DNA of 64,000 nt from Pseudomonadota bacterium (lineage in GTDB: Bacteria > Desulfobacterota > Binatia > Binatales > Binataceae), in the NCBI GenBank assembly GCA_021323945.1, contig JAJPKA010000020.1, positions 310,001 through 374,000 on the forward strand, given 5' to 3'. A program made the translations under genes and the position numbers. The number at the start of each line of letters is the position of its first letter. Positions within the stretch are counted from its first letter, which is position 1. The notes below the pieces were generated by a model, which made no database searches, had not been told where the DNA came from, and was given only the letters and a program-made list of their open reading frames with translations. Shown here in pieces: positions 1 through 64,000 of this stretch.

Positions 1-904
1 ATTCCGACATTAAAGCCTTTAGTGCGTCATTGTTTTGGGCTCTCGACAGTCGATCCTTGAACAATTCCTCCTGCGCCCATTCGGGATTTCCCATCAGCTG
101 GACTAAGCGTTGCCATTGGTCCTCCTCGACTGCGATGACGAAGATCTGTCCGTCTTGACAATCCGCAATGAACCAAGGACCAATCACTCTGCTGCCGAGG
201 CGGGAGGCGACGCGACCCGCATAGGTGTAGTGGACGAGGTTGTTTTCGATTAGGCTGGTAACCACCTCTCGTTCGGATACTTCGATAATTTGTCCTGCAC
301 CCGTCTTGCGCTTGTGCAAATAAGCTGCGAGCGCCGCCATTGCAGTATGAACCCCTGCTTGGAAATCGCATTGGTCACCAAAGCATCGCAAGGGTGGCAA
401 TTCGACGTAGGGTGAGGCTCCGGGGCTCACAAAGGCCCAGCCACTCGCATTGGCGGCGGTCAAGTCATAACCCTTGTAATTGGCGAACGGGCCGACGTCA
501 CCGAAAATCGAAATGGCGCCGATGACCAGGTGTGGATACCGGGCATGCAACTCGGCGCTGGTCAGGCCCAGGTGCGAGCGCTCGGCTACCGGCACGTTAT
601 GGATCAGGAGGTCCGCGTCCTCCAACAAACCCCTGAAACGACGTTGCACCGAGGATTGCGTCAAATCGGCTACAACGCCGCGCTTATTCATATTGAGATA
701 GACAAAGAGCCCGCTTTTCTCTGGATCTGCCACCGACCGTGGGAACGGGCCGCGCCAGCGCGTCGAATCACCCTGCGGAGGTTCTACTTTAGTTACGTCG
801 GCTCCTAGGTCCGCCAGTAACTTGGTTGCGAAAGCAGCGGGAATTCCGTCGCCGTATTCAATAACTTTTATCGCTGCAAATGGTGACTGGCTAATCGCAT
901 CCAT
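1..904 (-). CDS. CaiB/BaiF family CoA transferase (3' part beyond left edge)
   Basis: The minus strand is open for 301 codons from an ATG at 904 to the window edge with no stop, so this is the N-terminal three quarters of a class III CoA transferase. Visible family features are the opening IKVIEYGDG, then ATKLLADLGADVTKVEPPQGD near residues 30-50, LNMNKRGVVADL near 78-90, and HNVPVAERSHLGL near 115. Class III enzymes move CoA between an acyl-CoA donor and a carboxylic acid acceptor in the cytoplasm, often in fatty, aromatic or steroid acid catabolism; the substrate here cannot be read from sequence. The catalytic Asp of the family normally lies in the middle domain; the segment near LPPLRCFGDQCDF is a candidate but uncertain. 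The frame is unbroken, so this is not a pseudogene despite several short overlapping ORFs on both strands. Confidence 0.85.
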   Translation of the reverse strand, partial: MDAISQSPFAAIKVIEYGDGIPAAFATKLLADLGADVTKVEPPQGDSTRWRGPFPRSVADPEKSGLFVYLNMNKRGVVADLTQSSVQRRFRGLLEDADLLIHNVPVAERSHLGLTSAELHARYPHLVIGAISIFGDVGPFANYKGYDLTAANASGWAFVSPGASPYVELPPLRCFGDQCDFQAGVHTAMAALAAYLHKRKTGAGQIIEVSEREVVTSLIENNLVHYTYAGRVASRLGSRVIGPWFIADCQDGQIFVIAVEEDQWQRLVQLMGNPEWAQEELFKDRLSRAQNNDALKALMSE

Positions 905-960
905 TGTTATTTTTCCCCAGTGGTCGCGGGCTCTGTTTGGCGCTTTGGAGTCAATTCAAG

Positions 961-1617
961 TCAATACAAATAATCATTGACAAAATCGCGAACGCCTCGA
1001 ATCAAGGACTGGGCTTTGCTGAGCGTCGCAGGAGAGAGTTCGCCAGCTTCGGCGCGGTTACGCATTTCTGCCCACTCCTCGATGCGTTTGGACCAGGTTG
1101 CTCCATATACGCCCGCGGCATTCATGGTAGCGTTTAGCGTGGGCAGGTCATCAACATTCTCCCGCACCGGGAGACCGCGAAAGCGCGAACTGCGCCGCAT
1201 TACGTCTTCAAGAACTGAGCAGGCGAGAACGACCGCAGCGGAAATACGCTGCTGGCGTAATAAGCGCTCCGCGATGCCTAACAGGTCAGAGAAGATTTCA
1301 GCTGCAACTAATTCCTCGACGCGGGCAACAGGCCCGAAATCGACATACTCGCGTACGGCCCGCAGCACTGCCAGCCCGCGGGCGACTGCAGTTAGATAAG
1401 GACTATCACAATTAAAGTCGAATTCCTTCGTATACGGGCTTTCCGCACCTAATGCCTCTTTCAGGAACACGATGGACGCGACTCGCCATTGTCGGAATGC
1501 AGCAGCATCAACGAATTCCTGATTTGACACGTCCGACTTAAAGCGTGTTTCCAGCAATTCCGCCCCGCGATCCAGAAGATGCGTGAGGCGATTCCTGACT
1601 ACGTCTATGTTTAACAA
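961..1617 (-). CDS. Hypothetical protein, HEPN/DUF4145-like helical fold
   Basis: A 218-residue, almost wholly helical protein that I cannot assign to a named family. The segment QRISAAVVLACSVLEDVMRR (about residues 145-165) resembles the core helix of HEPN/DUF4145-type proteins, where an Ala-rich helix ends in a Leu-Glu pair. The later stretch EEWAEMRNRAEAGEL stands where those families carry an Arg-Asn...His motif, but the His is absent. HEPN proteins are often RNases or nucleotide-binding parts of defence and toxin systems; without the Rx4-6H motif nuclease activity is not supported. It lies 56 bp downstream of nothing recognisable on its own strand and is followed by the CoA transferase gene, with no obvious partner such as a nucleotidyltransferase. 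Confidence 0.6.
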   Translation of the reverse strand: MLNIDVVRNRLTHLLDRGAELLETRFKSDVSNQEFVDAAAFRQWRVASIVFLKEALGAESPYTKEFDFNCDSPYLTAVARGLAVLRAVREYVDFGPVARVEELVAAEIFSDLLGIAERLLRQQRISAAVVLACSVLEDVMRRSSRFRGLPVRENVDDLPTLNATMNAAGVYGATWSKRIEEWAEMRNRAEAGELSPATLSKAQSLIRGVRDFVNDYLY

Positions 1618-2215
1618 GGCAGTTATCGACCAATTAACTATCGTTTATAAGCCATTTGGAGCTCGCTTCGCGATATCGCTATGGTCTTCGAGCGACGCAG
1701 TCAAGGTATCCAAGGCGTTGGCATCGTCCTCCAGCACAAGGAGACACAGTTGGCGTGGTTGAAAGCAGCTAGGGTCATTACCAGACACCACCCAAAAGAT
1801 CAGACTGGGGGCTGAGATAACTCGGCAGCGGCTCGTAAGTCAGTGGGACTTTGTCTTAGCGCGCTAGGTTAGCGACGGTCTTAAAAAAGGTCAAAGGAGT
1901 TCAGATCCTCAAACCCCCTAAATTAAGTCTTTGTCAAGCGAATCATAAAATAATTTAATATCCGGGTCAGGGCACTAGATGGGATGGTGCTCTTCTTGCC
2001 TAACGTGGGCGCGCAAGAGAATAGCCTGCGTAATAAGCTGTAAATTGAAGCTACTTCCTGAGGGTGCCTAGATCACCTCCGATCGGCGCCCATCAACTTG
2101 TCGGCACCTAGTCATTGCAGTCCACAGGGTGAAACAACTGGTCTTTCGCTGATATAAGTTTCGATGCAGGCCCTACCAAGGCCAGCACAAAATGAGGGCA
2201 TAAAGAGGTTGGCTC
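1618..2215. other. Intergenic region without a recognised gene
   Basis: About 600 bases between the divergently arranged hypothetical gene and the CocE-like hydrolase gene. Short open frames exist on both strands around 1650-1815, but neither has a convincing ribosome binding site or family match. An AT-rich stretch near 1915-1965 could hold promoter elements for the downstream hydrolase, but no clear -35/-10 pair was identified. Confidence 0.5.
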
Positions 2216-3958
2216 ATGGGCGCCAAGATAATCATCGAGAAAGATCTTGAGATACCGATGAGAGACGGGTGTGTGCTGCGGGGTGATCTGTTTCGTCCCG
2301 ACACTCCCGAAAAACTTCCGGTACTGCTCGCGCGCACCCCCTACGACAAGAAGTTTCCCCAGATTGCTTACAACATGCTTGACGTAATCAGGGCGGCAGA
2401 ACGGGGTTACAACGTGATGATCGTTGATTGCCGCGGCCGATTTGCCTCTGACGGGGTCTTTACCTGCTTCGTGGACGAAGGGCGCGACGGCTATGACACC
2501 ATCGAATGGGCAGCACGCCAGCCCTGGGCCGACGGCCAAGTGGGTATGTTTGGCGCCTCTTACGTAGGAGCGACTCAATGGCTTGCCGCTATTGAAACTC
2601 CCCCGAGCTTGAAGGTGATGGTCCCATCAATTACCGCCAGCGACTATCATGATGGTTGGACGTATCAGGGGGGTGCCTTCTCCTTGTTCTTCAACGTCAG
2701 TTGGGTGATGACGACGCTCGGTCTGGGCAGACTGATGCGGGAACGCGATCAGAATCCCGCCGCGACCAAGGAGCTGGCGGTGGTTATGAGCTCGATCGAT
2801 TCGATGCGACAAGTGACAGAGTATCTGCCACTGCGCGAATTCCCAATGTTTCAGAACGGGGCTCCCTATTTCTTTGATTGGCTTGCTCATCCTTATTATG
2901 ACCATTACTGGCGAACCCTGTGCATCGAAGAGGCTTACGAAAGGGTCAATGTGCCCACTCTGAACATTGGCGGGTGGTACGATATCTTCCAGCGTGGCAC
3001 GATCCGTAACTATCAAGGCATGAAAACTCGCGGTGGGCAGAGCGGCGCGCGGCGTCCACGGCTGGTGATGGGTCCATGGCACCACACCTTGCCGCTAGCC
3101 AGCTTGGTTGGACAGGTCGATATGGGTTTTCGCTCAAGTTACGTCTCGATCGATTACGACGGCATGCAGCTTGACTACTTCGACCACTGGCTTAAAAGGA
3201 AGCGCAATGGCGCGGACTCGGACCGTCCTGTTAAAGTTTATGTTATGGGCGCCAATCAATGGCGAGAGGAAGCCGATTGGCCGCTCCCGGGCACCGAGTG
3301 GCGGCGTTATTATCTGCACAGCCGGGGCAAGGCCAACAGTGCCTACGGCGACGGCATACTCGCACTCGAGGCTCCGGAGCATGAGCCCCCGGATTCATTT
3401 CTCTACAACCCACTTAACCCGGTTCCTACCGTGGGTGGAGGGCTATGCTGTTATCCCAACGCATTACAAGGAGGTGCTTTCGACCAATCAAACGTCGAAC
3501 ATCGAGCCGATGTATTGGTGTACTCGACCCCGCCATTAGCCGAGGAGCTCGAGGTTACGGGACCAATTAAGTTGACGCTTTACGCTTCGTCTTCCGCCCC
3601 GGACACTGATTTTACTGCCAAGCTTGTCGATGTCTCGGAATGCGGCTTCGCGCGAAACCTTACCGACGGCATCATCCGTGCCCGCATTAGGGAGTCTCAG
3701 TCTCAACCGAAGCTGATGACCCCGGGCAAAGTCTATGAGTTCAATATTGATATGTGCTCGACTTCGAACCTGTTCAAGGTTGGGCACAGGATTCGACTGG
3801 AAGTGAGTTCGAGCAACTTTCCTCGTTTCGATCGGAATCCAAACACGGGTCACGAACAATTTGCGGATGCGGAGACGCGCCCGGCCCTGCAAACCGTTTT
3901 GCATGAGCGGGCGTATCCTTCGTATCTAACCCTGCCGATTATTCCGCCCAACAGATAG
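2216..3958 (+). CDS. CocE/NonD family alpha/beta hydrolase
   Basis: A 580-residue serine hydrolase of the S15/CocE family (X-Pro dipeptidyl-peptidase and cocaine-esterase-like), which cleave esters or N-acylated bonds of bulky substrates. The N-terminal part holds the family entry PMRDGCVLRGDLFRP (residues 14-28) and the nucleophile elbow GASYVG near residue 120, with Ser as nucleophile. The region near 250-300 contains NIGGWYDIF and GPWHH, the usual neighbourhoods of the catalytic Asp and His. The last 200 residues form the PepX C-terminal jelly-roll (STPPLAEELEVTGP onward). The ATG is preceded by AGAGG at a 7-base spacing. No signal peptide is visible, so it is probably cytoplasmic. The true substrate is unknown. 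Confidence 0.92.
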   Translation: MGAKIIIEKDLEIPMRDGCVLRGDLFRPDTPEKLPVLLARTPYDKKFPQIAYNMLDVIRAAERGYNVMIVDCRGRFASDGVFTCFVDEGRDGYDTIEWAARQPWADGQVGMFGASYVGATQWLAAIETPPSLKVMVPSITASDYHDGWTYQGGAFSLFFNVSWVMTTLGLGRLMRERDQNPAATKELAVVMSSIDSMRQVTEYLPLREFPMFQNGAPYFFDWLAHPYYDHYWRTLCIEEAYERVNVPTLNIGGWYDIFQRGTIRNYQGMKTRGGQSGARRPRLVMGPWHHTLPLASLVGQVDMGFRSSYVSIDYDGMQLDYFDHWLKRKRNGADSDRPVKVYVMGANQWREEADWPLPGTEWRRYYLHSRGKANSAYGDGILALEAPEHEPPDSFLYNPLNPVPTVGGGLCCYPNALQGGAFDQSNVEHRADVLVYSTPPLAEELEVTGPIKLTLYASSSAPDTDFTAKLVDVSECGFARNLTDGIIRARIRESQSQPKLMTPGKVYEFNIDMCSTSNLFKVGHRIRLEVSSSNFPRFDRNPNTGHEQFADAETRPALQTVLHERAYPSYLTLPIIPPNR

Positions 3959-4028
3959 ATAGAGCGTAGGACTGGCGCGCTGAGGAAAGCAGAGGCCGGT
4001 CACCAACGATCACGGGAGAGTAAGGCAA

Positions 4029-6776
4029 ATGGCGCGGGTTCATCCGGACATATATTTCTTTGGCGGCGGCATTGCCGAAGGCCGTGCCGACATGCGCGAA
4101 CTTCTGGGAGGCAAGGGCGCGGGCTTGGCAGAAATGGCTGCGCTAAAATTGCCCGTGCCACCAGGCTTTACGATTTCTACGCGCGTCTGCACCTACTTCT
4201 ATCAGCACAATCATAAGTATCCCAAGGGACTCGATGCGGGCGTAGCCAAAAGCATCGCACGGGTGGAAAAGGTTTTAGGGCGCAGATTTGGCGACGAGCG
4301 TAACCCTCTTTTATTCTCGGTTCGTTCCGGTGCCAGGGTTTCAATGCCTGGTATGATGGATACTGTCCTCAACCTGGGCCTGACAGACAAAACGGTTGAA
4401 GGACTCGCCAGCGCCAGCGGCAATCCTCGCTTTGCCTGGGACTCGTATCGCCGGTTTTGTCAAATGTACGGCGACGTCGTGCTCAAGCTGAAACCGGAAA
4501 ATAAACAAGAGCGCGACCCCTTTGAAGAACTAATCGCTCAGAAGAAATCTCGCCGCGGAGTGCGCGAAGACGTCGAGCTCACCGTTGATGACCTGCAAGA
4601 ACTGGTTAGCGAATTTCGCCAACTCATCCGTCAGCGCGTGGGGCGGGATGTGCCACAGGATCCGGAAGAACAACTATGGGAGGCAATCGCAGCGGTTTTT
4701 GGCTCATGGAACAATGAGCGGGCTATAACCTATCGCAAGCTGAACAACATACCAGCGGAATGGGGTACGGCGGTCACCGTGCAATCAATGGTTTTCGGCA
4801 ATCTTGGGGATGACTGCGCGACCGGTGTCGCCTTTACTCGAAACCCAGCTACAGGTGAACGAGGCATCTATGGCGAGTTTCTGCCCAACGCGCAAGGCGA
4901 GGATGTAGTCGCCGGCATTCGGACTCCACTGCAGATTAGCCTGGCCGCCGGCCGTCGCTGGGCCGAAGCGAACCATGTCGACGAAGCCGAGCGAAGCTCA
5001 CGCTATCCGACCCTCGAAGAGCGCTTTCCCACAGTCTACAAGGAGCTTCTGAAAATCGCCCAGCGCCTCGAAAAGCATTTCCACGACATGCAGGACATGG
5101 AATTCACGATCGAGCGTGGCCGTCTGTTCATGTTGCAGACCCGCACCGGCAAACGCACGGCCGAAGCCGCTGTGCGCATGGCCGTCGAGATGGCCGAGGA
5201 ACGCTTGATCGATCGACGCGCTGCGTTGATGCGCGTTGAGCCGGCCCAACTCGAACAGCTGCTCCACCCGAGGCTCGACCCGCAAGCACCAAAGGAAGTC
5301 ATCGCGCGGGGGTTGCCGGCTTCTCCGGGAGCGGTGTCGGGGGAAATCGTCTTTTCGGCCGACGAAGCCGTGGCAGCCCACAATTCAGGACGAGCGGTTA
5401 TCCTGGTGCGGCACGAGACGTCACCCGAAGATATTCATGGAATGCATGTAGCAGAGGGTATCCTTACGGCTCGGGGAGGCATGACCAGCCATGCGGCTGT
5501 GGTTGCGAGAGGCATGGGCAAATGTTGTGTGGCTGGCTGTGGTGCGATCGAGATTGATTACGAGGCGGGGGCGATGAAGGTCGGCGACCATATCATCCGC
5601 CGCGGTGAGTACATTACGCTCGATGGGGGAACCGGTGAAGTCATCGCAGGTCGAATTCCGACGGTCCCTCCCGAGGAATCGGACTACTTTCGCAAATTCA
5701 TGAAATGGGCCGATCAACAGCGCGTTTTGGGCGTCCGCGCCAACGCCGATACTCCGGCTGATGCACGTATAGCGCGCGAATTTGGCGCCGAGGGTATTGG
5801 CCTATGCCGGACCGAGCATATGTTTTTTGCCCCCGAACGCATCGAGGTGATGCGCGAAATGATCCTGGCTGAAAACCACGAGCAGCGTGTCAGAGCCCTC
5901 GAGAAGATTGTCCCGATGCAGCGCGCCGACTTTGTGGCTATCCTGCGAGAAATGGATGGCTTGCCGGTCACTATACGGCTGCTTGATCCACCGCTGCACG
6001 AGTTCTTACCTCGAGATGACGCCGAGATTGCGCGTCTTGCCGAACATATGGGCACAGATCCTGCGCGCCTGAAGCAAATTCGGGATCGTCTCGAGGAATT
6101 CAATCCGATGCTCGGTCATCGTGGCTCCCGCCTCGGAATAACCTTCCCGGAGATTTACGAGGCACAGGCGCGAGCGATTCTCGAGGCTGCAACTGAATTG
6201 CGCGCCCAGGGAATCAAGGTGCTTCCCGAAATCATGCTGCCATTGATCGGTGAGCGTAAGGAATTCGAGTTGCTGGCGGCGGAAATTCGAGAAGTTGCCC
6301 GTCAAGTGCTCAGTCGCGACAACGTTCGGCTGCAATACCATATCGGCACCATGATCGAGGTTCCTCGAGCGTGTATCGAGGCCGGGCAAATCGGTGCGGT
6401 CGCAGACTTTTTCTCCTTTGGAACCAACGATTTGACCCAGATGACCTATGGGCTCTCGCGCGATGACTCATCGAAATTTCTCGATGACTATCTTGCTCAC
6501 GGCATTTACAAAACAGATCCCTTTCAGGAGCTGGATACTGAGGGCGTCGGTGATCTGATGCGCATTGCCGTCGAACGCGGGCGCAAGGCCAACAAGAAGC
6601 TCAAAATTGGCATCTGTGGAGAGCACGGGGGCGACCCCGCGAGTGTCAAATTTTGCCACAGCCTTGGATTAGACTATGTCTCCTGCTCGCCGTTTCGCCT
6701 TCCGATTGCGCGCCTGGCTGCCGCCCAGGCTGCGCTCGAGAAACGCAGGAGCAAACGAGAATTCAAGGACGTCTAG
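4029..6776 (+). CDS. ppdK: Pyruvate, phosphate dikinase
   Basis: Interconverts pyruvate + ATP + Pi and phosphoenolpyruvate + AMP + PPi, linking glycolysis and gluconeogenesis. At 915 residues it has full length for the family. Order: N-terminal ATP-grasp nucleotide-binding region (GGKGAGLAEM near residue 28, FSVRSGARVSMPGMMDT near 97-113, TRTGKRTAEA near 372), central swivelling domain with the phosphorylated His in GGMTSHAAVVARGMGK (His488), and C-terminal PEP/pyruvate TIM barrel with GTNDLTQM and the catalytic Cys863 in GICGEHGGDPAS. The presence of the Cys and both substrate domains indicates an intact enzyme. It starts 70 bases after the hydrolase gene, so the two could be co-transcribed, and it converges with the next gene. 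Confidence 0.98.
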   Translation: MARVHPDIYFFGGGIAEGRADMRELLGGKGAGLAEMAALKLPVPPGFTISTRVCTYFYQHNHKYPKGLDAGVAKSIARVEKVLGRRFGDERNPLLFSVRSGARVSMPGMMDTVLNLGLTDKTVEGLASASGNPRFAWDSYRRFCQMYGDVVLKLKPENKQERDPFEELIAQKKSRRGVREDVELTVDDLQELVSEFRQLIRQRVGRDVPQDPEEQLWEAIAAVFGSWNNERAITYRKLNNIPAEWGTAVTVQSMVFGNLGDDCATGVAFTRNPATGERGIYGEFLPNAQGEDVVAGIRTPLQISLAAGRRWAEANHVDEAERSSRYPTLEERFPTVYKELLKIAQRLEKHFHDMQDMEFTIERGRLFMLQTRTGKRTAEAAVRMAVEMAEERLIDRRAALMRVEPAQLEQLLHPRLDPQAPKEVIARGLPASPGAVSGEIVFSADEAVAAHNSGRAVILVRHETSPEDIHGMHVAEGILTARGGMTSHAAVVARGMGKCCVAGCGAIEIDYEAGAMKVGDHIIRRGEYITLDGGTGEVIAGRIPTVPPEESDYFRKFMKWADQQRVLGVRANADTPADARIAREFGAEGIGLCRTEHMFFAPERIEVMREMILAENHEQRVRALEKIVPMQRADFVAILREMDGLPVTIRLLDPPLHEFLPRDDAEIARLAEHMGTDPARLKQIRDRLEEFNPMLGHRGSRLGITFPEIYEAQARAILEAATELRAQGIKVLPEIMLPLIGERKEFELLAAEIREVARQVLSRDNVRLQYHIGTMIEVPRACIEAGQIGAVADFFSFGTNDLTQMTYGLSRDDSSKFLDDYLAHGIYKTDPFQELDTEGVGDLMRIAVERGRKANKKLKIGICGEHGGDPASVKFCHSLGLDYVSCSPFRLPIARLAAAQAALEKRRSKREFKDV

Positions 6777-6838
6777 GCACACCCTTGCTGCTGAATGGTT
6801 TTGACGCAGAAACCGGCGCCGAGGCGCTCTAAAGAGGT

Positions 6839-7762
6839 TCAGCCGAGGTACTCGTCCACTACTATGGCTGGGATTTCCAGATTGTAGACTTGATTTTTCC
6901 GCAAGATCCGCAGATGAATGCGTTCGCCGGGACGATGTCGATTAATAGCATCGTAAAGCGCGCGCCGTTCATGGATTTCGTGGCCGTCAGCACTGAGCAC
7001 CAGATCACCCTGCTGCAGACCGGCTTTCTCGCCGGGACTACCCGGCATTACGGCGGCGATTACCACATGGTCCCGCAATGTGTAAGAGAGAACACCTAGC
7101 CAGAGCCTTGGCGGGGTGCTTACACGATGGCCGTAGCGGACCAATTCATCGCGACCGGACAGGAAACATTCACCGGGAATTGCCAGAATTGGGCGTACGA
7201 GGTCGGCAAAATTTAGGTACGAGAAGGCCAGTACCTGCCCTTTTGAATTGATAATGGGGCCGCCGCTCAAGCCAATGTTGAGCGCGGAGGCGGTGACACA
7301 TACGCAGCGCTCAAGCACGAATTCCCAAGCAGCATCAAAAGGACCGAGATAGGTGATGATGCCCGTATCGCCGCACCGCTTCTCGGCTCCCAGACTCGAC
7401 AGGATCAGGACTTCCTGGCCGAGAGTTGCCGAGGCAGACGACGTGACCTCCAGATAAGGATGGTTACTGCCCTCGACTTGCAGAACACCGAGGCTGGTGG
7501 TGAAGTCGCGCGCCACCACCCGGGCTGGAGCCTGACGTCCATCCGTAAACGTGACCATGACGTTCTCGGCCCCCATGATCATGTAATTGACTGTGACGAT
7601 TAAGCCGTCGGCACTGACTAACGTCCCCGTACCACGGCGATCGGGACCGAGACCCACCGCGACGGATGGATGCGAGGGAGGGATTTGGCTGTGAATACTA
7701 ACAGTCGCAATCCCGACCTTCTCTAGTAATGGTACAGCACCGTTCACTCCCGTGCTCCGCAA
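6839..7762 (-). CDS. HtrA-like trypsin fold protein with PDZ domain, catalytic triad incomplete
   Basis: A 307-residue protein with the DegP/HtrA domain plan: trypsin-like domain (about residues 15-200) and one C-terminal PDZ domain (about 215-300, with GSPGEKAGLQQGDLVLSADG). Alignment by eye of the core motifs shows that the His of the usual TNxHVV is replaced (TVNYMIMG, Tyr60) and the Asp of TDLAVL is replaced by Ser90 (TTSLGVL), while the serine motif survives (GLSGGP, Ser166). It is therefore likely a non-proteolytic scaffold or peptide-binding protein. No signal peptide or membrane helix is seen. The annotated start is a TTG (7762); a GTG at 7747 is an alternative and neither has a good ribosome binding site. 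It follows a zinc-ribbon/TPR gene on the same strand. Confidence 0.8.
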   Translation of the reverse strand: MRSTGVNGAVPLLEKVGIATVSIHSQIPPSHPSVAVGLGPDRRGTGTLVSADGLIVTVNYMIMGAENVMVTFTDGRQAPARVVARDFTTSLGVLQVEGSNHPYLEVTSSASATLGQEVLILSSLGAEKRCGDTGIITYLGPFDAAWEFVLERCVCVTASALNIGLSGGPIINSKGQVLAFSYLNFADLVRPILAIPGECFLSGRDELVRYGHRVSTPPRLWLGVLSYTLRDHVVIAAVMPGSPGEKAGLQQGDLVLSADGHEIHERRALYDAINRHRPGERIHLRILRKNQVYNLEIPAIVVDEYLG

Positions 7763-7883
7763 GATGTTTGTCGTCGGCAGCCGCCTAGACTCAAATTAAT
7801 CAATTGAATAAGGGCGTCAAGCTGTATCAACGGTCGGCGACCAACAACCTTTTTGCGCTCAGCGGGTCGTCGAGCAGTTTAGC

Positions 7884-9110
7884 CTACTCGGTTATTGATT
7901 CCATAACTCGCCCGCTGGCGGCGTCACAGATATCAATTCGTATTGTCCCGCTTATGTTATGCGCTGATTTGACCTGGCTGATACCGTTCTTCAGGTCGGA
8001 TGCGAATTTGGCTAAGGCGAAGGGAGGCATTTGTTCCATTGGAAAATTGTCCATCAGCACCCTAGCCACTTTTGGAGATGGCCACTGGACTGAAGCGACT
8101 TTGGGGCCGGCCACCGGCAGGTCGCGCAACATGCGCTCCATGGCATCTTCGAAACTGCCGCCGTTGGAAGGAGGTTGCGCGACCACTTGCTGAGCCTTGG
8201 AATCCTGTTGAGAGGCCGACATTGCGCCGCCACCTAACTGCGCCAGCATTTCCGCGACGCGCTTGCGCGCATCGGAATTTGGCGCCAGCTGTTGGGCTCT
8301 CTCGAAGGCCCTGCGCGCGGCCTCGACTTGATTCAGCTGTCCGTAAGCGATTCCCAGATTGAAGCTCGCTTCAAAAAAATTCGGGTGGGTTGCGAGCACC
8401 TTGCGATACTGAACTATCGCCTGCTCAGGGGTACCTGATGACAAAAGCATCGTGCCCAGGTCGGTTCGTACCTCAGGATCGTCGGGCTTTCGACTCAAGT
8501 AATGTTCGTAGGCAGCGATAGCCTCATCGTACTTGCGCTGATCGAAGTCAATATTCCCGATGCCGCGCAGCGCATCGAGGTCGTCGGGTGCCATTTTCAG
8601 CACGTGTGCATAAGCCGCGGCGGCTTTTGAATAATAGGAAGAATCGAATGCTGCCGCCCGCGAACACACGTCACCATATCGGTCCCAGGCTGCCAGGTCG
8701 CGTGGATTAGCGGCTGCGTTGGCCGCAATCTTGGCGATGAAATCGCGAGCCTCTTTCGGCAATTGGATCGCGGGATGGCCGGGCGGTAATTCCTGCGGCT
8801 CGCTGGTCGACGCGGTTTGAGGGGCCGTTTGCGACGTTGACGACAGCAGTGCCTCACGTTGCGGAATCTGTCGCATTACACCGTAAGCTATGAGTGTTCC
8901 CACTACCATAATCGCGGCGAACGTAATCGCGAAGGGACCGAGCGTCGACGACCGGGCAGATCCTTGAGCAGACTTGTCCGGGCGGTTGTGGGCCCGGGAA
9001 GCCACCGGTATGAGGGCTTCGAAGCAAGTTCCGCATTGAACGCAAAATTTCGCGGCGGCGATCCGGGCGGCGCCGCATTGTGGACAAAAATGCACGTTTA
9101 GATCCTGCAC
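7884..9110 (-). CDS. Zinc-ribbon, membrane-anchored TPR protein
   Basis: A 408-residue protein with three parts. Residues 9-30 form a zinc ribbon with two CxxC pairs (CPQCG and CVQCG). A membrane helix lies at about 55-77 (PFAITFAAIMVVGTLIAYGV). Residues 130-290 carry several TPR units (AAAYAHVLKMAPDD, AIAAYEHYLSRKPDD, AIVQYRKVLATHP, AARRAFERAQQLAP). The C-terminal about 90 residues have no recognised domain. The layout suggests a cytoplasmic zinc ribbon and an extracytoplasmic TPR scaffold for protein complexes. A GTG start is used at 9110. The downstream degenerate HtrA/PDZ gene is on the same strand about 120 bases away, so the two may act together. Confidence 0.85.
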   Translation of the reverse strand: MQDLNVHFCPQCGAARIAAAKFCVQCGTCFEALIPVASRAHNRPDKSAQGSARSSTLGPFAITFAAIMVVGTLIAYGVMRQIPQREALLSSTSQTAPQTASTSEPQELPPGHPAIQLPKEARDFIAKIAANAAANPRDLAAWDRYGDVCSRAAAFDSSYYSKAAAAYAHVLKMAPDDLDALRGIGNIDFDQRKYDEAIAAYEHYLSRKPDDPEVRTDLGTMLLSSGTPEQAIVQYRKVLATHPNFFEASFNLGIAYGQLNQVEAARRAFERAQQLAPNSDARKRVAEMLAQLGGGAMSASQQDSKAQQVVAQPPSNGGSFEDAMERMLRDLPVAGPKVASVQWPSPKVARVLMDNFPMEQMPPFALAKFASDLKNGISQVKSAHNISGTIRIDICDAASGRVMESITE

Positions 9111-9231
9111 TGTCGAAAGTCGTTACTCCGATTGCTGCTCAGAACGGTTCATAAGTAAAAGCTACGCACTCTAGTGGGTAGTTCGCTGGCTTTCTGGGGG
9201 ATTCTTCGAACACAGATAGTCATAGCAGTGA

Positions 9232-10272
9232 CTACTCAGTACTTGAGTGCTTGAGCTGGGCCAGACTCTTGGTAAACGGCGGGTAAGCTATTCCGCGTTC
9301 GGTGATGATCGCGGTAACCAGCTCGGCGGGTGTGACATCAAATGCCGGATTAAACACGTCAACCCCTGTCGGCGCGATTGATTTGCCTGCGAATTCCGTC
9401 AGTTCTGTCGCTGGGCGCTGCTCAATCGGGATCTCTTCGCCGCTGGCACAGGTCAGGTCGATCGACGACAGCGGCGCAGCCACGTAAAACGGGACCTTAT
9501 GCCGTTGGGCCATCACCGCCAGCGGATAAGTACCGATTTTGTTAGCCACGTCACCATTAGCTGCGGTCCGATCGGTGCCCACGATTACACAATCGATTTC
9601 CCCTGTTCGCAAAAGGCTGGCTGCCATATTGTCGGCAATAATAGTGACAGGCACGCGATCTTTGCGCAGTTCCCAGGCGGTGAGGCGAGAACCCTGAAGG
9701 AAGGGACGAGTTTCATCGGCGAATACTCGCACGGCTTTGCCCGCTTCGCGCGCGGCTCTGACGACGCCGAGAGCAGTTCCGTACCCGGCAGTTGCCAAAG
9801 CCCCCGCATTACAGTGAGTTAGGATGTTGACTTTTGAATCAAGCAGCTCGGCCCCGTGTCGACCTAGCGCACGATTGACTTCGATATCTTCATGATATAT
9901 TGCGATAGCTTCGTCGCGCATTCGCCGATAAAGGCGTTCAGGATTCAATTCCAGGTTTGCCTCCAAAACATGCCGCATTCGATCGATCGCCCAGGAAAGG
10001 TTCACCGCGGTCGGACGGGTTGCTTTGAGTATCGCCGCTGCACGTTCGAAGCGGGCCCTGGCTTGCTCACCCGCGCTTCGGCGGATGGCGAGCGCCATAG
10101 CCATCGCGGCCGCGACCCCGATAGCGGGGGCACCGCGTATTACCATGCTTCGAATGGCGCGAGCGATACCGCGATAGTCGTGGTAGGTGCGGATCACTTC
10201 GCGGCCCGGCAAAAGCCGCTGATCAATCATACGAACCGTATCTCTATGCCATTCAATCGTTTTAACAAGCAC
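9232..10272 (-). CDS. mtnA: S-methyl-5-thioribose-1-phosphate isomerase
   Basis: Converts 5-methylthioribose-1-phosphate to the ribulose form in the methionine salvage pathway. The 346-residue length and the order of motifs match the family: IRGAPAIGVAAAMAMA near residues 46-60, the catalytic Cys in ILTHCNAGALATAGYGT, the catalytic Asp in VIVGTDRTAANGDVANKIGTY, and the conserved end near GVDVFNPAFDVTPAELVTAI. The start is a GTG at 10272 with a GGAGAGAGG purine run upstream. No other methionine salvage gene lies in the window. It is divergent from the RRM gene, with nearly 300 bases between them. Confidence 0.96.
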   Translation of the reverse strand: MLVKTIEWHRDTVRMIDQRLLPGREVIRTYHDYRGIARAIRSMVIRGAPAIGVAAAMAMALAIRRSAGEQARARFERAAAILKATRPTAVNLSWAIDRMRHVLEANLELNPERLYRRMRDEAIAIYHEDIEVNRALGRHGAELLDSKVNILTHCNAGALATAGYGTALGVVRAAREAGKAVRVFADETRPFLQGSRLTAWELRKDRVPVTIIADNMAASLLRTGEIDCVIVGTDRTAANGDVANKIGTYPLAVMAQRHKVPFYVAAPLSSIDLTCASGEEIPIEQRPATELTEFAGKSIAPTGVDVFNPAFDVTPAELVTAIITERGIAYPPFTKSLAQLKHSSTE

Positions 10273-10566
10273 CCTCGGTCCTCTCTCCTACTCGACTGAA
10301 TTGGTGCCGGGTTAGGGACACAGCGCTATCAAGTAATTGGTATCAGGAACCTCTCAACAGACGAAGCCCAAATAAGGGGCGGATCGACGCAAAATCTGCT
10401 GTGCGCGAGCTGGTGACCGCAGCTATGTTTGTGCCGGTTGCGGTGCTATAAGAAAGTCGCACGTTGGGCCATGATAGGTGAGCGCTGGTGCTGCGAGCAC
10501 AGGTTCGGCAATTACTGGTCTGGCTGGCAGCCGCTCGGTATTTAGCAGGCCCCCGAGGGAGAGCTA

Positions 10567-10854
10567 ATGGGGCGCAGATTGTACGTCGGCAATTTGGCCT
10601 GGACTGTGACTGATCAGGACCTGCAGGACGCTTTTTCAGAAGCCGGGAAAGTCGAAAGTTCGCAGGTGATAATGGACCGTGCAACCAACAGGTCCCGAGG
10701 CTTCGGATTCGTTGAGATGGCGACCGATGAAGCTGCTGACGCCGCCATCAAGCGACTGAATGGCCGAGAGATCAAGGGGCGCCCGATCCGCGTAAATGAG
10801 GCTCAGGCACGCACTGGCGGCGGACGCAGCCAGGGCTCGGGCCGAGAGCGCTGA
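10567..10854 (+). CDS. Small RRM-type RNA-binding protein
   Basis: A 95-residue single RNA-recognition-motif protein. RNP2 is seen as LYVGNLAW (residues 5-12) and RNP1 as SRGFGFVEM (about 43-51), both with the aromatic residues that stack on RNA. The tail after residue 80 is short and basic with Gly/Arg/Ser (TGGGRSQGSGRER). Bacterial proteins of this type in cyanobacteria and proteobacteria are often cold- or stress-related RNA chaperones; the role here is inferred. The ATG is preceded by GGGAG at 5 bases. A second RRM protein with a longer Gly-rich tail is encoded at 53777-54133. Confidence 0.93.
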   Translation: MGRRLYVGNLAWTVTDQDLQDAFSEAGKVESSQVIMDRATNRSRGFGFVEMATDEAADAAIKRLNGREIKGRPIRVNEAQARTGGGRSQGSGRER

Positions 10855-10863
10855 ACCGGTTCG

Positions 10864-10888
10864 AGCCGCCTGTTGCTTTAAGGCGGCT
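10864..10888 (+). terminator. Stem-loop after RRM gene, probable terminator
   Basis: AGCCGCC (10864-10870) pairs with GGCGGCT (10882-10888) around an 11-base loop, beginning 9 bases after the stop codon of the RRM gene. There is no long T-run after it, so termination strength is uncertain. Confidence 0.5.
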
Positions 10889-10993
10889 GAAAATCGAAAT
10901 CTGATTTTGCGCAAGTATCACCATACCTGTGCGCGCGGTACTATACTCGCCTCGAATTCATCCTGCTAAGAGACTAGGGTCTTGCGACAGAGA

Positions 10994-11060
10994 GCCGAGC
11001 GGACTAATCCGCCCGGCCCCTCGCCAACCGGGAAAAGGGGGGGCAAACCCCAGCTAGCGG
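10994..11060. other. Structured GC-rich intergenic segment
   Basis: In the gap between converging genes, GCCG-A-GCGGA (10994-11003) pairs with TCCGC-C-CGGC (11008-11017) with one A-C mismatch, and it is followed at once by C-runs and G-runs (CCCC, GGGG and GGGGGG-CAAA-CCCC near 11017-11053) that can pair in more than one way. No known riboswitch or small RNA family was recognised. It could be a terminator complex or a small structured RNA. Confidence 0.35.
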
Positions 11061-11203
11061 CCTCTAATTATAGACCATCTTTAACGAGTTGCAATAGCTA
11101 ATGTGATGCAATTGGATGACAACAATGCACAGATAGTGCGGTTTGAGCGCATTTTGCTGTTGTAAACTTAGTCTTCTTTCCGTCCTAACGTTTGCCAACC
11201 GTT

Positions 11204-13546
11204 CTAATCTGCCGCAGCGGCTTGCTGTTCGACCGATGTGCCCTGCTTTCGCATCAGCTCTTTTAGCAAACGAGGTGGAGACATCGGTAATTCGCGCATT
11301 CGAACGCCAACCGCGCGATAAATGGCATTGGCCACAGCAGCCATTGGTGGCACAATTGATACTTCGCCAACGCCTCGGACTCCGAGTGGATGGCTGGGGT
11401 TTGGCACTTCGACCACTATCGTCTCAATCGGCGGGAGATCCAAGCATGTGGGCATGCGATAATCGAGCAGGCTAGTGTTACGCAGCACTCCACGCTCATC
11501 ATAGACATATTCCTCGCTTAGAGCCCACCCGAGACCTTGAGCCAATCCTCCTTGCATCTGGCCTTCAACGTAGCTTGGATGAATCGCACGGCCGGCATCT
11601 TGAGCAATTGTGGCCCGGAGAATCTGAACTTTGCCGGTTTCCGGGTCAACTTCCACGTCGACACAAACGGTGGCGAAAGCGTTACCTACGGCTCCCACTG
11701 CACCCGCATTAACGGTCGCCCTACCGGTTACTGGCCCGCCAGTTCTAGCTAGGCGCGATGCCAGCTCTTTTAAGGTGAGCGGTGCAGCGTTTTCTCCGCT
11801 CGCTGTGAACACGCCATTTTTGAATTGGACTTCCTCAGGCTGTTTTTCCCAAAGCTTCGCCGCACGTTGCTTTAATTGTCGCAAGGCATCATGTGCCGCA
11901 TCGTATACTGCAAGCCCGGTAGCCAAGGCGATGCGGCTGCCACCGGTCACGTCAGTGTGCCCGATAGCATCAGTATCGGTAACTATCGGCCGCACATCGG
12001 TGACGTTGAGGCCCAAAACTTCCGCCGCAATCATTGCCATTGCGGCACGGGTACCGCCGATGTCGACGGAGCCAGTGACGACACTTATGGTGCCATCGGT
12101 ATGGACGTTCACCGTCGCCGAGGATTGCAAGCCGCCATTAAACCAAAATCCCGATGCCACACCGCGGCCCCGGTTTTTTCCGATCAACTCGGATCGGTAA
12201 TGGTCACTATTCTTGATGGCCTCAACCGTCTCAATGTAGCCGATCTTTTTAAATGGAGGCCCTGCGGGTTGTGGCGTCCCTTCATGCGACGCATTACGGA
12301 GCCGAAGTTCCAAGGGATCAATGCCACATTTTTCCGCCACTTCGTCGAGAGCCGTTTCGCAGGCGAACGCCGACGCGGGTGAACCGGGCGCCCGATAGGC
12401 GGCCACCTTAGGACGATTAACAACAACGTCAAACGAATCGATCTTGAGATTTTCAATGTGGTAGGGACCCAACGTCGTCATCGCGCCTGGTGCGAATGGC
12501 GAGCCGGGAAATGCGCCAGCCTCATAAGCCATCCAAACTTCAGCCGCCGTTATTTTGCCCTGGCGAGTAGCGCCGAGTTTGACGCGAATCTTTGTGCCGG
12601 AAGTGGGACCGGTAGCCCTTAGCACTTCGCTGCGGGTCATTGTTAGTTTGACCGGCCGGCCGGATTTTTTGGACAGCAAAACGGCCAAAGGCTCAAGGTA
12701 GACTGTGGTCTTGCCGCCAAAACCTCCGCCAATCTCCGCCGGGACAACTCGAATCATGCCCTCAGAGAGTCCCAGGATACTGGCCGTCAAAGTTCGGACG
12801 TTGAATGAACCCTGGGTCGAACAATAAATCGTGATGTGACCGTCCGGGTTGTATATGGCGAGAGCGTTCTGGGGTTCGATATAGCCCTGATGCACCGTGG
12901 CGGTTCTATATTCGCGCTCGACGATGAAATCGGCACTCTTGAATCCGGCTTCAAGGTCTCCGCGTTGGAATTGGATATGGGCGGCTACATTAGTGGGGCG
13001 GTCGGGCCCTTCTGGTGACCCTGGGTCGGTACGGTGAGCAATGAATCGGCTTCGCAACTCAGGCAGAAGGATCGGTGCGTCGGGCTTCATTGCCTCTTCC
13101 GCTGTCATGACCGGCGGCAGCAACTCATAATCCACTTCGATTAGTTCGAGCGCCTCTTCGGCAATGTGTTTACTGGTTGCGGCAACAGCGGCGACGGGAT
13201 GGCCATCGTATAAAACCTTGTCACGTGCCATCACGTTGAGGGACAGATAATGAGTATTGACGACTAACTCGCCAACCTGGGCCATCACCCCTTTTACCTC
13301 GGGGAAATCAGCGCCCGTAATGACGGCGTGAACACCCGGGTGCTTGAGAGCCTTGTCAATTCTGATCGACTTTATCTTCGCGTGTGCATGTGGACTCCTC
13401 AGCACCTTTCCGTAGAGCATTCCGGGCATTGAATAATCGGCGCCATACAGAGCTTGGCCGGTGACCTTTTCCACTCCGTCGTGCCGGATGGGCCGAGTGC
13501 CAATAACTCTGAAATTGCCATCGCTCGAACCATTGAGATGTGCCAC
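11204..13546 (-). CDS. Molybdenum hydroxylase large subunit (xanthine dehydrogenase family), copy B
   Basis: A 780-residue molybdopterin-cofactor-binding large subunit of the xanthine dehydrogenase / CO dehydrogenase / 4-hydroxybenzoyl-CoA reductase family. It opens with VIGTRPIRHDGVEKVTGQALYGADY, carries GGGFGGKT near residue 270, YRAPGSPASAF near 390, and the family active-site Glu in GVRGVGEVSIVPP near the end. Such subunits hydroxylate or dehydroxylate heterocycles, aldehydes or aromatic acyl-CoA; the substrate is unknown. The GTG start at 13546 has AGGAGG seven bases upstream. It closely resembles the other large subunit at 13951-16248, from which it is separated only by a MoaD-like gene. 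It is the last gene of the operon. Confidence 0.93.
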   Translation of the reverse strand: MAHLNGSSDGNFRVIGTRPIRHDGVEKVTGQALYGADYSMPGMLYGKVLRSPHAHAKIKSIRIDKALKHPGVHAVITGADFPEVKGVMAQVGELVVNTHYLSLNVMARDKVLYDGHPVAAVAATSKHIAEEALELIEVDYELLPPVMTAEEAMKPDAPILLPELRSRFIAHRTDPGSPEGPDRPTNVAAHIQFQRGDLEAGFKSADFIVEREYRTATVHQGYIEPQNALAIYNPDGHITIYCSTQGSFNVRTLTASILGLSEGMIRVVPAEIGGGFGGKTTVYLEPLAVLLSKKSGRPVKLTMTRSEVLRATGPTSGTKIRVKLGATRQGKITAAEVWMAYEAGAFPGSPFAPGAMTTLGPYHIENLKIDSFDVVVNRPKVAAYRAPGSPASAFACETALDEVAEKCGIDPLELRLRNASHEGTPQPAGPPFKKIGYIETVEAIKNSDHYRSELIGKNRGRGVASGFWFNGGLQSSATVNVHTDGTISVVTGSVDIGGTRAAMAMIAAEVLGLNVTDVRPIVTDTDAIGHTDVTGGSRIALATGLAVYDAAHDALRQLKQRAAKLWEKQPEEVQFKNGVFTASGENAAPLTLKELASRLARTGGPVTGRATVNAGAVGAVGNAFATVCVDVEVDPETGKVQILRATIAQDAGRAIHPSYVEGQMQGGLAQGLGWALSEEYVYDERGVLRNTSLLDYRMPTCLDLPPIETIVVEVPNPSHPLGVRGVGEVSIVPPMAAVANAIYRAVGVRMRELPMSPPRLLKELMRKQGTSVEQQAAAAD

Positions 13547-13615
13547 GAAAACACCTCCTGGGCGGAGATCTCTGGGCTTAGTGGGAGGGGCGACTCGGGT
13601 GAGATGACTGGTAAA

Positions 13616-13897
13616 CTATCCTCCTGGATTTTCCCGACCACCGCCGAGTGCAGGCAAAAAGAAGACCTCGCTGTCTTCACCGACCGGCTCTAGGACCCCT
13701 CCGGTGCCCATTTCGCCGTCTATTGAAACAGCGATTGATGGCTTTACGTCACCGTCCTGTAGCAGCTGCTCGCTGAAGCCAGGAAACTGCCGATCGAGAT
13801 CCTCGATCAACTGCCGGACGTTGCGGCCCTTAGCCTTCACCCGGTCTTTACCGCCCGTCAGCTTGCGAAGTTGAGCAGGGATTATGACCGTCGCCAT
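13616..13897 (-). CDS. MoaD/ThiS-like sulfur carrier protein
   Basis: A 93-residue beta-grasp protein like MoaD and the archaeal small modifier proteins: VIIPAQLRKLTGGKDRV at the start, IEDLDRQFPGFSEQLL helix, and FFLPALGGG at the usual C-terminal position. In MoaD the terminal Gly-Gly is thiocarboxylated and delivers sulfur to molybdopterin. Here the expected GG end is followed by RENP and a second GG at the true C-terminus, giving two possible reactive ends. Its position between two molybdopterin-enzyme large subunits suggests a role in cofactor sulfur supply for this enzyme, or as a cofactor-insertion helper. No MoaE-like partner is in the window. Confidence 0.85.
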   Translation of the reverse strand: MATVIIPAQLRKLTGGKDRVKAKGRNVRQLIEDLDRQFPGFSEQLLQDGDVKPSIAVSIDGEMGTGGVLEPVGEDSEVFFLPALGGGRENPGG

Positions 13898-13950
13898 GAT
13901 TGACCGACAGGCCGGGCCCGTATTTCCGACCCGGCCTGGCTACATTACTT

Positions 13951-16248
13951 TCAACTCCCGGCAGCAGCAGCTTGGGCTTCTGCGCGGGTACGCTTACTCA
14001 GCAGGGCCTTGAGAACACGCGGAGGAGACATCGGCAATTCGGTCATTCGCACGCCGACAGCATGAGCTATCGCGTTAGCGACGGCCGCTGGAGGTGGTAC
14101 GATAGAAACCTCACCGACGCCGCGAATGCCGAGCGGATGGCCCGGGGTGGGGACCTCTACGATACAGGTCTCAATCATGGGCAAATCGAGGCAGGTCGGC
14201 ATCCGATAATCAAGCAGACCTGTATTGCGCAGAATCCCTCGCTCGTCGTAAAAATATTCTTCATTGAGCGCCCAGCCGATGCCCTGTGCCGTGCCGCCCT
14301 GCATCTGACCCTCGACGTAACTCGGGTGAATTGCCTTGCCCACGTCCTGGGCGACGGTCGCTCTCAAGATCTGGACCTTACCGGTATCAGGATCTACTTC
14401 CACGTCGATTACTGTCGTGGCGAAGGCAGGGCCGACCCCCCGCGCATTAACTGTAGCGCGGCCGGAAATTGGCCCGCCGGTTCTGGCCAGCCGTCCAGCT
14501 AACTCCTTGATCGTCATGGGCTTGATGCCATCACCCTGCGCGGTGAATAGCCCGTTAGCAAAGGAAACTTCCTCAGGCTTCTTCTCCCAGAGCTTGGCCG
14601 CGCGTTCCTTGAGCTGGCGGACCACATCCTGCGCTGCTTCATACACCGCCCATCCTGTCGCGAAGGCGGTGCGGCTGCCACCTGTTACGTCGGTATGCCC
14701 GATCGAATCGGTGTCGGTAACCAACGGTCGCACGTCATTAACGTCGAGTCCGAGCACCTCAGCTGCAATCATAGCCTGAGCCGCTCGCGTGCCACCTATA
14801 TCGACTGAGCCAATAACGACGCTGGCGGTCCCGTCTGTATGAATGTTGACGATCGCAGAGGACTGCAGACCGACGTTGAACCAAAACCCAGAGGCAACCC
14901 CTCGCCCTCGATTGGGTCCCTCTAACTTTGATTTATAATGCGGACTGTTCTTGATTGCCTCGACCGTCTCGATGTAACCAATCCGGCGATAAGGGGGACC
15001 CGCGGTCTGTGGCGTTCCCTCACGGGCGCCGTTCATGATGCGGAAATCACATGGGTCGATTCCGCATTTTTCGGCCAGTTCATCAATAATCGTCTCAGAA
15101 GCCATGGCCGCATTGCTGGCACCGGGAGCGCGGTAAGCTGCCGTCTTTGGCCGGTTCACCACGACGTCGTAGGCATCGATCAAGAGGTTAGGGATGTTGT
15201 AAGGTGCCACGATCGTCATCGCGCCAGCGCCGACGGGAGAGCCAGGAAAGGCCCCCGCCTCATAAGCCATCCAGATCTGAGCGGCTAGCAACTTACCATC
15301 TTTGGAGCACCCCATTTTGCATCGAATGGTCGAACCCGAGGTTGGTCCCGTGGCCCGTAACACCTCGGCACGCGACATCGTTAGCTTTACGGGGTGCCCG
15401 GTCTTTTTCGACAGCAGTACCGACAGGGGTTCGAGGTAAATTGTGGTTTTACCTCCGAAGCCACCACCGATTTCGGCGGGCACTACCTTGATATTACCCT
15501 CAGGCATACCGAGGACCGCGGCCGACAAAGAGCGCACCACGAAACTGCCTTGGGTCGAGCAGTAAATCGTGGCGTGGCCATCGGGGTTGTAAATGCCGAC
15601 CGCGTTATGGGGCTCTATATAGCCTTGATGAACCATCGCGGTCTTGAACTCGCGTTCAACCACGTAGTCTGCCTGTTTGAAGCCTTCGTTTACGTCACCG
15701 CGCTTGAATTGTAGATGAGTGGCGACATTAGTCGGTTTATCGGGGCCTTCTTCCTTGTTGCGCAGACCGGGCAGTAAAATGGGCGCGTCAGGCTTCATTG
15801 CCTCTTCGACCGACATGACCGGGGGAAGGACTTCATAGTCGACTTCGATGAGCCGCAACGCCTCCTCCGCAATATGTGGGCTTGTTGCGGCCACCGCTGC
15901 CACAGCATGACCATCGTAGAGCACCTTGTCCCGCGCCATTATGTTGGCGGAAAGGTGACTCATGTTCAGGGCCATCTCGCCCGCCTGCTCCATCTTATCT
16001 GGCAGAGCTGGCAAGTCATTGGCGGTAATGACAGCCTTCACGCCAGGCAGCGCGGCGGCTTTATCGACCTTGATCGACTTGATAATGGCGTGAGCATAGG
16101 GGCTGCGCAGGATCTTGCCGTACAACATCCCGGGGAAGTTGTAATCTGCGCCATATTTGGCTTGGCCCGTCACTTTCTCGATGCCATCGTGACGAACCGG
16201 ACGAGTCCCGATTACTCTGTAGTCGTGGCCATTGGGTGATGCCGCCAT
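13951..16248 (-). CDS. Molybdenum hydroxylase large subunit (xanthine dehydrogenase family), copy A
   Basis: A 765-residue paralogue of the large subunit at 11204-13546. Key motifs are the same: VIGTRPVRHDGIEKVTGQAKYGADY at the N-terminus, EIGGGFGGKT, YRAPGASNAAMASE, and the catalytic Glu region GIRGVGEVSIVPP. The ATG at 16248 directly follows the TAA of the 2Fe-2S gene, with AGGAGG eight bases before the ATG and inside the end of that gene, so translation is coupled. With the FAD and iron-sulfur subunits upstream this forms a standard three-subunit molybdenum hydroxylase; the second large subunit downstream may replace it for another substrate or pair with it. Substrate not determined. Confidence 0.94.
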   Translation of the reverse strand: MAASPNGHDYRVIGTRPVRHDGIEKVTGQAKYGADYNFPGMLYGKILRSPYAHAIIKSIKVDKAAALPGVKAVITANDLPALPDKMEQAGEMALNMSHLSANIMARDKVLYDGHAVAAVAATSPHIAEEALRLIEVDYEVLPPVMSVEEAMKPDAPILLPGLRNKEEGPDKPTNVATHLQFKRGDVNEGFKQADYVVEREFKTAMVHQGYIEPHNAVGIYNPDGHATIYCSTQGSFVVRSLSAAVLGMPEGNIKVVPAEIGGGFGGKTTIYLEPLSVLLSKKTGHPVKLTMSRAEVLRATGPTSGSTIRCKMGCSKDGKLLAAQIWMAYEAGAFPGSPVGAGAMTIVAPYNIPNLLIDAYDVVVNRPKTAAYRAPGASNAAMASETIIDELAEKCGIDPCDFRIMNGAREGTPQTAGPPYRRIGYIETVEAIKNSPHYKSKLEGPNRGRGVASGFWFNVGLQSSAIVNIHTDGTASVVIGSVDIGGTRAAQAMIAAEVLGLDVNDVRPLVTDTDSIGHTDVTGGSRTAFATGWAVYEAAQDVVRQLKERAAKLWEKKPEEVSFANGLFTAQGDGIKPMTIKELAGRLARTGGPISGRATVNARGVGPAFATTVIDVEVDPDTGKVQILRATVAQDVGKAIHPSYVEGQMQGGTAQGIGWALNEEYFYDERGILRNTGLLDYRMPTCLDLPMIETCIVEVPTPGHPLGIRGVGEVSIVPPPAAVANAIAHAVGVRMTELPMSPPRVLKALLSKRTRAEAQAAAAGS

Positions 16249-16809
16249 TTACTTGACCTCCTGTTCCTGCAGGAAGCGTTCTGTCTGTTCCGTGGCCGAG
16301 GGACCGCTACCGAGATGTCCTGCCGGTTGTTGGCCACTCGCGAGCGTCTGCGCCGCGTCGGCCACTGCTCTTACTATTTTGTCATATCCGGTGCAGCGGC
16401 AAAGATTTCCGGCCAAAGCGTACCGAATTTCAGCCTCTGTTGGTTTGGGATTACGGTCCAAGAGTGCCTTGGCCGACATTAGGAAACCGGGCGTGCAGAT
16501 TCCACATTGAAGACTGGCATGCTCCAAGAATTTCTGCTGGAGGACGTGCAGCCGATCTGGCGCGGCCAGGCCCTCGACCGTTTGGATGGTTTTGCCCTGA
16601 GCCTCCACCCCCAGCATGAGACAAGAGCAAAGCGGGCGGCCATTGACGATCACGGTGCAGGCACCGCAGTCTCCAGTCAGGCACCCTTCCTTGCTGCCGG
16701 TCAGCTCGAGTACATCCCGCAAAACCTCGAGCAGGCTCTGGCGAGGCTCACACAAGAACTCAATCGGTTCACCGTTGATATTTGCTTCGACTACGACTTT
16801 TTTAGCCAT
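16249..16809 (-). CDS. (2Fe-2S)-binding subunit of molybdenum hydroxylase
   Basis: The small iron-sulfur subunit (CoxS/XdhC-type) that passes electrons between the molybdenum site and FAD. The N-terminal plant-type 2Fe-2S domain has GSKEGCLTGDCGACTVIVNG with a further Cys in PLCSCLML; the C-terminal helical domain has LQCGICTPGF and NLCRCTGYDKIV, the second cluster. I chose the ATG at 16809 (MAKKVVVEANINGEP), because family members begin there; a TTG at 16875 would add 22 residues without homology. The C-terminal tail (about 35 residues after the cluster domain) is longer than in many relatives. It lies between FAD and large subunits in the usual operon order. Confidence 0.94.
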   Translation of the reverse strand: MAKKVVVEANINGEPIEFLCEPRQSLLEVLRDVLELTGSKEGCLTGDCGACTVIVNGRPLCSCLMLGVEAQGKTIQTVEGLAAPDRLHVLQQKFLEHASLQCGICTPGFLMSAKALLDRNPKPTEAEIRYALAGNLCRCTGYDKIVRAVADAAQTLASGQQPAGHLGSGPSATEQTERFLQEQEVK

Positions 16810-16871
16810 TTTGGTTGTCGCGGAACTCCGTTGATTCGAGGAATGTGGATCACAGTTTGCCCTACTTCGAC

Positions 16872-17759
16872 TCAACGACTCGTTTGCGCAGCGCGCGCTC
16901 GTTCGATTGCCTTTGCCAAAACGCGTCGCGTTAAGACGCCGGTGACGTGCCGACGGAACTCTGCCGTGCCGCGCATATCGTCAATCGGTGAAGTGGCGGC
17001 GATTGCGAGCTGAGCTGCACGCTCGATGGTTTCATCACTGATGCGTTTACCCACGAGCGCTTGTGCCGCCTCGCGCGCAAAGATCGGAGTAGGTCCAACT
17101 GCACCGAGGCCGATCCGCGCAGCGCTGATCCGGTCGTCGCTCGGATCCAGTGTCACGGCCGCACCAACGCCGACCACTGCGATATCCATTTCATTGCGAG
17201 GGATAAAGCGCAAATAGGCGTCGCTTGAGTTGCGGGCCGGCGCCGGAATATGAAATTCGACCAGCAGTTCGCCGGGTTGAAGCACGGTCCGCCCGGGTGC
17301 CGTGCAAAAATCTTCAACCGCGACTATCCTTTCCCCGCCGGGTCCTATTACTCGGCACTTGGCGCCAAGCGCAATCAGGGCGGGGGTGGTGTCGGCAGCA
17401 GGCGAGCCATTGCATAAATTGCCACCGACCGAGGCGCGGCTTTGAATCTGCAAGGAGCCGATGAGATGGGCCGCCTCGGTTAGACCCGGGTAGTATTTGC
17501 GCATGTCGCTATTTTCGTAAATCTCGATGCAGGGGACCGCAGCTCCAAGTCTGAGTCCTTGCTGCATCGAAAACTCGATGCGGCGCATCTCCTGAATATT
17601 TTTGACATCGACCACGTAGCTGGGGCGGCGCACTCCCGCGCGCAGCTGGATAATTAGATCAGTACCGCCGCATAATGGTCGAGCCTGCTCGCCATGTGCA
17701 GCCAGCAGTTTCACCGCATCGGCGACAGTGTTAGGTGACTCGTAATTAATGGCGTGCAA
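16872..17759 (-). CDS. FAD-binding medium subunit of molybdenum hydroxylase
   Basis: The CoxM/XdhB-type flavin subunit, 295 residues. The FAD pyrophosphate-binding segment is seen as PLCGGTDLIIQLRAGVRRPSYVVDV (residues about 28-52; positions 17602-17680) and the second contact as GGNLCNGSPAADTTP near 113. It accepts electrons from the 2Fe-2S subunit and reduces NAD+ or another acceptor. The start is TTG at 17759, giving the usual MHxxxY opening, and is backed by a strong AGGAGG at a 10-base spacing. It is the first gene of the five-gene molybdenum hydroxylase operon. Confidence 0.94.
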   Translation of the reverse strand: MHAINYESPNTVADAVKLLAAHGEQARPLCGGTDLIIQLRAGVRRPSYVVDVKNIQEMRRIEFSMQQGLRLGAAVPCIEIYENSDMRKYYPGLTEAAHLIGSLQIQSRASVGGNLCNGSPAADTTPALIALGAKCRVIGPGGERIVAVEDFCTAPGRTVLQPGELLVEFHIPAPARNSSDAYLRFIPRNEMDIAVVGVGAAVTLDPSDDRISAARIGLGAVGPTPIFAREAAQALVGKRISDETIERAAQLAIAATSPIDDMRGTAEFRRHVTGVLTRRVLAKAIERARAAQTSR

Positions 17760-17769
17760 GGCCTACAAA

Positions 17770-17775
17770 CCTCCT
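17770..17775 (-). promoter_or_regulatory. Ribosome binding site for TTG-started FAD subunit gene
   Basis: On the minus strand AGGAGG lies ten bases before the TTG at 17759. It is a full match to the anti-Shine-Dalgarno core and decides the start of this gene in the absence of a nearby ATG. Confidence 0.7.
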
Positions 17776-17957
17776 CGTCCGGGGCGGTTTAACATCTCGT
17801 CCCTAATTTGGATGGTTCAATCTAGCGCAAAAATCCGCAACCAGACTACCCTTGAAGCAACGGCAACAACCAAGGAGAGCAAAGTAAGCCAAATCTCATA
17901 CCTGCCCCCTATGGTCAATGGCGTCTGCGACCCATTCCCCGGCTGGCCCGGTCGCGC

Positions 17958-19073
17958 CTAGCCCACGAAACCCAGTTTGGTAACGACCTCGGCTGCTGTG
18001 CGCGCCAGAATGGGCGGTTGTTTACCCATCGCCGCGAAGCGCGGATCGGTCGTTTGGCCACGCACGAAGCGAACATAGATCTGTTGCACGACCGTCGCCG
18101 TCTTCCATAGAGCCCACGCTCGGTAGAATTCGATGTGGCTTAGGTCGCGGCCGGTGCGTTCAGCGTACCGCTGAATCAGCTCGTCCCTTGTGAAAAAGCC
18201 GGGGCGAGTTGTGTGGGCGTAACCTTCGCTTAGTTCAATCAAGTCAGGTGCATCACTTGGTTCGCGCCAGTAGTTGAGCGCGATCCCGAGGTCGACCATA
18301 GGATCGCCAAGCGTGGACATTTCCCAGTCAAACACGCCTGCCACCTGGCCCGAATTGTCGGGTGCAAACATGACATTATGGAGGTAGAAGTCGTTGTGAA
18401 GCAGCACCGGTGACTGGGCTGGTGGTATATGGTCGAGGAACCATGCGCCGAGCTTGCTCATCAGGGGCACGTCGGTCGTCTTGGCCTTCTCCCAGCGATC
18501 CATCCAACCGATAATCTGACGGCGTATGAACCCTTCGGGACGTCCCAGTTCACCGAGTCCGATGGCTTGGTAATCAACATTGTGCAGAGCAGCCAGCGAA
18601 TCGATGAAGCCTTGAGACATGCGGCGGAAAGTAGCGGGATCGCTGTGAATCCCAGGCGGCAAGGGGCGACGATTTGGAATTACGAATCCATGCCGGCGCT
18701 CCATGACAAAAAACGGCGCGCCTATGATTGTTGGGTCGTCAGAGAACAAGATTGCCCGCGGCGCCTGAGGAAAGCGTTCCCAGAGACGCGACAACACCCG
18801 GTACTCTCGCGCCATATCGTGACCGCCCACCGGTAGAGGACCAAAGGGCGGGCGCCGTACTACCCACTCCTGATGGTTGCCGAAACGGAGCAAGTAGGTG
18901 AGGTTTGAGTGGCCGCCGCGAAACTGTTTGACCTCGAATGGCTGATCGGCCCCGGGTACTTCGTGGGCCCGCAAAAAAGCAATCAGCTTGGGCCAATCGA
19001 GCTGTTCTTCGTCGCGTACCTCGCCGTATTCCGGCTGCGGCTGATCTTTATCCTCTTCGTCGTGGTATGCCAT
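17958..19073 (-). CDS. APH-family phosphotransferase, acyl-CoA dehydrogenase-linked
   Basis: An aminoglycoside-phosphotransferase-fold protein of about 371 residues, similar to the ACAD10/11 kinase domain and bacterial homologues coded beside acyl-CoA dehydrogenases. Motifs: GGHSNLTYLL (nucleotide loop), VVRRPP (the Lys position is Arg, as is common here), LLHNDFYLHNVMF (catalytic loop, Asp) and GVFDWEMSTLGDPMVDLG (metal-binding Asp). Relatives phosphorylate 4-hydroxyacyl-CoAs so that acyl-CoA dehydrogenases can complete their breakdown, which fits the adjacent dehydrogenase gene. I use the ATG at 19073 (MAYHDEE); a TTG at 19088 is also possible. The gene is preceded by the dehydrogenase with a 77-base gap. 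Confidence 0.9.
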   Translation of the reverse strand: MAYHDEEDKDQPQPEYGEVRDEEQLDWPKLIAFLRAHEVPGADQPFEVKQFRGGHSNLTYLLRFGNHQEWVVRRPPFGPLPVGGHDMAREYRVLSRLWERFPQAPRAILFSDDPTIIGAPFFVMERRHGFVIPNRRPLPPGIHSDPATFRRMSQGFIDSLAALHNVDYQAIGLGELGRPEGFIRRQIIGWMDRWEKAKTTDVPLMSKLGAWFLDHIPPAQSPVLLHNDFYLHNVMFAPDNSGQVAGVFDWEMSTLGDPMVDLGIALNYWREPSDAPDLIELSEGYAHTTRPGFFTRDELIQRYAERTGRDLSHIEFYRAWALWKTATVVQQIYVRFVRGQTTDPRFAAMGKQPPILARTAAEVVTKLGFVG

Positions 19074-19150
19074 CGAGAAAACTCGCAAGTCTTATCGTGC
19101 GGTTCCACGCGCAATAACCCGGTCAAACGATCGGTAGATGGAACCAAAGC

Positions 19151-20347
19151 TTACTTCCATTTGCGGCACTCGCGGCGGGCAATTGTCATGCGATGGACCT
19201 CGTCGGGACCGTCAACTATTCGCATCGCGCGATTTTCGCGCCAGAACCGGGCGATCGGGGTGTCATCGCTCATGCCCATAGCGCCATATAACTGGATTGC
19301 ACGGTCCAGTACGTTCATCACCATATTGGCCGCCATCACCTTGATTTCAGCAATTTCCTGCCGCGCAGCACGCTTACCGACCGTATCGATCAACCACGCC
19401 GCGTTCATTACCAACAACCTGGTTGCATCAATTTCAATCCGTGAATCGGCGATCCACTGCTGCACGTTAGCCTTGTCCGCAAGATAGCTACCGTGAGCGA
19501 ACCGAGTGTTTGCCCGTTTGCACATCAGTTCGAGGGCGCGCTCCGCGACGCCAATGTTCCGCATGCAGTGATGGATCCGGCCGGGGCCGAGACGTGCTTG
19601 CGCAATCGCAAAACCATCACCTTCGCCGCCCAAGAGATTGGTGACGGGCACTCGGCAGTCCTTGTAAACAATTTCGCAATGACCCCCGCCTCCGGTGTGC
19701 CCCATTACCGGCACTGCGCGAATTAAGTTAAATCCCGGCGTGTCGGTCGGCACGATCAGCATGCTCGCCCGGCGATGAGGCTCGGCTTGAGGATTGGTGA
19801 CCACCATAGTGATGGCAAAACTGGATCCGATGGCATTGGAGGTGAACCACTTGTGGCCGTTAATCACGTAATAATCGCCGTCACGGACTGCTCGGGTCGC
19901 GAGTTGAGTGGGGTCAGATCCTGCAGTTTCGGGTTCGGTCATCGAAAAACAAGTTCGCATCTCACCCTCAAGACAGGGCTCAAGCCAGCGGCGTTTCTGC
20001 TCCGGTGTGCCGAATTCCGCGAGGATCTCCATGTTGCCAGTATCAGGGGCCATGCAGTTGAAGGCGCGCGGGCCAATCGGACTGCGTCCCATGATCTCAC
20101 ACAAAGGCGCGTACTCAGCGACCTTGAGGCCATTACCATCTTCGCCGGCGGGCAAAAACAGATTCCACAGCCCACTGGCTTTCGCCCTTTTACGAACCTC
20201 TTTGAGGATCTGCGGCTCAGTATGCTCATGGCCGGGCTGACTCATTTCTTCCTCAACCCTTTTCTCAATCGGATAAACATACTCGTTCATGAAATCCGAA
20301 ATTTTTCGTTGCAGATCCTTGACTTTGGGCGAAAGTTCAAAATCCAT
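19151..20347 (-). CDS. Acyl-CoA dehydrogenase family protein
   Basis: A flavin-dependent alpha,beta-dehydrogenase of acyl-CoA thioesters, about 398 residues from the ATG at 20347 (MDFELSPKV). Motifs include FSMTEPETAGSDPTQL near residue 143, the FAD/substrate-contact KWFTSNA, VMGHTGGGGHCEI, and the C-terminal YGAMGMSDDTPIARFWR followed by RIVDGPDEVHR. These match the long-chain/ACAD11-like subfamily. With the phosphotransferase directly downstream it probably handles hydroxylated or unusual acyl-CoAs. A TTG at 20383 would extend the protein by 12 residues without family support. Confidence 0.94.
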   Translation of the reverse strand: MDFELSPKVKDLQRKISDFMNEYVYPIEKRVEEEMSQPGHEHTEPQILKEVRKRAKASGLWNLFLPAGEDGNGLKVAEYAPLCEIMGRSPIGPRAFNCMAPDTGNMEILAEFGTPEQKRRWLEPCLEGEMRTCFSMTEPETAGSDPTQLATRAVRDGDYYVINGHKWFTSNAIGSSFAITMVVTNPQAEPHRRASMLIVPTDTPGFNLIRAVPVMGHTGGGGHCEIVYKDCRVPVTNLLGGEGDGFAIAQARLGPGRIHHCMRNIGVAERALELMCKRANTRFAHGSYLADKANVQQWIADSRIEIDATRLLVMNAAWLIDTVGKRAARQEIAEIKVMAANMVMNVLDRAIQLYGAMGMSDDTPIARFWRENRAMRIVDGPDEVHRMTIARRECRKWK

Positions 20348-20643
20348 GTCCTTGCTCGTGCTCCTATCGGCGCGTGGCGTCAATTCCAGCTAACTTCATA
20401 GTCTAGCTTTGCGATGCAGGAAAGACCGCGGGTCGAGGCGGTTGCTTCTCCGAGTCTTCTCTTCGAATGCTCGCCCGCTCCCTCTGCGACGGGCCTAATT
20501 AGCGGCGGGACTCCGCAGGCTCGCAGGGCCGAGGTTTGCACGTTCGAGATGAAACCCCTCCCGGCCGTCTACTCTCCAAGAGCGATTGGTGAAGGGCTAC
20601 AATAGCTCGGTTCGACCGCAGCAAAGACCCGGAGGGCAGCACA

Positions 20644-21342
20644 GTGGAACTCAAAAAACCCCAAGTTGATGTTGGCATCTTTACCGAGCAGCTCGAGCCA
20701 ATGCAGACATTCTACCATGAGAAGCTTGGGCTCGAGTTCGAATCTATCCTTCCTGTCGGTGGCGGTTTTCGCCAATACCGCTACTTGTGCAATGGCTCGG
20801 TGATCAAGCTGATGCATTCTCGTGAACCACTGCGGCCACGGCGTCCAGGCGGGTACGAAACACTCATGATCGCAACCGCCAAAGTCGCGACGCCCGAACC
20901 TTTGCCCGACCCGGATGACAACACGATTGAATTGGTCCCACCGGGCCGCGACGATGTGACCCAGATCGAAATCCGGGTGGGAGTTCGGGACGTCGACATT
21001 TCAGGCCAGTTTTACCTTAACGCATTCGGCGCCACCGATTTGGGAAATTATCGCTACAAGATTGGTGAAACTATCTTCGGCCTCTATCACGAGCCGGAAA
21101 TTCATCCTCCAAATATCGTTCGTTTCACCAACCCGCTGGAGGTAGTCAGAGCGATGGCGCAGCTGGGAATCCAATATGTGACTTTCCAGGTTCGCGATTG
21201 TGACTCCGCGGTCAGCTCGCTTAAGGCCGCGGGTGCTGCAGTGGCCTTAGAGCCATCCACCTTTGGCGATGTCGCGCGTATTGGTTTTGTGCGTGATCCG
21301 GACGGCAACTTCATTGAGTTATCACAACGTCCGCCGACCTGA
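20644..21342 (+). CDS. VOC family (glyoxalase/dioxygenase-like) protein
   Basis: A 232-residue vicinal-oxygen-chelate protein with two beta-alpha-beta-beta-beta modules: first about residues 5-110 (QVDVGIFTEQLEPMQTFYHE, then IELVPPG), second about 112-225 (IEIRVGVRDVDISGQFY, ending RDPDGNFIELSQ). The metal-ligand Glu positions of the family (IELVPP, FIELSQ) are kept. Members include extradiol dioxygenases, glyoxalases and epimerases; the reaction here cannot be told. The start is GTG with GGAGG eight bases upstream. It stands alone on the plus strand. Confidence 0.88.
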   Translation: MELKKPQVDVGIFTEQLEPMQTFYHEKLGLEFESILPVGGGFRQYRYLCNGSVIKLMHSREPLRPRRPGGYETLMIATAKVATPEPLPDPDDNTIELVPPGRDDVTQIEIRVGVRDVDISGQFYLNAFGATDLGNYRYKIGETIFGLYHEPEIHPPNIVRFTNPLEVVRAMAQLGIQYVTFQVRDCDSAVSSLKAAGAAVALEPSTFGDVARIGFVRDPDGNFIELSQRPPT

Positions 21343-21885
21343 GATAAGTTTGCGAATGCCGGCAAAACGAACCCAGGCCTTGCGTCGGAGAAACCGTCTG
21401 CAGGCCTGGCTCAATTGCCTGCGCTGTTACCGATACCGTTGTGTGGATCGGGGTTTCAAATGCGCTGCTTCAGCGGCTTGGTGCCTCATGAAGCACAAGG
21501 CAGTTGGAAGCTATGGGTACTCGTTCACGTTCTGCAAAGCGAAGCGATTCGGCGATGCCATCTCAGCCCACGACCGCTCACGAGCCGGTGAAATTTGAAC
21601 TGCCAATAGATTTCGATGAGATTCTCGCCCTTGCTGTTTTCGATGTGGTTGCGAGGGGTAAGCGCCGTAAGTTCCGAAGACGCAGCCGCCGGGCCAGGCC
21701 GCTGTAACTCGGGTTGCAGGCGCTCAAGCCGAGCAGAGGCGAAGAATCCCGACAGCGCGCACGACAACGTGCTAATTAGAGGCATGGCTCGAGTGATCAT
21801 GAAGTCGGTCAACTAGTTGCGGTGTCGAGCGCGCCAATTCCCAGAGTCACCGTTGAGAGCACCAACCAGACATCGAGAGGCTCCT
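21343..21885. other. Gap between VOC and LLM genes, only a weak small ORF
   Basis: Apart from the low-confidence small Arg-rich frame at 21513-21707 nothing is recognised in this stretch. No stem with a T-tract was found after the VOC gene. Confidence 0.4.
21513..21707 (+). CDS. Possible small Arg-rich protein
   Basis: An open frame of 64 residues from an ATG at 21513. The middle (VKFELPIDFDEILALAVFD) looks like a folded amphipathic segment, and the end is very basic (KRRKFRRRSRRARPL). Codon choice resembles neighbouring genes, and GGAAG lies just before the ATG, though closer than ideal. No family is recognised. An overlapping minus-strand frame (21525-21812) is also open, so coding status is uncertain. 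Confidence 0.3.
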   Translation: MGTRSRSAKRSDSAMPSQPTTAHEPVKFELPIDFDEILALAVFDVVARGKRRKFRRRSRRARPL

Positions 21886-22767
21886 ATGAAAGTCGGAATC
21901 TCAATGATCTACAAACGAGTCGATGAATCCGCGCCGGATCCGGGGAGGTTTGCCGCAGAGTGCGAGAAGCTAGGACTCGAATCGGTATGGGTCGGCGACC
22001 ATATGCTGTTCCACGCTGAACCGACGACTCCATTCCCAGCCGGTGGTCCAATCCCCGACCATTACGCTCATTTCCCAGAACCGTTCGTAGTCTTGGCAAT
22101 GGCAGCTGCGACCACCAAAAGCCTACGGATCGGAACCTCAGTGCTACTGGTTCCAGAGCATGAGCCACTCTCAACCGCCAAACGCATTGCAACGTTGGAC
22201 CGATTGTCAGGCGGACGACTTATTTTGGGTATCGGTGCTGGCTGGCTGCGTGAGGCAGCAGAACCGCTGGGTTCGGATTTCGCTCATCGATGGACACAGG
22301 CGCGCGAGCATGTCGCCGCGATGCGAGAGTTGTGGTCCAAGCCTGTCGCCTCGTTCCACGGCAAGTACGTTAACTTCGATCGTATCGTGTGCAACCCTAA
22401 GCCGGCCCAGCAACCGGGGCCTCCGGTCCTGATCGGCAGTGCAGACAAAAATGCACTCAAATGGGTTGCCAGATGGGGAGACGGTTACAACCCGGTTTGC
22501 TTTGTAACCAACAGGGCGGTCGCTTTCATGCGTCGCAGACTTGAGGAATTGAAGGAGGAGTGTGACAAGAGTGGTCGCGATTTCCGCCGTCTGGACATCA
22601 CCTTAATGCTCTGTTTAACGGGCGACCGCGCTCAGACGCAGGAACTGCTCGCGCAGCTCACTGACTTGGGTGTTAATCGTGTCGTGCACGTGAGTGCATC
22701 TGAGCCGCTCTTTGACGGCGATTATCGCCCCAAGTTGGAACGTCTCGCTCAGATCGCGTTGCCATGA
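21886..22767 (+). CDS. LLM class F420/FMN-dependent oxidoreductase
   Basis: A luciferase-like monooxygenase-fold enzyme of 293 residues. The TIM-barrel signature includes VWVGDHMLFH near residue 36, IGTSVLLVPEHEPLSTAKRIATLD near 85-110, and GRLILGIGAGWLREAAEPLG near 113-132, all typical of the F420-dependent subgroup. The true start is the ATG at 21886 (MKVGISM), with GAGAGG five bases upstream; upstream in-frame codons lack homology. A 2-phospholactate guanylyltransferase (CofC) gene in the window supports F420 use. The substrate is unknown. Confidence 0.92.
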   Translation: MKVGISMIYKRVDESAPDPGRFAAECEKLGLESVWVGDHMLFHAEPTTPFPAGGPIPDHYAHFPEPFVVLAMAAATTKSLRIGTSVLLVPEHEPLSTAKRIATLDRLSGGRLILGIGAGWLREAAEPLGSDFAHRWTQAREHVAAMRELWSKPVASFHGKYVNFDRIVCNPKPAQQPGPPVLIGSADKNALKWVARWGDGYNPVCFVTNRAVAFMRRRLEELKEECDKSGRDFRRLDITLMLCLTGDRAQTQELLAQLTDLGVNRVVHVSASEPLFDGDYRPKLERLAQIALP

Positions 22768-22804
22768 CGCGGCGCTAACGAAAAGGACGGCAGACGGCGG
22801 CAGT

Positions 22805-23410
22805 TCAGGGAAGCGGCGGGCCTTTCTCCTGCGACAATTGGCTCAACCAGTCACTGAGTGCCTCCCGCGTGGTCGAGAAAGCGAGCTCCTGCCACGGAAT
22901 CTCCGTCGGGCTAAAATAGCGCACTTCAGTCGCTTCGTCGGTTACGCTCGCTTGTTCGATTCCGGCTTTGGCCATGTAGACGACGACGGCCACAATTGGA
23001 GCGGCGGGGTCGGCGTACACCCCGAGGACCCGGCCGAGTTGAACCTGCATCCCCGTTTCTTCACGCGTTTCGCGTAGGGCCGCGGCGGCCGGGGTTTCAC
23101 CGAGATCAACGTAGCCGCCTGGAAAGGTCCATTTACCGACCTGCGGCTCTATCCCCCGCCGCAGCAACAGGACCCGCCCATTAGCGGTTATCAGGCATCC
23201 AGCCACGAGTTTGGGACCAGGGAAATAGACGAACCCGCAGCGGTCACAAACTTTGAAACGTTTTCTGTCCGGAAGAACGATTCGTGGCTTCATCTCACTT
23301 CCACACAGCGGGCAGAAGCGAACTTTCTCGGGGAATTGGTGCTGAACACGATGGTCAGCGTGCACCGGGCAGTCTGGATGAGATACTTGTGCGTCACGCT
23401 TCGCAGGCAT
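22805..23410 (-). CDS. Nudix hydrolase with N-terminal zinc ribbon
   Basis: A 201-residue protein with a zinc ribbon (CPLCG...CDRCGFVYFPGP, residues about 33-62) followed by a Nudix domain. The Nudix box is visible as GGYVDLGETPAAAALRETREETG. The combination is like NudC-type or related NADH/nucleoside-diphosphate hydrolases, although the SQPWPFPxS signature of NudC is not present. The ATG at 23410 lies directly behind the stop of the upstream VWA gene (23413), which suggests co-transcription. The longer frame beginning at 23479 lies inside the VWA gene and is not supported. Confidence 0.88.
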   Translation of the reverse strand: MPAKRDAQVSHPDCPVHADHRVQHQFPEKVRFCPLCGSEMKPRIVLPDRKRFKVCDRCGFVYFPGPKLVAGCLITANGRVLLLRRGIEPQVGKWTFPGGYVDLGETPAAAALRETREETGMQVQLGRVLGVYADPAAPIVAVVVYMAKAGIEQASVTDEATEVRYFSPTEIPWQELAFSTTREALSDWLSQLSQEKGPPLP

Positions 23411-23412
23411 CT

Positions 23413-26031
23413 TTAAAACGTCAGCCTCCGAATGAGAGCTTCTACAATCATCAAACACATTGCCGAAACCACCAACCACGAGCTGAGCGGTGTGGTCCGC
23501 ACAGCGATTTGGCGCTTAATGCCAGCACTATCTGGAGCAGGATTAAGCCGGCCCGCAGTGGCCGAAGCGAGATGGTCGAGCAGCGCATAGTTAGGTGAGG
23601 GCCGTGGCACCTCCGCGTAGACCGCCGGGCTCACCGAGAACGCCAAGGGAGGGAAGCTGTGAGCATCGCCGCGTCGCGACGTGAGTTCAATGTTGTACGT
23701 TCCCGGCCGCGGCGCGTCGACGCTACCACTTAACTCACCCGGCGCTTCTCTTGACATCGCTACCGAAAATTTCGCTCCGTCGGGGGCGGTCACCGAGGCG
23801 GTCATTGGCGAATTGGCAATTGCCGAGTTTGGACTGTAATCGGTCAAATTTATCTTGATGCGGCCTGCCCGGTATCCCAGAGCAACACTAAAATCGTGGA
23901 CAGCCGTGTTGTGCGGAGCGAGCCACGCCAATAAGCGTTCCCAAAGGGGTCCGAAGGTGCCGCCCTCGATCCATACCGACGACCAGCGCCCGCTCGCATC
24001 GGTGGTAACTGCGAGGGTTTTGCCAGCTCCGACCCGCCAGCTTGCGACAATAGGGTTGCGTTGACCGTTGCTTTCCACGAACACACTCAGGTCAGCGCCG
24101 GGCTTAAGTAAGGTCGAAACAAAGCCTTTCAGTGCTGGTAACCGCCGCCCAGCTAAGTCGCGCAAAACCGGATCCCCGCTCACGCTATAGGGTACAAATT
24201 CCTTCTCGACCATCGTGGTATCCGTGCTGCGCTGTTGAACGTCTTCGACGAACAACTCTGGCAGATTTTCCGGGCTGTCGGTTTGATAGAAACCACCACC
24301 GCCATACTTCGACAAAGCCTGCAGCAGCGGCAGATTTGCCTCTCGTCCGATTGCGATTGTCGAGATCGTGGTACTCCCTTGACGGCGCATCGTTGAAACG
24401 AGGTCATAGTACATGTCCGGTGTGCCTCCGGTCTCACCGTCCGTCAGAATGACTACATGCTTGACGGAAGCACCGCTCTGCGCCAGCAAGCGTGCGGCCT
24501 CTTCGAGTGCCGGCAGGAGATAGGTACGGCCTTGAGCCTTTAGGCGGTCGACCAACTGAGCAAAATAGGGTCGGACCTGCTGCAGTGGTGCAAGTGGTAC
24601 GACCACGAAGGGCTGGACGTCGAACCCGATGACACTGACCAGATCGCTGTCTTTGAGCGTCTTCAACACGGTCTGGGCCGCCATTTTGGCATAGGTCAGC
24701 TTATCGCGACGCCCCATAGAGCCGGATTTGTCGATGATTAGCACCAGCGCGCGCGTGGTGATGTGACGTTGCGGTGGCTTCATCAAGACTGGCATGATCC
24801 GGGCGATTGGGCTGTCTTGGTAACCCCCGAGTCCAAAGCTCTGGTCGCCCCCGACCATTGCCAGGGCTCCGCCTGCATTAACGTAATGAACCAATGCATT
24901 CTGCAGCGCAGGAGCCAGTTGATTACGTGCGATATTATTTAAAATTACGGCGTCGAAGCCGTGAGGGTCACCGGTGTATGTGTGGCCGTTCAGGGCCTCG
25001 ACGGTTGGTTGGAAACCCATCTGCCGAACGAGCGTCGTCAGGTAATTCGCATCGCGCATGGTGTCGGTAAGAATTAAAATTTTATGCTGAGCACCGATTC
25101 CCACCCATCCCTGGAGCGAATCGTCTTCGGGGTAGATATCGAGCGCAGGATTGTCAGCTTTGAACTCTGCCCGGTAGGAAATAAGACCGGCTCCCTCGGT
25201 TCGTACCGGGAAATCGTAACGGGTTTCACCTGGTAGCAGAGTAACGGCACGACGTTCCAGCAACACCCCGTCGCGACTTAACGATATGGTGCCGCGGGTC
25301 GCCACTCTGTTCAGATTGGTTATAGTGACGCTCAGCGTGAATGGTTCCGCTTTCTCCAGCGCTGGCGGTAGATTCAGATCGGTCATCGATACATTCGGAA
25401 TGGAATCGGCGCCTGGCGGTGTAAAAATGTCAAGCCGAATACCGGCAGCGCGCAACGCTCCCAGCGCGTTGAGGGCTTCGCCGCGGTTCTGCCAACCGTC
25501 AGTGACGAGCAGCACTCGGCGGCCCTGAGCGGCAGGCTCCGAAGCGATCTTTTCAAGTGCCGTCTCGAGGTTGGTTGCCTGCGGAAAACACTGGTGGCAG
25601 CCTGCGGTGCTGGAGAGAGTCAAGATGGCGCTGCCAAAGCGATCTTCGATCGTGTTACCGGCAAACAACAGTGCCGGATCGTCAGCCCGATATTTCAGGC
25701 GGTCGCGGAGCAGCCCAGTTATATAAACGCGCATTGGGCGGGTGATGCTGGCCGAGGCATCGATCAGCACAGGCGGCGCACTTGTCGGCGAGTAGCTGCT
25801 TAGCTCGGGTTGTGCGAGTGCGATGACATACAGCGAGAGCACAATGGCGCGGAGTATCGGCGCCAGCAGCTGGTGGAAGTTCCTCACTCGCCAGAGGCAG
25901 TAGATTGTGATCAGGCCGACCGGAACTAACAGATATAAAGCTCGGGGGAATGCCAGCTGAACTGAATCGAGCTTACGCCAATCTACAGTATGAAAGACCG
26001 ATTGCAAATCTGAAACCGAAGGAAGACGCAC
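23413..26031 (-). CDS. Large membrane VWA protein with GATase-like segment
   Basis: An 872-residue protein. Two N-terminal membrane helices lie at about 31-48 and 57-73, and a C-terminal helix is at about 852-868 (SSWLVVSAMCLMIVEALI). After the second helix there is a VWA-like module (DASAS at 91, LLVTDGWQNRG near 174-184), then a class-I glutamine-amidotransferase-like region (about 315-415, GALAMVGGDQSFGLGGY), then a full VWA domain with MIDAS DKSGSMG at 434 and ILTDGETGG. Proteins of this type accompany MoxR, DUF58 and BatA genes and are thought to act in envelope homeostasis and complex assembly. The start is GTG at 26031. Confidence 0.88.
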   Translation of the reverse strand: MRLPSVSDLQSVFHTVDWRKLDSVQLAFPRALYLLVPVGLITIYCLWRVRNFHQLLAPILRAIVLSLYVIALAQPELSSYSPTSAPPVLIDASASITRPMRVYITGLLRDRLKYRADDPALLFAGNTIEDRFGSAILTLSSTAGCHQCFPQATNLETALEKIASEPAAQGRRVLLVTDGWQNRGEALNALGALRAAGIRLDIFTPPGADSIPNVSMTDLNLPPALEKAEPFTLSVTITNLNRVATRGTISLSRDGVLLERRAVTLLPGETRYDFPVRTEGAGLISYRAEFKADNPALDIYPEDDSLQGWVGIGAQHKILILTDTMRDANYLTTLVRQMGFQPTVEALNGHTYTGDPHGFDAVILNNIARNQLAPALQNALVHYVNAGGALAMVGGDQSFGLGGYQDSPIARIMPVLMKPPQRHITTRALVLIIDKSGSMGRRDKLTYAKMAAQTVLKTLKDSDLVSVIGFDVQPFVVVPLAPLQQVRPYFAQLVDRLKAQGRTYLLPALEEAARLLAQSGASVKHVVILTDGETGGTPDMYYDLVSTMRRQGSTTISTIAIGREANLPLLQALSKYGGGGFYQTDSPENLPELFVEDVQQRSTDTTMVEKEFVPYSVSGDPVLRDLAGRRLPALKGFVSTLLKPGADLSVFVESNGQRNPIVASWRVGAGKTLAVTTDASGRWSSVWIEGGTFGPLWERLLAWLAPHNTAVHDFSVALGYRAGRIKINLTDYSPNSAIANSPMTASVTAPDGAKFSVAMSREAPGELSGSVDAPRPGTYNIELTSRRGDAHSFPPLAFSVSPAVYAEVPRPSPNYALLDHLASATAGRLNPAPDSAGIKRQIAVRTTPLSSWLVVSAMCLMIVEALIRRLTF

Positions 26032-26044
26032 CTGCTTTCACCTG

Positions 26045-27853
26045 TCAGTATCGTTCGCTCCTGCGATAGACGAGCAGGGCCTCCAGAGCAAGCAGCGTCA
26101 TGATTGCCCCTAGCAAGTGTGGGGTCAGCGAGATCGTGACGATTTCGCGACTCCTGCTCACCTCGAGGGCGGGTTCGATTCTGAGAGGAGCAACATCTTC
26201 GAGGTCTGAGGTGGGCAGACTGGCTAAATTCACGGCGCGCAAAACCGAAGCTGAGCCAGATCCAATCAGAGTGTAAATACCTTGTGTGTACGTCGACGAA
26301 AACGGTTGGCTAGGCTGCACCGCCTCTCGACCACCCGTCGGCAACACGACCTCTTTCACCCCAGCGGGAATGATCCAGCGCTCGCCTGTGCGAAAGCTTG
26401 TAGCCTGCTCCCCTAGTGCAGCCAGGTAGCTCAATAGGTTCAGGGTCAGAATGGACATTGGCAAGTTTTTGCGACCGAGATAAGGCAGCGGGTTGAAACC
26501 GGTCGCCACAAATCGATGCCCTTGACGCTCTCCGGTCAGGATCAACGCACCTTGGCTACCTCCGACAACGGGTCGCATCCAGGAGTGTAGACCGAAGTAA
26601 GCGCCTTGGCGAAGATTGAGCAGACGAAAATTGACACCGGCCGTCAAAGGATCGGTTTGAGGCCACGCCGTGATCTGCAGATCGGATGCGGGGCGAAGTA
26701 GGAAGTGAAAAATCGGATCGCCGGCAGGCGGCAGAATCAGTAGTGAGCTAAGATCGGGAAACTGCTTAGGCACAGCATATTCGAAGATAGCCAAATCGGC
26801 CAACGGCAATTGGGTCGGGACATAATCCGCCGGCGAAATTGTCGTTACTGCGACTCCCGGAATAGAGCGGAGCGTAGCACCGTCGGCCGGCGTAGGGCTC
26901 ACGAAAAGAATCGAAACGCTACTGATTGCTGGTCCGGTAGCGTAGGCAACGTTATCAAGGGCAAAACTGTCGGTCGGCTCGAGCTGCGCCTTGTATACCT
27001 TTGCGCCTATCAGATTGGGGAAATCGAGAACGGCCGTCCTGCCAGGCGCAACCTGGCCTCCTGCGCGCCCGGCCAGCTTCCCATCGGCGGTGATAATGAC
27101 ATCCAGCTGCCGGGGCGAGCGGCTAAAGTTTGCGACCGTTACGCGTCCATGAACTTCGCCTGCACCGAGCGTCTCACGGGTCACCACGAATGAACCGATC
27201 GCGTAATTGCTTATCGGTGCGCCCACGACAATCGATTGCACACCGGCGGACGAAGGGACTGTAACGGGACGATAACTAACAAAGAGAATCTTCTGGAATT
27301 GACGCTTGCCCAGCAGCTCGGAAAACAGACCTGCTATTGCAACGGGATCATCCGGTGCATCAGTTGCAGAAACATGGCCAAGCGCTGCCATCACCTCCCC
27401 AGTGCTGGTGAAGGTCCCGATTCGATGTGGCTCCGGTGAGGTAACATAGACTTCGATTTCATTTGCATTGGAGCCGATCGCCTCTGCAACTTGTTGCCGG
27501 GCAGCCGCGAATCGGCTCTGCCCGGAGCTGATCCGAGCCTGCATAGCGGCCGAATTGTCGATTATGAGGGTGGTCAGGTTGCGATTTCGCAAGCGATAGG
27601 GCGCCGCTAACGCGAGCACAGCCAGGCAGAGAATCAGCAACTCCACCAGAAAGGTGATGTTGAGATGCGGGCGTCCACCAAAACGCTTGCCCCGCACGAC
27701 CTGCAGGGCGCGAAATGCAATTACGCTGGACACCACTATTTGGCGCGGGCGCTCGCGCACCAGGTAAGCGATAACTAGTAACGGCGGGATTACAAACAAA
27801 TACAGCGCCGAGGGGTAGAGCAGGCCGAACCCCGTAAACCACGCATCGATCAT
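26045..27853 (-). CDS. BatA-like membrane protein with VWA domain
   Basis: A 602-residue protein starting with a BatA (aerotolerance regulator N-terminal) module: helix about 10-32, the conserved VVSSVIAFRAL at 40-50, and a second helix at about 66-86. The following VWA domain has LIIDNSAAMQ at the MIDAS position, so the usual DxSxS reads D99-N-S101-A-A103, with the last Ser lost; metal binding may be weakened. A C-terminal helix lies near 575-592 (LLGAIMTLLALEALLVY). It lies 10 bases after the DUF58 gene and 13 bases before the large VWA gene, clearly one operon. Confidence 0.88.
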   Translation of the reverse strand: MIDAWFTGFGLLYPSALYLFVIPPLLVIAYLVRERPRQIVVSSVIAFRALQVVRGKRFGGRPHLNITFLVELLILCLAVLALAAPYRLRNRNLTTLIIDNSAAMQARISSGQSRFAAARQQVAEAIGSNANEIEVYVTSPEPHRIGTFTSTGEVMAALGHVSATDAPDDPVAIAGLFSELLGKRQFQKILFVSYRPVTVPSSAGVQSIVVGAPISNYAIGSFVVTRETLGAGEVHGRVTVANFSRSPRQLDVIITADGKLAGRAGGQVAPGRTAVLDFPNLIGAKVYKAQLEPTDSFALDNVAYATGPAISSVSILFVSPTPADGATLRSIPGVAVTTISPADYVPTQLPLADLAIFEYAVPKQFPDLSSLLILPPAGDPIFHFLLRPASDLQITAWPQTDPLTAGVNFRLLNLRQGAYFGLHSWMRPVVGGSQGALILTGERQGHRFVATGFNPLPYLGRKNLPMSILTLNLLSYLAALGEQATSFRTGERWIIPAGVKEVVLPTGGREAVQPSQPFSSTYTQGIYTLIGSGSASVLRAVNLASLPTSDLEDVAPLRIEPALEVSRSREIVTISLTPHLLGAIMTLLALEALLVYRRSERY

Positions 27854-27862
27854 TTCTCGGAC

Positions 27863-28762
27863 TTAGTGCACCAAGCCGAGCTCGGTGGCAGCGTTAAGGA
27901 AAAAGGCATGGAAGTCCTGGTTGGTTTTATAGAGCACGTAGCGCAATCCGGCGCGCAAACAAAAGTTGCGGATTTCGTCGGAGAGCCGGCTCAGGGTTTG
28001 CCGATAGCGTTCGCGCTCCCGCGGACCCAGCACGACCCTTAGCCGTTCACCGCTTTCCGAATCGACAACCTCGACATCACCCTGCAAGCCGTGGCCCTCC
28101 AATTCGGTTGCTCCCAGAATTTGGACGGCACTGACATCCATATTGGCCGCCGTGAACAAGCCGAGCGCCCGCTCGACCGAACTGATCATCGCCAGGAAAT
28201 CTGAAATTAAAAACACCTTGCCCGCGCGTCTGATTGAGACCAGTTCGCGGGCCAGGGCAGGCGCGAGATCCACTTCTCCGCTGGGGGTGAGCGAACTCAA
28301 TTGGTGCGCCAACTCTCCAATCCGATGGCGCCCATAAACAAATGCTGAGCCCGGCATTCCATTTTTACCACCGAGCACCCGAACCATGACTCTGTCACCG
28401 GCTGCTAGAGCGACGTAAGCAACCGCCAAAGCGAACGCGCGGGCAGCCTCGAGTTTAGAGTCGATAGCCGGAAAGCCCATCGAGCCGCTGGCATCGATGA
28501 AAATGTAGGTTAGCAGGTCCTCTTCTTCCTTGAAGAGCTTGATGTAGAGTTTGTCCGTCCGGCCGTAAAGTCCCCAATCAATGTAACGGAAATCATCGCC
28601 CAGGGCATAAGGGCGAAAGTCGGTAAACTCCAACGAAGAGCCGCGCCGCGGCGAAAGGTGTGAACCCTTGCCGAGGCCTGCATACTCGCGCCGGGTCTTG
28701 ATTCGAAGCTGCTCCAATCGGGCGATGAAATCGGGCGTAAACTGTTCTGGCAGGCCGAGCAT
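27863..28762 (-). CDS. DUF58 domain-containing protein
   Basis: A 299-residue cytoplasmic DUF58 protein, the usual partner of MoxR ATPases. Family signature GRGSSLEFTDFRPYALGDDFRYIDW is split over residues about 40-65, and a VWA-like fold follows with an intact MIDAS FIDASGSMGF near residue 90 and LISDFLA near 183. MoxR AAA+ proteins are thought to remodel or insert cofactors into client proteins with DUF58/VWA proteins as adaptors. It lies 144 bases after the MoxR gene and 10 bases before the BatA-like gene. Confidence 0.93.
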   Translation of the reverse strand: MLGLPEQFTPDFIARLEQLRIKTRREYAGLGKGSHLSPRRGSSLEFTDFRPYALGDDFRYIDWGLYGRTDKLYIKLFKEEEDLLTYIFIDASGSMGFPAIDSKLEAARAFALAVAYVALAAGDRVMVRVLGGKNGMPGSAFVYGRHRIGELAHQLSSLTPSGEVDLAPALARELVSIRRAGKVFLISDFLAMISSVERALGLFTAANMDVSAVQILGATELEGHGLQGDVEVVDSESGERLRVVLGPRERERYRQTLSRLSDEIRNFCLRAGLRYVLYKTNQDFHAFFLNAATELGLVH

Positions 28763-28906
28763 CTATTTAGGACGGGTTTTTCAAGGCCACGAGGCAATAG
28801 AATTCGGGTGTCTCAGAAGTTGCAGAACTCCCGCACTATCCGCCGCACTATCGATTCTGACCTGTTCAGGTTTTTGTGGCTGGCACCCACTTCGATGGAC
28901 CTCAGT

Positions 28907-29926
28907 CTAAGCGGAACGTTTGATGCGCTTGAGTGCCTGCTCCAGAATCGACTCTGGCGTCACGTTCTCGGCCTCGGCCTGGAAATTGCGCAGCAAGCGA
29001 TGGCGCAGAGACGGAATGATTGCATCGTTGACATCGTCATAACTGACGGAGGCGCGGCCATCCAGCAGAGCGTTGACCTTCGCACACAGCAGCAATGCCT
29101 GAGCTCCCCTGGGGCTTGGACCAAAACGCAGATATTGCGACACCTCGGGCGATGCACCCGGACCACCCGGCGTGACCGCGGCTATTATCGAGATGACATA
29201 TCGCTCGAGCGGTTCAGCGACCAGAACCTCACGCACCAGGTGTTTGAGCTCCTCAATTTTACCTGGTGCTTCGTGAGGTTCGAACACGGGTTCAGGTTGA
29301 TAAGTCGAGGCTCCGGTTGTCCGATTGAGAATCTCCCGCAGTTCGTCGGGCTTAGGTGCCCCAATCACGACTTTGAACAGGAACCTATCCATTTGAGCTT
29401 CAGGGAGGGGGTAGGTCCCCTCAAGCTCAATTGGATTTTGTGTAGCAAGGACAAAGAACGGCGGCTCCAATTTGTAGGTAGTGCCAAACACAGTAACCTG
29501 CCGTTCCTCCATCGCTTCGAGCACTGCCGATTGGGTTTTAGGGGTCGCGCGATTGATCTCGTCACCCAGCACCATGTGAGCGAAGATCGGGCCGGTTTTG
29601 AAGCTGAACTCGCGGCGGCCATCGGTCTCCGTCAGCACCTGAGTGCCGATAATATCCGAAGGCATGAGGTCAGGCGTGAACTGAATGCGTTTGAAGCTCA
29701 ATCCGAGAGCTTCAGCGGCGGTTTTCACCAACAGGGTTTTTCCCAAGCCTGGCACCCCTTCGATCAGCACGTGGCCGCCGGCAAACAGAGCTGTTAGCAC
29801 CTTCCGAATCACTTCGCGGTGCCCGACGATAACTTTCGCGACCTCGGCCTCCGCGCGCGCGAAGTTCTGGCGGAACTCCGCTATCCGGTCAGCGGGCGAG
29901 ATCTGTTGTTTGGGAGCCGCGCCCAT
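28907..29926 (-). CDS. MoxR family AAA+ ATPase
   Basis: A 339-residue MoxR chaperone-like ATPase. Walker A is GVPGLGKTLLV, Walker B VLGDEINRA followed by KTQSAVLEAMEE, sensor ATQNPIE, and the C-terminal lid has GPSPRGAQALL. The ATG at 29926 is preceded by AGGAGG at 4 bases (29931-29936 on this strand), which rules in favour of this start over a TTG at 29944. The gene order MoxR - DUF58 - BatA - VWA is the classical one, and the DUF4175-like and MltG genes are directly upstream on the same strand. Confidence 0.96.
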   Translation of the reverse strand: MGAAPKQQISPADRIAEFRQNFARAEAEVAKVIVGHREVIRKVLTALFAGGHVLIEGVPGLGKTLLVKTAAEALGLSFKRIQFTPDLMPSDIIGTQVLTETDGRREFSFKTGPIFAHMVLGDEINRATPKTQSAVLEAMEERQVTVFGTTYKLEPPFFVLATQNPIELEGTYPLPEAQMDRFLFKVVIGAPKPDELREILNRTTGASTYQPEPVFEPHEAPGKIEELKHLVREVLVAEPLERYVISIIAAVTPGGPGASPEVSQYLRFGPSPRGAQALLLCAKVNALLDGRASVSYDDVNDAIIPSLRHRLLRNFQAEAENVTPESILEQALKRIKRSA

Positions 29927-29940
29927 CGTTCCTCCTATCC

Positions 29941-31422
29941 TCAATGTATCAGCTCGCGGTACCGAGGCGGCACCAGCTGCTCTTCGTCGGGTGCAGCTGT
30001 AAGCCGCTGCTGTCTGAGCGGCGCATTGGTGTACGGGGTGGTCGCGTGTGGGTGGCTTTCATCAGACACGAGAGGTCCGGTGCCAGCGGCTTCAGTTGCG
30101 TTGGGCAGTTGAAAAGTTACGTAACGCGCATTCCGAATCGTGATCGGCGGTCCCTGTTCTCCTGCCCGGTAGAAGCGCTCATAATTGCTTGGCCTTGGGA
30201 ATTCGCCTAAATGCGTGTCGCCGAACGAACCCTGACTTTTGCGCGGAGAGCTGCTGTTGCGCCCCTGAGCCGTTCCGCTGCCTGCCAGCATTTGTGGTCG
30301 AGGAATTTGGCTGCTTTGGCCGGTTGAATCCTCGTTGCCCGGCCGTTGTGGATTTGTTCCTGGCTGCGGCCCGGCACCAGCGGGATGTGAGGAAATATCT
30401 CGAGGACTCCTGTGCTTCTGAGTCGATTCGGCCTCCTGTTCGAGCGCGATCCGAACTTTGGAGATGTCATTGCCGAGCTCCGCTATCTGGTCCGCTCCGC
30501 CACGATGCTGACCGCTCGCGCTGGTGTTCGGTGACCTTGCCTTGCTCTTGCCGAGGCTTGACGTTCCATTTCCGGAACCGGTGCCGCCACCGCCGCTATT
30601 GTTTCCACCGTAGGAGTTTTCATTAGTTCGGTTTCCGCCGTGATTCATCGTCTCGAATCTTTTAAGCTCCTGCTCCAGTGATCGCAGTTCGGCGATTTTT
30701 TCCCGCGGAGGAAGCTTGGGATCCATCAGGTCTTTGGCCACGTCATGTGCGGCAGAAACCAACTGGTGGTTCAAGGGTGCGGATCCCGTCGCCGTTAGAG
30801 AATTAGCTGCTTCGTCCAGATGGTGACTGAGCAATTCAGTCGGTCCAGCCCGGGTCATCAAGGCGAACGCAGTCGTACCAAAAAAGACCAACGCGGCGAA
30901 AGCCAGAATAGAAGACCGTATCAGCGGGTCGCGGGCTTCGAGCTTAAAGGCTGTGGCAGGATCGAAGGTTTCCAGGGTCGCAGCTACCCGGACCCACAAA
31001 ACCGGAAACAACGGGGGAGACGGGTCTACGTCCCCTGACAGGTCTGACCGGTAAAAACCGGCCAGAGTCACTACCTCCTGGCGGCGCGTGGTCCGCCGGT
31101 CGATTTCCTCCGCCGCCCCAATGACACCCTTGTTCTCTGACCACGAGCGCCAACCCAGAGCAGCCGCGACTGCCAACTCCGCCAAAGCCAGTAGCGCCAG
31201 TGATATCTGAAACCAGCGAGCAACGGGATCCTCCAACCGGTAGCCGAGATAATCAAGACTCAGCCCGTTGAGTTCCTTAAGACCCAGAGCAAGGAAAATA
31301 GTCAGCAGCCATGGGAACGTTACCAATAGCATGCTTCGGATTGCCGCAAGCCGGGCAATCCTGTCTCGCGAATGGACAATTATTTTAATTGGATCAATCA
31401 AGCAGCGACCGGAATTGGACAT
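29941..31422 (-). CDS. DUF4175-like membrane protein with low-complexity linker
   Basis: A 493-residue protein. Membrane helices lie at about 30-46, 73-90 and 170-190 (SSILAFAALVFFGTTAFAL). A charged helical part (210-260) is followed by a long Gly/Asn/Ser-rich linker (about 258-400) and a conserved-looking end with RFYRAGEQGPPITIRNARYVTFQLP (positions about 30080-30160). Similar proteins are coded in MoxR/VWA operons of proteobacteria and planctomycetes. Function is unknown; the position between MltG and MoxR suggests envelope work. Start ATG at 31422 directly abuts the TAG stop of mltG. Confidence 0.75.
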   Translation of the reverse strand: MSNSGRCLIDPIKIIVHSRDRIARLAAIRSMLLVTFPWLLTIFLALGLKELNGLSLDYLGYRLEDPVARWFQISLALLALAELAVAAALGWRSWSENKGVIGAAEEIDRRTTRRQEVVTLAGFYRSDLSGDVDPSPPLFPVLWVRVAATLETFDPATAFKLEARDPLIRSSILAFAALVFFGTTAFALMTRAGPTELLSHHLDEAANSLTATGSAPLNHQLVSAAHDVAKDLMDPKLPPREKIAELRSLEQELKRFETMNHGGNRTNENSYGGNNSGGGGTGSGNGTSSLGKSKARSPNTSASGQHRGGADQIAELGNDISKVRIALEQEAESTQKHRSPRDISSHPAGAGPQPGTNPQRPGNEDSTGQSSQIPRPQMLAGSGTAQGRNSSSPRKSQGSFGDTHLGEFPRPSNYERFYRAGEQGPPITIRNARYVTFQLPNATEAAGTGPLVSDESHPHATTPYTNAPLRQQRLTAAPDEEQLVPPRYRELIH

Positions 31423-32442
31423 CTAATCCTGCGGGCTCAAGTGATTCTCCAGCCGACTCTTTATTTCCTGGAGTGCCCGCTCGTGCTCCTTGAGGGAGCG
31501 CGAAAAAACATGGGTTCCGTCCTCGCGGGCCACAAAGTAAAGATAGCTGCTGTGTGCGGGGTAGAGTGCCGCCCGAATCGAGTCGAGCCCAGGGTTAGCG
31601 ATTGGTCCCGGGGGCAAGTCCGGGATGCTGTAAGTATTGAACGGTGAGGGCATATGAACCGCTTCCGCTGCCCGTCGGATCTCGCCGGCGTAATTGTATT
31701 GAGCCGTCGGATCTGACTGTAACGGCATTCCCAATGCGAGGCGATTATAGAAGACGCTGGCAATTATTGGTCGCTCGCCTGGGACTCTTGCCTCCTTCTC
31801 GATGATAGATGCCATCGTTACCATTTGCCGCACGTCCATACCTAGTTCGAACAGACGCTGCTCGACCTGCGGAGTCAGGATAGAGTAAAAGCGCGCCAGC
31901 ATCACAGCCAGAATCTCGTCGGAGTTTGCCAGCGGCGAGAAACGGTAGGTTGCCGGAAAGAGGTACCCCTCGGCACCGAGCGCGCCCAGACCAAGAGCTC
32001 GGGTCAAGGCTCCATCATGTGCGGCCCGATCAAAGACATTGGCACAAACGAGCCCCGCAGCTTGCAGTCTCTCTCCTATCTGATGAACCGTCATACCTTC
32101 GGGAATTGTCACCGTAATGGTCATGAAGTCGCCATTGACCAGATGTCTCAGAACCGCGGGGACGTTTTCACCGCCACCGAACGCGTAGTCACCCGGCTTG
32201 ATATGCGCCGCCTGGCCGGTCAGTTCAGCGTACAAAATAAAGGCCAGTTGATTTGGGATTACACCGGAACGGTGGAGCTGTCGAGCGGCCGATGATAACG
32301 ATTGTCCGGGCACAATGGAGATAACCCGGGGTGGATTGAACACCTCGCTAGGGCGAAAGACCAAATAGAGCGCTGCCCCACCGCCGAGAGCTGCCAGCGC
32401 CACGAACACACAAATAAACCAGATTTGCCTCACTCTCGACAC
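31423..32442 (-). CDS. mltG: Endolytic murein transglycosylase
   Basis: Cleaves nascent peptidoglycan glycan strands within the inner-membrane periplasmic face and so sets strand length. The 339-residue protein has a single N-terminal helix (about 8-28), a LysM-like early domain (IVPGQSLSSAARQLHRSGVI) and the YceG catalytic domain with the active-site Glu in MASIIEKEA, followed by VFYNRLALGMPLQSDPTAQYNY and the typical NTYSIPDLPPGPIANPG (positions about 31580-31640). The start is GTG at 32442. As in many bacteria it is coded next to ruvX/yqgF. Confidence 0.96.
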   Translation of the reverse strand: MSRVRQIWFICVFVALAALGGGAALYLVFRPSEVFNPPRVISIVPGQSLSSAARQLHRSGVIPNQLAFILYAELTGQAAHIKPGDYAFGGGENVPAVLRHLVNGDFMTITVTIPEGMTVHQIGERLQAAGLVCANVFDRAAHDGALTRALGLGALGAEGYLFPATYRFSPLANSDEILAVMLARFYSILTPQVEQRLFELGMDVRQMVTMASIIEKEARVPGERPIIASVFYNRLALGMPLQSDPTAQYNYAGEIRRAAEAVHMPSPFNTYSIPDLPPGPIANPGLDSIRAALYPAHSSYLYFVAREDGTHVFSRSLKEHERALQEIKSRLENHLSPQD

Positions 32443-32525
32443 GAGTCTACCGAAGCCCCGTGGCCAGCGCCACGCTCTGGCTTATGATTGGAAAACGTCC
32501 GACACTTTGAGAAGCCGAAGCTCGA

Positions 32526-32936
32526 TTATGAAGTAGGATTCCGAGTCCTAAACCAGTTCTCCAGAATAATTACCGCAGCTATAGCATCCACTGAGGCGCG
32601 GGGCCGTTTCGATCGAGTTTTCAATCGTTCGCGCGCTTCCCAGGTTGAAAGTCGTTCATCCTGGAGCTCCACTTCAAGCCCGCTTGCCGCGCGCAGACAC
32701 TGAGCAAAATGCTCGGCAGCCTGTGCAGAGGTACCGGTTGTGCCGTCCATATTCAAAGGCCAGCCCACAATTACCCGTGTCGCCCCCAATGCTTTGAGCT
32801 GCCGGCATAATGCAACGAGGTCGCTATTCAATGAACGGCGCCGGATCACGCCGACGGGATATATAACAATACCCGCTGGATCGCTGGCGGCTATGCCCAG
32901 TCTGCGACTGCCGTAATCAACAGCAGCTATCGTCAT
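32526..32936 (-). CDS. ruvX: RuvX/YqgF family Holliday junction resolvase-like protein
   Basis: A 136-residue RNase H-like fold protein. It opens with AAVDYGSRRLGIAASD (catalytic Asp7), has VIVGWPLNMDGTTGTSAQ in the middle and LQDERLSTWEARERL toward the end, then DAIAAVIILENWF. Family members act as Holliday junction resolvases or in 16S rRNA 5' processing (YqgF). It is the first recognised gene of the minus-strand run that continues with mltG and the MoxR/VWA genes. Confidence 0.94.
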   Translation of the reverse strand: MTIAAVDYGSRRLGIAASDPAGIVIYPVGVIRRRSLNSDLVALCRQLKALGATRVIVGWPLNMDGTTGTSAQAAEHFAQCLRAASGLEVELQDERLSTWEARERLKTRSKRPRASVDAIAAVIILENWFRTRNPTS

Positions 32937-33000
32937 GGCTCGAGTATAAGATGTCGCGAATTAGCGCTTAAAGACGTCGAATAGCCAAAGTCATCGCTAA

Positions 33001-34554
33001 GTGCGTTGCGTTCTATTGTTGATCAGGTTTCGGCGTTTCAATAGGCTGTTGCCCGCGATGGGCCCGGGGAAAGTCAGCGCGAGCCGTTGGCGCAGAGGAG
33101 TCCTTGCAGTCGTCGTAATGTCGCTTGCGACGATTGGTTCGGTCCGGCTTTTTCTGAATGAGCCGAACGACGGGCCGTCGCCAGATCATTCCGCCGACCA
33201 AGAAGCCCAGCTCGCCGGTCGACTGGACAATTTTTTGCCCGACCAGCCTGAGGTCGTGGCCGCAGCGCCAGAACCAATCACGATCTCACTCACCCTGGTC
33301 CGTTCGGCCCCTATCTATTCATACCTGCAGGACCTCGGTTTGGACCGTGCCGAAGCGCGAAAATGGTCGGCCCTGATCGCTCATGCGACCGGGATTAGCA
33401 CTTTTCAGAACGGGCATTCACTGACCATCTATCGTGACCCGGCCACGGGTGACTTACGCGGCCTTAAATATAACGTAGACGACAGAATAGCAGTCAGGGG
33501 GATAAATTATGGTGAAGGCGTCTTACGCGCTTCACCGGAGCTGATCCGCTACATTTTCAGACCAGTAGCGGTTTCCTTTCGGCTTCATGGCAGCTTCTGG
33601 CGCGACGCACACCGGAACGCTCTTCCTGCCTCGATCCTGGCGACCTTGGATTATGCCTTTAAAAACAAGCATCCGCTCGAACAGTTGCCGCGCGGAGCAG
33701 ACATCAAACTGATCTACCAGGAGAGGGTTAGTCGAGACGGAAGCACCCAATCGGCTACCGGGCTTCAGGCTGCGCAAATTCGCTTTGGCGGCAAGACCCT
33801 GACGGCCGTCGCTTTTCGCGACGAGAACGGGCGGCCGCGCCTTTATGATGCTAACGGGCACGCGCTAGGAGCAGAGGCACTCAGGTTCCCGTTGAACTTT
33901 GAGTACATATCCTCTGGTTTTTCACCCTATCGTTACCATCCGATTCTACATCGCTACCGGCCGCATGAAGGAGTTGATCTGGTTGCTCGCTATGGAACGC
34001 CGGTAAGAGCAGTGGCCGATGGTCGGGTGGAGACCGCGGGATGGTGCGGCGAACTCGGGCACTGTGTTCGTCTGCTGCACGAGGGGGGCGTTGTTACAAT
34101 TTACGGCCATCTTTCCCAAATTCCGTCCGACTTACGGGAAGGTAGCGAGGTACATGTTGGGCAGATCATAGGCCGTGTTGGTTCGAGCGGCCTGTCGACT
34201 GGCCCACACCTTCATTATGGCCTGGAGAAGGATGGGACCTACGTCAATCCACTGACCGCGACCATTGGAGCCAATCATCAGATCTCGCCTCGGATGCGGG
34301 CGCTCTTCGATCGCTTCAAAGCCGAATATCTCGCGATTTTCAATCGCCTGCCAGTTGCTGCCGACCGCCGCGTGATCAAGAGCATATTCCCGACACCTTT
34401 TGGATCATCGACAGCGGGAGTTGTAACGATAGCGAATCGTGGTGGTGGTGTGAGGGTTCCGGACCGTCTGTACCGAAAGGCTGGCAAGACCCTCGTCGTC
34501 CGCACCACGGCGCAGAATTATGAGGTCGAGGCGCGAAGATCGGTAATGCGTTAA
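33001..34554 (+). CDS. M23 family murein DD-metalloendopeptidase
   Basis: A zinc endopeptidase that cuts peptidoglycan cross-links. Up to 517 residues: an N-terminal helix (about 33-51, GVLAVVVMSLATIGSVRLFL) anchors or exports it, a LysM-like/OapA-like region follows (ISLTLVRSAPIYSYLQDLGL; SALIAHATGI), and the lysostaphin domain has the zinc ligands in HEGVDLVA and HLHYGLEKDGTYVNP, with IYGHLSQ between. The start is unsure: GTG at 33001 or ATG at 33058 (MGPGKVSAS); neither has a clear ribosome binding site. It is divergent from ruvX. Confidence 0.93.
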   Translation: MRCVLLLIRFRRFNRLLPAMGPGKVSASRWRRGVLAVVVMSLATIGSVRLFLNEPNDGPSPDHSADQEAQLAGRLDNFLPDQPEVVAAAPEPITISLTLVRSAPIYSYLQDLGLDRAEARKWSALIAHATGISTFQNGHSLTIYRDPATGDLRGLKYNVDDRIAVRGINYGEGVLRASPELIRYIFRPVAVSFRLHGSFWRDAHRNALPASILATLDYAFKNKHPLEQLPRGADIKLIYQERVSRDGSTQSATGLQAAQIRFGGKTLTAVAFRDENGRPRLYDANGHALGAEALRFPLNFEYISSGFSPYRYHPILHRYRPHEGVDLVARYGTPVRAVADGRVETAGWCGELGHCVRLLHEGGVVTIYGHLSQIPSDLREGSEVHVGQIIGRVGSSGLSTGPHLHYGLEKDGTYVNPLTATIGANHQISPRMRALFDRFKAEYLAIFNRLPVAADRRVIKSIFPTPFGSSTAGVVTIANRGGGVRVPDRLYRKAGKTLVVRTTAQNYEVEARRSVMR

Positions 34555-34658
34555 GAGGCGGCCTCGTGCCAGGTTGTCCTGCGGATCGCTTTGGCTGCCT
34601 CGTTGCGACTGGAACTACGTACCGCGCACTTCCGCAAGCTTCAAGTTGAGGTCGTCGT

Positions 34659-35705
34659 ATGAAGTTAGGTTTAGCGATCGGCTACTCGGGCGCTCAGCTT
34701 CGGTTGCCAGTGAAGCGAATTCTCCGAGCTGAGGAACTCGGTTACGATTCGGTGTGGACGGCCGAAAGCTATGGTTCAGATGCAATGACGCCCCTGGCCT
34801 ATCTTGCTGCCGTCACCAAGCGGATCCGGTTGGGAACCGGCGTTATCCAACTGGCGGCCCGCACGGCGGCTAATGCGGCAATGTGTGCCGGGACGATCGA
34901 CGCATTGGCGGGCGGAAATCGGGTCATTGTGGGTGTTGGGGTGTCGGGCCCCCAGATCGTGGAGGGCTGGTATGGGGAACCGTGGGGCAGGCCGTATTAT
35001 CGCTTGCGTGACTACGTCACTATCATGCGCAAGATTTTCCTTCGTCAGGAGCCCGTGGTCCACGCTGGCAAGGAAATTCAATTGCCATACACTGGCGCGG
35101 GTGCGACCGGCCTGGGCAAACCGCTGCGTTCGATTTTGCACATGAATCCCAACATCCCGATTTTCCTCGGGGCAGAGAATGAAGCTGCGGTCAAGCTGTG
35201 CGCGGAGTTGTGTGACGGTTGGTTGCCGCTTGGTTTTGTTCCCGGCTCGCTGCCACGCTATCGTCCATGGCTTGAGCACGGCTTTGCGAAAGCAGGCGGC
35301 GGTAAGTCACTGGAGCATTTTGAGATTTTCGCAATGCTACCGGTGATCATAGATCGTGACGTGCGTGCAGCTTTCGACCGGATGAAACCCGACATTGCGC
35401 TGTATGCCGGAGGAATGGGCGCTCGCACTAAAAACTTCCATAATGACCTTATGGTCCGGCAGGGATTTCCGGAGGCCGCTGCGCGAATCCAAGAACTTTA
35501 TCTTGCCGGCCGCAAGGAAGAAGCGGCAGCAGCCGTGCCCGATGAGCTGATCGACATGCGCGCATTGGTCGGACCACCCGAAAGAATTCGCGAGCGATAC
35601 CGCGCGTGGGAAAACTCAGGGGCTACTGGCCTGTTGATTCGAACCAACCAGGACGAAGCGGTTGAGCTAATGGCTCGGCTCGCCGATATCGAACGTCCTT
35701 CCTGA
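34659..35705 (+). CDS. LLM class flavin/F420-dependent oxidoreductase
   Basis: A 348-residue luciferase-like TIM-barrel enzyme of the F420-dependent methylene-tetrahydromethanopterin-reductase-like group. Motifs: DSVWTAESYGSDAMTPLAYLAAVT (about residues 30-53), RLGTGVIQLAARTAANAAM, and NRVIVGVGVSGPQIVEGWYG. The C-terminal part ends with the typical GPPERIRERYRAWE and GATGLLIRTNQ. The ATG has GAGG seven bases upstream. It is distinct from the other LLM enzyme at 21886. Substrate unknown. Confidence 0.93.
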   Translation: MKLGLAIGYSGAQLRLPVKRILRAEELGYDSVWTAESYGSDAMTPLAYLAAVTKRIRLGTGVIQLAARTAANAAMCAGTIDALAGGNRVIVGVGVSGPQIVEGWYGEPWGRPYYRLRDYVTIMRKIFLRQEPVVHAGKEIQLPYTGAGATGLGKPLRSILHMNPNIPIFLGAENEAAVKLCAELCDGWLPLGFVPGSLPRYRPWLEHGFAKAGGGKSLEHFEIFAMLPVIIDRDVRAAFDRMKPDIALYAGGMGARTKNFHNDLMVRQGFPEAAARIQELYLAGRKEEAAAAVPDELIDMRALVGPPERIRERYRAWENSGATGLLIRTNQDEAVELMARLADIERPS

Positions 35706-36264
35706 AAAGCCGACCGGCGTAAGGCGACAGGCCACACGCCAAATCCTTGACTCCCAGTTAAGTCGCGGCAATAGTGCAACTCACACTGTCGACCGGGTTG
35801 TGTTTATGGCCCACGACGTCGGTCGCGGTTACAGGCTATATGACTTGTGGTTTTCGACCGCGGTTTCGCCTTGAGCACGCGTCGCGATTGGCATCGGTGC
35901 CGCTACACTGGTGGAGCGTTCCTTGATCGCTGGCGCTAAAGAGCTTTTTGCGCACGATGATTAGGTGGGAGCTCCGCCACCAGTTTCTCCGCCGCGGCTG
36001 GGTTTGGCGTTAGTTCAGATGTCCAAGTCCCCGCTTTGGCAAATTGTGGTGAATGTTGCCGCAATCATCTGCCCGAGAATTATGTCAGTGAAGCGCGCAG
36101 CAAGCACTCGACGGTGACACGCCGAATCTGATCGCCGCGCGCCCCGGCGGGTAAGATTGAGAATGTGTAGCGCTTCGCAGAGCCACGCCTTTTTTCTCTG
36201 ACGCGCACCGCGAGAAATAAAGCTAAATGACTGCCAGGGGCTCAAACCCCTCCGCTCAATACGT
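35706..36264. other. Intergenic region without a recognised gene
   Basis: About 560 bases between converging LLM and EthD genes. No coding frame with family support, no tRNA and no clear terminator stem were seen. Frames such as the minus-strand one at 36015-36245 have no features of a real gene. Confidence 0.5.
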
Positions 36265-36945
36265 TCAGAGCTGCACCGTGGCGTCGATGTTATAAACGCG
36301 CACCTTGGTCATCGTGCGCTCTTCTCGCGCCTTTAGTTCCTGGCCGATTGCCGACTCATAAGCATTTCGGTACTGCTCAAAATCGTTGAACACGAGCATC
36401 ATCATCCGCAGTGGATTACGCAATCGGATACTGTTATCGAGGCCGGCCGCTCTTGGCATCCCAATGACTTGGTACTTACTAATCATCAAGTGGCGGAGAT
36501 TGGGTAGATCTCGAACCATTGCTACGTGCTCATCGAGATAGGACTGCTCGGCCGCTTCGGGGTCCTGCTCATTCAATTTAAGCTCGAATTCCATCGCTAC
36601 AACGAAACAGTTTAATCCTGGGTAGCGGTCGGTGAACGGTACGATAATGTCCGAATCGAGTTCGAGCCAATGGTTCACCCTCAAATGCGCTGCACCGTCC
36701 TTTATCAGAGGCTTTGCCTGAGGTGACTTGTGCAGCGCCCAGTGGAGCGCCTTGGCGTCGTCAAAGTAGTTGAACGCTGCTCGATGGGCTGGAGCAGGCT
36801 CCGGACCCGGACGGATGACACCGGTTATATATTGGCGCAGATTCGGCAGTTGCAGCGTGAGCGGCACATGGTTCTTAAGATAAAGCCTTTCGCCCTCAGC
36901 TATATCGCCGCTCCTAAAGTTGAATGTCGCAAATACTGTTTTCAT
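36265..36945 (-). CDS. Tandem EthD domain protein
   Basis: A 226-residue protein made of two EthD/ferredoxin-like alpha+beta modules: about residues 1-105 (ending at NHWLELDSD) and 110-226 (AMEFELKLNEQDPEAAEQSYLDEHVAMV at its start, positions about 36510-36600). The YLKNHVPL and YLDEHVAMV segments are the equivalent His-containing helices of each module. EthD proteins help ether-degrading P450 systems and related dimeric alpha-beta-barrel enzymes; role here unknown. The ATG is divergent from the beta-helix gene region. Confidence 0.82.
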   Translation of the reverse strand: MKTVFATFNFRSGDIAEGERLYLKNHVPLTLQLPNLRQYITGVIRPGPEPAPAHRAAFNYFDDAKALHWALHKSPQAKPLIKDGAAHLRVNHWLELDSDIIVPFTDRYPGLNCFVVAMEFELKLNEQDPEAAEQSYLDEHVAMVRDLPNLRHLMISKYQVIGMPRAAGLDNSIRLRNPLRMMMLVFNDFEQYRNAYESAIGQELKAREERTMTKVRVYNIDATVQL

Positions 36946-37083
36946 AAGGTCTCTGGGGACTTTAAATCAGCCTGAGCCAGCGACAAGCAAGTCACCCTTT
37001 ATCTTATATTCCGCACAAAGCAACTCCCAGTATTCGACGATCTCCAACTATGGCTTGTCAAGTTGGCTCGAGATGCGACCAGC

Positions 37084-37106
37084 CACGGGTGGCATTGCCA
37101 CCCGTG
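37084..37106. repeat. Perfect 10-bp inverted repeat upstream of beta-helix gene
   Basis: CACGGGTGGC (37084-37093) and GCCACCCGTG (37097-37106) are perfect reverse complements around ATT. It lies 90 bases before the start of the first beta-helix gene and could be a leader hairpin or an operator. Confidence 0.65.
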
Positions 37107-37195
37107 CAGTGCAGTTTAGTTGGTTGAGTATGCTCGGCAGCAACGCCCTCTTTTTTCGCGTGGGCGATTCAGTTCGCAAATCAGGAGAAGTAAGC

Positions 37196-38671
37196 ATGAG
37201 ATTTCGATCAGGAAAGCTGTTTAGGGTTCGCGCCTACGCCTCCCGACTGGCCATGATTCTGATCTCCAGCTGTCTGATTGCGGGGCCGCCTTGCAAAGCG
37301 CAGACTACGGTAACCCTGTCACCGGGTGCCAATATTCAGGCCGCAGTGAATGCCAACCCGAGCGGTACCAGCTTCATTTTAACGCCCGGGGTCTACCGCA
37401 TGCAGTCTGTGATGGCGAAATCTGGCGACACCTTCACGGGCCAGACTGGCGCAGTCCTGAACGGGTCACAGCTGCTCACTAACTGGGTTCACAACGGCAG
37501 TTACTGGACCGAGTCAGGCGCGCCGGCTGTGAAAAGCTTCTATGGAGATCCTGCTCAGTACTGCACGGATCCGACCACTGGCTGCGTCTATCCCCAAGAT
37601 CTCTACCTGAACAACAAGCCCTTGGTTCACAAACTTAGCCTGCCCATCACGTCAGGCCAGTGGTACTTTGATTACGACAAGGATGTCGTCTATATGGCAG
37701 ATGATCCGACTGGGCAAACTGTTGAGCTCAGCGTCACGCCGTACGCGTTTTATGGTCCTTCCAGCAATGTTACTATTCAAAACTTGATTGTCGAAAAATA
37801 TGCTGCCCCGATACCCAACGGAGCTATTTTTCCTTATGGGCCAAACTGGATAATCAAATCCAACGAGATTCGACTGAATCATGCGGCTGGAATCAAAGCT
37901 GGCAACGGCCAACCCAACGACAACTATGAACAGATACTAAGCAACAATGTTCACGACAATGGGCAGGAGGGTATTGCGGTTGGAGGTGGGACGGGAACTT
38001 TGGTTCAGTATAACACCATCGCCAATAACAATTTCGCGAATTTAGCCGATGGTTTTGAGTCCGGCGGAGGTAAAATCTCGGCAACGACTAATGCTCAGGT
38101 TTTTAACAATACCTATGTAAACAATAATGGTAATGGGCTTTGGGGTGACTGTGGAGCGACAGGTACGGTGTTTTCCGGCAACAACATCCGCGGCAATCGG
38201 TTGAGTGGAATCCGCTACGAGATTAGTCACTCCGCTACGATTTCCAATAACACCCTGGTGGACAACGATCAGTACCGGGGAACGGGCGCTTGCAATGCTG
38301 CCAAAGAGATCTTCATCGCGTCGAGCGATCACACGACCGTCTCCGGCAACAACATAACCAGCAATTGCGCTGGTATTACTCTCACTCAGGACTCGCGAAA
38401 TGCGGTGGTGTATGACTCTGTAGTTCACAACGCGACGAGTTATTCGGGCTCAACCAGCATTCCTGCGAGGATCGGCGGGCTGGATTCGCTGGTGCCGATG
38501 ACGATGTTCAACGCGAACAGCCACAACTACTTTGACTATAATACTTATCACTTCAGCTCGCCTGCCTTACTTAACGCATATAATTGGACTTGGAAGAGCA
38601 ATGGTAAGGCCAAGTTGACCTGGGCTCAGTGGCAGGCAGCTGGACAGGACATCCACGGTACGGCTGATTGA
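37196..38671 (+). CDS. Secreted right-handed parallel beta-helix protein, copy 1
   Basis: A 491-residue protein with a signal peptide (basic start, hydrophobic SRLAMILISSCLIAGPPCKAQ to about residue 37). It then begins with TVTLSPGANIQAAVNANPSGTSFILTPGVYRMQ (positions about 37310-37410), as in NosD/pectate-lyase-like beta helices. The middle has many Asn-rich turns (SNNVHDNGQEGIAVGGG, FNNTYVNNNGNGLWGD, ISNNTLVDN), the sign of stacked beta-helix rungs. Such folds bind or cleave polysaccharides. The ATG at 37196 has AGGAG eight bases before it; the frame is open further upstream but without homology. A 15-bp hairpin follows the stop. A paralogue lies at 39691. Confidence 0.9.
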   Translation: MRFRSGKLFRVRAYASRLAMILISSCLIAGPPCKAQTTVTLSPGANIQAAVNANPSGTSFILTPGVYRMQSVMAKSGDTFTGQTGAVLNGSQLLTNWVHNGSYWTESGAPAVKSFYGDPAQYCTDPTTGCVYPQDLYLNNKPLVHKLSLPITSGQWYFDYDKDVVYMADDPTGQTVELSVTPYAFYGPSSNVTIQNLIVEKYAAPIPNGAIFPYGPNWIIKSNEIRLNHAAGIKAGNGQPNDNYEQILSNNVHDNGQEGIAVGGGTGTLVQYNTIANNNFANLADGFESGGGKISATTNAQVFNNTYVNNNGNGLWGDCGATGTVFSGNNIRGNRLSGIRYEISHSATISNNTLVDNDQYRGTGACNAAKEIFIASSDHTTVSGNNITSNCAGITLTQDSRNAVVYDSVVHNATSYSGSTSIPARIGGLDSLVPMTMFNANSHNYFDYNTYHFSSPALLNAYNWTWKSNGKAKLTWAQWQAAGQDIHGTAD

Positions 38672-38679
38672 GTTGACGA

Positions 38680-38715
38680 GCGCTATCTATCGCACACTCA
38701 TGCGATAGATAGCGC
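38680..38715 (+). terminator. Perfect 15-bp stem-loop after beta-helix gene
   Basis: GCGCTATCTATCGCA (38680-38694) and TGCGATAGATAGCGC (38701-38715) are perfect reverse complements around a 6-base loop, starting 9 bases after the stop codon. The stem is unusually long and there is no T-run, so it may stop transcription or protect the mRNA 3' end. Confidence 0.75.
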
Positions 38716-39690
38716 GCATTGGTTTCTGGTTGGCATCTCGCAATACCACAGGCAGTCGTCAAATGCGTGGGAGCTGACTGGGTAACGTTTTGCATGTCCC
38801 ATCGACCAGGCATCGTGGCTCTCGAAGCGCCTTTCAGTTTCTGGCAGCTCACAAACCCGAGGTAGCCTGGTCGGCTCGCGTGCGCCAATGGAATGCGATT
38901 AGGTGGTCCCGCGCCACTTCAGTGGTACTATTTGCATTTGCGATATTCCCATTAAAGGTCGACATGCACGGCCAGCAGGAGACTAAAAAGAAATAGATAT
39001 GGGAGGTGAAGCGATCAACAAGGCTTTTTAATCAGCGTTGTGGCAGTCGAGTCCAGGCAGCGTTGAACGGTTGCGGGACAAAAATCGCGGCATTGACTTT
39101 TACGATGATAATCCCGGTAACCGTTCTTACGGCAATAGACGTTCAGGCAAGGTCTAGTTCATCAGACAGGTTAACTCGTATATTTCATCGTTGTGCATTT
39201 TATGGCTCTGGTGACTTGATTTCGGCTTTCTAACAGATTATAGGAAAAGGCGCCGACGGGCGGGTTCAAGCCAGTCAGGCTGCAGCTTGAGCTCGCTACT
39301 CAGACGGAAATCTGCTTCAGTACGCGGGGGGTTATGTCAGCAGAATACCGCTACTCTTACGCCGGGGTCTTCCGTACCATTTTTCTCACCAACGGACTTT
39401 CTGCCATTCATACTTTCGGCGGGCGGGGCTCGCCTCGCTTCTAAGCGAGCTTATCTCTTTCATCCATAACCATTGCACAAGGGGTACTCTGTCCACGCTT
39501 TCCGGGCGCGTCGCACAAGGTGTGTCCTGTCGGCGGACGGATGAGTAAAGCCATCTCGACTCAGTCTTGGGTTCGGGACCTGTCATTTTCGCTCAAGCAG
39601 CCCCAAACACCGTGCTTTTGTCGGCAAGGGCTCGGCCCGGAGTTTTGTCTACGGGCTGGGAATAGCCAAATCCGGTCTGCGGAGATCCAT
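38716..39690 (+). other. About 1 kb between beta-helix paralogues with short signal-peptide-like frames
   Basis: No family-supported gene. Two short frames end in or contain hydrophobic stretches like signal peptides: 38790-38996 (SVVLFAFAIFPLKVDM) and 39006-39233 (basic start, then IAALTFTMIIPVTVLTAIDV). They may be remnants of further beta-helix genes or tiny secreted peptides. The remainder to 39690 is open only in pieces. Confidence 0.35.
39006..39233 (+). CDS. Possible small secreted peptide or gene remnant
   Basis: A 75-residue frame with a GTG start, preceded by GGGAG only one base away. The basic N-terminus and hydrophobic core (IAALTFTMIIPVTVLTAIDV followed by QARSSSSD) read as a signal peptide with a cleavage-like AxA-type end, after which only about 25 residues remain. 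It sits between two secreted beta-helix paralogues, so it may be the 5' remnant of a lost third copy. Low confidence. Confidence 0.25.
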   Translation: MKRSTRLFNQRCGSRVQAALNGCGTKIAALTFTMIIPVTVLTAIDVQARSSSSDRLTRIFHRCAFYGSGDLISAF

Positions 39691-41235
39691 ATGAAAACGA
39701 TAAATACTCAGACTAATCCTCAACTCACCCTGCAGCATTCGCAAAAGAGCCGCGAACAGACAAAAAGAAGTCTACCAGCAACGGTTGAAAGGAAGATTGG
39801 AGCGAGCAGCTACGCTTTGATCGTTTCCTTACTAATCATCGCGCCTGTCAGAATAGCTAGCGCGAGTACGGTCACACTGACTCCTGGCGCTAATATTCAG
39901 GCGGCGATCAACTCCAACCCGGCAGGAACCACCTTCTACCTGGCACCCGGAGTATATCGAATGCAGTCTTTGGTGCCGCTCAATGGTGATATTTTCATTG
40001 GCCAGACTGGCGCCACTCTAAATGGCTCGACCTTGGTAACGAATTGGACTAAGAGCGGCAGCTATTGGGTTAGTTCGGGTCACCAGCCTGTGAAGACGCC
40101 GCCGAATAAGTTTTCCTGCCAGTCGCCACAGGCAGCTTGTACCTATCCTCAGGACCTATTCCTCAATAACAAACCGCTGAGCCATCAACTTTCCCTTCCG
40201 ATATCCTCGGGCCAATGGTACTTCGATTATGCGCACGGTTTGATCTATATGGCGGACAATCCGAGTGGTCAGACCGTTGAATTGAGTGTGACACCGCGCG
40301 CTTTCATGGGGAAAGCCAACAACGTCAAGATTCAGAACTTGGTGATTGAGAAATACGCGTCACCGCTGATTACGGCCGCGGTTCAGCCAACCGGCTCGGG
40401 ATGGATCATTCAGAATAATGAGGTCCGATTTAATCACGGCGAAGGTATCAAGACGCAAGGTAACAATGAGCAGGTTTTAAGCAACAAGGTTGACAACAAC
40501 GGTGAGGAGGGGATGTGCGCGGGCGGTGGTTCCGGCGACCTGTTCGAATACAACAACGTCTACAATAACAACTTTACGCACGTAGCATTTGGAATCGAAA
40601 TGGGAGGAGGCAAGTTCAGCGCGACCACCAACGCCCAAGTAATCAACAATACCTTCTCAAATAATGACGGGAATGGCATTTGGTTTGACGAGCAGTCGTA
40701 CGGCTCTGTGGCTCGGGGCAACACCGTCACGCATAACACAAAGGACGGCATTCGCTGCGAATACAGCCATCACTGCCTGATTTCGAATAATGTGTTGACT
40801 TACAATACTCAGAATCAGACAACCGGCACGTGCACACCGAATGGTCGCGAGATCACAATCACGGCGAGCGACTATGCAACCGTGTCAGGCAACACTATTA
40901 CAAGTAACTGCTCCGGGATTTTCGTGGGTGGTCAGCAGCAAAATGAGGCCGTCCTCCCGATCGGGATCGTTGTGACTGACAACACGATAACATATTCAGG
41001 CTCGACCGTGATCTACGAGCGGATAGGTGGAGCGGACGGTACACTAGGCAGCTCGTCACCCTTGTTCAATCCGAAAGACGGAAGCTATTTTGACTATAAC
41101 ACCTACCACTTCAAATCGACCAGTATGCTCAATCTGACTAATTGGGTGTGGGGTGGCACTGCTGGTCAGCCGTATTGGAAGAACTGGTCACAGTGGCGGG
41201 CTGCCGGTCAGGATACTCATGGTTCTGCCGATTAA
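39691..41235 (+). CDS. Secreted right-handed parallel beta-helix protein, copy 2
   Basis: A 514-residue paralogue of the protein at 37196-38671. A long basic n-region precedes a hydrophobic segment (SYALIVSLLIIAPVRIASAS, to about residue 68). Shared blocks include LTPGANIQAAIN, PGVYRMQSL, GQTGATLNGS, TYPQDLFLNNKPL, GQWYFDYAHG, NLVIEKYASP and the end QWRAAGQDTHGSAD. Asn-rich rungs fill the centre (VINNTFSNNDGNGIWFDE). Two cysteines in FSCQSPQAACTYPQ correspond to CTDPTTGCVYPQ in copy 1 and may form a disulfide. The ATG has GGAG six bases upstream. A hairpin follows the stop. Confidence 0.9.
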   Translation: MKTINTQTNPQLTLQHSQKSREQTKRSLPATVERKIGASSYALIVSLLIIAPVRIASASTVTLTPGANIQAAINSNPAGTTFYLAPGVYRMQSLVPLNGDIFIGQTGATLNGSTLVTNWTKSGSYWVSSGHQPVKTPPNKFSCQSPQAACTYPQDLFLNNKPLSHQLSLPISSGQWYFDYAHGLIYMADNPSGQTVELSVTPRAFMGKANNVKIQNLVIEKYASPLITAAVQPTGSGWIIQNNEVRFNHGEGIKTQGNNEQVLSNKVDNNGEEGMCAGGGSGDLFEYNNVYNNNFTHVAFGIEMGGGKFSATTNAQVINNTFSNNDGNGIWFDEQSYGSVARGNTVTHNTKDGIRCEYSHHCLISNNVLTYNTQNQTTGTCTPNGREITITASDYATVSGNTITSNCSGIFVGGQQQNEAVLPIGIVVTDNTITYSGSTVIYERIGGADGTLGSSSPLFNPKDGSYFDYNTYHFKSTSMLNLTNWVWGGTAGQPYWKNWSQWRAAGQDTHGSAD

Positions 41236-41271
41236 TGAAAACGGAGGCTGAAACTCCCGAATTGTAGGCAA

Positions 41272-41307
41272 GCTGCCGGTCGAGTCATAGCTCGCTCGGC
41301 CGGCAGC
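41272..41307 (+). terminator. Stem-loop after second beta-helix gene
   Basis: GCTGCCGG (41272-41279) pairs with CCGGCAGC (41300-41307), and inside it CGAG (41281-41284) pairs with CTCG (41291-41294). It lies 36 bases after the stop codon and before the converging M20 gene, so it could serve both directions. Confidence 0.6.
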
Positions 41308-41375
41308 GACGTAGCAGCTGGCGCTGCGTGAACCGGCTGTTCGACACGGCCAGGTCAATTCGCCTGTTCGGACAG

Positions 41376-42539
41376 TTACTTCCTGGTAGCCGCGAACTCG
41401 GCTTTAGCGGCGGCGAGCTCTTGTGGATTGGCGACCAAGTCATAAGCAGTTAGAGCCAGCGCTTTAGCTACCCGCACCATCGCCGCATAAGCACGATCGG
41501 AATCACTATAAGCAACGAAGCTATCTTCGTGGCATGTTCCTTCTCCCTGGTTTGAGATTTGGAACATGGGATGGATGGAGGGTATCGCATGGCTGATGTC
41601 ACCCATGTCGGTACTACCGGTGGGTGTTCCCGGAGGGGCCTCGTGCGTCGCGGTACCGAGAGCCAGTGAATTGCGCTCATAGGCTCGAACAATAGTACGG
41701 TTGCTGATCATATTTTTATAAGCACAAATGGTCTCATGTTCCACGCTCGCGCCTGTGCTTAAGGCTGCGGCATCGGCACATTGTCGGATCCGACTCGCGA
41801 TTTCCTCAGCATGCCTGGCTGTTAGTGCGCGCGCGGAGAACTCGCATTGAGCCAGCTGAGGAACGATATTCACCGCCTGGCCGCCATTAGTAATAATCCC
41901 ATGAACGCGAGAAAGGTCGCGAAAATGTAATCGCGCCGCGTCGACACTGTGGAACGTCTGCAGTACGGCCGAGAGAGCGTTGATTCCATTCCACGGAGCC
42001 GCTGCGGCATGAGCTGCTCGGCCGCGGAAGGTTATGCGCAGATGTTGCATAGCCAGCACCGGGATCGCACTGTATTCGCAATCCGCGGGATGCGCCATCA
42101 TTGCGGCATCCACGCCGTCGAAAGCACCATTGTTGAGCAGCGTGATTTTCCCTCCTCCACCCTCCTCCGCGGGAGTACCCATCAGAACTATCCGTCCCGG
42201 AAGTTCCTGCACAACCGAGTAAAGCCCGATCGTCGCGGCAAGCGCCGCACCGGCAATCAGATTGTGACCGCAGGAATGACCATTGGGCAGAGCGTCGTAT
42301 TCGGCGAGAATTGCGATTGTCGGACCTGAATTACCAAATGCACAGCGGAACGAGGTATCCAGCCCCGCAAGGCTGACTTCCACTCCAAGGCCCCGCTCAC
42401 GGAGCGCCCGCGTGAGCAAGTCGCACGCGAAGTGCTCTTGGAACTTTAATTCCGGGTGCTCGTGGAGCTCATGGCTCAGTGAGATCACTCGCTCGCGGCA
42501 TGAATCAATCGCCTGACAGATTTGCTCACGCGTATCCAT
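41376..42539 (-). CDS. M20 family amidohydrolase (AbgB/aminoacylase-like)
   Basis: A 387-residue metallo-amidohydrolase of the M20D/AbgB group that removes acyl or aminobenzoyl groups from amino acids. Metal-site motifs: AEYDALPNGHSCGHNLIAG (Cys-Gly-His), MGTPAEEGGGGK (Glu-Glu) and MAHPAD; C-terminal GSTDMGDISHAIPSIHPMF. The dimerisation insert is at about residues 175-290. The ATG at 42539 is preceded by GGAAGGAAG at a good spacing; an ATG at 42554 would place that site inside the gene. Substrate not known. Confidence 0.92.
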   Translation of the reverse strand: MDTREQICQAIDSCRERVISLSHELHEHPELKFQEHFACDLLTRALRERGLGVEVSLAGLDTSFRCAFGNSGPTIAILAEYDALPNGHSCGHNLIAGAALAATIGLYSVVQELPGRIVLMGTPAEEGGGGKITLLNNGAFDGVDAAMMAHPADCEYSAIPVLAMQHLRITFRGRAAHAAAAPWNGINALSAVLQTFHSVDAARLHFRDLSRVHGIITNGGQAVNIVPQLAQCEFSARALTARHAEEIASRIRQCADAAALSTGASVEHETICAYKNMISNRTIVRAYERNSLALGTATHEAPPGTPTGSTDMGDISHAIPSIHPMFQISNQGEGTCHEDSFVAYSDSDRAYAAMVRVAKALALTAYDLVANPQELAAAKAEFAATRK

Positions 42540-42590
42540 TTTTCTTCCTTCCATCCTTGCTCGCTGGACCTGTGACCTCTGACAATTCCA

Positions 42591-43508
42591 TCACGCGCGC
42601 ATCGCCACCTCGGAACGGTAGTGAGTTCCGATAGTACTAGCGTTGAGGACGAGCCATTCGCTCAAACGGGTTGTAGCAGTTGGGCTTTGTCGGGAAACCA
42701 GCAGGTCGTTCATTAATCCGCGGATTTCGTCGCGAGTCAGCGTGACATCCCGTGTCAGCACGCTAAACACCTTGGCTAAAATTAGCTGAACAGATGGCGA
42801 AACGTGAATTATCCTGCTATTGCTGCCAACCGTCCGAGCGAGCAACCCGACCAACTGATTGAATGTAAAAGTTTCGGGTCCGACCGCGTCCATTATCACG
42901 TCCGCGCTTTGATCGGCCAAACCGACTGCCAGTTGTGCAACGTCGTCCACCGCAATCGGTTGGACTCGGTAGTTGCCGTCGCCGGGGATTGGAAAGAGCG
43001 GGAAGCGACGCAACATCCAGGCAATGTTATTGAGCAGGATATCTTCATGACCAAAAATTAGCGCCGGACGCAGGATTCCGTAGCGAAGACCGGAATGCAT
43101 CAAGTGCCGCTCGATCAGCCCCTTGCCACGAAAGTAGGGTAGTGACGAATCGGGGTCTGCGTTCGTGATGCTGATGTGAATGAAGCGACTGACTCCTGCC
43201 CGCTTTGCCGCATCAATCAGAGCCTTCACGTTTGCGGTAGCCTGCGCGAAGGTCAGGCCTCCGCTTGGGAACCTTATCCAGTAGGTGTTGAAGACTGCCT
43301 GCGCGCCCTCGAGACTGCGAGCCAGCGCATCCGGATCATCGAATCTGAAAGGCTGGGTTTCGAGTTGAGCCCCAAACGGGTTAGCGCGATGTGGGTGCGC
43401 GGTCAGGCTTCTAACTCTGAGGCCACGGTGGATCAGCAGGGCTGTAATGTAGCGCCCTGTATATCCCAATGCGCCAGTGACTACGCTGAAACGATCCTGG
43501 ACGCTCAT
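42591..43508 (-). CDS. NAD(P)-binding atypical SDR (NmrA/NDUFA9-like)
   Basis: A 305-residue Rossmann-fold protein. The dinucleotide loop is VVTGALGYTGRYI (residues 9-21); FIHISITNAD and YFRGKGLIERHL correspond to the SDR strand and the Tyr/Lys area, with Lys in RGKG and no typical YxxxK. LRPALIFG follows. This pattern fits complex I NDUFA9-like or NmrA-like proteins, which often bind NADPH without classical dehydrogenase activity. The ATG at 43508 (MSVQDRF) is used; the frame upstream is inside the antiporter gene. Confidence 0.85.
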   Translation of the reverse strand: MSVQDRFSVVTGALGYTGRYITALLIHRGLRVRSLTAHPHRANPFGAQLETQPFRFDDPDALARSLEGAQAVFNTYWIRFPSGGLTFAQATANVKALIDAAKRAGVSRFIHISITNADPDSSLPYFRGKGLIERHLMHSGLRYGILRPALIFGHEDILLNNIAWMLRRFPLFPIPGDGNYRVQPIAVDDVAQLAVGLADQSADVIMDAVGPETFTFNQLVGLLARTVGSNSRIIHVSPSVQLILAKVFSVLTRDVTLTRDEIRGLMNDLLVSRQSPTATTRLSEWLVLNASTIGTHYRSEVAMRA

Positions 43509-43521
43509 GGAGTTGCGGGCC

Positions 43522-45669
43522 TCAGGTACGAGTGGCCGCCGGCAACTCGGGGCTGACCACCACCGCCAGTGCACATCGCGCGCTGCGCAGAATGTGCTCC
43601 ACTTTGGGGCCAAAGAACAGCCCGCGTTCGGCTGGCCGCAATTGCACTCCGAGTACGAGTAAATCGAACTGGCCGCGCTCTGCAGCTGTTAAGATGGCGT
43701 TTTCAGGGCGACTTCCGGAGGCGATCAAGGTCTCGAGGCGAACGCCGATTTCCTCGGCTAAAGCTTGCATGTCGCCGATGATGTGTATGCCCTCATTAGT
43801 CTGATGAGAGGATGTACGTCGGCCGCGCAACGAGACGAGGGGAGTTTCCTTCACATACATCGCGGTCATCCGTGCTCCGGCGGCGTTTGCGTAAAGCATT
43901 GCCATGATCGCGCCGAACCGTGAAAAAGCCGCGCCTGTGGTCGGCACCAGTAGACGGCGGAAGGGCATGTGCGCTCCGACATTGCGCGCGATGATTACTG
44001 GCGTCTGTGCGCTCGCCACCACTTCATGAAGCACCTCGCCGCCGAGGGCGTAATCGCCTTCGGCCGGCGAGGCACCGGCGAAGATCGCGTCGTAGCCGCG
44101 CTCACTTTCTTTTGCGATCGCTTCGGCGATGCTGTCCGCCGAGCCGGACCGCTGGTATACATTGCGGACCCCGCTTAATTCAGCAATCGATTTGATCTGC
44201 GCGAAGTGGTGATCGAACTGCGCTTCAGCCTCAGGGGTTGGCTCACCGCGGCTGGCATGAAACACGGTCAGGCTCGCATCGTGATGATTGCCCAGCATCG
44301 CTGCCAGGTGGGCAGAGAGTTGCGCATGTGGTCCGCCACCCGCGAGTACCAGTAGCTTAGCCCCCTCCTTGGTGAAAGGTAGTCGCGCAAGTATCCGCTC
44401 GCGTTCGAGCCGCTTGGCCTCAGAAGGTCGTCGCTCCACCCCCGCTAGCAACCAACTGAGGAGCGGCGGCGTCATCAAAGAGGTTATCAGCGCGACCATG
44501 ATCACGATCGCGTACATCTCCCGCGTGAGCACGCCGAGGCTGAGCCCGATGAGAGCAACGATAATCTCCATCCCGCCGCGAGCGTTCATGCCGACTCCGG
44601 TAGCAACGGCTTCGCGCAGACCAAATTTGCAGAGCAGTGCTCCACACGTGCAACCGATTACTTTGCCCACGATTGCGATGGCCAGCACGATCAGGACGAG
44701 TCCGATCCCGTGCAAGGCCAACAGATCGACCTTTAGACCGGAGTAAGCGAAGAAGACCGGCGCAAACACACCAATGGTCGCGGCTTCCAGCTCGGTGCGA
44801 TCGGAACGCCGCAGGCGCGAGGAGCGCCCGATCATTAGGCCGGCGATGAACGCCCCAAACACGGCATGAATGCCGATCGCCTGTGTAATAATGGCACACA
44901 CCATGGCAATCCCGACCATCGCACTCATGCCCGCGTGCTCCGCGAGCCCGCGATCATCGACCCAACGCATTAAACGAACGACGATGCGACCCCCAATCAA
45001 ATAGCAAAAGCCGACGAAAACGAGGACCGCAATCGCAATTGAGATGATGGAGCGCAGATCGATAACGCCGCGTGCTGCCAGGCCGGCAACCAACGAAAGC
45101 ATGAGCCAGCCTATGGTATCGTCTAGAAGGCCCGCACTCAGAATTAACAACCCCAAGTCACGCCGCATCAGGTCAAGATCGATCAGAATTTTGGCAATAA
45201 CGGGTACCGCCGAAATGGACATCGCGATGGCGATGAAGAGAGCAAAGATCAAACGCTGGTTCGATGACGCCAGATAGTTAGCGGGTAACTCCCATCCCAG
45301 GATAAAGCCACTCGCCCAAGGGATGGCAATGCCGAAGATCGAAACCGCGAGCGCGGCTCGGCCAACGCCGCGCAACACTGTCAAATCAGTCTCGAGGCCA
45401 GTGTACAGCAGGAGCAGAATGACGCCGAGCCAGGAAAGTGCCTCGAGCAGATGGTCGCTCAGCGGATCAGGAGGAAAGAGCAGACGGTAAACCGAAGGTG
45501 CGAGGTGGCCGAGCAATGTGGGTCCGAGTACCAGCCCGGCCATTAACTCGCCAATCACCGTGGCCTGGCCCAATCGCTTCATCACGTCAGCCAGGACCCG
45601 TGCGACCACGAAGAGCAAAGAGAATTGAATCAGGAATCTCAGTACCTGGATTTCAGTCAGGTGAGGCAC
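43522..45669 (-). CDS. CPA2 cation:proton antiporter with two USP domains
   Basis: A 715-residue inner-membrane antiporter of the KefB/NhaS3-like CPA2 group. Some 12 helices fill residues 5-400, with GELMAGLVLGPTLLG near 40, SAGLLDDTIGWLMLSL (the Asp-containing transport motif) near 178, AFIAGLMIGRSSRLR and NARGGMEIIVALIGLSLG near 365. Residues about 440-710 form two universal-stress-protein domains (LLVLAGGGPHAQLSAHLAAML; RLLVPTTGAAFSRFGAIMAM), the second ending in a USP glycine loop region. These may sense nucleotide or stress and gate transport. The start is GTG at 45669 and lacks an obvious ribosome binding site. Confidence 0.93.
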   Translation of the reverse strand: MPHLTEIQVLRFLIQFSLLFVVARVLADVMKRLGQATVIGELMAGLVLGPTLLGHLAPSVYRLLFPPDPLSDHLLEALSWLGVILLLLYTGLETDLTVLRGVGRAALAVSIFGIAIPWASGFILGWELPANYLASSNQRLIFALFIAIAMSISAVPVIAKILIDLDLMRRDLGLLILSAGLLDDTIGWLMLSLVAGLAARGVIDLRSIISIAIAVLVFVGFCYLIGGRIVVRLMRWVDDRGLAEHAGMSAMVGIAMVCAIITQAIGIHAVFGAFIAGLMIGRSSRLRRSDRTELEAATIGVFAPVFFAYSGLKVDLLALHGIGLVLIVLAIAIVGKVIGCTCGALLCKFGLREAVATGVGMNARGGMEIIVALIGLSLGVLTREMYAIVIMVALITSLMTPPLLSWLLAGVERRPSEAKRLERERILARLPFTKEGAKLLVLAGGGPHAQLSAHLAAMLGNHHDASLTVFHASRGEPTPEAEAQFDHHFAQIKSIAELSGVRNVYQRSGSADSIAEAIAKESERGYDAIFAGASPAEGDYALGGEVLHEVVASAQTPVIIARNVGAHMPFRRLLVPTTGAAFSRFGAIMAMLYANAAGARMTAMYVKETPLVSLRGRRTSSHQTNEGIHIIGDMQALAEEIGVRLETLIASGSRPENAILTAAERGQFDLLVLGVQLRPAERGLFFGPKVEHILRSARCALAVVVSPELPAATRT

Positions 45670-45912
45670 AGACTATGCGTTCTGCTGGATTGCGAAAGGC
45701 GAAAGGCCGCTGAGAACCCAATTTGGCCGCCTTTAGTGGAGATTATAAAAACCGATCGAGCCGACCACCGATTATTACTGCGGCGCGCTCAGAGCAAAAT
45801 GCACCTGTGGGGAGCAGCGCCGGCGAAGCTCACTGGCAAGACGCTCTCCCCAGTGCCAATCGAATTATTCAAATGGAAAAAAGAAATTGGGGCCAAAACC
45901 AGGAGCAACTAT

Positions 45913-46623
45913 TTAATGCTTCAGGTTTTCGTCGAACAGCTTAAGCACCCGTTGCCACGCATCCTGCGCATCGGCCGCGCTATAAACGTCGGGACGCGTG
46001 TCATTGAAGAATCCATGCGAACAACCCGGATAGATCTTTACCTCGCCGCGCTTGTCGAATCTACGCAGGGCGTTGGCAAGTCGTTCGACATCCTTGCGCT
46101 GGATCCATCCGTCATTTTCGCCATAAGCGTAGAAGACTGGACAGGCTAGATTTTTAAGCTGCTCATCCGGCGGGATTTCACCATAAAAGGGGGCTGCCGC
46201 TTTGATGTCCTGCGTCACACATGGAAGCGCCATCGCGTAGCTGCCGCCCATACAGAATCCGATCACGCCAGTATGAGAGGCTCTGACGCTGTCCTGAGCT
46301 TTCAGCCAGTTGATGGTGGCTAGCAAATCATCGATCCCATCCTTGTGGTCCAGTCCGCTCATCAGTTGAGCGGCAATATTGGGGTCTTTCGTAACCTGGT
46401 TGCCCTGTCTTGAGTAAAGATCCGGGGCGATTGCGAAGTAATGCTCGCCAGCTAGTCGCCGAGTGACATCCTTGATGTGATCGTCCAGTCCCCACCACTC
46501 CTGCACCACGATCACTGCCGGATGTTGGTGCCCTGTGTGGGCCGGTTCGGCAACGTAAGCCCGAATCGTACAGGCCTTGCCCGGGTAGCTCACTTCTCTT
46601 GTGTTAACGTTTTCAGCGGCCAT
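45913..46623 (-). CDS. Dienelactone hydrolase family protein
   Basis: A 236-residue alpha/beta hydrolase. The nucleophile elbow is GFCMGGSYA (Cys, as in true dienelactone hydrolases), the Asp lies in YAYGENDGWI and the His in YPGCSHGFFND. EWWGLDDHIKDVTRRLA is also typical of the family. Dienelactone hydrolase turns dienelactone into maleylacetate in chloroaromatic and aromatic breakdown, though many homologues act on other esters. The ATG has GGAGG six bases upstream. Neighbours do not form a complete chlorocatechol pathway. Confidence 0.93.
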   Translation of the reverse strand: MAAENVNTREVSYPGKACTIRAYVAEPAHTGHQHPAVIVVQEWWGLDDHIKDVTRRLAGEHYFAIAPDLYSRQGNQVTKDPNIAAQLMSGLDHKDGIDDLLATINWLKAQDSVRASHTGVIGFCMGGSYAMALPCVTQDIKAAAPFYGEIPPDEQLKNLACPVFYAYGENDGWIQRKDVERLANALRRFDKRGEVKIYPGCSHGFFNDTRPDVYSAADAQDAWQRVLKLFDENLKH

Positions 46624-46667
46624 GAACTGCCTCCGTCAATGAAACAGTCTTGGGTCCTGCGTGCCCC

Positions 46668-47558
46668 TCACTCCGCGGCCGTCGCCGGGATGAATCCGAT
46701 CGTGCCGTTACGGAGCTGAATCCGCAACCACTGTCCTCCAAAACCGGTTACATGGACGTATTTGCGGCGATGCACCTGGGCAACAATGCGAGAAGTGGGG
46801 CTCATTGACTCGTAAACCGGAGAATCGCGAGTTAGCAGAAAACGCTTGTTGATTTCCCTGATAGCCGGCTGCGGGGCAGCGCTGGCGATGGGCGTGGTGG
46901 CCGGCCGGGGTGAAGGTGCGGCGCTGGCTACGGCGGGGACCAATGTCGGATCGAGTGCCTTGACCCGTGCGTATTCAGCTTGTGCCTCAGTCTGACGATT
47001 CGGCTGCGAACTAAGGAGGTTCGCCAGCGCTAAATGCGCGTGGGCATTGCGCGGTTGCAGACCGACCGCCGTTCGGTATTCGGCTTCTGCGGCTGCCGTT
47101 TTCTCCTCGCTCTGCAGCGTCGCACCAAGACTGAGCCGATAATCAGGATTTGCCGGTGCGAGGGCGACGGCGGCGCGGCCCTGAGCCTCGGCCAGTCCGA
47201 GTTCAGACTGGGCCAAATACGCCTTGGCCAGCAGATCGTGCGCCTTGGCATTCCCAGGAGCCAGTTCTAAGGCCTTCAACAGTTCGGTTTCGGCTTGAGG
47301 CGCCTTGTGCTCGAACAGGTAAAGGTTGCCCAAAGCCTGATGCACTAGCGGGTCATCGGGGGCGAGATTGGCGGCTTGGCGGTAGGCGCTCTCGGCCTCG
47401 GCCAGGCGCCCGTTGTGCATCGCCTCGTCGCCGTCAGTTAAGTAATCGTTTGCGCTCTTTCGACCGCAGCCAAAAACCAGTATAAGGGCAAGGATGAGAC
47501 TCGCCGCATAGCCTCGTTTGGCATAATTGAGTGAAATTGTTGTGCAACCCGTGGTCAT
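46668..47558 (-). CDS. TPR lipoprotein with C-terminal SH3-like domain
   Basis: A 296-residue protein. A signal region ends in a possible lipobox LVFGC (Cys near residue 31), so it is probably a lipoprotein. TPR units fill residues about 40-215 (AESAYRQAANLAPDD, AETELLKALELAPGN, AEAEYRTAVGLQPRN). A Pro/Ala-rich linker precedes a bacterial SH3 domain (about 238-296: FLLTRDSPVYESMSP, VHVTGFGGQWLRIQL, GTIGFIPATAAE). It probably acts at the envelope, perhaps binding peptidoglycan. ATG at 47558 with GGAAGAGG just upstream. Confidence 0.85.
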   Translation of the reverse strand: MTTGCTTISLNYAKRGYAASLILALILVFGCGRKSANDYLTDGDEAMHNGRLAEAESAYRQAANLAPDDPLVHQALGNLYLFEHKAPQAETELLKALELAPGNAKAHDLLAKAYLAQSELGLAEAQGRAAVALAPANPDYRLSLGATLQSEEKTAAAEAEYRTAVGLQPRNAHAHLALANLLSSQPNRQTEAQAEYARVKALDPTLVPAVASAAPSPRPATTPIASAAPQPAIREINKRFLLTRDSPVYESMSPTSRIVAQVHRRKYVHVTGFGGQWLRIQLRNGTIGFIPATAAE

Positions 47559-47726
47559 CAACCTCTTCCCGGTTGTCTGTGTTTGTTTGCCCTGGCCTAA
47601 ATATGTCGATAATTCTGCTGGGCAGCGCTGAAACCAATCCCGATGTTGGAGTTACGCGAAATCACTGTCAAGCAGAGGTACATTGTGCACCCGGCTTCGC
47701 TTATGATGGTTTACCTTAAAACCCAC

Positions 47727-47751
47727 CGACCGGGCCGCGTTTGGCCGGTCG
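47727..47751. repeat. Hairpin in the leader region of cofC
   Basis: CGACCGGGCC (47727-47736) pairs with GGCCGGTCG (47743-47751) with a single bulged G and the loop GCGTTT. It lies 28 bases before the cofC start. It could attenuate cofC or be a terminator of upstream transcription. Confidence 0.45.
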
Positions 47752-47778
47752 CGTGATGCTAGGTTATAAACACGGCTT

Positions 47779-48429
47779 GTGCGCGCGGTTCTTATTGCAG
47801 CGAAGCAATTGGCAATAGCCAAGACTCGGCTAGCGCCGGCGCTGCCCTCCACCGGCGAGCGGAAAGGTTTGGCGGAGGCAATGTTCCGCGATGTCCTGAC
47901 TGCGGCACTGACGGCCAAGAGCCCCCATCGGGTGACGGTTGTGACATCTGACCAGGTCCTCGCGCGACTGGCTCGAAGTGTCGGCGCTATTGTGATTCAC
48001 GAGGGGTACCCGCGGGGTCTTAATGCGGCGGTCAGACTGGCAACCATCCAGTTAGTTGAACTGGGTATGACTTGTGTGTGTACACTGCTGTCGGACATCC
48101 CCTTGGTGACGGGAGCTGACATAGATGCGGCGTTCGCCGCCCTGCCGAATGCCCCGCGAGCCGTTACCCTGGTGCCGTCAAGGGACTTTTCCGGGACCAA
48201 CATCATCGTACGCAGGCCGCCCGATGTGATTGCGACCCAGTTTGGTCGCTTCAGTTTAGTACGCCATTTGGTCGATTGCCGCGAACGCTCCATTCCGTGC
48301 CAGATTCTTCAGCTCGATGGTCCGGCACTGGACCTGGACGTGCCTGCTGACCTTGACGAGTTCGAGCGGCGTCATAGCCGCACCTACACGCGGGCCCATT
48401 TGGCTCGATTGAGTCTGCCTCAGAGCTGA
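47779..48429 (+). CDS. cofC: 2-phospho-L-lactate guanylyltransferase
   Basis: Activates 2-phospholactate (or PEP) with GTP as the guanylyl donor, an early step of coenzyme F420 synthesis. At 216 residues the size is right. Visible family features: KQLAIAKTRLAP at the start (nucleotide loop), HEGYPRGLNAAVR, LLSDIPLVTGADID (the metal-binding Asp), and SRDFSGTNIIVRRPP, where FGSxS-type motif is replaced by DFSGTN. The start is GTG. No other F420 synthesis gene is in the window, but two LLM oxidoreductases are possible users. Confidence 0.88.
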   Translation: MRAVLIAAKQLAIAKTRLAPALPSTGERKGLAEAMFRDVLTAALTAKSPHRVTVVTSDQVLARLARSVGAIVIHEGYPRGLNAAVRLATIQLVELGMTCVCTLLSDIPLVTGADIDAAFAALPNAPRAVTLVPSRDFSGTNIIVRRPPDVIATQFGRFSLVRHLVDCRERSIPCQILQLDGPALDLDVPADLDEFERRHSRTYTRAHLARLSLPQS

Positions 48430-48469
48430 GCTCCGACGGCACTGCAGCTAGGTAAAGCGTATTAGAGAT

Positions 48470-49237
48470 TTGCAACCCATCGAACGATTAGGCGAGGTGG
48501 TGATTGAAGGCGTAGCGGCGCTGGGCAATTTCGTGTTGTTTCTGTTTGCCGCACTGGTTTATGCGATCGCGCCGCCATATAAGCCTCGGTTACTCATTCG
48601 TCAATTACGGACTATCGGCGCCGAATCCTTTTTCTTAGTGGCGCTGATTGGCCTGTTCACCGGTATGGTATTGGGTCTACAGGGTTACAATACCCTGCGT
48701 CGTTTTGGCTCCGAGGGTGCATTGGGAACGGTGGTCGCACTGGTTTTGGTGCGCGAACTTGGTCCCGTCCTGGCGGCATTGATGGTGACTGCGCGGGCCG
48801 GCTCAGCAATGGCCGCCGAGCTTGGCGCGATGCAAGCCACCGAGCAGATTGATGCTTTAACGGTGATGGCTATCAACCCTGTGCAATACCTGGTTTCACC
48901 TCGGGTACTGGCCGGTGTTATCAGCCTACCGCTGTTGACCTGCATGTTCGACGTTATTGGCATTTGGGGTGGTTACATAATCGGGGTGGGGCTAATGGGG
49001 GCGCCCTCAGGCCCGTTCTTTAATGGTATTGCCCAAAATCTGGGTAGCCATGATATCGCAATCGGACTCTACAAGGCGCTGGTGTTTGGGATGGTCGTGA
49101 TGTGGGTCTGCTGCTATAAGGGCTATCATGCTGCCAGAATGGCAACTGGAGTGAGTCGGGCGACCACCGATGCCGTGGTGCTTTCGAGCGTGCTGATCCT
49201 GGCCTGGGACTATTTCATGACCGCTATTCTTCTGTAA
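48470..49237 (+). CDS. mlaE: MlaE family lipid ABC transporter permease
   Basis: The permease of the Mla phospholipid retrograde/anterograde transporter in the inner membrane. A 255-residue protein with about five to six helices. Signature EQIDALTVMAINPVQYLVSPRVLAG (positions about 48841-48915), GLFTGMVLGLQGY, and YKGYHAARMATGVSRATTDAVV near the end are typical of MlaE. The start is a TTG at 48470 without a strong ribosome binding site, so the N-terminus may be a few residues off. It is the first gene of the mla operon. Confidence 0.94.
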   Translation: MQPIERLGEVVIEGVAALGNFVLFLFAALVYAIAPPYKPRLLIRQLRTIGAESFFLVALIGLFTGMVLGLQGYNTLRRFGSEGALGTVVALVLVRELGPVLAALMVTARAGSAMAAELGAMQATEQIDALTVMAINPVQYLVSPRVLAGVISLPLLTCMFDVIGIWGGYIIGVGLMGAPSGPFFNGIAQNLGSHDIAIGLYKALVFGMVVMWVCCYKGYHAARMATGVSRATTDAVVLSSVLILAWDYFMTAILL

Positions 49238-49296
49238 CAATTCATCGGCATTCTGGAAAAGCCAGTCTGTCAAGGAACAGGAAAAATTGTTGACTG

Positions 49297-50106
49297 GTGA
49301 TGACCCACAACGGGACGAAAGATGGGCCGGCGATTATCGTTCGTGAATTACGCCGGCGTTTCGGTAAACAGCAGGTGCTCGACGGGGTTACGCTCGAGTG
49401 CCCGCGCAACCAAATCACAACCATTGTCGGACCGAGCGGATGCGGCAAGACGGTCCTGCTCAAGCATTTGAATCTCTTATTGAGACCCGACTCCGGGCAG
49501 ATTTTCATCGATGGTATCGAGGTAACTCGCCTGAACTCACGGGCCATCGACAGCGTGCGGGAGAAATTCGGTATGCTGTTTCAGGCGGGGGCCTTGTTTG
49601 ACTCGATGTCGGTGTTTGACAATGTAGCGTTTCCGCTCGTCGAAAAAAGCAATCTCACTCGTGATGAGATTCGAGCGCGCGTCTTGGAGATTCTGCGGCA
49701 GGTCGGTCTGGAAGGGATGGAAGAGAAATATCCCTCGGAACTAAGCGGGGGGATGCAAAAGCGCACGGCCTTGGCGCGCGCGCTGATTCGGCGCCCCAGC
49801 ATCCTGATGCTCGACGAACCAACGACGGGTCTTGATCCAACCCGTACGACTGCGATTCACCAGTTAGTGCGCAGCACCCAGCAGCGCTTCGGACTGAGCG
49901 CAGTAATGGTAAGCCACGATGTGCCCCAGGTGTTCGCAATCTCCGATCGGGTTGCCTTCATGCATGCCGGCAAAATTGAAGTATCTGGTACGGTTGACGA
50001 AGTCATGAGTTCAGAGAATGAGAACTTCAAGCGTTTTCTTGCCGGCCGGGCGGCAGGCGAGGAAGAGCGCCCCTCCTCTCAAGTGGTCGCCACTGTTGGC
50101 AGGTAG
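49297..50106 (+). CDS. mlaF: MlaF family lipid ABC transporter ATPase
   Basis: The ATPase partner of MlaE. Walker A is GPSGCGKTVLLK, the Q-loop GMLFQAGALFDSMSV, the ABC signature ELSGGMQKRTALARAL and Walker B ILMLDEPTTGLDP, followed by the H-loop MVSHDV. At 269 residues it has normal length, with the C-terminal extension typical of MlaF. It starts with GTG-ATG (49297 or 49300). It is 59 bases after mlaE. Confidence 0.95.
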   Translation: MMTHNGTKDGPAIIVRELRRRFGKQQVLDGVTLECPRNQITTIVGPSGCGKTVLLKHLNLLLRPDSGQIFIDGIEVTRLNSRAIDSVREKFGMLFQAGALFDSMSVFDNVAFPLVEKSNLTRDEIRARVLEILRQVGLEGMEEKYPSELSGGMQKRTALARALIRRPSILMLDEPTTGLDPTRTTAIHQLVRSTQQRFGLSAVMVSHDVPQVFAISDRVAFMHAGKIEVSGTVDEVMSSENENFKRFLAGRAAGEEERPSSQVVATVGR

Positions 50107-50111
50107 CAGTC

Positions 50112-50663
50112 GTGTACGCTAGCCGCCTGACGCAGCTGATTGTTGGGGTATTTGCTCTGGTTGGAATTGGTGCGTTGGTTTACCTCTCGGTGCGGCTGGG
50201 TAACATTGGTATCTTTCCTCAACCCGGCTATACCCTCTATGCGAATTTCGACAATATTTCGGGCCTCAAAACTGGCGATCAGGTACAGTTGGCTGGCGTT
50301 CCCATCGGCAAGGTGCAGTCGATTTCCCTGCAGGACAACCGGGCGCACGTTGCGATGCGCATCAATAAGGGAGTCGCAATCGACACCGATGCCATTGCCG
50401 CGATCAAGACCAGTGGCATCATCGGTGATAAATACGTGGCAATTGCACTCGGTCCCGGCGAGCACGATTTGACCGACGGCGCAACTATACGTCACACGCA
50501 ATCCGCTTTCGTCTTAGAAGATGCAATTGGTCAATTAATCAACAGCTCGGGATCAGGCTCGAAGTCTGGTGAAGCCACTTCAAGTGGCAACTCTACCCCA
50601 AGTACTGGCGAGGCTTCGAACTCCAAGACCGGGAACTGTAATTGCTTAGACAATTCCAAGTAA
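50112..50663 (+). CDS. mlaD: MlaD-like MCE domain protein
   Basis: The membrane-anchored periplasmic lipid-binding hexamer unit. One N-terminal helix (about residues 8-26, LIVGVFALVGIGALVYLSVRL) and one MCE domain (about 37-115: YTLYANFDNISGLKTGDQVQLAGVPIG, at 50229-50310) with GDKYVAIALGPG. The remaining tail is Ser/Gly-rich and ends in a CNC-containing segment, which is unusual for MlaD. It begins with GTG three codons after the mlaF stop, so it is co-translated. Confidence 0.93.
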   Translation: MYASRLTQLIVGVFALVGIGALVYLSVRLGNIGIFPQPGYTLYANFDNISGLKTGDQVQLAGVPIGKVQSISLQDNRAHVAMRINKGVAIDTDAIAAIKTSGIIGDKYVAIALGPGEHDLTDGATIRHTQSAFVLEDAIGQLINSSGSGSKSGEATSSGNSTPSTGEASNSKTGNCNCLDNSK

Positions 50664-50685
50664 CAATAAATTAGGTGCATGGACT

Positions 50686-51375
50686 GTGAGCATGTTCTAT
50701 CTCGATGCTGCAAATTCGATGAAAAACCCAAAGCGCCCGCGTCGCTCGCGCTCGTCGCTCATGGTGATCGTATTCCTAGCGTGTAGCACAGCGCTGTTTT
50801 CGGTTGGCGCCCTATTGCCAATTGCAAGCGCGCAAACCAGCGCTGAGGAGACAACCAAGGAGTTCGTCAATCGAGCCCTGCAGATTCTGCGCGACAAACA
50901 GAAGTCAGTTCTGGAAAAACGGCGCGAACTCAAACCATTGATGGAAGCACGGTTTGATTCGGCCGAAATGGCGAAATCGACCCTGGGCTACCATTGGCGT
51001 TCACTAACAATGGACCAGCGGGCTGATTTCACCAAGCTCTTCACCGCTTTTATCGAAGCAGCATATCTGGACAAGGTTCAGGATTACTCCGGCCAGGATG
51101 TTCAATTCGGCCAGACTCGGTCTCTGGGCCCTGGCTACACGGCGGTAGACACCAAGATTGTGCAGGCTGGCAAGGAGCCAATCCCAGTCACCTATCTGCT
51201 TGAGAAGGCCGACGACGATTGGAAGGTTTATGATGTGACGGTCGATAACATTAGCATCATCGCGAATTATCGCAATCAGTTTAACCGAATCATAAATGAA
51301 GAGGGATTTCCCAAGCTCATGGCAGTTCTGCGCGAAAAACAGCAGCAGCTTGGTTCGGAGTTGGGTCAGGGATGA
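50686..51375 (+). CDS. mlaC: MlaC-like periplasmic phospholipid-binding protein
   Basis: A periplasmic shuttle between MlaA and MlaFEDB, about 229 residues. A signal peptide is visible (SLMVIVFLACSTALFSVGAL to ASAQ near residue 45). The Tol_Tol_Ttg2/MlaC fold follows: FNxx-type RALQILRDKQKSV, MARSTLGYHWRSLTMDQRADFTKLF (here starting MAKSTLG), TKIVQAGKEPIPVTYLLEK, and DDWKVYDVTVDNISIIANYRNQF. The start could be GTG 50686, ATG 50692 or ATG 50719; the last gives a typical signal peptide. Confidence 0.92.
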   Translation: MSMFYLDAANSMKNPKRPRRSRSSLMVIVFLACSTALFSVGALLPIASAQTSAEETTKEFVNRALQILRDKQKSVLEKRRELKPLMEARFDSAEMAKSTLGYHWRSLTMDQRADFTKLFTAFIEAAYLDKVQDYSGQDVQFGQTRSLGPGYTAVDTKIVQAGKEPIPVTYLLEKADDDWKVYDVTVDNISIIANYRNQFNRIINEEGFPKLMAVLREKQQQLGSELGQG

Positions 51376-51480
51376 AAATCAACGCTCAAGACCGAGGGTG
51401 TTCCCAGAGCGTGATTTCGAGCGGATCAGCCCAGTATATGCAGATCGGCAAGGGAGCCGCCCACCAGGGAGGATAATCAG

Positions 51481-52242
51481 GTGCTCAAAGGTAGAATTGC
51501 GGCGCTAGTCCTAATGTTCGTTATGTATGCCGCAGCGGTAATGGCACAGGAGCACGCGCCACCGCACTTACCGGGAGAATACGTTGAAACCTATAGCGAT
51601 CCGCTTGCTCCCTTTAACGAGAAGATGTTCTGGTTCAATCTCAAGCTGGATCACTATGTGCTGCATCCAATCGCCCAGGGCTATGCGGACATCGCACCAA
51701 CCCCGGTGCGTGAAAGTGTCGGTCGGTTTTTCGATAACGTCAATTTCATTCCGCGTTTCGTCAATAACCTTTTCCAACTTCGCTTGCCTGAGGCCGGCGG
51801 AGAACTGGCCCGCTTTGGTATCAACTCGACCCTAGGCGTTGCCGGATTTTTCGACGTGGCTGACAAGTGGTTTGGGCTGAAGGAACATGCGAATGATTTC
51901 GGTCTGACACTTGGCAGCTACGGTGTGCCGAGCGGTGCTTACATCGTATGGCCGTTTATCGGTCCCTCCACCGTACGAGATACAGTTGGTTATGCCGCCG
52001 ACGGAGCGATGTGGCCGCTTCCTTATTTTGTGCCTTGGTATGTCTACATACCCACTGCGGCCGGCAAGAATGCGATGGAGGCGGTGAATTATCGCTCGCT
52101 TCATCTGAACTTGTTTGAGGATGTTGATCGCTACGCGGTGGACCTTTATGGGGCGGTGCAGGACGGGTACTTGCAGCGGCGCGCGGCCGATTTGAGAGCA
52201 TTGAAAAAGGGCGAAGAGACGCCATATCCAGCTAACCAATAA
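51481..52242 (+). CDS. mlaA: MlaA/VacJ family outer-membrane lipid asymmetry protein
   Basis: The outer-membrane component that removes misplaced phospholipids. A 253-residue protein with a signal peptide (ALVLMFVMYAAAVMAQ) but no lipobox Cys, unlike the E. coli lipoprotein. Conserved blocks: DPLAPFNEKMFWFNLKLDHYVL, NLFQLRLPEAGGELARFGINSTLGVAGFFDVA (in pieces), GSYGVPSGAYIVWPFIGPSTVRDTVG (about 51925-52000), and the closing SLHLNLFEDVDRYAVDLYGAVQDGYLQRR (to 52180). The start is GTG with GGAGG eight bases upstream. It is the last gene of mlaE-F-D-C-A and is followed by a terminator. Confidence 0.94.
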   Translation: MLKGRIAALVLMFVMYAAAVMAQEHAPPHLPGEYVETYSDPLAPFNEKMFWFNLKLDHYVLHPIAQGYADIAPTPVRESVGRFFDNVNFIPRFVNNLFQLRLPEAGGELARFGINSTLGVAGFFDVADKWFGLKEHANDFGLTLGSYGVPSGAYIVWPFIGPSTVRDTVGYAADGAMWPLPYFVPWYVYIPTAAGKNAMEAVNYRSLHLNLFEDVDRYAVDLYGAVQDGYLQRRAADLRALKKGEETPYPANQ

Positions 52243-52284
52243 CTTCCTCCCGCCATAAGTCCGACTAAGACGACTCAAGAAAAG

Positions 52285-52315
52285 GGCCGAGGATCCAGTC
52301 TTCCTCGGCCTTTTG
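52285..52315 (+). terminator. Rho-independent terminator of the mla operon
   Basis: GGCCGAGGA (52285-52293) and TCCTCGGCC (52302-52310) form a perfect 9-bp stem with an 8-base loop, followed by TTTTG. An A-run precedes it. It lies 42 bases after the mlaA stop. Confidence 0.9.
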
Positions 52316-52443
52316 TTTGGTGCATCAGACGCGGTTGAATTAACGGAAGAAAGTCTACTTCCGGAAGTCAACCGGTCATCCTTTGCCAAGAGCGTCACGA
52401 ATGAGCTACATGCCTGATCGAGCGGATGCCCAGGAGGAATCAT

Positions 52444-53664
52444 ATGGCCGGAGACGCGCCCCGACATGTACTCGACGGATATAAGGTACTCGATTTCACC
52501 CATATCGTAGCGGGCCCGACCTGCACCCTGATGCTGGCCGAGATGGGAGCGGAAGTGGTCAAGGTGGAATTTGCGCCCAATGGCGATGCCGCGCGTCAAG
52601 GGCCCTTTATCGTCAACAATCGCAGCGGCTACTTTGTACAGCACAATCGAGGTAAGAAGGGGCTTTGTATCGACCTCAAGCATCCCGAAGGCAGCAAAAT
52701 CATCAGGGACTTGATCCCGCATTTCGACGTGCTTGTCGAGAATTATGCCCCGGGAGTCATGGAACGGCTCGGCTTCGGATATGAAGCGGTAAGCGCGTTG
52801 AATCCAAGAATCGTCATGTGCTCGATTTCCGCCTTTGGCCAACGGGGACCGCTGGCCAACGAGCCCGGCTTCGATTACCTGGGAGCAGCTTATGCGGGAA
52901 TCGTGTCCATGTGTGGTGAGCCAAATGGCCCGCCGTACGTCCCGATGGTTGCGTTAGGCGACGTCAGTACCGGAGCTCATGCGATGGGTGCGATTTGTGC
53001 GGCTTTGTTAGGGCGCATGCGAACCGGCCGCGGTCAACATCTCGACATATCATTGCTCGACACCTACATGCATTATCACGAGTGTGGGATAGAAGCGCAT
53101 AGCCTAAGTAACGGCGCGGTTTTACCGACGCGTTCAGGGCAACATTCGTGGTATGCGGTGCCTGCGGGTATTTTCAAAGGCCGTGACCACTACTTCATCA
53201 TCATTGCTCCGTTGGACCATCACTTTGCCGCCCTGTGTCGGTCCATGGGCAACCCGGAACTGGCGAAAGATCCTCGTTTCCGAACAAATGCCGATCGGCT
53301 AAAGAATCTCAAAGAGTTGGTTGACCTGATTGAGCATTGGCTCCAAACGACAGGAGACGACGCCGCGGAGGCCGCGCTGCGGGAAAACCGTGTTCCGCAT
53401 GCCCCGGTGTTGTCAGTGGCTGAAGCCGTTCGACATCCGCATCTGCGACAGCGGGGGACAGTGCGAACCGTCCATGATCGAATCCTGGGAGACTTTGACG
53501 TACCGGGATTCGCATTGCGCTTTTCCGCCTATGCTCCCCTCGAGCTCGAAGCCCCGCTGCTCGGTGAGCACAATGAGGAAATCCTGAGGAGGTATGCCGG
53601 CTATTCGCCGGAACGCATCCGTGAATTGGAAGAAAAAGGTGTGCTTCGCAGCGCTCCCGTCTAG
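52444..53664 (+). CDS. CaiB/BaiF family CoA transferase
   Basis: A complete class III CoA transferase of about 406 residues. Motifs: LDFTHIVAGPTCTLMLAEMGAEVVKVE (first half at positions 52485-52565), NRGKKGLCIDLKHPEG, LVENYAPGVMERLGFGY, and the catalytic Asp region PMVALGDVSTGAHAMGAI (Asp in GDV). The ATG at 52444 is preceded by AGGAGG at six bases; the in-frame ATG at 52426 would place that site inside the gene. It is unrelated in position to the CaiB gene at 1-904. Substrate unknown. Confidence 0.95.
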   Translation: MAGDAPRHVLDGYKVLDFTHIVAGPTCTLMLAEMGAEVVKVEFAPNGDAARQGPFIVNNRSGYFVQHNRGKKGLCIDLKHPEGSKIIRDLIPHFDVLVENYAPGVMERLGFGYEAVSALNPRIVMCSISAFGQRGPLANEPGFDYLGAAYAGIVSMCGEPNGPPYVPMVALGDVSTGAHAMGAICAALLGRMRTGRGQHLDISLLDTYMHYHECGIEAHSLSNGAVLPTRSGQHSWYAVPAGIFKGRDHYFIIIAPLDHHFAALCRSMGNPELAKDPRFRTNADRLKNLKELVDLIEHWLQTTGDDAAEAALRENRVPHAPVLSVAEAVRHPHLRQRGTVRTVHDRILGDFDVPGFALRFSAYAPLELEAPLLGEHNEEILRRYAGYSPERIRELEEKGVLRSAPV

Positions 53665-53723
53665 TAAAAAAGTCAGTCAGAACGGGAACGTACGGGGGAC
53701 CCGGATGTGCGCCTGAAGTCGCC

Positions 53724-53748
53724 TGGGCGGATCCAAGTGATCCGCCCA
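53724..53748. terminator. Bidirectional hairpin between converging CaiB and RRM genes
   Basis: TGGGCGGATC (53724-53733) and GATCCGCCCA (53739-53748) are perfect reverse complements with a 5-base loop. It lies 60 bases after the CaiB stop and 29 bases beyond the RRM stop, so it can end both transcripts. Confidence 0.75.
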
Positions 53749-53776
53749 AGGTCCTATTGTTCGGAATTAGGTGAAA

Positions 53777-54133
53777 TCACCAGCGCCGGTCGCGTCCACC
53801 GCCCGGGCCGCCGAAGCCCCGCCCACCACCGCTGCGGCGGTCGCGTCCACCGCCTCCGCCGAGGCCGCCTGCGCGGGGACCACCGTCGCGGGGACGTGCT
53901 TCATTAACCCGTATTGCGCGGCCCTTTAGTTCGGTTTCGTTGAATTGTTCAATCGCCTGGACCGCCTGATTCGAATCGGCCATTTCGACGAATCCGAATC
54001 CGCGAGACTGACCAGAGAACTTGTCAACCACGACGACTGCACTGTCCACTTTGCCAACTTGCGAAAAGAGCGCTTCCAGGTCTTCGTTAGTTACCGCGTA
54101 GGCTAGGTTGCCTACATACAATTTCGTGGGCAT
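53777..54133 (-). CDS. RRM-type RNA-binding protein with glycine-rich tail
   Basis: A 118-residue RNA-binding protein: RRM at residues 3-80 with RNP2 LYVGNLAYA and RNP1 SRGFGFVEM, followed by a Gly/Arg/Asp-rich tail (GGPRAGGLGGGGGRDRR and more), similar to cyanobacterial and proteobacterial Rbp proteins. The tail probably aids RNA binding or condensation. AGGAGG lies about 8 bases before the ATG at 54133. Compared with the smaller RRM protein at 10567-10854 it has the same RRM motifs but a longer tail. Confidence 0.95.
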   Translation of the reverse strand: MPTKLYVGNLAYAVTNEDLEALFSQVGKVDSAVVVVDKFSGQSRGFGFVEMADSNQAVQAIEQFNETELKGRAIRVNEARPRDGGPRAGGLGGGGGRDRRSGGGRGFGGPGGGRDRRW

Positions 54134-54440
54134 TAAAGCCCCTCCTTATCGCATTGCCGGAAGCGCGAGCCAGAAAAACCCCGATGTTTGCTCCCTTCTC
54201 CGGTCTGTCTCGACGTCTTGCGCGGAAAGGCTGAGGAGAGATGCTGTGGGTTTAAATGATTAGTGCTCCGGTCCTGATTACACTTCTTTTTAGCTCGACG
54301 CGAGCATAAAGTCCATCCTCGGCGAGCCATCCTTACCAAGGTGGGGATGAATGCTCGCGGTCATTGGGCCGTCTTGCTTCCATGATCCGGTCGGAGGGCT
54401 GCGGTTGACTTGCCCGGTGGCGTGAGGCTAACTCGGCACT
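54134..54440. other. Divergent regulatory gap, no gene seen
   Basis: About 300 bases between the minus-strand RRM gene and the plus-strand cNMP/ferredoxin gene. It should hold both promoters. No clear operator or hairpin was identified. Confidence 0.5.
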
Positions 54441-56015
54441 GTGCCATCCATCAGGCCCATAACGAAGCAGGCCTCGGCGACCCTCTGGCCGCGCCTTGCA
54501 GCGATTTCACTGTTTGTGTCGTTTACCCAAGAGCAACGAGATGCGTTCCTGCGTGCCTACGAGCAAGAACCTGAAATGGGCATACGGACCTTTGACGGCG
54601 GGGAAGCGGTTTGCCGCAAAGGAGAGTATGAGCTCGACCTCTGTCTGATACTCAGCGGTCGGGTCGACTTGTTCGAGGATGAGGCTCACGGTCGTGCTCA
54701 TGTTGCCAGTCTGGGTGCAGGAACATTTTACGGCGAACTTGGCGCACTCGGGGGCGTGCCCCGTTCGCTCGACGTAATTGCGGCCACTCAAACCGAGATC
54801 TTCTACATCCCGCGTCATGCACTTAAATATCTGGAAGTTAACTCGGAAGCCCGTTCGATACTGGCTGAGCGTTATCGCGAACGCGCCGTCGCCAGCTCGG
54901 CCGCAGAACTCGACTTGTTTCGAGGGGTGCCACCCGAATTCATCCAGCAACTCGTTCCTCGATGCGAAATCCTGCGATACGAACTGCGCGGAATTCCAAT
55001 CGTCACGCAAGGCGAACTGGGCGACGCACTATACATAGTGCGAGATGGTTTTCTTCAGGTTGCCCGGCGCGAGCCCGATGGAAGTGAAAAGGTCTTTGCC
55101 TACCTTCGCACCGGAGATTTCTTCGGCGAGATGGCGTTGTTCGAGACGGGGATTCGATGGTCGAGCGTGGTCACTGCTGGCAAATGCGAACTAATCAAGA
55201 TTCGCGGGGATGATTTTCTCGAGCTCTGTCGACGATTTCCCGCGATTGAGGTTGAAGTCCGAAAGATTATCAACCGCCGCAGGGAGCAGGAACGTTCCAT
55301 CACCCCTGAGCTCTCCGAGCTGCTCAAAAAGATGGGTCAACTGGGAGTTATCCAGGCCGACGCGCTTCTGGTGATGGATTTGGAACTGTGCATCAAATGC
55401 GACAATTGCGTGCGCGCCTGTGAGTCGCTGCATGGCAAAAGCCGATTGATCCGCAACGGCATTCAGTTAGGCAACTATCTCGTGCCCAGCGCCTGCCGCC
55501 ACTGTGATGATCCTAAGTGCATGAACGCCTGTCCCACTGGGGCGCTCAAGCGCCGGCCGGAAGGCGAGATCTATTTCGAATATGATATGTGTATCGGATG
55601 TGGTAACTGTGCGATCGCATGCCCTTACGATAACATCGCCATGATAGATACTCCGACCTTCGATCGCGCGCAGTTACGTAAGTCGCGAATCACCAACGAC
55701 CCCAGCTTCTTCCGTCCTTATCCTGTAGCGTCGCACGACGTTGCTGACGAAAGTTGGTTCAGGCGTTTGTTCGGCCGCATTCGCGGCAAGCATAGCCGCA
55801 AACCGGTTCAACTTGGAACCTCCGGTGCGCCGGGTCATGTACCGGTCGCCTATCCCATAAAGTGCGACCTCTGTGATGGTTTGCCGTTTATGGGCTGTGT
55901 TCATAGCTGTCCGACCGGCGCCGCCATGCGCATTGATCCAGCAACTTTGATCGAAGAGACCGGTGCGGTGAGTGCCGGTTCACGCGTACGGAAGGCCCGA
56001 GGGGGCAACGACTAA
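54441..56015 (+). CDS. Double cNMP-binding protein fused to four-cluster ferredoxin
   Basis: A 524-residue protein without signal peptide or membrane helix. Two cyclic-nucleotide-binding domains lie at about residues 45-150 (GAGTFYGELGALGGVPRSL) and 165-285 (RTGDFFGEMALFETGIRWS). There is no helix-turn-helix, so it is not a CRP-type regulator. Residues 310-500 form a DmsB/HybA-like ferredoxin with four cysteine groups: C317/320/323/327, C352/355/360/364, C384/387/390/394 and C475/478/486/490, enough for four 4Fe-4S clusters. It should transfer electrons in the cytoplasm under nucleotide control. The start is GTG at 54441. The stop overlaps the next frame by 44 bases if the GTG at 55972 is used there. 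Confidence 0.9.
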   Translation: MPSIRPITKQASATLWPRLAAISLFVSFTQEQRDAFLRAYEQEPEMGIRTFDGGEAVCRKGEYELDLCLILSGRVDLFEDEAHGRAHVASLGAGTFYGELGALGGVPRSLDVIAATQTEIFYIPRHALKYLEVNSEARSILAERYRERAVASSAAELDLFRGVPPEFIQQLVPRCEILRYELRGIPIVTQGELGDALYIVRDGFLQVARREPDGSEKVFAYLRTGDFFGEMALFETGIRWSSVVTAGKCELIKIRGDDFLELCRRFPAIEVEVRKIINRRREQERSITPELSELLKKMGQLGVIQADALLVMDLELCIKCDNCVRACESLHGKSRLIRNGIQLGNYLVPSACRHCDDPKCMNACPTGALKRRPEGEIYFEYDMCIGCGNCAIACPYDNIAMIDTPTFDRAQLRKSRITNDPSFFRPYPVASHDVADESWFRRLFGRIRGKHSRKPVQLGTSGAPGHVPVAYPIKCDLCDGLPFMGCVHSCPTGAAMRIDPATLIEETGAVSAGSRVRKARGGND

Positions 56016-57033
56016 GGGACCGGCGAAACGCGCGGCCTCAGGCGGTACGAACGCAGTGCCATTTACGAGTAGCTCCGAGCGAATCGAAGAGCAGGTTGAC
56101 CGGTTACCAGCTGACCGACCAACGACAAAGCCGAGCCGGGCCTCGTTGGGCGAGGCAGCGGCCAGGCGCCATAGTGCGCCGATCGCTTCGATGCTGATCT
56201 GGAGCCTGTTCTGCGGCTCCAGCGTTGTCGCGCTTTACAAGTTATTTGCAGGATGGGCCTCGCGGGCGGGAGCTTATCGCACCGGAATCCTTACGACGGG
56301 AATCTTCATGCTGGCCGCGCTGTACCCTGTACGCAAACAAGCCTTATGGTTGTCATTGCGCTATACGCGGTGGATCGCACGTTTGCCCCGCCCCCTGGGG
56401 GTTCGACTGCTGGTGCTGGACCGACTCGAAAGCTGGCGCATTGTGCACGTTTCCGCAGGTGTTTTCAGCTTGTTGCCATTTTGGTGGCATACACAGTTCG
56501 GCCCCCGTAGTCTTCTCGAACTCGTGCTTGAAGTGTTCGTGTTGGCACTGGCCGTCAGCGGTCTTCTGGGGACATTGATTGAGGATTTCCTGCCCGCGCG
56601 GATGTTGAAGTTGGGTAATCCAGAAGTCCGACTGGAAGACGTTGAAGCCGCGTCGCAGGAGCTGTACGTGCAAGCGGAAGAGCTGGTTCTCGGTCACTCC
56701 GAGCCGCTGGTTCATGCCTACCTTTCACTGCTACGGCCTATTGTGGCCGGCAATCAGCCTTCTCTGCGACTCTTGTGGGCCACGCTCTCTGGCATTAATC
56801 CAGCCTCGACCGTATGTAAGCCCGCCCGACTCATTGCAGACGGCTTCGGGGTCGAAGCAGCCGTTTTCCATCAATTGGTTGATATCGCCGAACGCAAGGT
56901 GGGGCTCGACCATAACCAATTTAATCTGAAGTTGAGCGGCGAATGGCTGCGGCTGCATCGCAGCCTTGCTATAGCTGTGCTTGTGCTGGTTGCCTTCCAC
57001 ATCACCGGTGTTCTCTATTTCGTGGGAATATGA
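55972..57033 (+). CDS. Membrane protein with two His pairs, cytochrome b-like
   Basis: Up to 353 residues; I do not recognise a named family. Predicted helices lie at about 70-92, 105-122, 155-172, 183-205 and 328-350. Two His pairs, H159/H173 and H329/H343, are each 14 residues apart, the spacing of haem ligands along helices in cytochrome b-type diheme proteins. The stretch 210-325 is soluble. The GTG at 55972 is only the furthest possible start; the first 65 residues are polar and may be untranslated, with a start nearer 56057 or later. Its TGA overlaps the ATG of the following gene (ATGA), so the two are translationally coupled. Confidence 0.7.
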   Translation: MPVHAYGRPEGATTKGPAKRAASGGTNAVPFTSSSERIEEQVDRLPADRPTTKPSRASLGEAAARRHSAPIASMLIWSLFCGSSVVALYKLFAGWASRAGAYRTGILTTGIFMLAALYPVRKQALWLSLRYTRWIARLPRPLGVRLLVLDRLESWRIVHVSAGVFSLLPFWWHTQFGPRSLLELVLEVFVLALAVSGLLGTLIEDFLPARMLKLGNPEVRLEDVEAASQELYVQAEELVLGHSEPLVHAYLSLLRPIVAGNQPSLRLLWATLSGINPASTVCKPARLIADGFGVEAAVFHQLVDIAERKVGLDHNQFNLKLSGEWLRLHRSLAIAVLVLVAFHITGVLYFVGI

Positions 57034-59351
57034 ACGTCCGCTGGGTTCTGGTGGCTTCGGCGATCGTCGGTGCCGTGGCCGCGTTGGCGGTGCTTGCGCC
57101 GCGCTCGAGCTATCAACCCGGCCCGTTATTGAAAGCGCACCAGCAGCTGATTACCGACTGCAACGCCTGTCACCGTCCATGGCGCGGGCCTTCGAATGCG
57201 GGCTGTGTAAATTGCCACGGTGAGCTGAGCGAAAACAATCCCCATACGGGGCTCGACGTCACCGACAAAGACGCCGGGCTTATGCCGGGGCACACGCTGG
57301 CGATGGACACCGCCCATAACCTCGAATGCCTCAGTTGCCACGGCGAACATCAAGGTCCAACGCCGAACATCGGCATGAGTGCTGGGTTCGCCTGCACATG
57401 GTGTCACAAACACCCAGCAATTCCGGCTGTGCCAGAGCATCAAGTTCACGTAATGGAACGGCAATTTTTTGTCAGGCACTTGTTCAGGCGCCCGTTCAGT
57501 CATTACGAGCATGAATTGTTAACCAAGTCGCATTATCCGCCGGTGGCGGGTGGGTTCAACTGTTCATCCTGTCATTTGGTGACGCCCGTGCCACCGGGGC
57601 GGAATGATCAGATGAGTTTCAAGTGGGCAGGATGCGCTGGAACAGGCTGCCATCTCGTCCCGCAAGACAGATTTATGCAGCTCTCACCGTCTCTTGGCCC
57701 TTCACCGGTCTCCATTCCCTACTCGAGCGTCGTCACGGTCAGACATATCAAGGCCGTCTTCGTTCATTCTGCAGGCCATCTCAAAACTGCTTGCGAACGG
57801 TGTCATTTCGAGATGAATAAGAGCCGCGATCCTGACGATCAAGCCTCGTTGGCGGTTAGTCGCTGCTTCGATTGCCATACGCACCGACCCGATAGCGGCG
57901 GAGACCAGATCGCGACCGGACCGATAAATTCCCGACAGGATCAGTCAACTGACCCGCAGACTGCAGCCAGGAAAGCTCGCGCGGTCCGACCAGCGAGGGG
58001 CGTGCCGCTGAATGCGGGTGCGAAAGTGCTCGCTTGCAGCCAGTGTCACCTGTTTCACGCGTACGGGGTGGTTCCCATACGTGACTTTCCCAATCCTGCG
58101 CCTCAGTTTCCACCAAATCGTCCTGACCATCTCAAGTTAACGGTCTATGTGCCGCGGTGGAGGTCTATCGACGGGAACTCTCGAATCCGGGCCGTCACCC
58201 TGGATGGCGTCGTGCTCTCACCCTGGTGGATGGGTATGGTCGCAATAGGTCTCGTAACTTATCAGTTCACCCGATATGTCAGGCATTTATCGCAGACGCA
58301 CAACTTTCACGAAGCGGCGCCCGACGTGGCGCCGCAGCGACCCAGGGAGGTCCCCGCGCTAGATGACACTTACCAGACGAGTATCAGAAACTTGTACATC
58401 GTCGGTGAGGCAGCGGGTACTGCCTCAATAAATCTCGCAATGCGTTCCGGTCGCCAGGTTATCGAAGCGATTGCAAGTCAGCTCCGGCCTTACCCCTCGT
58501 CGTCCCAACCAGACCTATACGATGTTGTAATCGTTGGTTGCGGGCCTGCGGGCTTGGGCGCGACCGCTACGGCGAAGGTCTTGGGTCTAAAATATGCAAC
58601 TCTGGAAAAGTTGACTCCCGCAAGCACGCTGCGATCATATCCGCGCGCCAAATTCGTGCAGGCAACGCCTATCGATCTGGCTGAGTACGGTTCGTTCTTC
58701 CTCGAAGGCGACAATTCACGCGAAGAGCTGATCCGCGAATGGGAAAAGATCATCGCTAAATTGCAACTTGTCATCAACGATCGTGAAGAAGTGACAGCTG
58801 TGATGCGTGAGCAGAACCACCTGCTTGTCCGGACTGCGCGCGGCAACTCGTACCGAGCAAGAGCTGTGGTGCTGGCAATCGGAGTTCGTGGGAATCCTCG
58901 TCATCTAAATCTGCCGGGAGAAGAGCCAGGTCGGGTATTTTACAACCTCATCGAACCAGAAGAGTTTACCGGGTGCCGGATTCTCGTGGTAGGAGGAGGT
59001 AACGCAGGGGCTGAGGCTGTCCGGGCTCTCGCTGATCGCCGGCTGGCCAATACGGTGAGCTATTGCTTCCGCTCCCCTGTCTTGACCAATGTGACACCGG
59101 AGAATGCTGACGCGATCGTCGCTCTGCAAAAGGCCAAGGCGATCTCAATCTATCCCGCGACCATCCTGACAGAAATACGACCTCAGAGCGTAGTCCTTGA
59201 GCCGCTGAAGCCGGCCAGCGGTGGAGTGTCGGCAGGGGCAATTGAACTCGCAAATGATTACATCTTCGCGATGATCGGCGCTGAACTACCTGTCGCATTT
59301 CTCAAGTCGATAGGTATCAAGATGGTGAGCAAAGGCCGGCTATATAGATAA
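57030..59351 (+). CDS. Nine-haem cytochrome c fused to FAD/NAD(P) reductase
   Basis: A 773-residue protein. An N-terminal helix (about 5-22) leads to a periplasmic cytochrome domain with eight CXXCH motifs (Cys44, 59, 100, 122, 178, 255, 279, 336) and one CX4CH (Cys202). A second helix lies at about 396-414. The cytoplasmic part is a thioredoxin-reductase/YpdA-like flavoprotein with FAD loop VVIVGCGPAGLGA (499-511) and NAD(P) loop VVGGGNAGAE (653-662), and no CxxC redox pair. A segment NLYIVGEAAG...INLAMRSGRQVIEA (454-480), which normally ends such flavoproteins, comes before the FAD loop instead. The ATG at 57030 overlaps the previous stop. The frame upstream to 56943 is inside the previous gene. 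Confidence 0.88.
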   Translation: MNVRWVLVASAIVGAVAALAVLAPRSSYQPGPLLKAHQQLITDCNACHRPWRGPSNAGCVNCHGELSENNPHTGLDVTDKDAGLMPGHTLAMDTAHNLECLSCHGEHQGPTPNIGMSAGFACTWCHKHPAIPAVPEHQVHVMERQFFVRHLFRRPFSHYEHELLTKSHYPPVAGGFNCSSCHLVTPVPPGRNDQMSFKWAGCAGTGCHLVPQDRFMQLSPSLGPSPVSIPYSSVVTVRHIKAVFVHSAGHLKTACERCHFEMNKSRDPDDQASLAVSRCFDCHTHRPDSGGDQIATGPINSRQDQSTDPQTAARKARAVRPARGVPLNAGAKVLACSQCHLFHAYGVVPIRDFPNPAPQFPPNRPDHLKLTVYVPRWRSIDGNSRIRAVTLDGVVLSPWWMGMVAIGLVTYQFTRYVRHLSQTHNFHEAAPDVAPQRPREVPALDDTYQTSIRNLYIVGEAAGTASINLAMRSGRQVIEAIASQLRPYPSSSQPDLYDVVIVGCGPAGLGATATAKVLGLKYATLEKLTPASTLRSYPRAKFVQATPIDLAEYGSFFLEGDNSREELIREWEKIIAKLQLVINDREEVTAVMREQNHLLVRTARGNSYRARAVVLAIGVRGNPRHLNLPGEEPGRVFYNLIEPEEFTGCRILVVGGGNAGAEAVRALADRRLANTVSYCFRSPVLTNVTPENADAIVALQKAKAISIYPATILTEIRPQSVVLEPLKPASGGVSAGAIELANDYIFAMIGAELPVAFLKSIGIKMVSKGRLYR

Positions 59352-59369
59352 GGGGCTGTCCGCGCCGAA

Positions 59370-59870
59370 CTACACGTGATTAATATCCAGCACTGATTCG
59401 ATCTCGTCATTGAGCACGATGATCTTTTTTCTGACGATCTTCGGTTGGTCTTTCTGAAACCGGAGTAGATGTTCATAAAAACCAAAATAGCTCGAACTTC
59501 GGCGTTGGAAGGGCCTGTAAATCCGAACCTGCCAGTGCGACGCCACGTGAGGCTCATCGGGGTCTGTGGCGTCGAGAAGGCGCACATTGGTGATGAAATG
59601 GCAGGTACGAATCAACGGATCAGATGCCAACGATTGGCCCGATTGTATGCGCCAGATTCGATCTTCCAAACCCGCACGGTTGTTGTAGTAAATCAAGGAA
59701 AGCTGGGACTGCGGGTCACTGGTCGGTGCCCGGCCGCCGTGCCATGCCGGTACCCAGAACTCTGCATCCTCCGCGTACAGCGCCAACCACTCAGCCCAAC
59801 GCTTTTCATCAAGATACGCTGCTTCTCGATAAAGCAGTTCGGCGCAACGATTCAGCACTTCGTTATTCAC
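59370..59870 (-). CDS. Aromatic ring-hydroxylating dioxygenase beta subunit
   Basis: A 166-residue small subunit of a Rieske dioxygenase, of the NTF2-like cystatin fold; it supports the alpha3beta3 structure. Features: LYREAAYLDEKRWAEWLALYAEDAEFWVPAW near the start (positions about 59735-59830), then IRTCHFITNVRL and the end KKIIVLNDEIESVLDINHV. The closest type by eye is benzoate/anthranilate dioxygenase BenB. It overlaps the alpha subunit gene by 8 bases. No ferredoxin or reductase gene follows; the stop converges with the multihaem gene 18 bases away. Confidence 0.93.
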   Translation of the reverse strand: MNNEVLNRCAELLYREAAYLDEKRWAEWLALYAEDAEFWVPAWHGGRAPTSDPQSQLSLIYYNNRAGLEDRIWRIQSGQSLASDPLIRTCHFITNVRLLDATDPDEPHVASHWQVRIYRPFQRRSSSYFGFYEHLLRFQKDQPKIVRKKIIVLNDEIESVLDINHV

Positions 59871-61263
59871 CGCTGTTACTCCCTGAACGCGCCAACCCGC
59901 CGTTCATCAATCTGAGCCACTGACGGTACTGGCCCTGGAAGATGACTTCGTCCCGAAAATCACTACTGCTCGATGCGGGCTGGATCTGGAGCGCCCTGGC
60001 TTCGGCGTCGGGCCCAGAGATCGCCCGGCAAGCCCCGCGCACGTAGCCCTGCTGCCAGCGCACCAATCGGCCGCGGTATCCCTCCTGACAGGCCTCGAAT
60101 GCCGCCAGATCATCAGGAGTGCCAATGCCGCTGGCATTGAAGAAGTCCTCATATTGCCGCAGGCGATGAGCTCGGGACTCGGGCTTTTCCCCGATTGGCG
60201 CAATGCAATAAGTCGAGACTCGAGTCTTATCCACTGCCAATGGGTGAATGACGCGAATCTGCGTCGAAGTCTGATCCATCAGGAAAACATTAGGATATAC
60301 CAGTAGATTACGCACTCGATCCATCATCCAACGAGCTCGGTGCTCGCCGAATTTGGCCACAAACTCAGCGCGTCGGTCGTAAAGCGGGCGGCTTGCCGGA
60401 TTGGGGTAATCGATCCACAAAAGGCTGTGTCCATTTCCCAGGTCGTAACAACCGTTGCCCAGCTCCGGGGCCGCCAGGCGCCCCACGTCAAGTGCCCGCA
60501 CTGAGTCTTTGCCCGAGTTCATGCGCCGCTGAATGACTCCCGCAAAAGTGCGATGCACGATGTCGAAATGATAGCCGTCCACACCGTTTTCGACCTGCAA
60601 TTTCCAGTTGCCTGCATACGTGTAGTCTGCACTGCCTGTTACTACTTCCAGACCTTCCGGCGCCTGATCGACGATCATGTCGATAAAGGTCCGTGCCGCT
60701 CCGAGATTCGTTTCGAGATCGCACACCGCGGGGTTGAGACTGCCGAAAATGAATCCGCGATAATTACCCAGACGCGGGACCCGTTTTAGCCCGTGATCGA
60801 GATGAGAGAAGCCGGTCGGATAGGCACCGCTGGCCTCATCCTTGATGTTGACCAACATGCCGTTATTGCTGAAACACCACCCGTGGTAGGGGCAGGTTAG
60901 AATCTTCCGATGACCGCTCCTCTCCACGCAGAGTCGCGCGCCCCGATGAGGGCATGTATTGATGAAGCCACCGACTTCGCCATGTTCGTCGCGCATGAGG
61001 ATGATCGGCTGACGTCCGATGGTAGTGGTTAAAAAATCGTGCGGCCGGGGCAACTGACTCTCGTGCGCCAAGTAGATCCAAGTGCCCTCGAAGATGTATT
61101 GCATCTCGAGCTCAAACAGACCGGGATCGGTGAATACCGCCCGATCAACTGTGAACATTCCTTCCCCGTCGACGACATAGTCGTCGAAGCCACTCGCGCG
61201 ATAGAGCTCTCTGAAGCCTAACGATTGGGGTCGGTCCAACGCACCAGCAGTTGTGGTCTCCAT
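59863..61263 (-). CDS. Aromatic ring-hydroxylating dioxygenase alpha subunit (BenA-like)
   Basis: A 466-residue Rieske non-haem iron oxygenase large subunit. The Rieske 2Fe-2S site is C104-P-H106 and C124-P-Y-H127 (NTCPHRGARLC, LTCPYHGWCF). The mononuclear iron site has ENGVDGYHFDIVH with H232 and H237, plus the bridging Asp229. Length and motif spacing fit the benzoate/toluate/anthranilate group, which cis-dihydroxylates aromatic acids. The beta subunit follows with overlapping frames. Electrons must come from a reductase coded elsewhere. Confidence 0.95.
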   Translation of the reverse strand: METTTAGALDRPQSLGFRELYRASGFDDYVVDGEGMFTVDRAVFTDPGLFELEMQYIFEGTWIYLAHESQLPRPHDFLTTTIGRQPIILMRDEHGEVGGFINTCPHRGARLCVERSGHRKILTCPYHGWCFSNNGMLVNIKDEASGAYPTGFSHLDHGLKRVPRLGNYRGFIFGSLNPAVCDLETNLGAARTFIDMIVDQAPEGLEVVTGSADYTYAGNWKLQVENGVDGYHFDIVHRTFAGVIQRRMNSGKDSVRALDVGRLAAPELGNGCYDLGNGHSLLWIDYPNPASRPLYDRRAEFVAKFGEHRARWMMDRVRNLLVYPNVFLMDQTSTQIRVIHPLAVDKTRVSTYCIAPIGEKPESRAHRLRQYEDFFNASGIGTPDDLAAFEACQEGYRGRLVRWQQGYVRGACRAISGPDAEARALQIQPASSSSDFRDEVIFQGQYRQWLRLMNGGLARSGSNSGE

Positions 61264-61343
61264 GCCAACTCTCCTATCTATCCTTTATCCCCGCGGCTGG
61301 TTCTGCCCGCAGGCTTGCCGTCGAAGGCCGGCGTCCGGTGGGC

Positions 61344-62552
61344 CTAGGTATCCAAACCTTTTACAAAGCCGGCGACGGTGTTGTGATGATGGACGATCAA
61401 GGACTCCAGGGTGGGGGATAGTGTCATGAATGCCATCACGCCGGATCGCTGAGCGGCATGTGTGCTTTCGATAGTGCTAAGGTCCTCTCGGATCGCGTCT
61501 CGCATTGCAACCTTGGAGTACTCCTGGGCGATTCTCACTGCGGGGCTTGTGGTGCGTCGCTGGTAGTACTTCACCTGCCAGTTGGTGTGATCCACGTCGA
61601 TCGGCCAGAACTCATGACACAACATCCAGCCGTCCCCCAGGAACAGATGGAAGTTTGGGAAAATCACGAACTCGTCAAATACCCAGTTGTCTCGGTTCTC
61701 GACATTCAAGGAAGGCCACCGGCGATTCGGCAACTGGTCGGTATTGTTCACGTTGAGGAAGGCGGCGGAGCCGAGTTTAAAAGCCAAGGCCTCGGCAGGT
61801 TTCGGTTTATGATGCAGATTTTGGTAATAAGTGAGTTTGCAGTGTCGTCCTAGCGGCTGAGCACTTGGCACTATAGGGTCTGCCCGAAAGTCTGGTATCG
61901 AACGTCGGTGGACCGCCAAGACGTGATAGGCCTCGATAAAGGCGTCCTGAAAAGTCTTCCAGTTCGCAGTTAAAGTTGCACCCCACCAGCCGCTCAGCTC
62001 CATCTCGGCGAAAGGAAATCCATCGAGCATCCCGCTAATCGGTTCAAGGTATTTGCGTAAACTGGTTTCTGGTGAGGTTTGCAGGTGAACGAAGATGAAA
62101 CCCTCCCAGACGTCCAGTGCGAGTGGAATCAAGCCCAGTTGCGCTCTATCGCAGCCGCGAAACTCACTCTCGAGAGGAATACCCACCAACGCTCCTTCAC
62201 AATCATAGGTCCAGCCATGAAAGCCGCAGGTAAAGGCGCGCGCGGAGCCGTGGGGTTGGTTGACCAGCCGATTGCCGCGATGGCGGCAAAGATTGTGAAA
62301 GGCGCGCAGCTGTCCATCGCGTCCGCGGACGACCAGGACCGAGGTGCCCAAGACCTCCAGCCGGCGGACGAAGAAATCACCCGGATTAGGAACTGCTTCA
62401 GCTCGGCCGATCTGTAGCCAGACGCGTCTGAAAATTCTCTGACGCTCAAGCTCAAAATATTGGGCTGAAATGTTGGGGCCAACAGGAACATGTTGCGGTC
62501 CCGGCAAAGGCTCGGATCCGTCGCTGTTGTTGACATCTATTTCTTCAACCAT
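61344..62552 (-). CDS. Second Rieske oxygenase alpha subunit
   Basis: A 402-residue Rieske oxygenase. The 2Fe-2S site is C89-R-H91 and C109-G-F-H112 (NLCRHRGNRLV, FTCGFHGWTYDCEG), and the mononuclear iron motif is FIEAYHVLAVHR. The sequence differs from the BenA-like neighbour (other linker, no adjacent beta subunit), and resembles homotrimeric enzymes of the phenylpropionate/choline/steroid type. It lies 80 bases upstream of the BenA-like gene on the same strand. Its substrate is unknown. Confidence 0.93.
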   Translation of the reverse strand: MVEEIDVNNSDGSEPLPGPQHVPVGPNISAQYFELERQRIFRRVWLQIGRAEAVPNPGDFFVRRLEVLGTSVLVVRGRDGQLRAFHNLCRHRGNRLVNQPHGSARAFTCGFHGWTYDCEGALVGIPLESEFRGCDRAQLGLIPLALDVWEGFIFVHLQTSPETSLRKYLEPISGMLDGFPFAEMELSGWWGATLTANWKTFQDAFIEAYHVLAVHRRSIPDFRADPIVPSAQPLGRHCKLTYYQNLHHKPKPAEALAFKLGSAAFLNVNNTDQLPNRRWPSLNVENRDNWVFDEFVIFPNFHLFLGDGWMLCHEFWPIDVDHTNWQVKYYQRRTTSPAVRIAQEYSKVAMRDAIREDLSTIESTHAAQRSGVMAFMTLSPTLESLIVHHHNTVAGFVKGLDT

Positions 62553-62603
62553 CGTGATACCCTGACGGCGTCACCCGGTGATTTTTTTGAAAGACAGTCA
62601 GGT

Positions 62604-62945
62604 TCAGCGAGTTAAGATTGCAAGACGTTCAGCCTCGATCGCGCCTGGTACGTCCGGGGTAGAGTACACCTCGACTGCTAGTGCCACCTCCATAAACGAA
62701 AGCGCCAGGTTCAGGAGTCTACGTTCCTTTTCAGGAAGGTCGTCCAGGCTGAAAGCGCTCAAGTGTTCAGCGATTGCGGCCATCTCCGGAAGCATCGCGT
62801 TATAAAACCGTCGAATCTCTTCCATCGAAGATGACCGACGCTTTCGATTGCGCTCCTGCTCGGTGGGCAGCGACCATGCGGATACGAACTGGCTTAGCGT
62901 TCTGAATCTTTCTGGCAACTCATTGTCTTGCTGGGTCGCTGACAT
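62604..62945 (-). CDS. Small hypothetical protein in oxygenase cluster
   Basis: A 113-residue protein from the ATG at 62945 (MSATQQDNELPERF), with AAGGA five to seven bases upstream. It is helical, with a basic patch (ERNRKRRSSSMEEIRRFY) and a C-terminal Ala/Leu-rich helix (LLNLALSFMEVALAVEVYS). No family is recognised. The longer frame to 63080 has no support. It sits between the monooxygenase alpha subunit and the Rieske genes, so it may be an accessory or assembly factor. Confidence 0.6.
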   Translation of the reverse strand: MSATQQDNELPERFRTLSQFVSAWSLPTEQERNRKRRSSSMEEIRRFYNAMLPEMAAIAEHLSAFSLDDLPEKERRLLNLALSFMEVALAVEVYSTPDVPGAIEAERLAILTR

Positions 62946-63265
62946 GGCTTTCCTTTCAATAGTTTGAGCAGCCGAATCGCTGGTGCACTTTCGGCCCAAA
63001 CTTCTACACAGCCGAGGCTGAGCTTGTGTCATTGCTTGCTCACCCGCACTAGACGGCTGCCCGAACCGAGGCTCTGTCACGGCGCGGCGTTCTCTCTGGC
63101 CTATAGACTATCCCGCTGCCCGAGGCATCGCCGGAAAAGAAGTCGGCTCTAATCATCGCTAGAATCTGGCCGTCCTTCTGATGGAGGGGGCGGCGTCCAA
63201 TCGACTCGCTTGTGTGAGCTTGGGCCAGCTTCGAACACTTCCCTCGATCACCTCACGCAATATCA

Positions 63266-64000
63266 TCAAACATTGTGCTCTAGCGGGTTCTTGATTTCGT
63301 AGCCCACCCGTTCGATATCGTCGATAGTCCACATCCGGCAGTCACGACGGAGAGAGGGCTGCGCAATCAGCGTCTTGCCGTCTGGCCTGATGTAGCCCAG
63401 GTAACGAATCACGTCTGCCAGGTTCCAGCCATCGAATTTTTCGTACAGATGCACGTAGCTTTGATAGCGTCGCGGCTCGAGGTTAAAGGTCCACTCGCAC
63501 GCTTCGGAGCAGAATGCGATCTTGCGACCGTTGTGCTCTCGGATTCTGGCCGTCGAAATATCAGGGCGCGGGTAGATGCAAGGTAGCAGACACACCTGGC
63601 AGACTGGCGGTATCGTGGGGAAGAGCTTAAGGGGCAGCATGCCAGCGTCGGGATCGGTCATCTGGTTGTAGTTCTCCCAGAACTTACCGTAGTAGGTATG
63701 CCAACCCGTGTAATGCTTCTCGAACCACTCAATGTCCCGTTCGTTCGGAGGATCGAATCGCCAAAACATCAAGGGCCAACTGGCATAGACGAACATCGCC
63801 GTGGTATGGCTCATCCACTGCAGGTGCTTCGCATCTTCTTCGAGAAAGCGTGGCGGCTTGATGCCAAATTTTTCCAGCTTGCCAATATAACTATTCACCC
63901 AATCCTCAATCACCCAGTGCTTCCAGAGGTCGACATACGGTTCAATCTTGTGGACCGTAAAGTATTCAGTGAGCAGGGCTACCGCAGAATCCACGAAGCG
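63266..64000 (-). CDS. Diiron multicomponent monooxygenase alpha subunit, C-terminal part
   Basis: The last 245 residues of a gene that begins beyond the right edge; the frame is open to 64000 (RFVDSAVALLTEYF). The fragment has WFEKHYTGWHTYYGKFWENYNQM and a C-terminal YHS-like zinc/metal-binding segment (CQVCLLPCIYPRPD, then KIAFCSEACEWTFNLEPRRYQSY), and ends with LAPYLIRP-like IRYLGYIRPDGKTLIAQP and WTIDDIERVGYEI. This is the C-terminal structure of phenol/toluene/propane/methane-type soluble diiron monooxygenase alpha subunits. The diiron ligands are upstream and not visible. Which substrate it oxidises cannot be told from this part. Confidence 0.8.
   Translation of the reverse strand, partial: RFVDSAVALLTEYFTVHKIEPYVDLWKHWVIEDWVNSYIGKLEKFGIKPPRFLEEDAKHLQWMSHTTAMFVYASWPLMFWRFDPPNERDIEWFEKHYTGWHTYYGKFWENYNQMTDPDAGMLPLKLFPTIPPVCQVCLLPCIYPRPDISTARIREHNGRKIAFCSEACEWTFNLEPRRYQSYVHLYEKFDGWNLADVIRYLGYIRPDGKTLIAQPSLRRDCRMWTIDDIERVGYEIKNPLEHNV

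Follow-up and report, generated by a model that had tools for sequence, protein, structure and literature searches.

The stretch of DNA analysed in this work (64,000 nucleotides, referred to as the window) contains, between positions 54441 and 59351, three consecutive genes on the + strand, designated P1, P2 and P3, whose features as seen by ORF calling and other means are listed in Table 1. The last two of these genes overlap in an ATGA, with the ATG of P3 (57030) lying inside the stop codon of P2. This anatomy was described earlier in a reading of the letters alone (the sequence-only reading), and the ORFs, domain profiles and motif counts bear it out. Within the window, the genes are flanked by one for an RRM protein and by Rieske oxygenase genes; there is no candidate for a porin among the flanking ORFs, no molybdoenzyme gene is present beside P1, and a set of 4-, 5- and 10-haem cytochromes is absent beside the locus, where only P3, with its nine sites, adjoins P2. 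No kinase, HTH or output domain was found in P1, P2 or P3 by domain profile search, and a promoter and terminator scan gave a number of sites not above that in shuffled sequences. When the host's own genome was searched for an outer-membrane conduit, none of the profiles PF11854 (MtrB_PioB), PF09699 and PF14537 matched at E 0.001, a result which leaves room for other multihaem proteins in this genome, since PF14537 misses P3 too, and PF11854 need not cover the PCC porins discussed below. Five class III cyclase domains are encoded in the same genome.

Table 1. Features of the P1-P2-P3 locus (positions in the window)
Feature	Position	Strand	Basis
P1, two cNMP-binding domains + four-cluster ferredoxin, 524 aa, predicted cytoplasmic	54441..56015	+	ORF, profiles, alignment
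P1 first cNMP-binding domain; phosphate-cassette Glu99, Arg108	54585..54860 (limits approximate)	+	profile, alignment
P1 second cNMP-binding domain; Glu230, Arg239	54933..55295 (limits approximate)	+	profile, alignment
P1 ferredoxin part, 16 Cys in four [4Fe-4S] sets, DmsB/DsrO/FdhB-like	55368..55925	+	profiles, alignment
P2, putative five-helix diheme-b-type membrane protein	56056..57033 (open frame from 55972)	+	ORF, alignment, model
P2 first HX13H pair, His113/His127, helix 3	56446..56490	+	invariant 45/45
P2 second HX13H pair, His283/His297, helix 5	56956..57000	+	invariant 45/45
P3, anchored nonahaem c + FAD/NAD(P) domain, 773 aa; start overlaps P2 stop (ATGA)	57030..59351	+	ORF, profiles, motifs
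P3 nine haem c sites, 8 CX2CH + one CX4CH at 57633	57159..58049	+	motif scan
P3 predicted second membrane helix, residues 398-419	58221..58286	+	helix in model; weak hydropathy
P3 TrxR-family C-terminal FAD-binding motif, placed before Rossmann core (circular permutation)	58362..58454	+	
P3 YpdA/TrxR-like FAD + NAD(P) domain without CXXC	58347..59348	+	profiles, Foldseek, motif scan

The domain profile search found two PF00027 stretches and Fer4 families in P1, including a match to PF13247 (E 3e-10) in this gene lying upstream of P2, while TIGR02951 and DsrO matched only partially, with scores far under the family cut-offs. No HTH family is detected in P1 at E 0.1, in agreement with the earlier statement that a DNA-binding domain is lacking, and the protein is without the DNA-binding part of a CRP/FNR transcription factor. 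Of the 16 Cys residues, 12 are invariant in all 90 aligned sequences and the other four are present in 85-87 of them. The two phosphate cassettes differ in their conservation. In cassette 1, Glu99 is kept in 88 and Arg108 in 77 of the 90 sequences, with both residues present in 18/18 members of the host-family set (other relatives: Glu 70/72, Arg 59/72). For cassette 2 the corresponding numbers are 71/90 (Glu230) and 54/90 (Arg239), the Arg being gone in 5 of 18 family sequences and 31 of 72 others, and the Glu in 19 of these 72. Due to these losses, not every P1 cNMP-binding (CNB) domain should be able to bind nucleotide in the usual way. The P1 of the window has Glu and Arg in both cassettes, and with these pocket residues retained, gating by cNMP is plausible.

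The start of P2 is likely the GTG at 56056 rather than position 55972, as judged from the in-frame starts and a by-eye comparison with one relative (L067); the residue numbers used here count from frame position 56110. The two His pairs are unchanged in 45/45 relatives with identity down to 14%, and each is part of a WX3HX13H motif (W109-H113-H127 and W279-H283-H297), in which W279 is invariant and W109 is kept in at least 90% of the 45 sequences. In the same sequences an SGXXG motif, located in the helix 135-165 of the model, has invariant G151 and G154 and S150 in at least 90%. The AlphaFold model of P2 has a mean pLDDT of 90.5, and Foldseek with this model gave no significant match in the PDB (best E 0.65). 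By VIA-align, the comparison with cytochrome b6 (7zxy_A; Z 7.1, 140 aligned, rmsd 7.7) is under the level trusted for helical bundles, and its matches with helical sensor domains, reaching Z 9.1, were judged uninformative. PF01794 has no match in the three proteins, and a search for P2 in plasmids was without a match.

In P3, the CX4CH site aligns to CX2CH in four relatives (L079-L082), and for this reason nine haem sites are counted. The attachment of c-haem takes place outside the cytoplasm; from this rule, the N-terminal helix and the helix 398-419, which is seen in the model and missed by a simple hydropathy cut-off, the haems of P3 are predicted to be periplasmic and its FAD cytoplasmic. 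The haem part of the model is poor (mean pLDDT 57.8). The flavin domain matches Pyr_redox_3 (E 3e-27) and YpdA-like (E 1e-34) profiles, and its best Foldseek match is YpdA (7apr, E 1e-18). However, its score against TIGR04018 is 119.8 bits versus a cut-off of 339.9, too low for a YpdA bacillithiol disulfide reductase, and the CXXC redox pair of thioredoxin reductase is absent from the flavin part.

Within the host family P1 and P3 have an identical distribution, both occurring in the same 16 genomes, and at the host-family loci the order P1-P2-multihaem is kept in 12/12. Gene order was counted at 76 of 99 P1 loci from family, class, gamma-type, acidobacterial and verrucomicrobial samples, the 23 loci that lack 4 kb of sequence on one side or the other being dropped. 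The selection of loci was hit-driven: from a set of 80 loci L100-L117 were mapped and L100-L110 used onward (L111-L179 match mainly the CNB part), with L100, a duplicate of L080, excluded from the count. P2 and a cytochrome with 7 or more haems lie within 4 kb downstream of P1 at 62 of the 76 loci, whereas on the upstream side P2 is found in 0/76 and a cytochrome in 10/76. The order P1-P2-P3 is kept and the flanks vary between genera. Fusions join the same parts: P1 with P2 (17/99 loci), FAD with P1 (30/99) and FAD with the nearest multihaem protein (27/86). Hence the homologues are clearly not found mostly alone, and the proposal that the genes form one system is upheld by the order kept in the family and overall as well as by the fusions. 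A flavin domain is close by in 26/36 acidobacterial loci, and the 12 verrucomicrobial loci are without an FAD fusion, so that entry through the flavin may be optional. FHA domains are present on 40 of the 86 nearest downstream multihaem proteins, and in some relatives further multihaem proteins are seen among the neighbours. Cyclase genes are found at about 5 of 103 loci (strong) and at one more (L233, weak), which is little above a rough expectation; with only this rough background, cyclase adjacency was set aside as support for cNMP gating. At one locus (L238), genes for a CHASE2-cyclase and FecR are in the same run.

With regard to complex formation, electron route, ligand binding and gating, we infer the following. 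The products of P1, P2 and P3 would form one inner-membrane redox complex, in which the cytoplasmic flavin domain of P3 exchanges electrons with NAD(P)H, the four [4Fe-4S] clusters of P1 pass electrons to the haem b on the cytoplasmic side of P2, the two stacked b haems of P2 span the membrane and the nine periplasmic c haems of P3 take the electrons onward. The flow could be in either direction, viz. outward from NAD(P)H into the periplasm, or inward as electron uptake toward NAD(P)+. The two cNMP-type domains, placed beside the ferredoxin part, would switch this path allosterically. The path from flavin/FeS through haem b to haem c, as drawn earlier from the sequence, is supported by the anatomy of the three genes. 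That the three products form one transmembrane electron-transfer complex is quite probable, and the explanation as a whole, i.e. an inner-membrane redox complex with a cNMP-type switch related to the PCC3/PCC4 module but lacking a porin, is likely; direct control by a cyclic nucleotide is possible, at somewhat less than an even chance.

Other interpretations of the locus differ mainly in what the CNB domains and the flavin do. If the proteins form an electron conduit in which the CNB domains have a structural task (dimerisation, or docking the ferredoxin arm) or respond to some signal other than cNMP, then the degraded cassette 2 of many relatives and the small number of loci with adjacent cyclase genes are accounted for; however, the retention of Glu and Arg in cassette 1, both in the family and in most other relatives, exceeds what a pure scaffold needs, and we regard this possibility as less likely than not. 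It is rather unlikely that the locus is a quinone-linked module in which quinone is the redox partner of P2 and the flavin serves as a side entry. The model of He et al. 2017 (PMC5566968), which proposes a quinone-active cytochrome b for PCC3/PCC4, favours this, as does a flavin that is not always near the locus, but in the host family flavin domain and haem protein share one polypeptide, and the Fe-S arm is never missing.

A membrane redox sensor, where the redox state of the periplasm is detected by haems and flavin and passed on via CNB and FHA domains, would agree with the frequent FHA domains on the cytochromes and with the gene run at L238. It is nevertheless improbable, as the three genes are without a kinase, HTH or output domain, the wire of 9-10 haems together with four clusters and a diheme b is more than sensing requires, and some relatives have additional multihaem proteins as neighbours. 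Lastly, for the adjacency of three unrelated redox genes by chance nothing was found in favour, and the co-occurrence of P1 and P3, the conserved order and the fusions refute it almost completely.

The control of respiratory and extracellular electron-transfer chains is generally ascribed for the most part to gene expression and to the supply of substrate. Versions of the proposed wire occur in several bacterial phyla, which points to a possible direct switching of electron flow by second messengers, and a conserved, clade-crossing wire with cNMP-type and FHA domains would make such fast control testable. A broader proposal, which we make with reserve, is that transmembrane electron conduits gated by second messengers form a family spanning several phyla, in which cNMP (through P1), and in many relatives phosphothreonine (through the FHA domain on the cytochrome), directly and without transcription switch the flow that links NAD(P)H or the Fe-S pool of the cytoplasm to a multihaem wire in the periplasm; if true, this would be an electronic analogue of the cyclic-nucleotide-gated channel.

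Several known systems resemble parts of this locus. P1 is similar to CRP/PKA-type proteins in its two PF00027 domains with cassette Glu and Arg retained, but it has no DNA-binding or kinase part and is joined to a ferredoxin; with the DmsB/FdhB/DsrO-type subunits it shares the 16-Cys four-cluster pattern, and it differs from them by the fusion to two cNMP-binding domains and in having no adjoining molybdoenzyme. The flavin domain of P3 is like YpdA/Bdr and TrxR-like flavoproteins (best profile TIGR04018, best structure 7apr), however, its C-terminal FAD motif is moved to the front, CXXC is lacking and it is fused to haem c. In NADPH oxidase and ferric reductase, electrons from a cytoplasmic flavin cross the membrane over two b haems on HX13H motifs. 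P1-P2-P3 would work alike, differing in the flavin family, the extra Fe-S arm, the c-haem wire and the absence of a PF01794 match; these enzymes are also named in PMC5566968.

The closest likeness is to the PCC3/PCC4 clusters, putative conduits for which a "conserved inner membrane protein" (IMP) signature is published (He et al. 2017, PMC5566968). According to that paper the IMP has about 300 aa and five helices, with WX3HX13H on helices 3 and 5 and SGXXG on helix 4; directly upstream of it, PCC4 subgroup II has a gene for an Fe-S protein (pfam13247), with multihaem cytochromes in the cluster. P2 has WX3HX13H on two helices and SGXXG on the fourth, a likeness by motif signature, and the PF13247-matching P1 gene upstream of P2 corresponds to subgroup II. 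These two points indicate that the locus is, on sequence grounds, a putative porin-less variant of such an inner-membrane module. It differs from the PCC4 cluster in being without a porin and the three multihaem cytochromes of 4, 5 and 10 sites, and from PCC3/PCC4 in that the haem protein with nine sites carries a flavin domain. The flavin and Fe-S arm, placed behind the otherwise unexplained IMP, offers a candidate answer to how such conduits connect with the cytoplasm. The term "cyclic nucleotide" has no occurrence in the main text of PMC5566968, and a literature search covering few subscription journals gave no paper joining cyclic nucleotide binding, a multihaem cytochrome and a P2-type membrane protein. 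On novelty the sequence-only reading is thus not quite right, since the membrane protein with two WX3HX13H motifs and the upstream Fe-S gene were already in print for PCC3/PCC4 and PCC4 subgroup II, respectively; the conserved cNMP domain pair, often accompanied by FHA on the cytochrome, seems to be new, as does the fusion of a permuted flavin domain with the haem protein.

A real and conserved three-gene system, whose anatomy, conservation, gene order and fusions are directly observed, is formed by P1 (ferredoxin protein with cNMP-binding domains), P2 (membrane protein with two HX13H pairs) and P3 (multihaem c and FAD protein). The sequence-only reading had described three plus-strand genes, the last two overlapping by ATGA, with P1 lacking a DNA-binding domain; the layout of the open reading frames agrees with this, and domain search of P1 detects no DNA-binding domain beside its two cNMP-binding domains and its Fer4 families.

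Positions of the three genes and of other features discussed (window positions unless a locus handle is given)
Feature	Position	Strand	Remark
P1	54441-56015	+	ORF and domain families
P2	ORF 55972-57033, probably starting at GTG 56056	+	membrane protein
P3	57030-59351	+	start within P2 stop
Rieske oxygenase genes	59370-62552	-	two alpha, one beta
P2-like paralogue, same genome	G000:C1:134716-135219 (L098:7594-8379)	-	262 aa
Second P1 copy	L078 (G327:C123:9604-11184)		in-frame TGA
FHA-cytochromes	L084:10988-14977; L237:6592-8274; L269:11813-15085		
Cyclase-containing gene run	L238:11720-16892		
FAD/FHA-type/2Fe-2S chain	L263:13931-16294		

In searches at E 1e-30 for P1, this protein was present in 24 and P3 in 21 of 148 genomes of the class Binatia, and within the family Binataceae both are found in the same 16 genomes; the flanking genes vary between genera, but P1, P2 and P3 stay together. 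The Rieske ring-hydroxylating oxygenase genes adjoining the operon are not conserved with it. A wider search with an alignment profile, based on samples around named relatives, revealed P1-like proteins in 18/369 genomes from the class of Tahibacter aquaticus, 34/297 from the phylum of an Acidobacteria record and 12/288 from that of a Verrucomicrobiaceae record. The neighbourhood survey which the sequence-only reading had proposed was made on the 76 of 99 P1 loci with at least 4 kb on either side, and it bears out the co-occurrence: within 4 kb downstream of P1, P2 (or a fusion to it) is present at 63 loci, a cytochrome with at least 7 haem motifs at 68, and both at 62, whereas upstream the corresponding numbers are 0 for P2 and 10 for the cytochrome. 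The misses (e.g. L089, L090, L105, L110, L239 and L241, lacking one or both neighbours) are genuine. At three other loci (L093, L094 and L095), which lack P1, proteins combining Fer4 with a permuted FAD domain are found adjacent or near to cytochromes carrying 10-18 haem motifs. Fusions are the strongest argument for a single complex, as parts that form one chain in some clades and are neighbours in others usually touch: P2 is fused to P1 at 17/99 loci, which are acidobacterial, while fusions of the flavin domain are seen with P1 at 30/99 loci and with the closest multihaem protein downstream in 27/86 cases.

The ferredoxin part of P1, similar in profile matches to four-cluster subunits (e.g. 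DmsB and DsrO), contains 16 cysteines, of which 12 are Cys in 90/90 aligned relatives and the other 4 in 85-87. Both cNMP cassettes of the window P1 retain Glu and Arg, the residues that bind the phosphate in known cNMP-binding members. Across 90 P1 sequences, these are kept in 88 (Glu) and 77 (Arg) for cassette 1, and in 71 and 54 for cassette 2; in the family (n=18), cassette 1 is intact in 18/18 and the Arg of cassette 2 is lost in 5/18. The second P1 copy at L078 lies directly upstream of an intact P1.

The two HX13H pairs of P2 are invariant in 45/45 relatives, with identity down to 14%. Its structural model reaches a mean pLDDT of 90.5, a confident prediction; Foldseek against the PDB gave no significant relative, and a second comparison listed cytochrome b6, whose Z of 7.1 does not suffice for a helical bundle. 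The paralogue retains both pairs with no P1 or P3 adjoining, and its flanking ORFs resemble, by eye, oxidase subunit II and a b-type protein.

P3 comprises an N-terminal helix, eight CX2CH and one CX4CH haem sites, a second helix and an FAD/NAD(P) domain; because the CX4CH site is CX2CH in four relatives (L079-L082), all nine sites are real. For the flavin domain, the top profile and top structure match (E 1e-18) are both YpdA; however, its score is far below the family cut-off, and it contains no CXXC. Its TrxR-type C-terminal FAD motif (LDDTYQTSIRNLYIVGEAAG) is placed ahead of the Rossmann core. When these parts are swapped, the YpdA profile match covers 1-312 of 316 rather than 1-263, the score changing from 124 to 125 bits, and the score against 7a7b, the sequence of a YpdA structure, is 71.5 bits for the exchanged domain versus 65.2 for whole P3. 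This coverage argues for a circular permutation, although the score gains are small. In proteobacterial relatives, the domain is fused to P1 with the usual order of parts.

The localisation and ligand of the system, its gating, and the route and direction of its electrons are inferred. Most likely, electrons would enter from NAD(P)H at the FAD of P3 and pass to the four [4Fe-4S] clusters of P1, thence to a haem b pair of P2 and the nine haems c of P3, with the cNMP-binding domains against the ferredoxin arm acting as a switch. Some relatives' loci lack the flavin domain, which may therefore be just one among several points where electrons enter.

FHA domains are present on 40/86 nearest downstream multihaem proteins, none in the window's family; at L084, L237, L269 and other loci, decahaem or FAD-octahaem proteins begin with them. 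At L238, genes for a CHASE2 class III cyclase and for FecR lie just upstream of FAD-CNB-Fer4, P2 and decahaem genes in the same gene run, and the L263 chain lies near a P1-P2-decahaem set. The window's own genome has five class III cyclase domains.

In He et al. 2017 (PMC5566968), the putative conduits PCC3 and PCC4 share a conserved five-helix protein of the inner membrane, some 300 residues long, whose third and fifth helices carry WX3HX13H and whose fourth carries SGXXG, and P2 shows every sign listed there. In PCC4 subgroup II, an Fe-S (pfam13247) gene lies just upstream, and P1 is a gene of this kind. Passages in later Gallionellaceae papers still list the PCC3 inner-membrane protein without a biochemical role (PMC12442390, PMC10734462). 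No mention of cyclic-nucleotide domains in PCC-type clusters was found in the literature searched, which included the main text of PMC5566968. The three-gene system is a new version of a known putative conduit type, and its point of interest is the putative cNMP control. Locus L237, with 5-haem, unassigned (542 aa), two 4-haem, P1-like, P2 and 10-haem genes, looks like a whole PCC4-like cluster. The window unit, because it has neither porin nor extra cytochromes, is not PCC4 as defined; it probably functions like the inner-membrane half of PCC4.

Follow-up and report, generated by a model that had tools for sequence, protein, structure and literature searches.

A nine-haem cytochrome c fused to a predicted circular permutant of a YpdA/TrxR-like flavodomain in a Binataceae genome

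The window analysed here is a stretch of 64,000 nucleotides from a member of the Binataceae (contig JAJPKA010000020.1). It carries a three-gene operon whose last gene encodes a multihaem cytochrome and a flavodomain in one polypeptide. The genes and the features of the third product are as follows.

54441 to 56015, forward strand: operon gene 1, protein with two cNMP-binding domains and four Cys quartets, CISM-type [4Fe-4S] protein
55972 to 57033, forward strand: operon gene 2, predicted diheme cytochrome b of the membrane with HX13H in each of two helices
57030 to 59351, forward strand: nine-haem cytochrome c, transmembrane helix and predicted circularly permuted YpdA/TrxR-like flavodomain, 773 aa
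57042 to 57104, forward strand: N-terminal signal-anchor helix, residues ~5-25, from hydropathy
57159 to 58049, forward strand: nine haem-c attachment motifs, residues 44-340 (eight CXXCH, one CX4CH)
58206 to 58271, forward strand: second transmembrane helix, residues ~393-414, with no His or Cys inside
58338 to 58490, forward strand: residues 437-487 (strand-GEAAG-helix), the C-terminal FAD segment in its displaced position before the FAD loop
58509 to 59348, forward strand: FAD and NAD(P) domains in the usual order, residues 494-773 (Pyr_redox_3/Pyr_redox_2)

The three genes overlap. The 55972 gene starts before the stop at 56015, and the next junction is an ATGA (57030-57033), in which the 57030 start codon shares bases with the stop of the gene before it; this start agrees with the N-termini of the homologues. 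The frame from 57030 to 59348 (forward strand) is open throughout, with 773 codons. A promoter and terminator scan gave nothing better than chance. The 54441, 55972 and 57030 genes occur together in the same 16 of the 41 genomes of the window's family and are absent from the same 25. Elsewhere in the window, inspection of the sequence picked out two adjacent paralogous large subunits of xanthine-dehydrogenase-type molybdenum hydroxylases (11204-13546 and 13951-16248), two paralogous secreted proteins that resemble right-handed parallel beta-helix proteins (36920-38671 and 39520-41235), and a ring-hydroxylating dioxygenase-like group with two Rieske large subunits and one small subunit, convergent with the operon (59370-62552).

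The haem motifs of the 57030 protein lie at residues 44, 59, 100, 122, 178, 202, 255, 279 and 336; the one at residue 202 reads CAGTGCH (CX4CH). In homologues that span them, all nine sites are retained; four homologues have an ordinary CXXCH where the CX4CH stands. The CX4CH is therefore taken as a real ninth haem site, and the count of nine made in the earlier note holds. Pfam assigns Cytochrom_c3_2 and Pyr_redox_3 (500-768) to the protein. The class III/c7-like profile PF14537 scores 25.7 bits, just over its cut-off of 25, which classes this part as multihaem cytochrome c3-like. The cytochrome part is probably periplasmic, judging from the N-terminal signal-anchor helix. The sequence of the second helix varies freely among homologues. 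Beyond this helix the segment with NLYIVGEAAG (454-463) leads into NLAMRSGRQVIEA, followed by the FAD loop GCGPAG (503-508) and the NAD(P) loop GGGNAGAE (655-662), and the protein terminates soon after IFAMIGAELPVAFLKSIGI. The helix, the GE-AAG segment, both loops and the protein end are all where the earlier note had placed them. The fused cytochrome-flavodomain layout is kept in 15 other genomes at ~40-70% identity, and a frameshift, an assembly artefact or a single-gene oddity is thereby ruled out.

The 54441 protein has 16 Cys in four groups (residues 317-490), and the best matches of its Fe-S part are DmsB, DsrO and FDH beta. It shows 31% identity over 473 aligned positions to a Sphingobium protein in which cNMP domains, an Fe-S part and an unpermuted YpdA are fused. 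In Sphingobium and in one further genome (G018) the homologue of the 54441 protein carries the unpermuted flavodomain as a fusion, which is independent evidence for a joint function of the Fe-S protein and the flavodomain. The 55972 membrane protein matches no Pfam family and no curated family. It carries two His pairs, H159/H173 and H329/H343, and HX13H is present in both helices of 13/13 membrane homologues, including those beside the Bacteroidota and Sphingobium systems. The protein is predicted from the His spacing to be a diheme cytochrome b. A partial second homologue of this membrane subunit is found in the window's own genome (L149 7594-8430; G000:C1:134716-135219), with no adjacent multihaem cytochrome.

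The three products probably form one NAD(P)H-linked transmembrane electron-transfer complex with a permuted flavodomain, in which the 57030 protein's second helix would serve as a tether. The cofactor content, topology, electron path and cyclic-nucleotide control that we infer are these. The cytoplasmic flavodomain would bind FAD and NAD(P)H, the 57030 protein being a predicted NAD(P)H dehydrogenase with bound FAD, and would exchange electrons with four [4Fe-4S] clusters of the cNMP-domain protein. The membrane subunit, with its two b haems, would connect the clusters to the nine-haem cytochrome, which the 57030 protein's own anchor would keep in the periplasm. The second helix would hold flavin reductase and periplasmic cytochrome in one complex and would not be part of the electron path. 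The chain may be gated by cyclic nucleotide.

The flow of electrons from NAD(P)H to the periplasm is the more likely direction. The same complex might run inward, with the periplasmic cytochromes taking electrons from outside and the flavodomain making NAD(P)H, driven by the membrane potential. The parts would be the same, and a haem-c/haem-b/Fe-S/FAD chain is reversible in principle; however, such a reaction is thermodynamically uphill unless coupled and the locus shows no sign of a lithotrophic donor, so we regard inward flow as unlikely. The earlier note had proposed that electrons cross the membrane within the 57030 protein alone, from flavin to haem c. The FAD domain and the haems do belong to one chain and are separated by a single helix, but that helix is freely variable and lacks any haem or cluster ligand, the membrane is wider than the range of direct electron tunnelling, and the diheme-b-like subunit is always co-encoded in the window's family. 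A one-chain conduit is thus highly improbable, and the likely conduit is the upstream HX13H/HX13H protein of the three-gene complex.

By sequence comparison the flavodomain is a circularly permuted YpdA/TrxR-type reductase in which the C-terminal strand-helix that would contact the FAD leads the domain, and a predicted structure supports this reading. Pfam Pyr_redox_2 aligns to the window protein over profile positions 1-256 of 291, so the C-terminal part of the profile is missing after the NAD domain; in the unpermuted protein L143 the match extends to 291. The best NCBIfam match is YpdA, over profile positions 1-263 of 316. When compared to the sequence of the S. aureus YpdA structure by phmmer, the flavodomain aligns in two blocks in swapped order, with query residues 14-42 of the minor block on YpdA 278-307. 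A BLAST alignment to L013, the unpermuted protein of Sphingobium, has a major block of residues 495-771 on 11-308 (E 4e-27) and a minor block of 442-481 on 311-350, and L143, of the same class, gives the same swapped pattern. In a rotation test the displaced segment was moved to the end of the domain and scored with an HMM built from unpermuted reductases only, with 20 shuffles per member. The window domain scores 103.9 bits in native order and 112.4 after rotation (best of 20 shuffles 105.6), a modest gain of 8.5 bits; the rotated form beats all 20 shuffles in 22/23 members. With TIGR04018, the native, rotated and shuffled window domains score 123.8, 127.6 and 120.1 bits, and profile coverage grows from 1-263 to 1-312 on rotation. 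The same order is seen in about 40 permuted sequences.

An AlphaFold model of the flavodomain (pLDDT 87, pTM 0.76) includes the displaced strand and helix with high confidence. Foldseek places YpdA first (E 1e-21, 274/344 residues), and the top six matches are all YpdA, with TM 0.68-0.69 by query length. A coverage of 274/344 is expected if about 65 leading residues drop from a sequential alignment. The earlier note had named a repeat of the segment after residue 760 in homologues as evidence against a permutation. Such a second copy was sought in the homologues and none was seen; their sequences stop at a point corresponding to about residue 768 or continue into unrelated membrane domains. 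An acidic residue after the glycine of the displaced motif is typical of TrxR-type FAD sites. That residues 437-487 are an unrelated GE-containing linker, the flavodomain having simply lost its C-terminal segment, would accord with the weak HMM matches of the isolated window segment (best E 0.0077), but it is hardly credible against the rotation test, the two-block alignments to three unpermuted sequences, the E or D that follows this glycine in 23/23 permuted members aligned, and the isolated segment of L019, which matches YpdA positions 272-306.

The earlier note had suggested a search for the same domain order in other genomes. Named genomes were scanned, and the permuted order was present in at least eight phyla (Gemmatimonadota, Bacteroidota, Acidobacteriota, Nitrospirota, Myxococcota, Planctomycetota, Pseudomonadota and Verrucomicrobiota). 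The usual form consists of one helix, two ferredoxin-like Fe-S motifs and the permuted flavodomain, and most permuted loci have as neighbours cytochromes with 16-40 CXXCH and a membrane protein of 4-5 helices. In other forms a NosR/NapH-like membrane polyferredoxin follows the permuted flavodomain (L007, L009, L012, L026, L027, L033). Among the loci of the named genomes scanned, none has a cytochrome in the same chain as the permuted flavodomain; the cytochrome-flavodomain fusion is found in 16/41 genomes of the window's family. A sister family of the window's class (G312) has a cytochrome fusion with a ferredoxin in between. Its locus encodes a cNMP-FeS protein, a membrane protein and a protein of 1379 aa (L137 6841-10977) with three FHA domains, a helix, a ten-haem cytochrome, a second helix, a ferredoxin and the permuted flavodomain. 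It looks like a link between the ferredoxin form and the window form; in the window's family, the ferredoxin that would have stood between tether and flavodomain seems to have been lost. Control by phosphorylation is suggested by the three FHA domains. The displaced strand-helix directly follows the tether in the window protein and a ferredoxin in most relatives, so that the attachment point is altered and the fold and FAD site would be kept.

In an alignment of 14 Fe-S-form sequences (L014-L020, L022, L023, L028, L029, L031, L034, L053) all 14 have CxxHxxCxxxCP as the second ferredoxin motif, where a His replaces the second Cys; at the corresponding position of the first motif Ser, Thr or Ala is frequent. 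These proteins possibly hold unusual clusters of the 3Cys-1His or 3-Cys type. The AlphaFold model of one of them (L023) is of lower confidence (pLDDT 79, pTM 0.61), and its nearest fold is YpdA.

In the tree, the permuted rows stand apart from true YpdA and TrxR, and the unpermuted YpdA-cNMP-cNMP-FeS fusions (L013, L143, L144) are nested among permuted proteins. In an AU test a single clade of permuted proteins was not rejected (p 0.33). Judging from this topology, a reversal of the permutation or more than one origin may have occurred; a single origin, with or without later reversal, may likewise account for the tree.

We found no description of the permuted flavoprotein reductase in the largely open literature on permuted FAD reductases, YpdA, multihaem cytochromes and cNMP/FHA modules. 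A permuted domain in PMC11334425 was considered as a precedent and rejected, as it is an unrelated FMN-bind domain. The earlier note's remark that it knew of no enzyme so built agrees with this search, but the permuted domain is widespread and not unique to the window. Its current annotation is 'NAD(P)-binding domain-containing protein' only. The fold and the cofactors are already known; the segment order and the combination are new. These proteins may be, as a tentative reading, a phylum-spanning set of unrecognised transmembrane NAD(P)H:cytochrome c oxidoreductases with an old permutation, perhaps reversed in the unpermuted lineage, and with cyclic-nucleotide regulation in the lineage of the window. 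No account of a natural circular permutant of the flavoprotein reductase fold was found in that literature. In many phyla, often uncultured, this conserved locus type would connect haem-rich cytochromes of the periplasm with soluble reductant; in the window's family a cyclic nucleotide may provide an input. It is a candidate for the NAD(P)H connection to outward (or inward) electron flow in such bacteria.

Among known enzymes, the YpdA/Bdr bacillithiol disulfide reductase (TIGR04018; PDB 7a7b, 7apr) is nearest in sequence and fold to the FAD/NAD(P) part of the window protein. YpdA/Bdr has the order FAD-NAD(P)-FAD with the C-terminal segment last, whereas in the window protein this segment precedes the FAD loop. 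The window protein scores 120 bits against the curated TIGR04018 cut-off of 339.9 bits, has Ala (GCGPAG) in place of the Cys of the GxGPCG loop, and is fused to a cytochrome; the GPCG loop is found in the unpermuted YpdA-like L035 and L038. Thioredoxin reductase and the TrxR-like ferredoxin-NADP reductases share with it the fold of two nucleotide domains and the acidic G-E/D residue, and the ferredoxin-NADP reductases exchange electrons with an Fe-S protein, as the window flavodomain probably does. Thioredoxin reductase has a CXXC in the NAD(P) domain, which is absent from residues 494-773, and unlike these types the window flavodomain is membrane-tethered and has the permuted order. Flavocytochrome c enzymes combine FAD with haem c in a single chain, as is predicted here, but they have both cofactors on one side of the membrane and a different flavin fold; the match to NF005064 (E 3e-4) is confined to the FAD loop. 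CISM-type modules (DmsB/NrfC-like Fe-S subunits) have four Cys quartets in common with the 54441 protein; in the window, the membrane subunit is instead the HX13H/HX13H protein, and the operon has a flavodomain and no molybdenum catalytic subunit. The unpermuted Sphingobium/G018 system (YpdA-cNMP-cNMP-FeS, membrane protein, FHA-cytochrome c3) has Fe-S, membrane and cytochrome parts homologous to those of the window, but its flavodomain is in the usual order and is fused to the Fe-S protein, not to the cytochrome.
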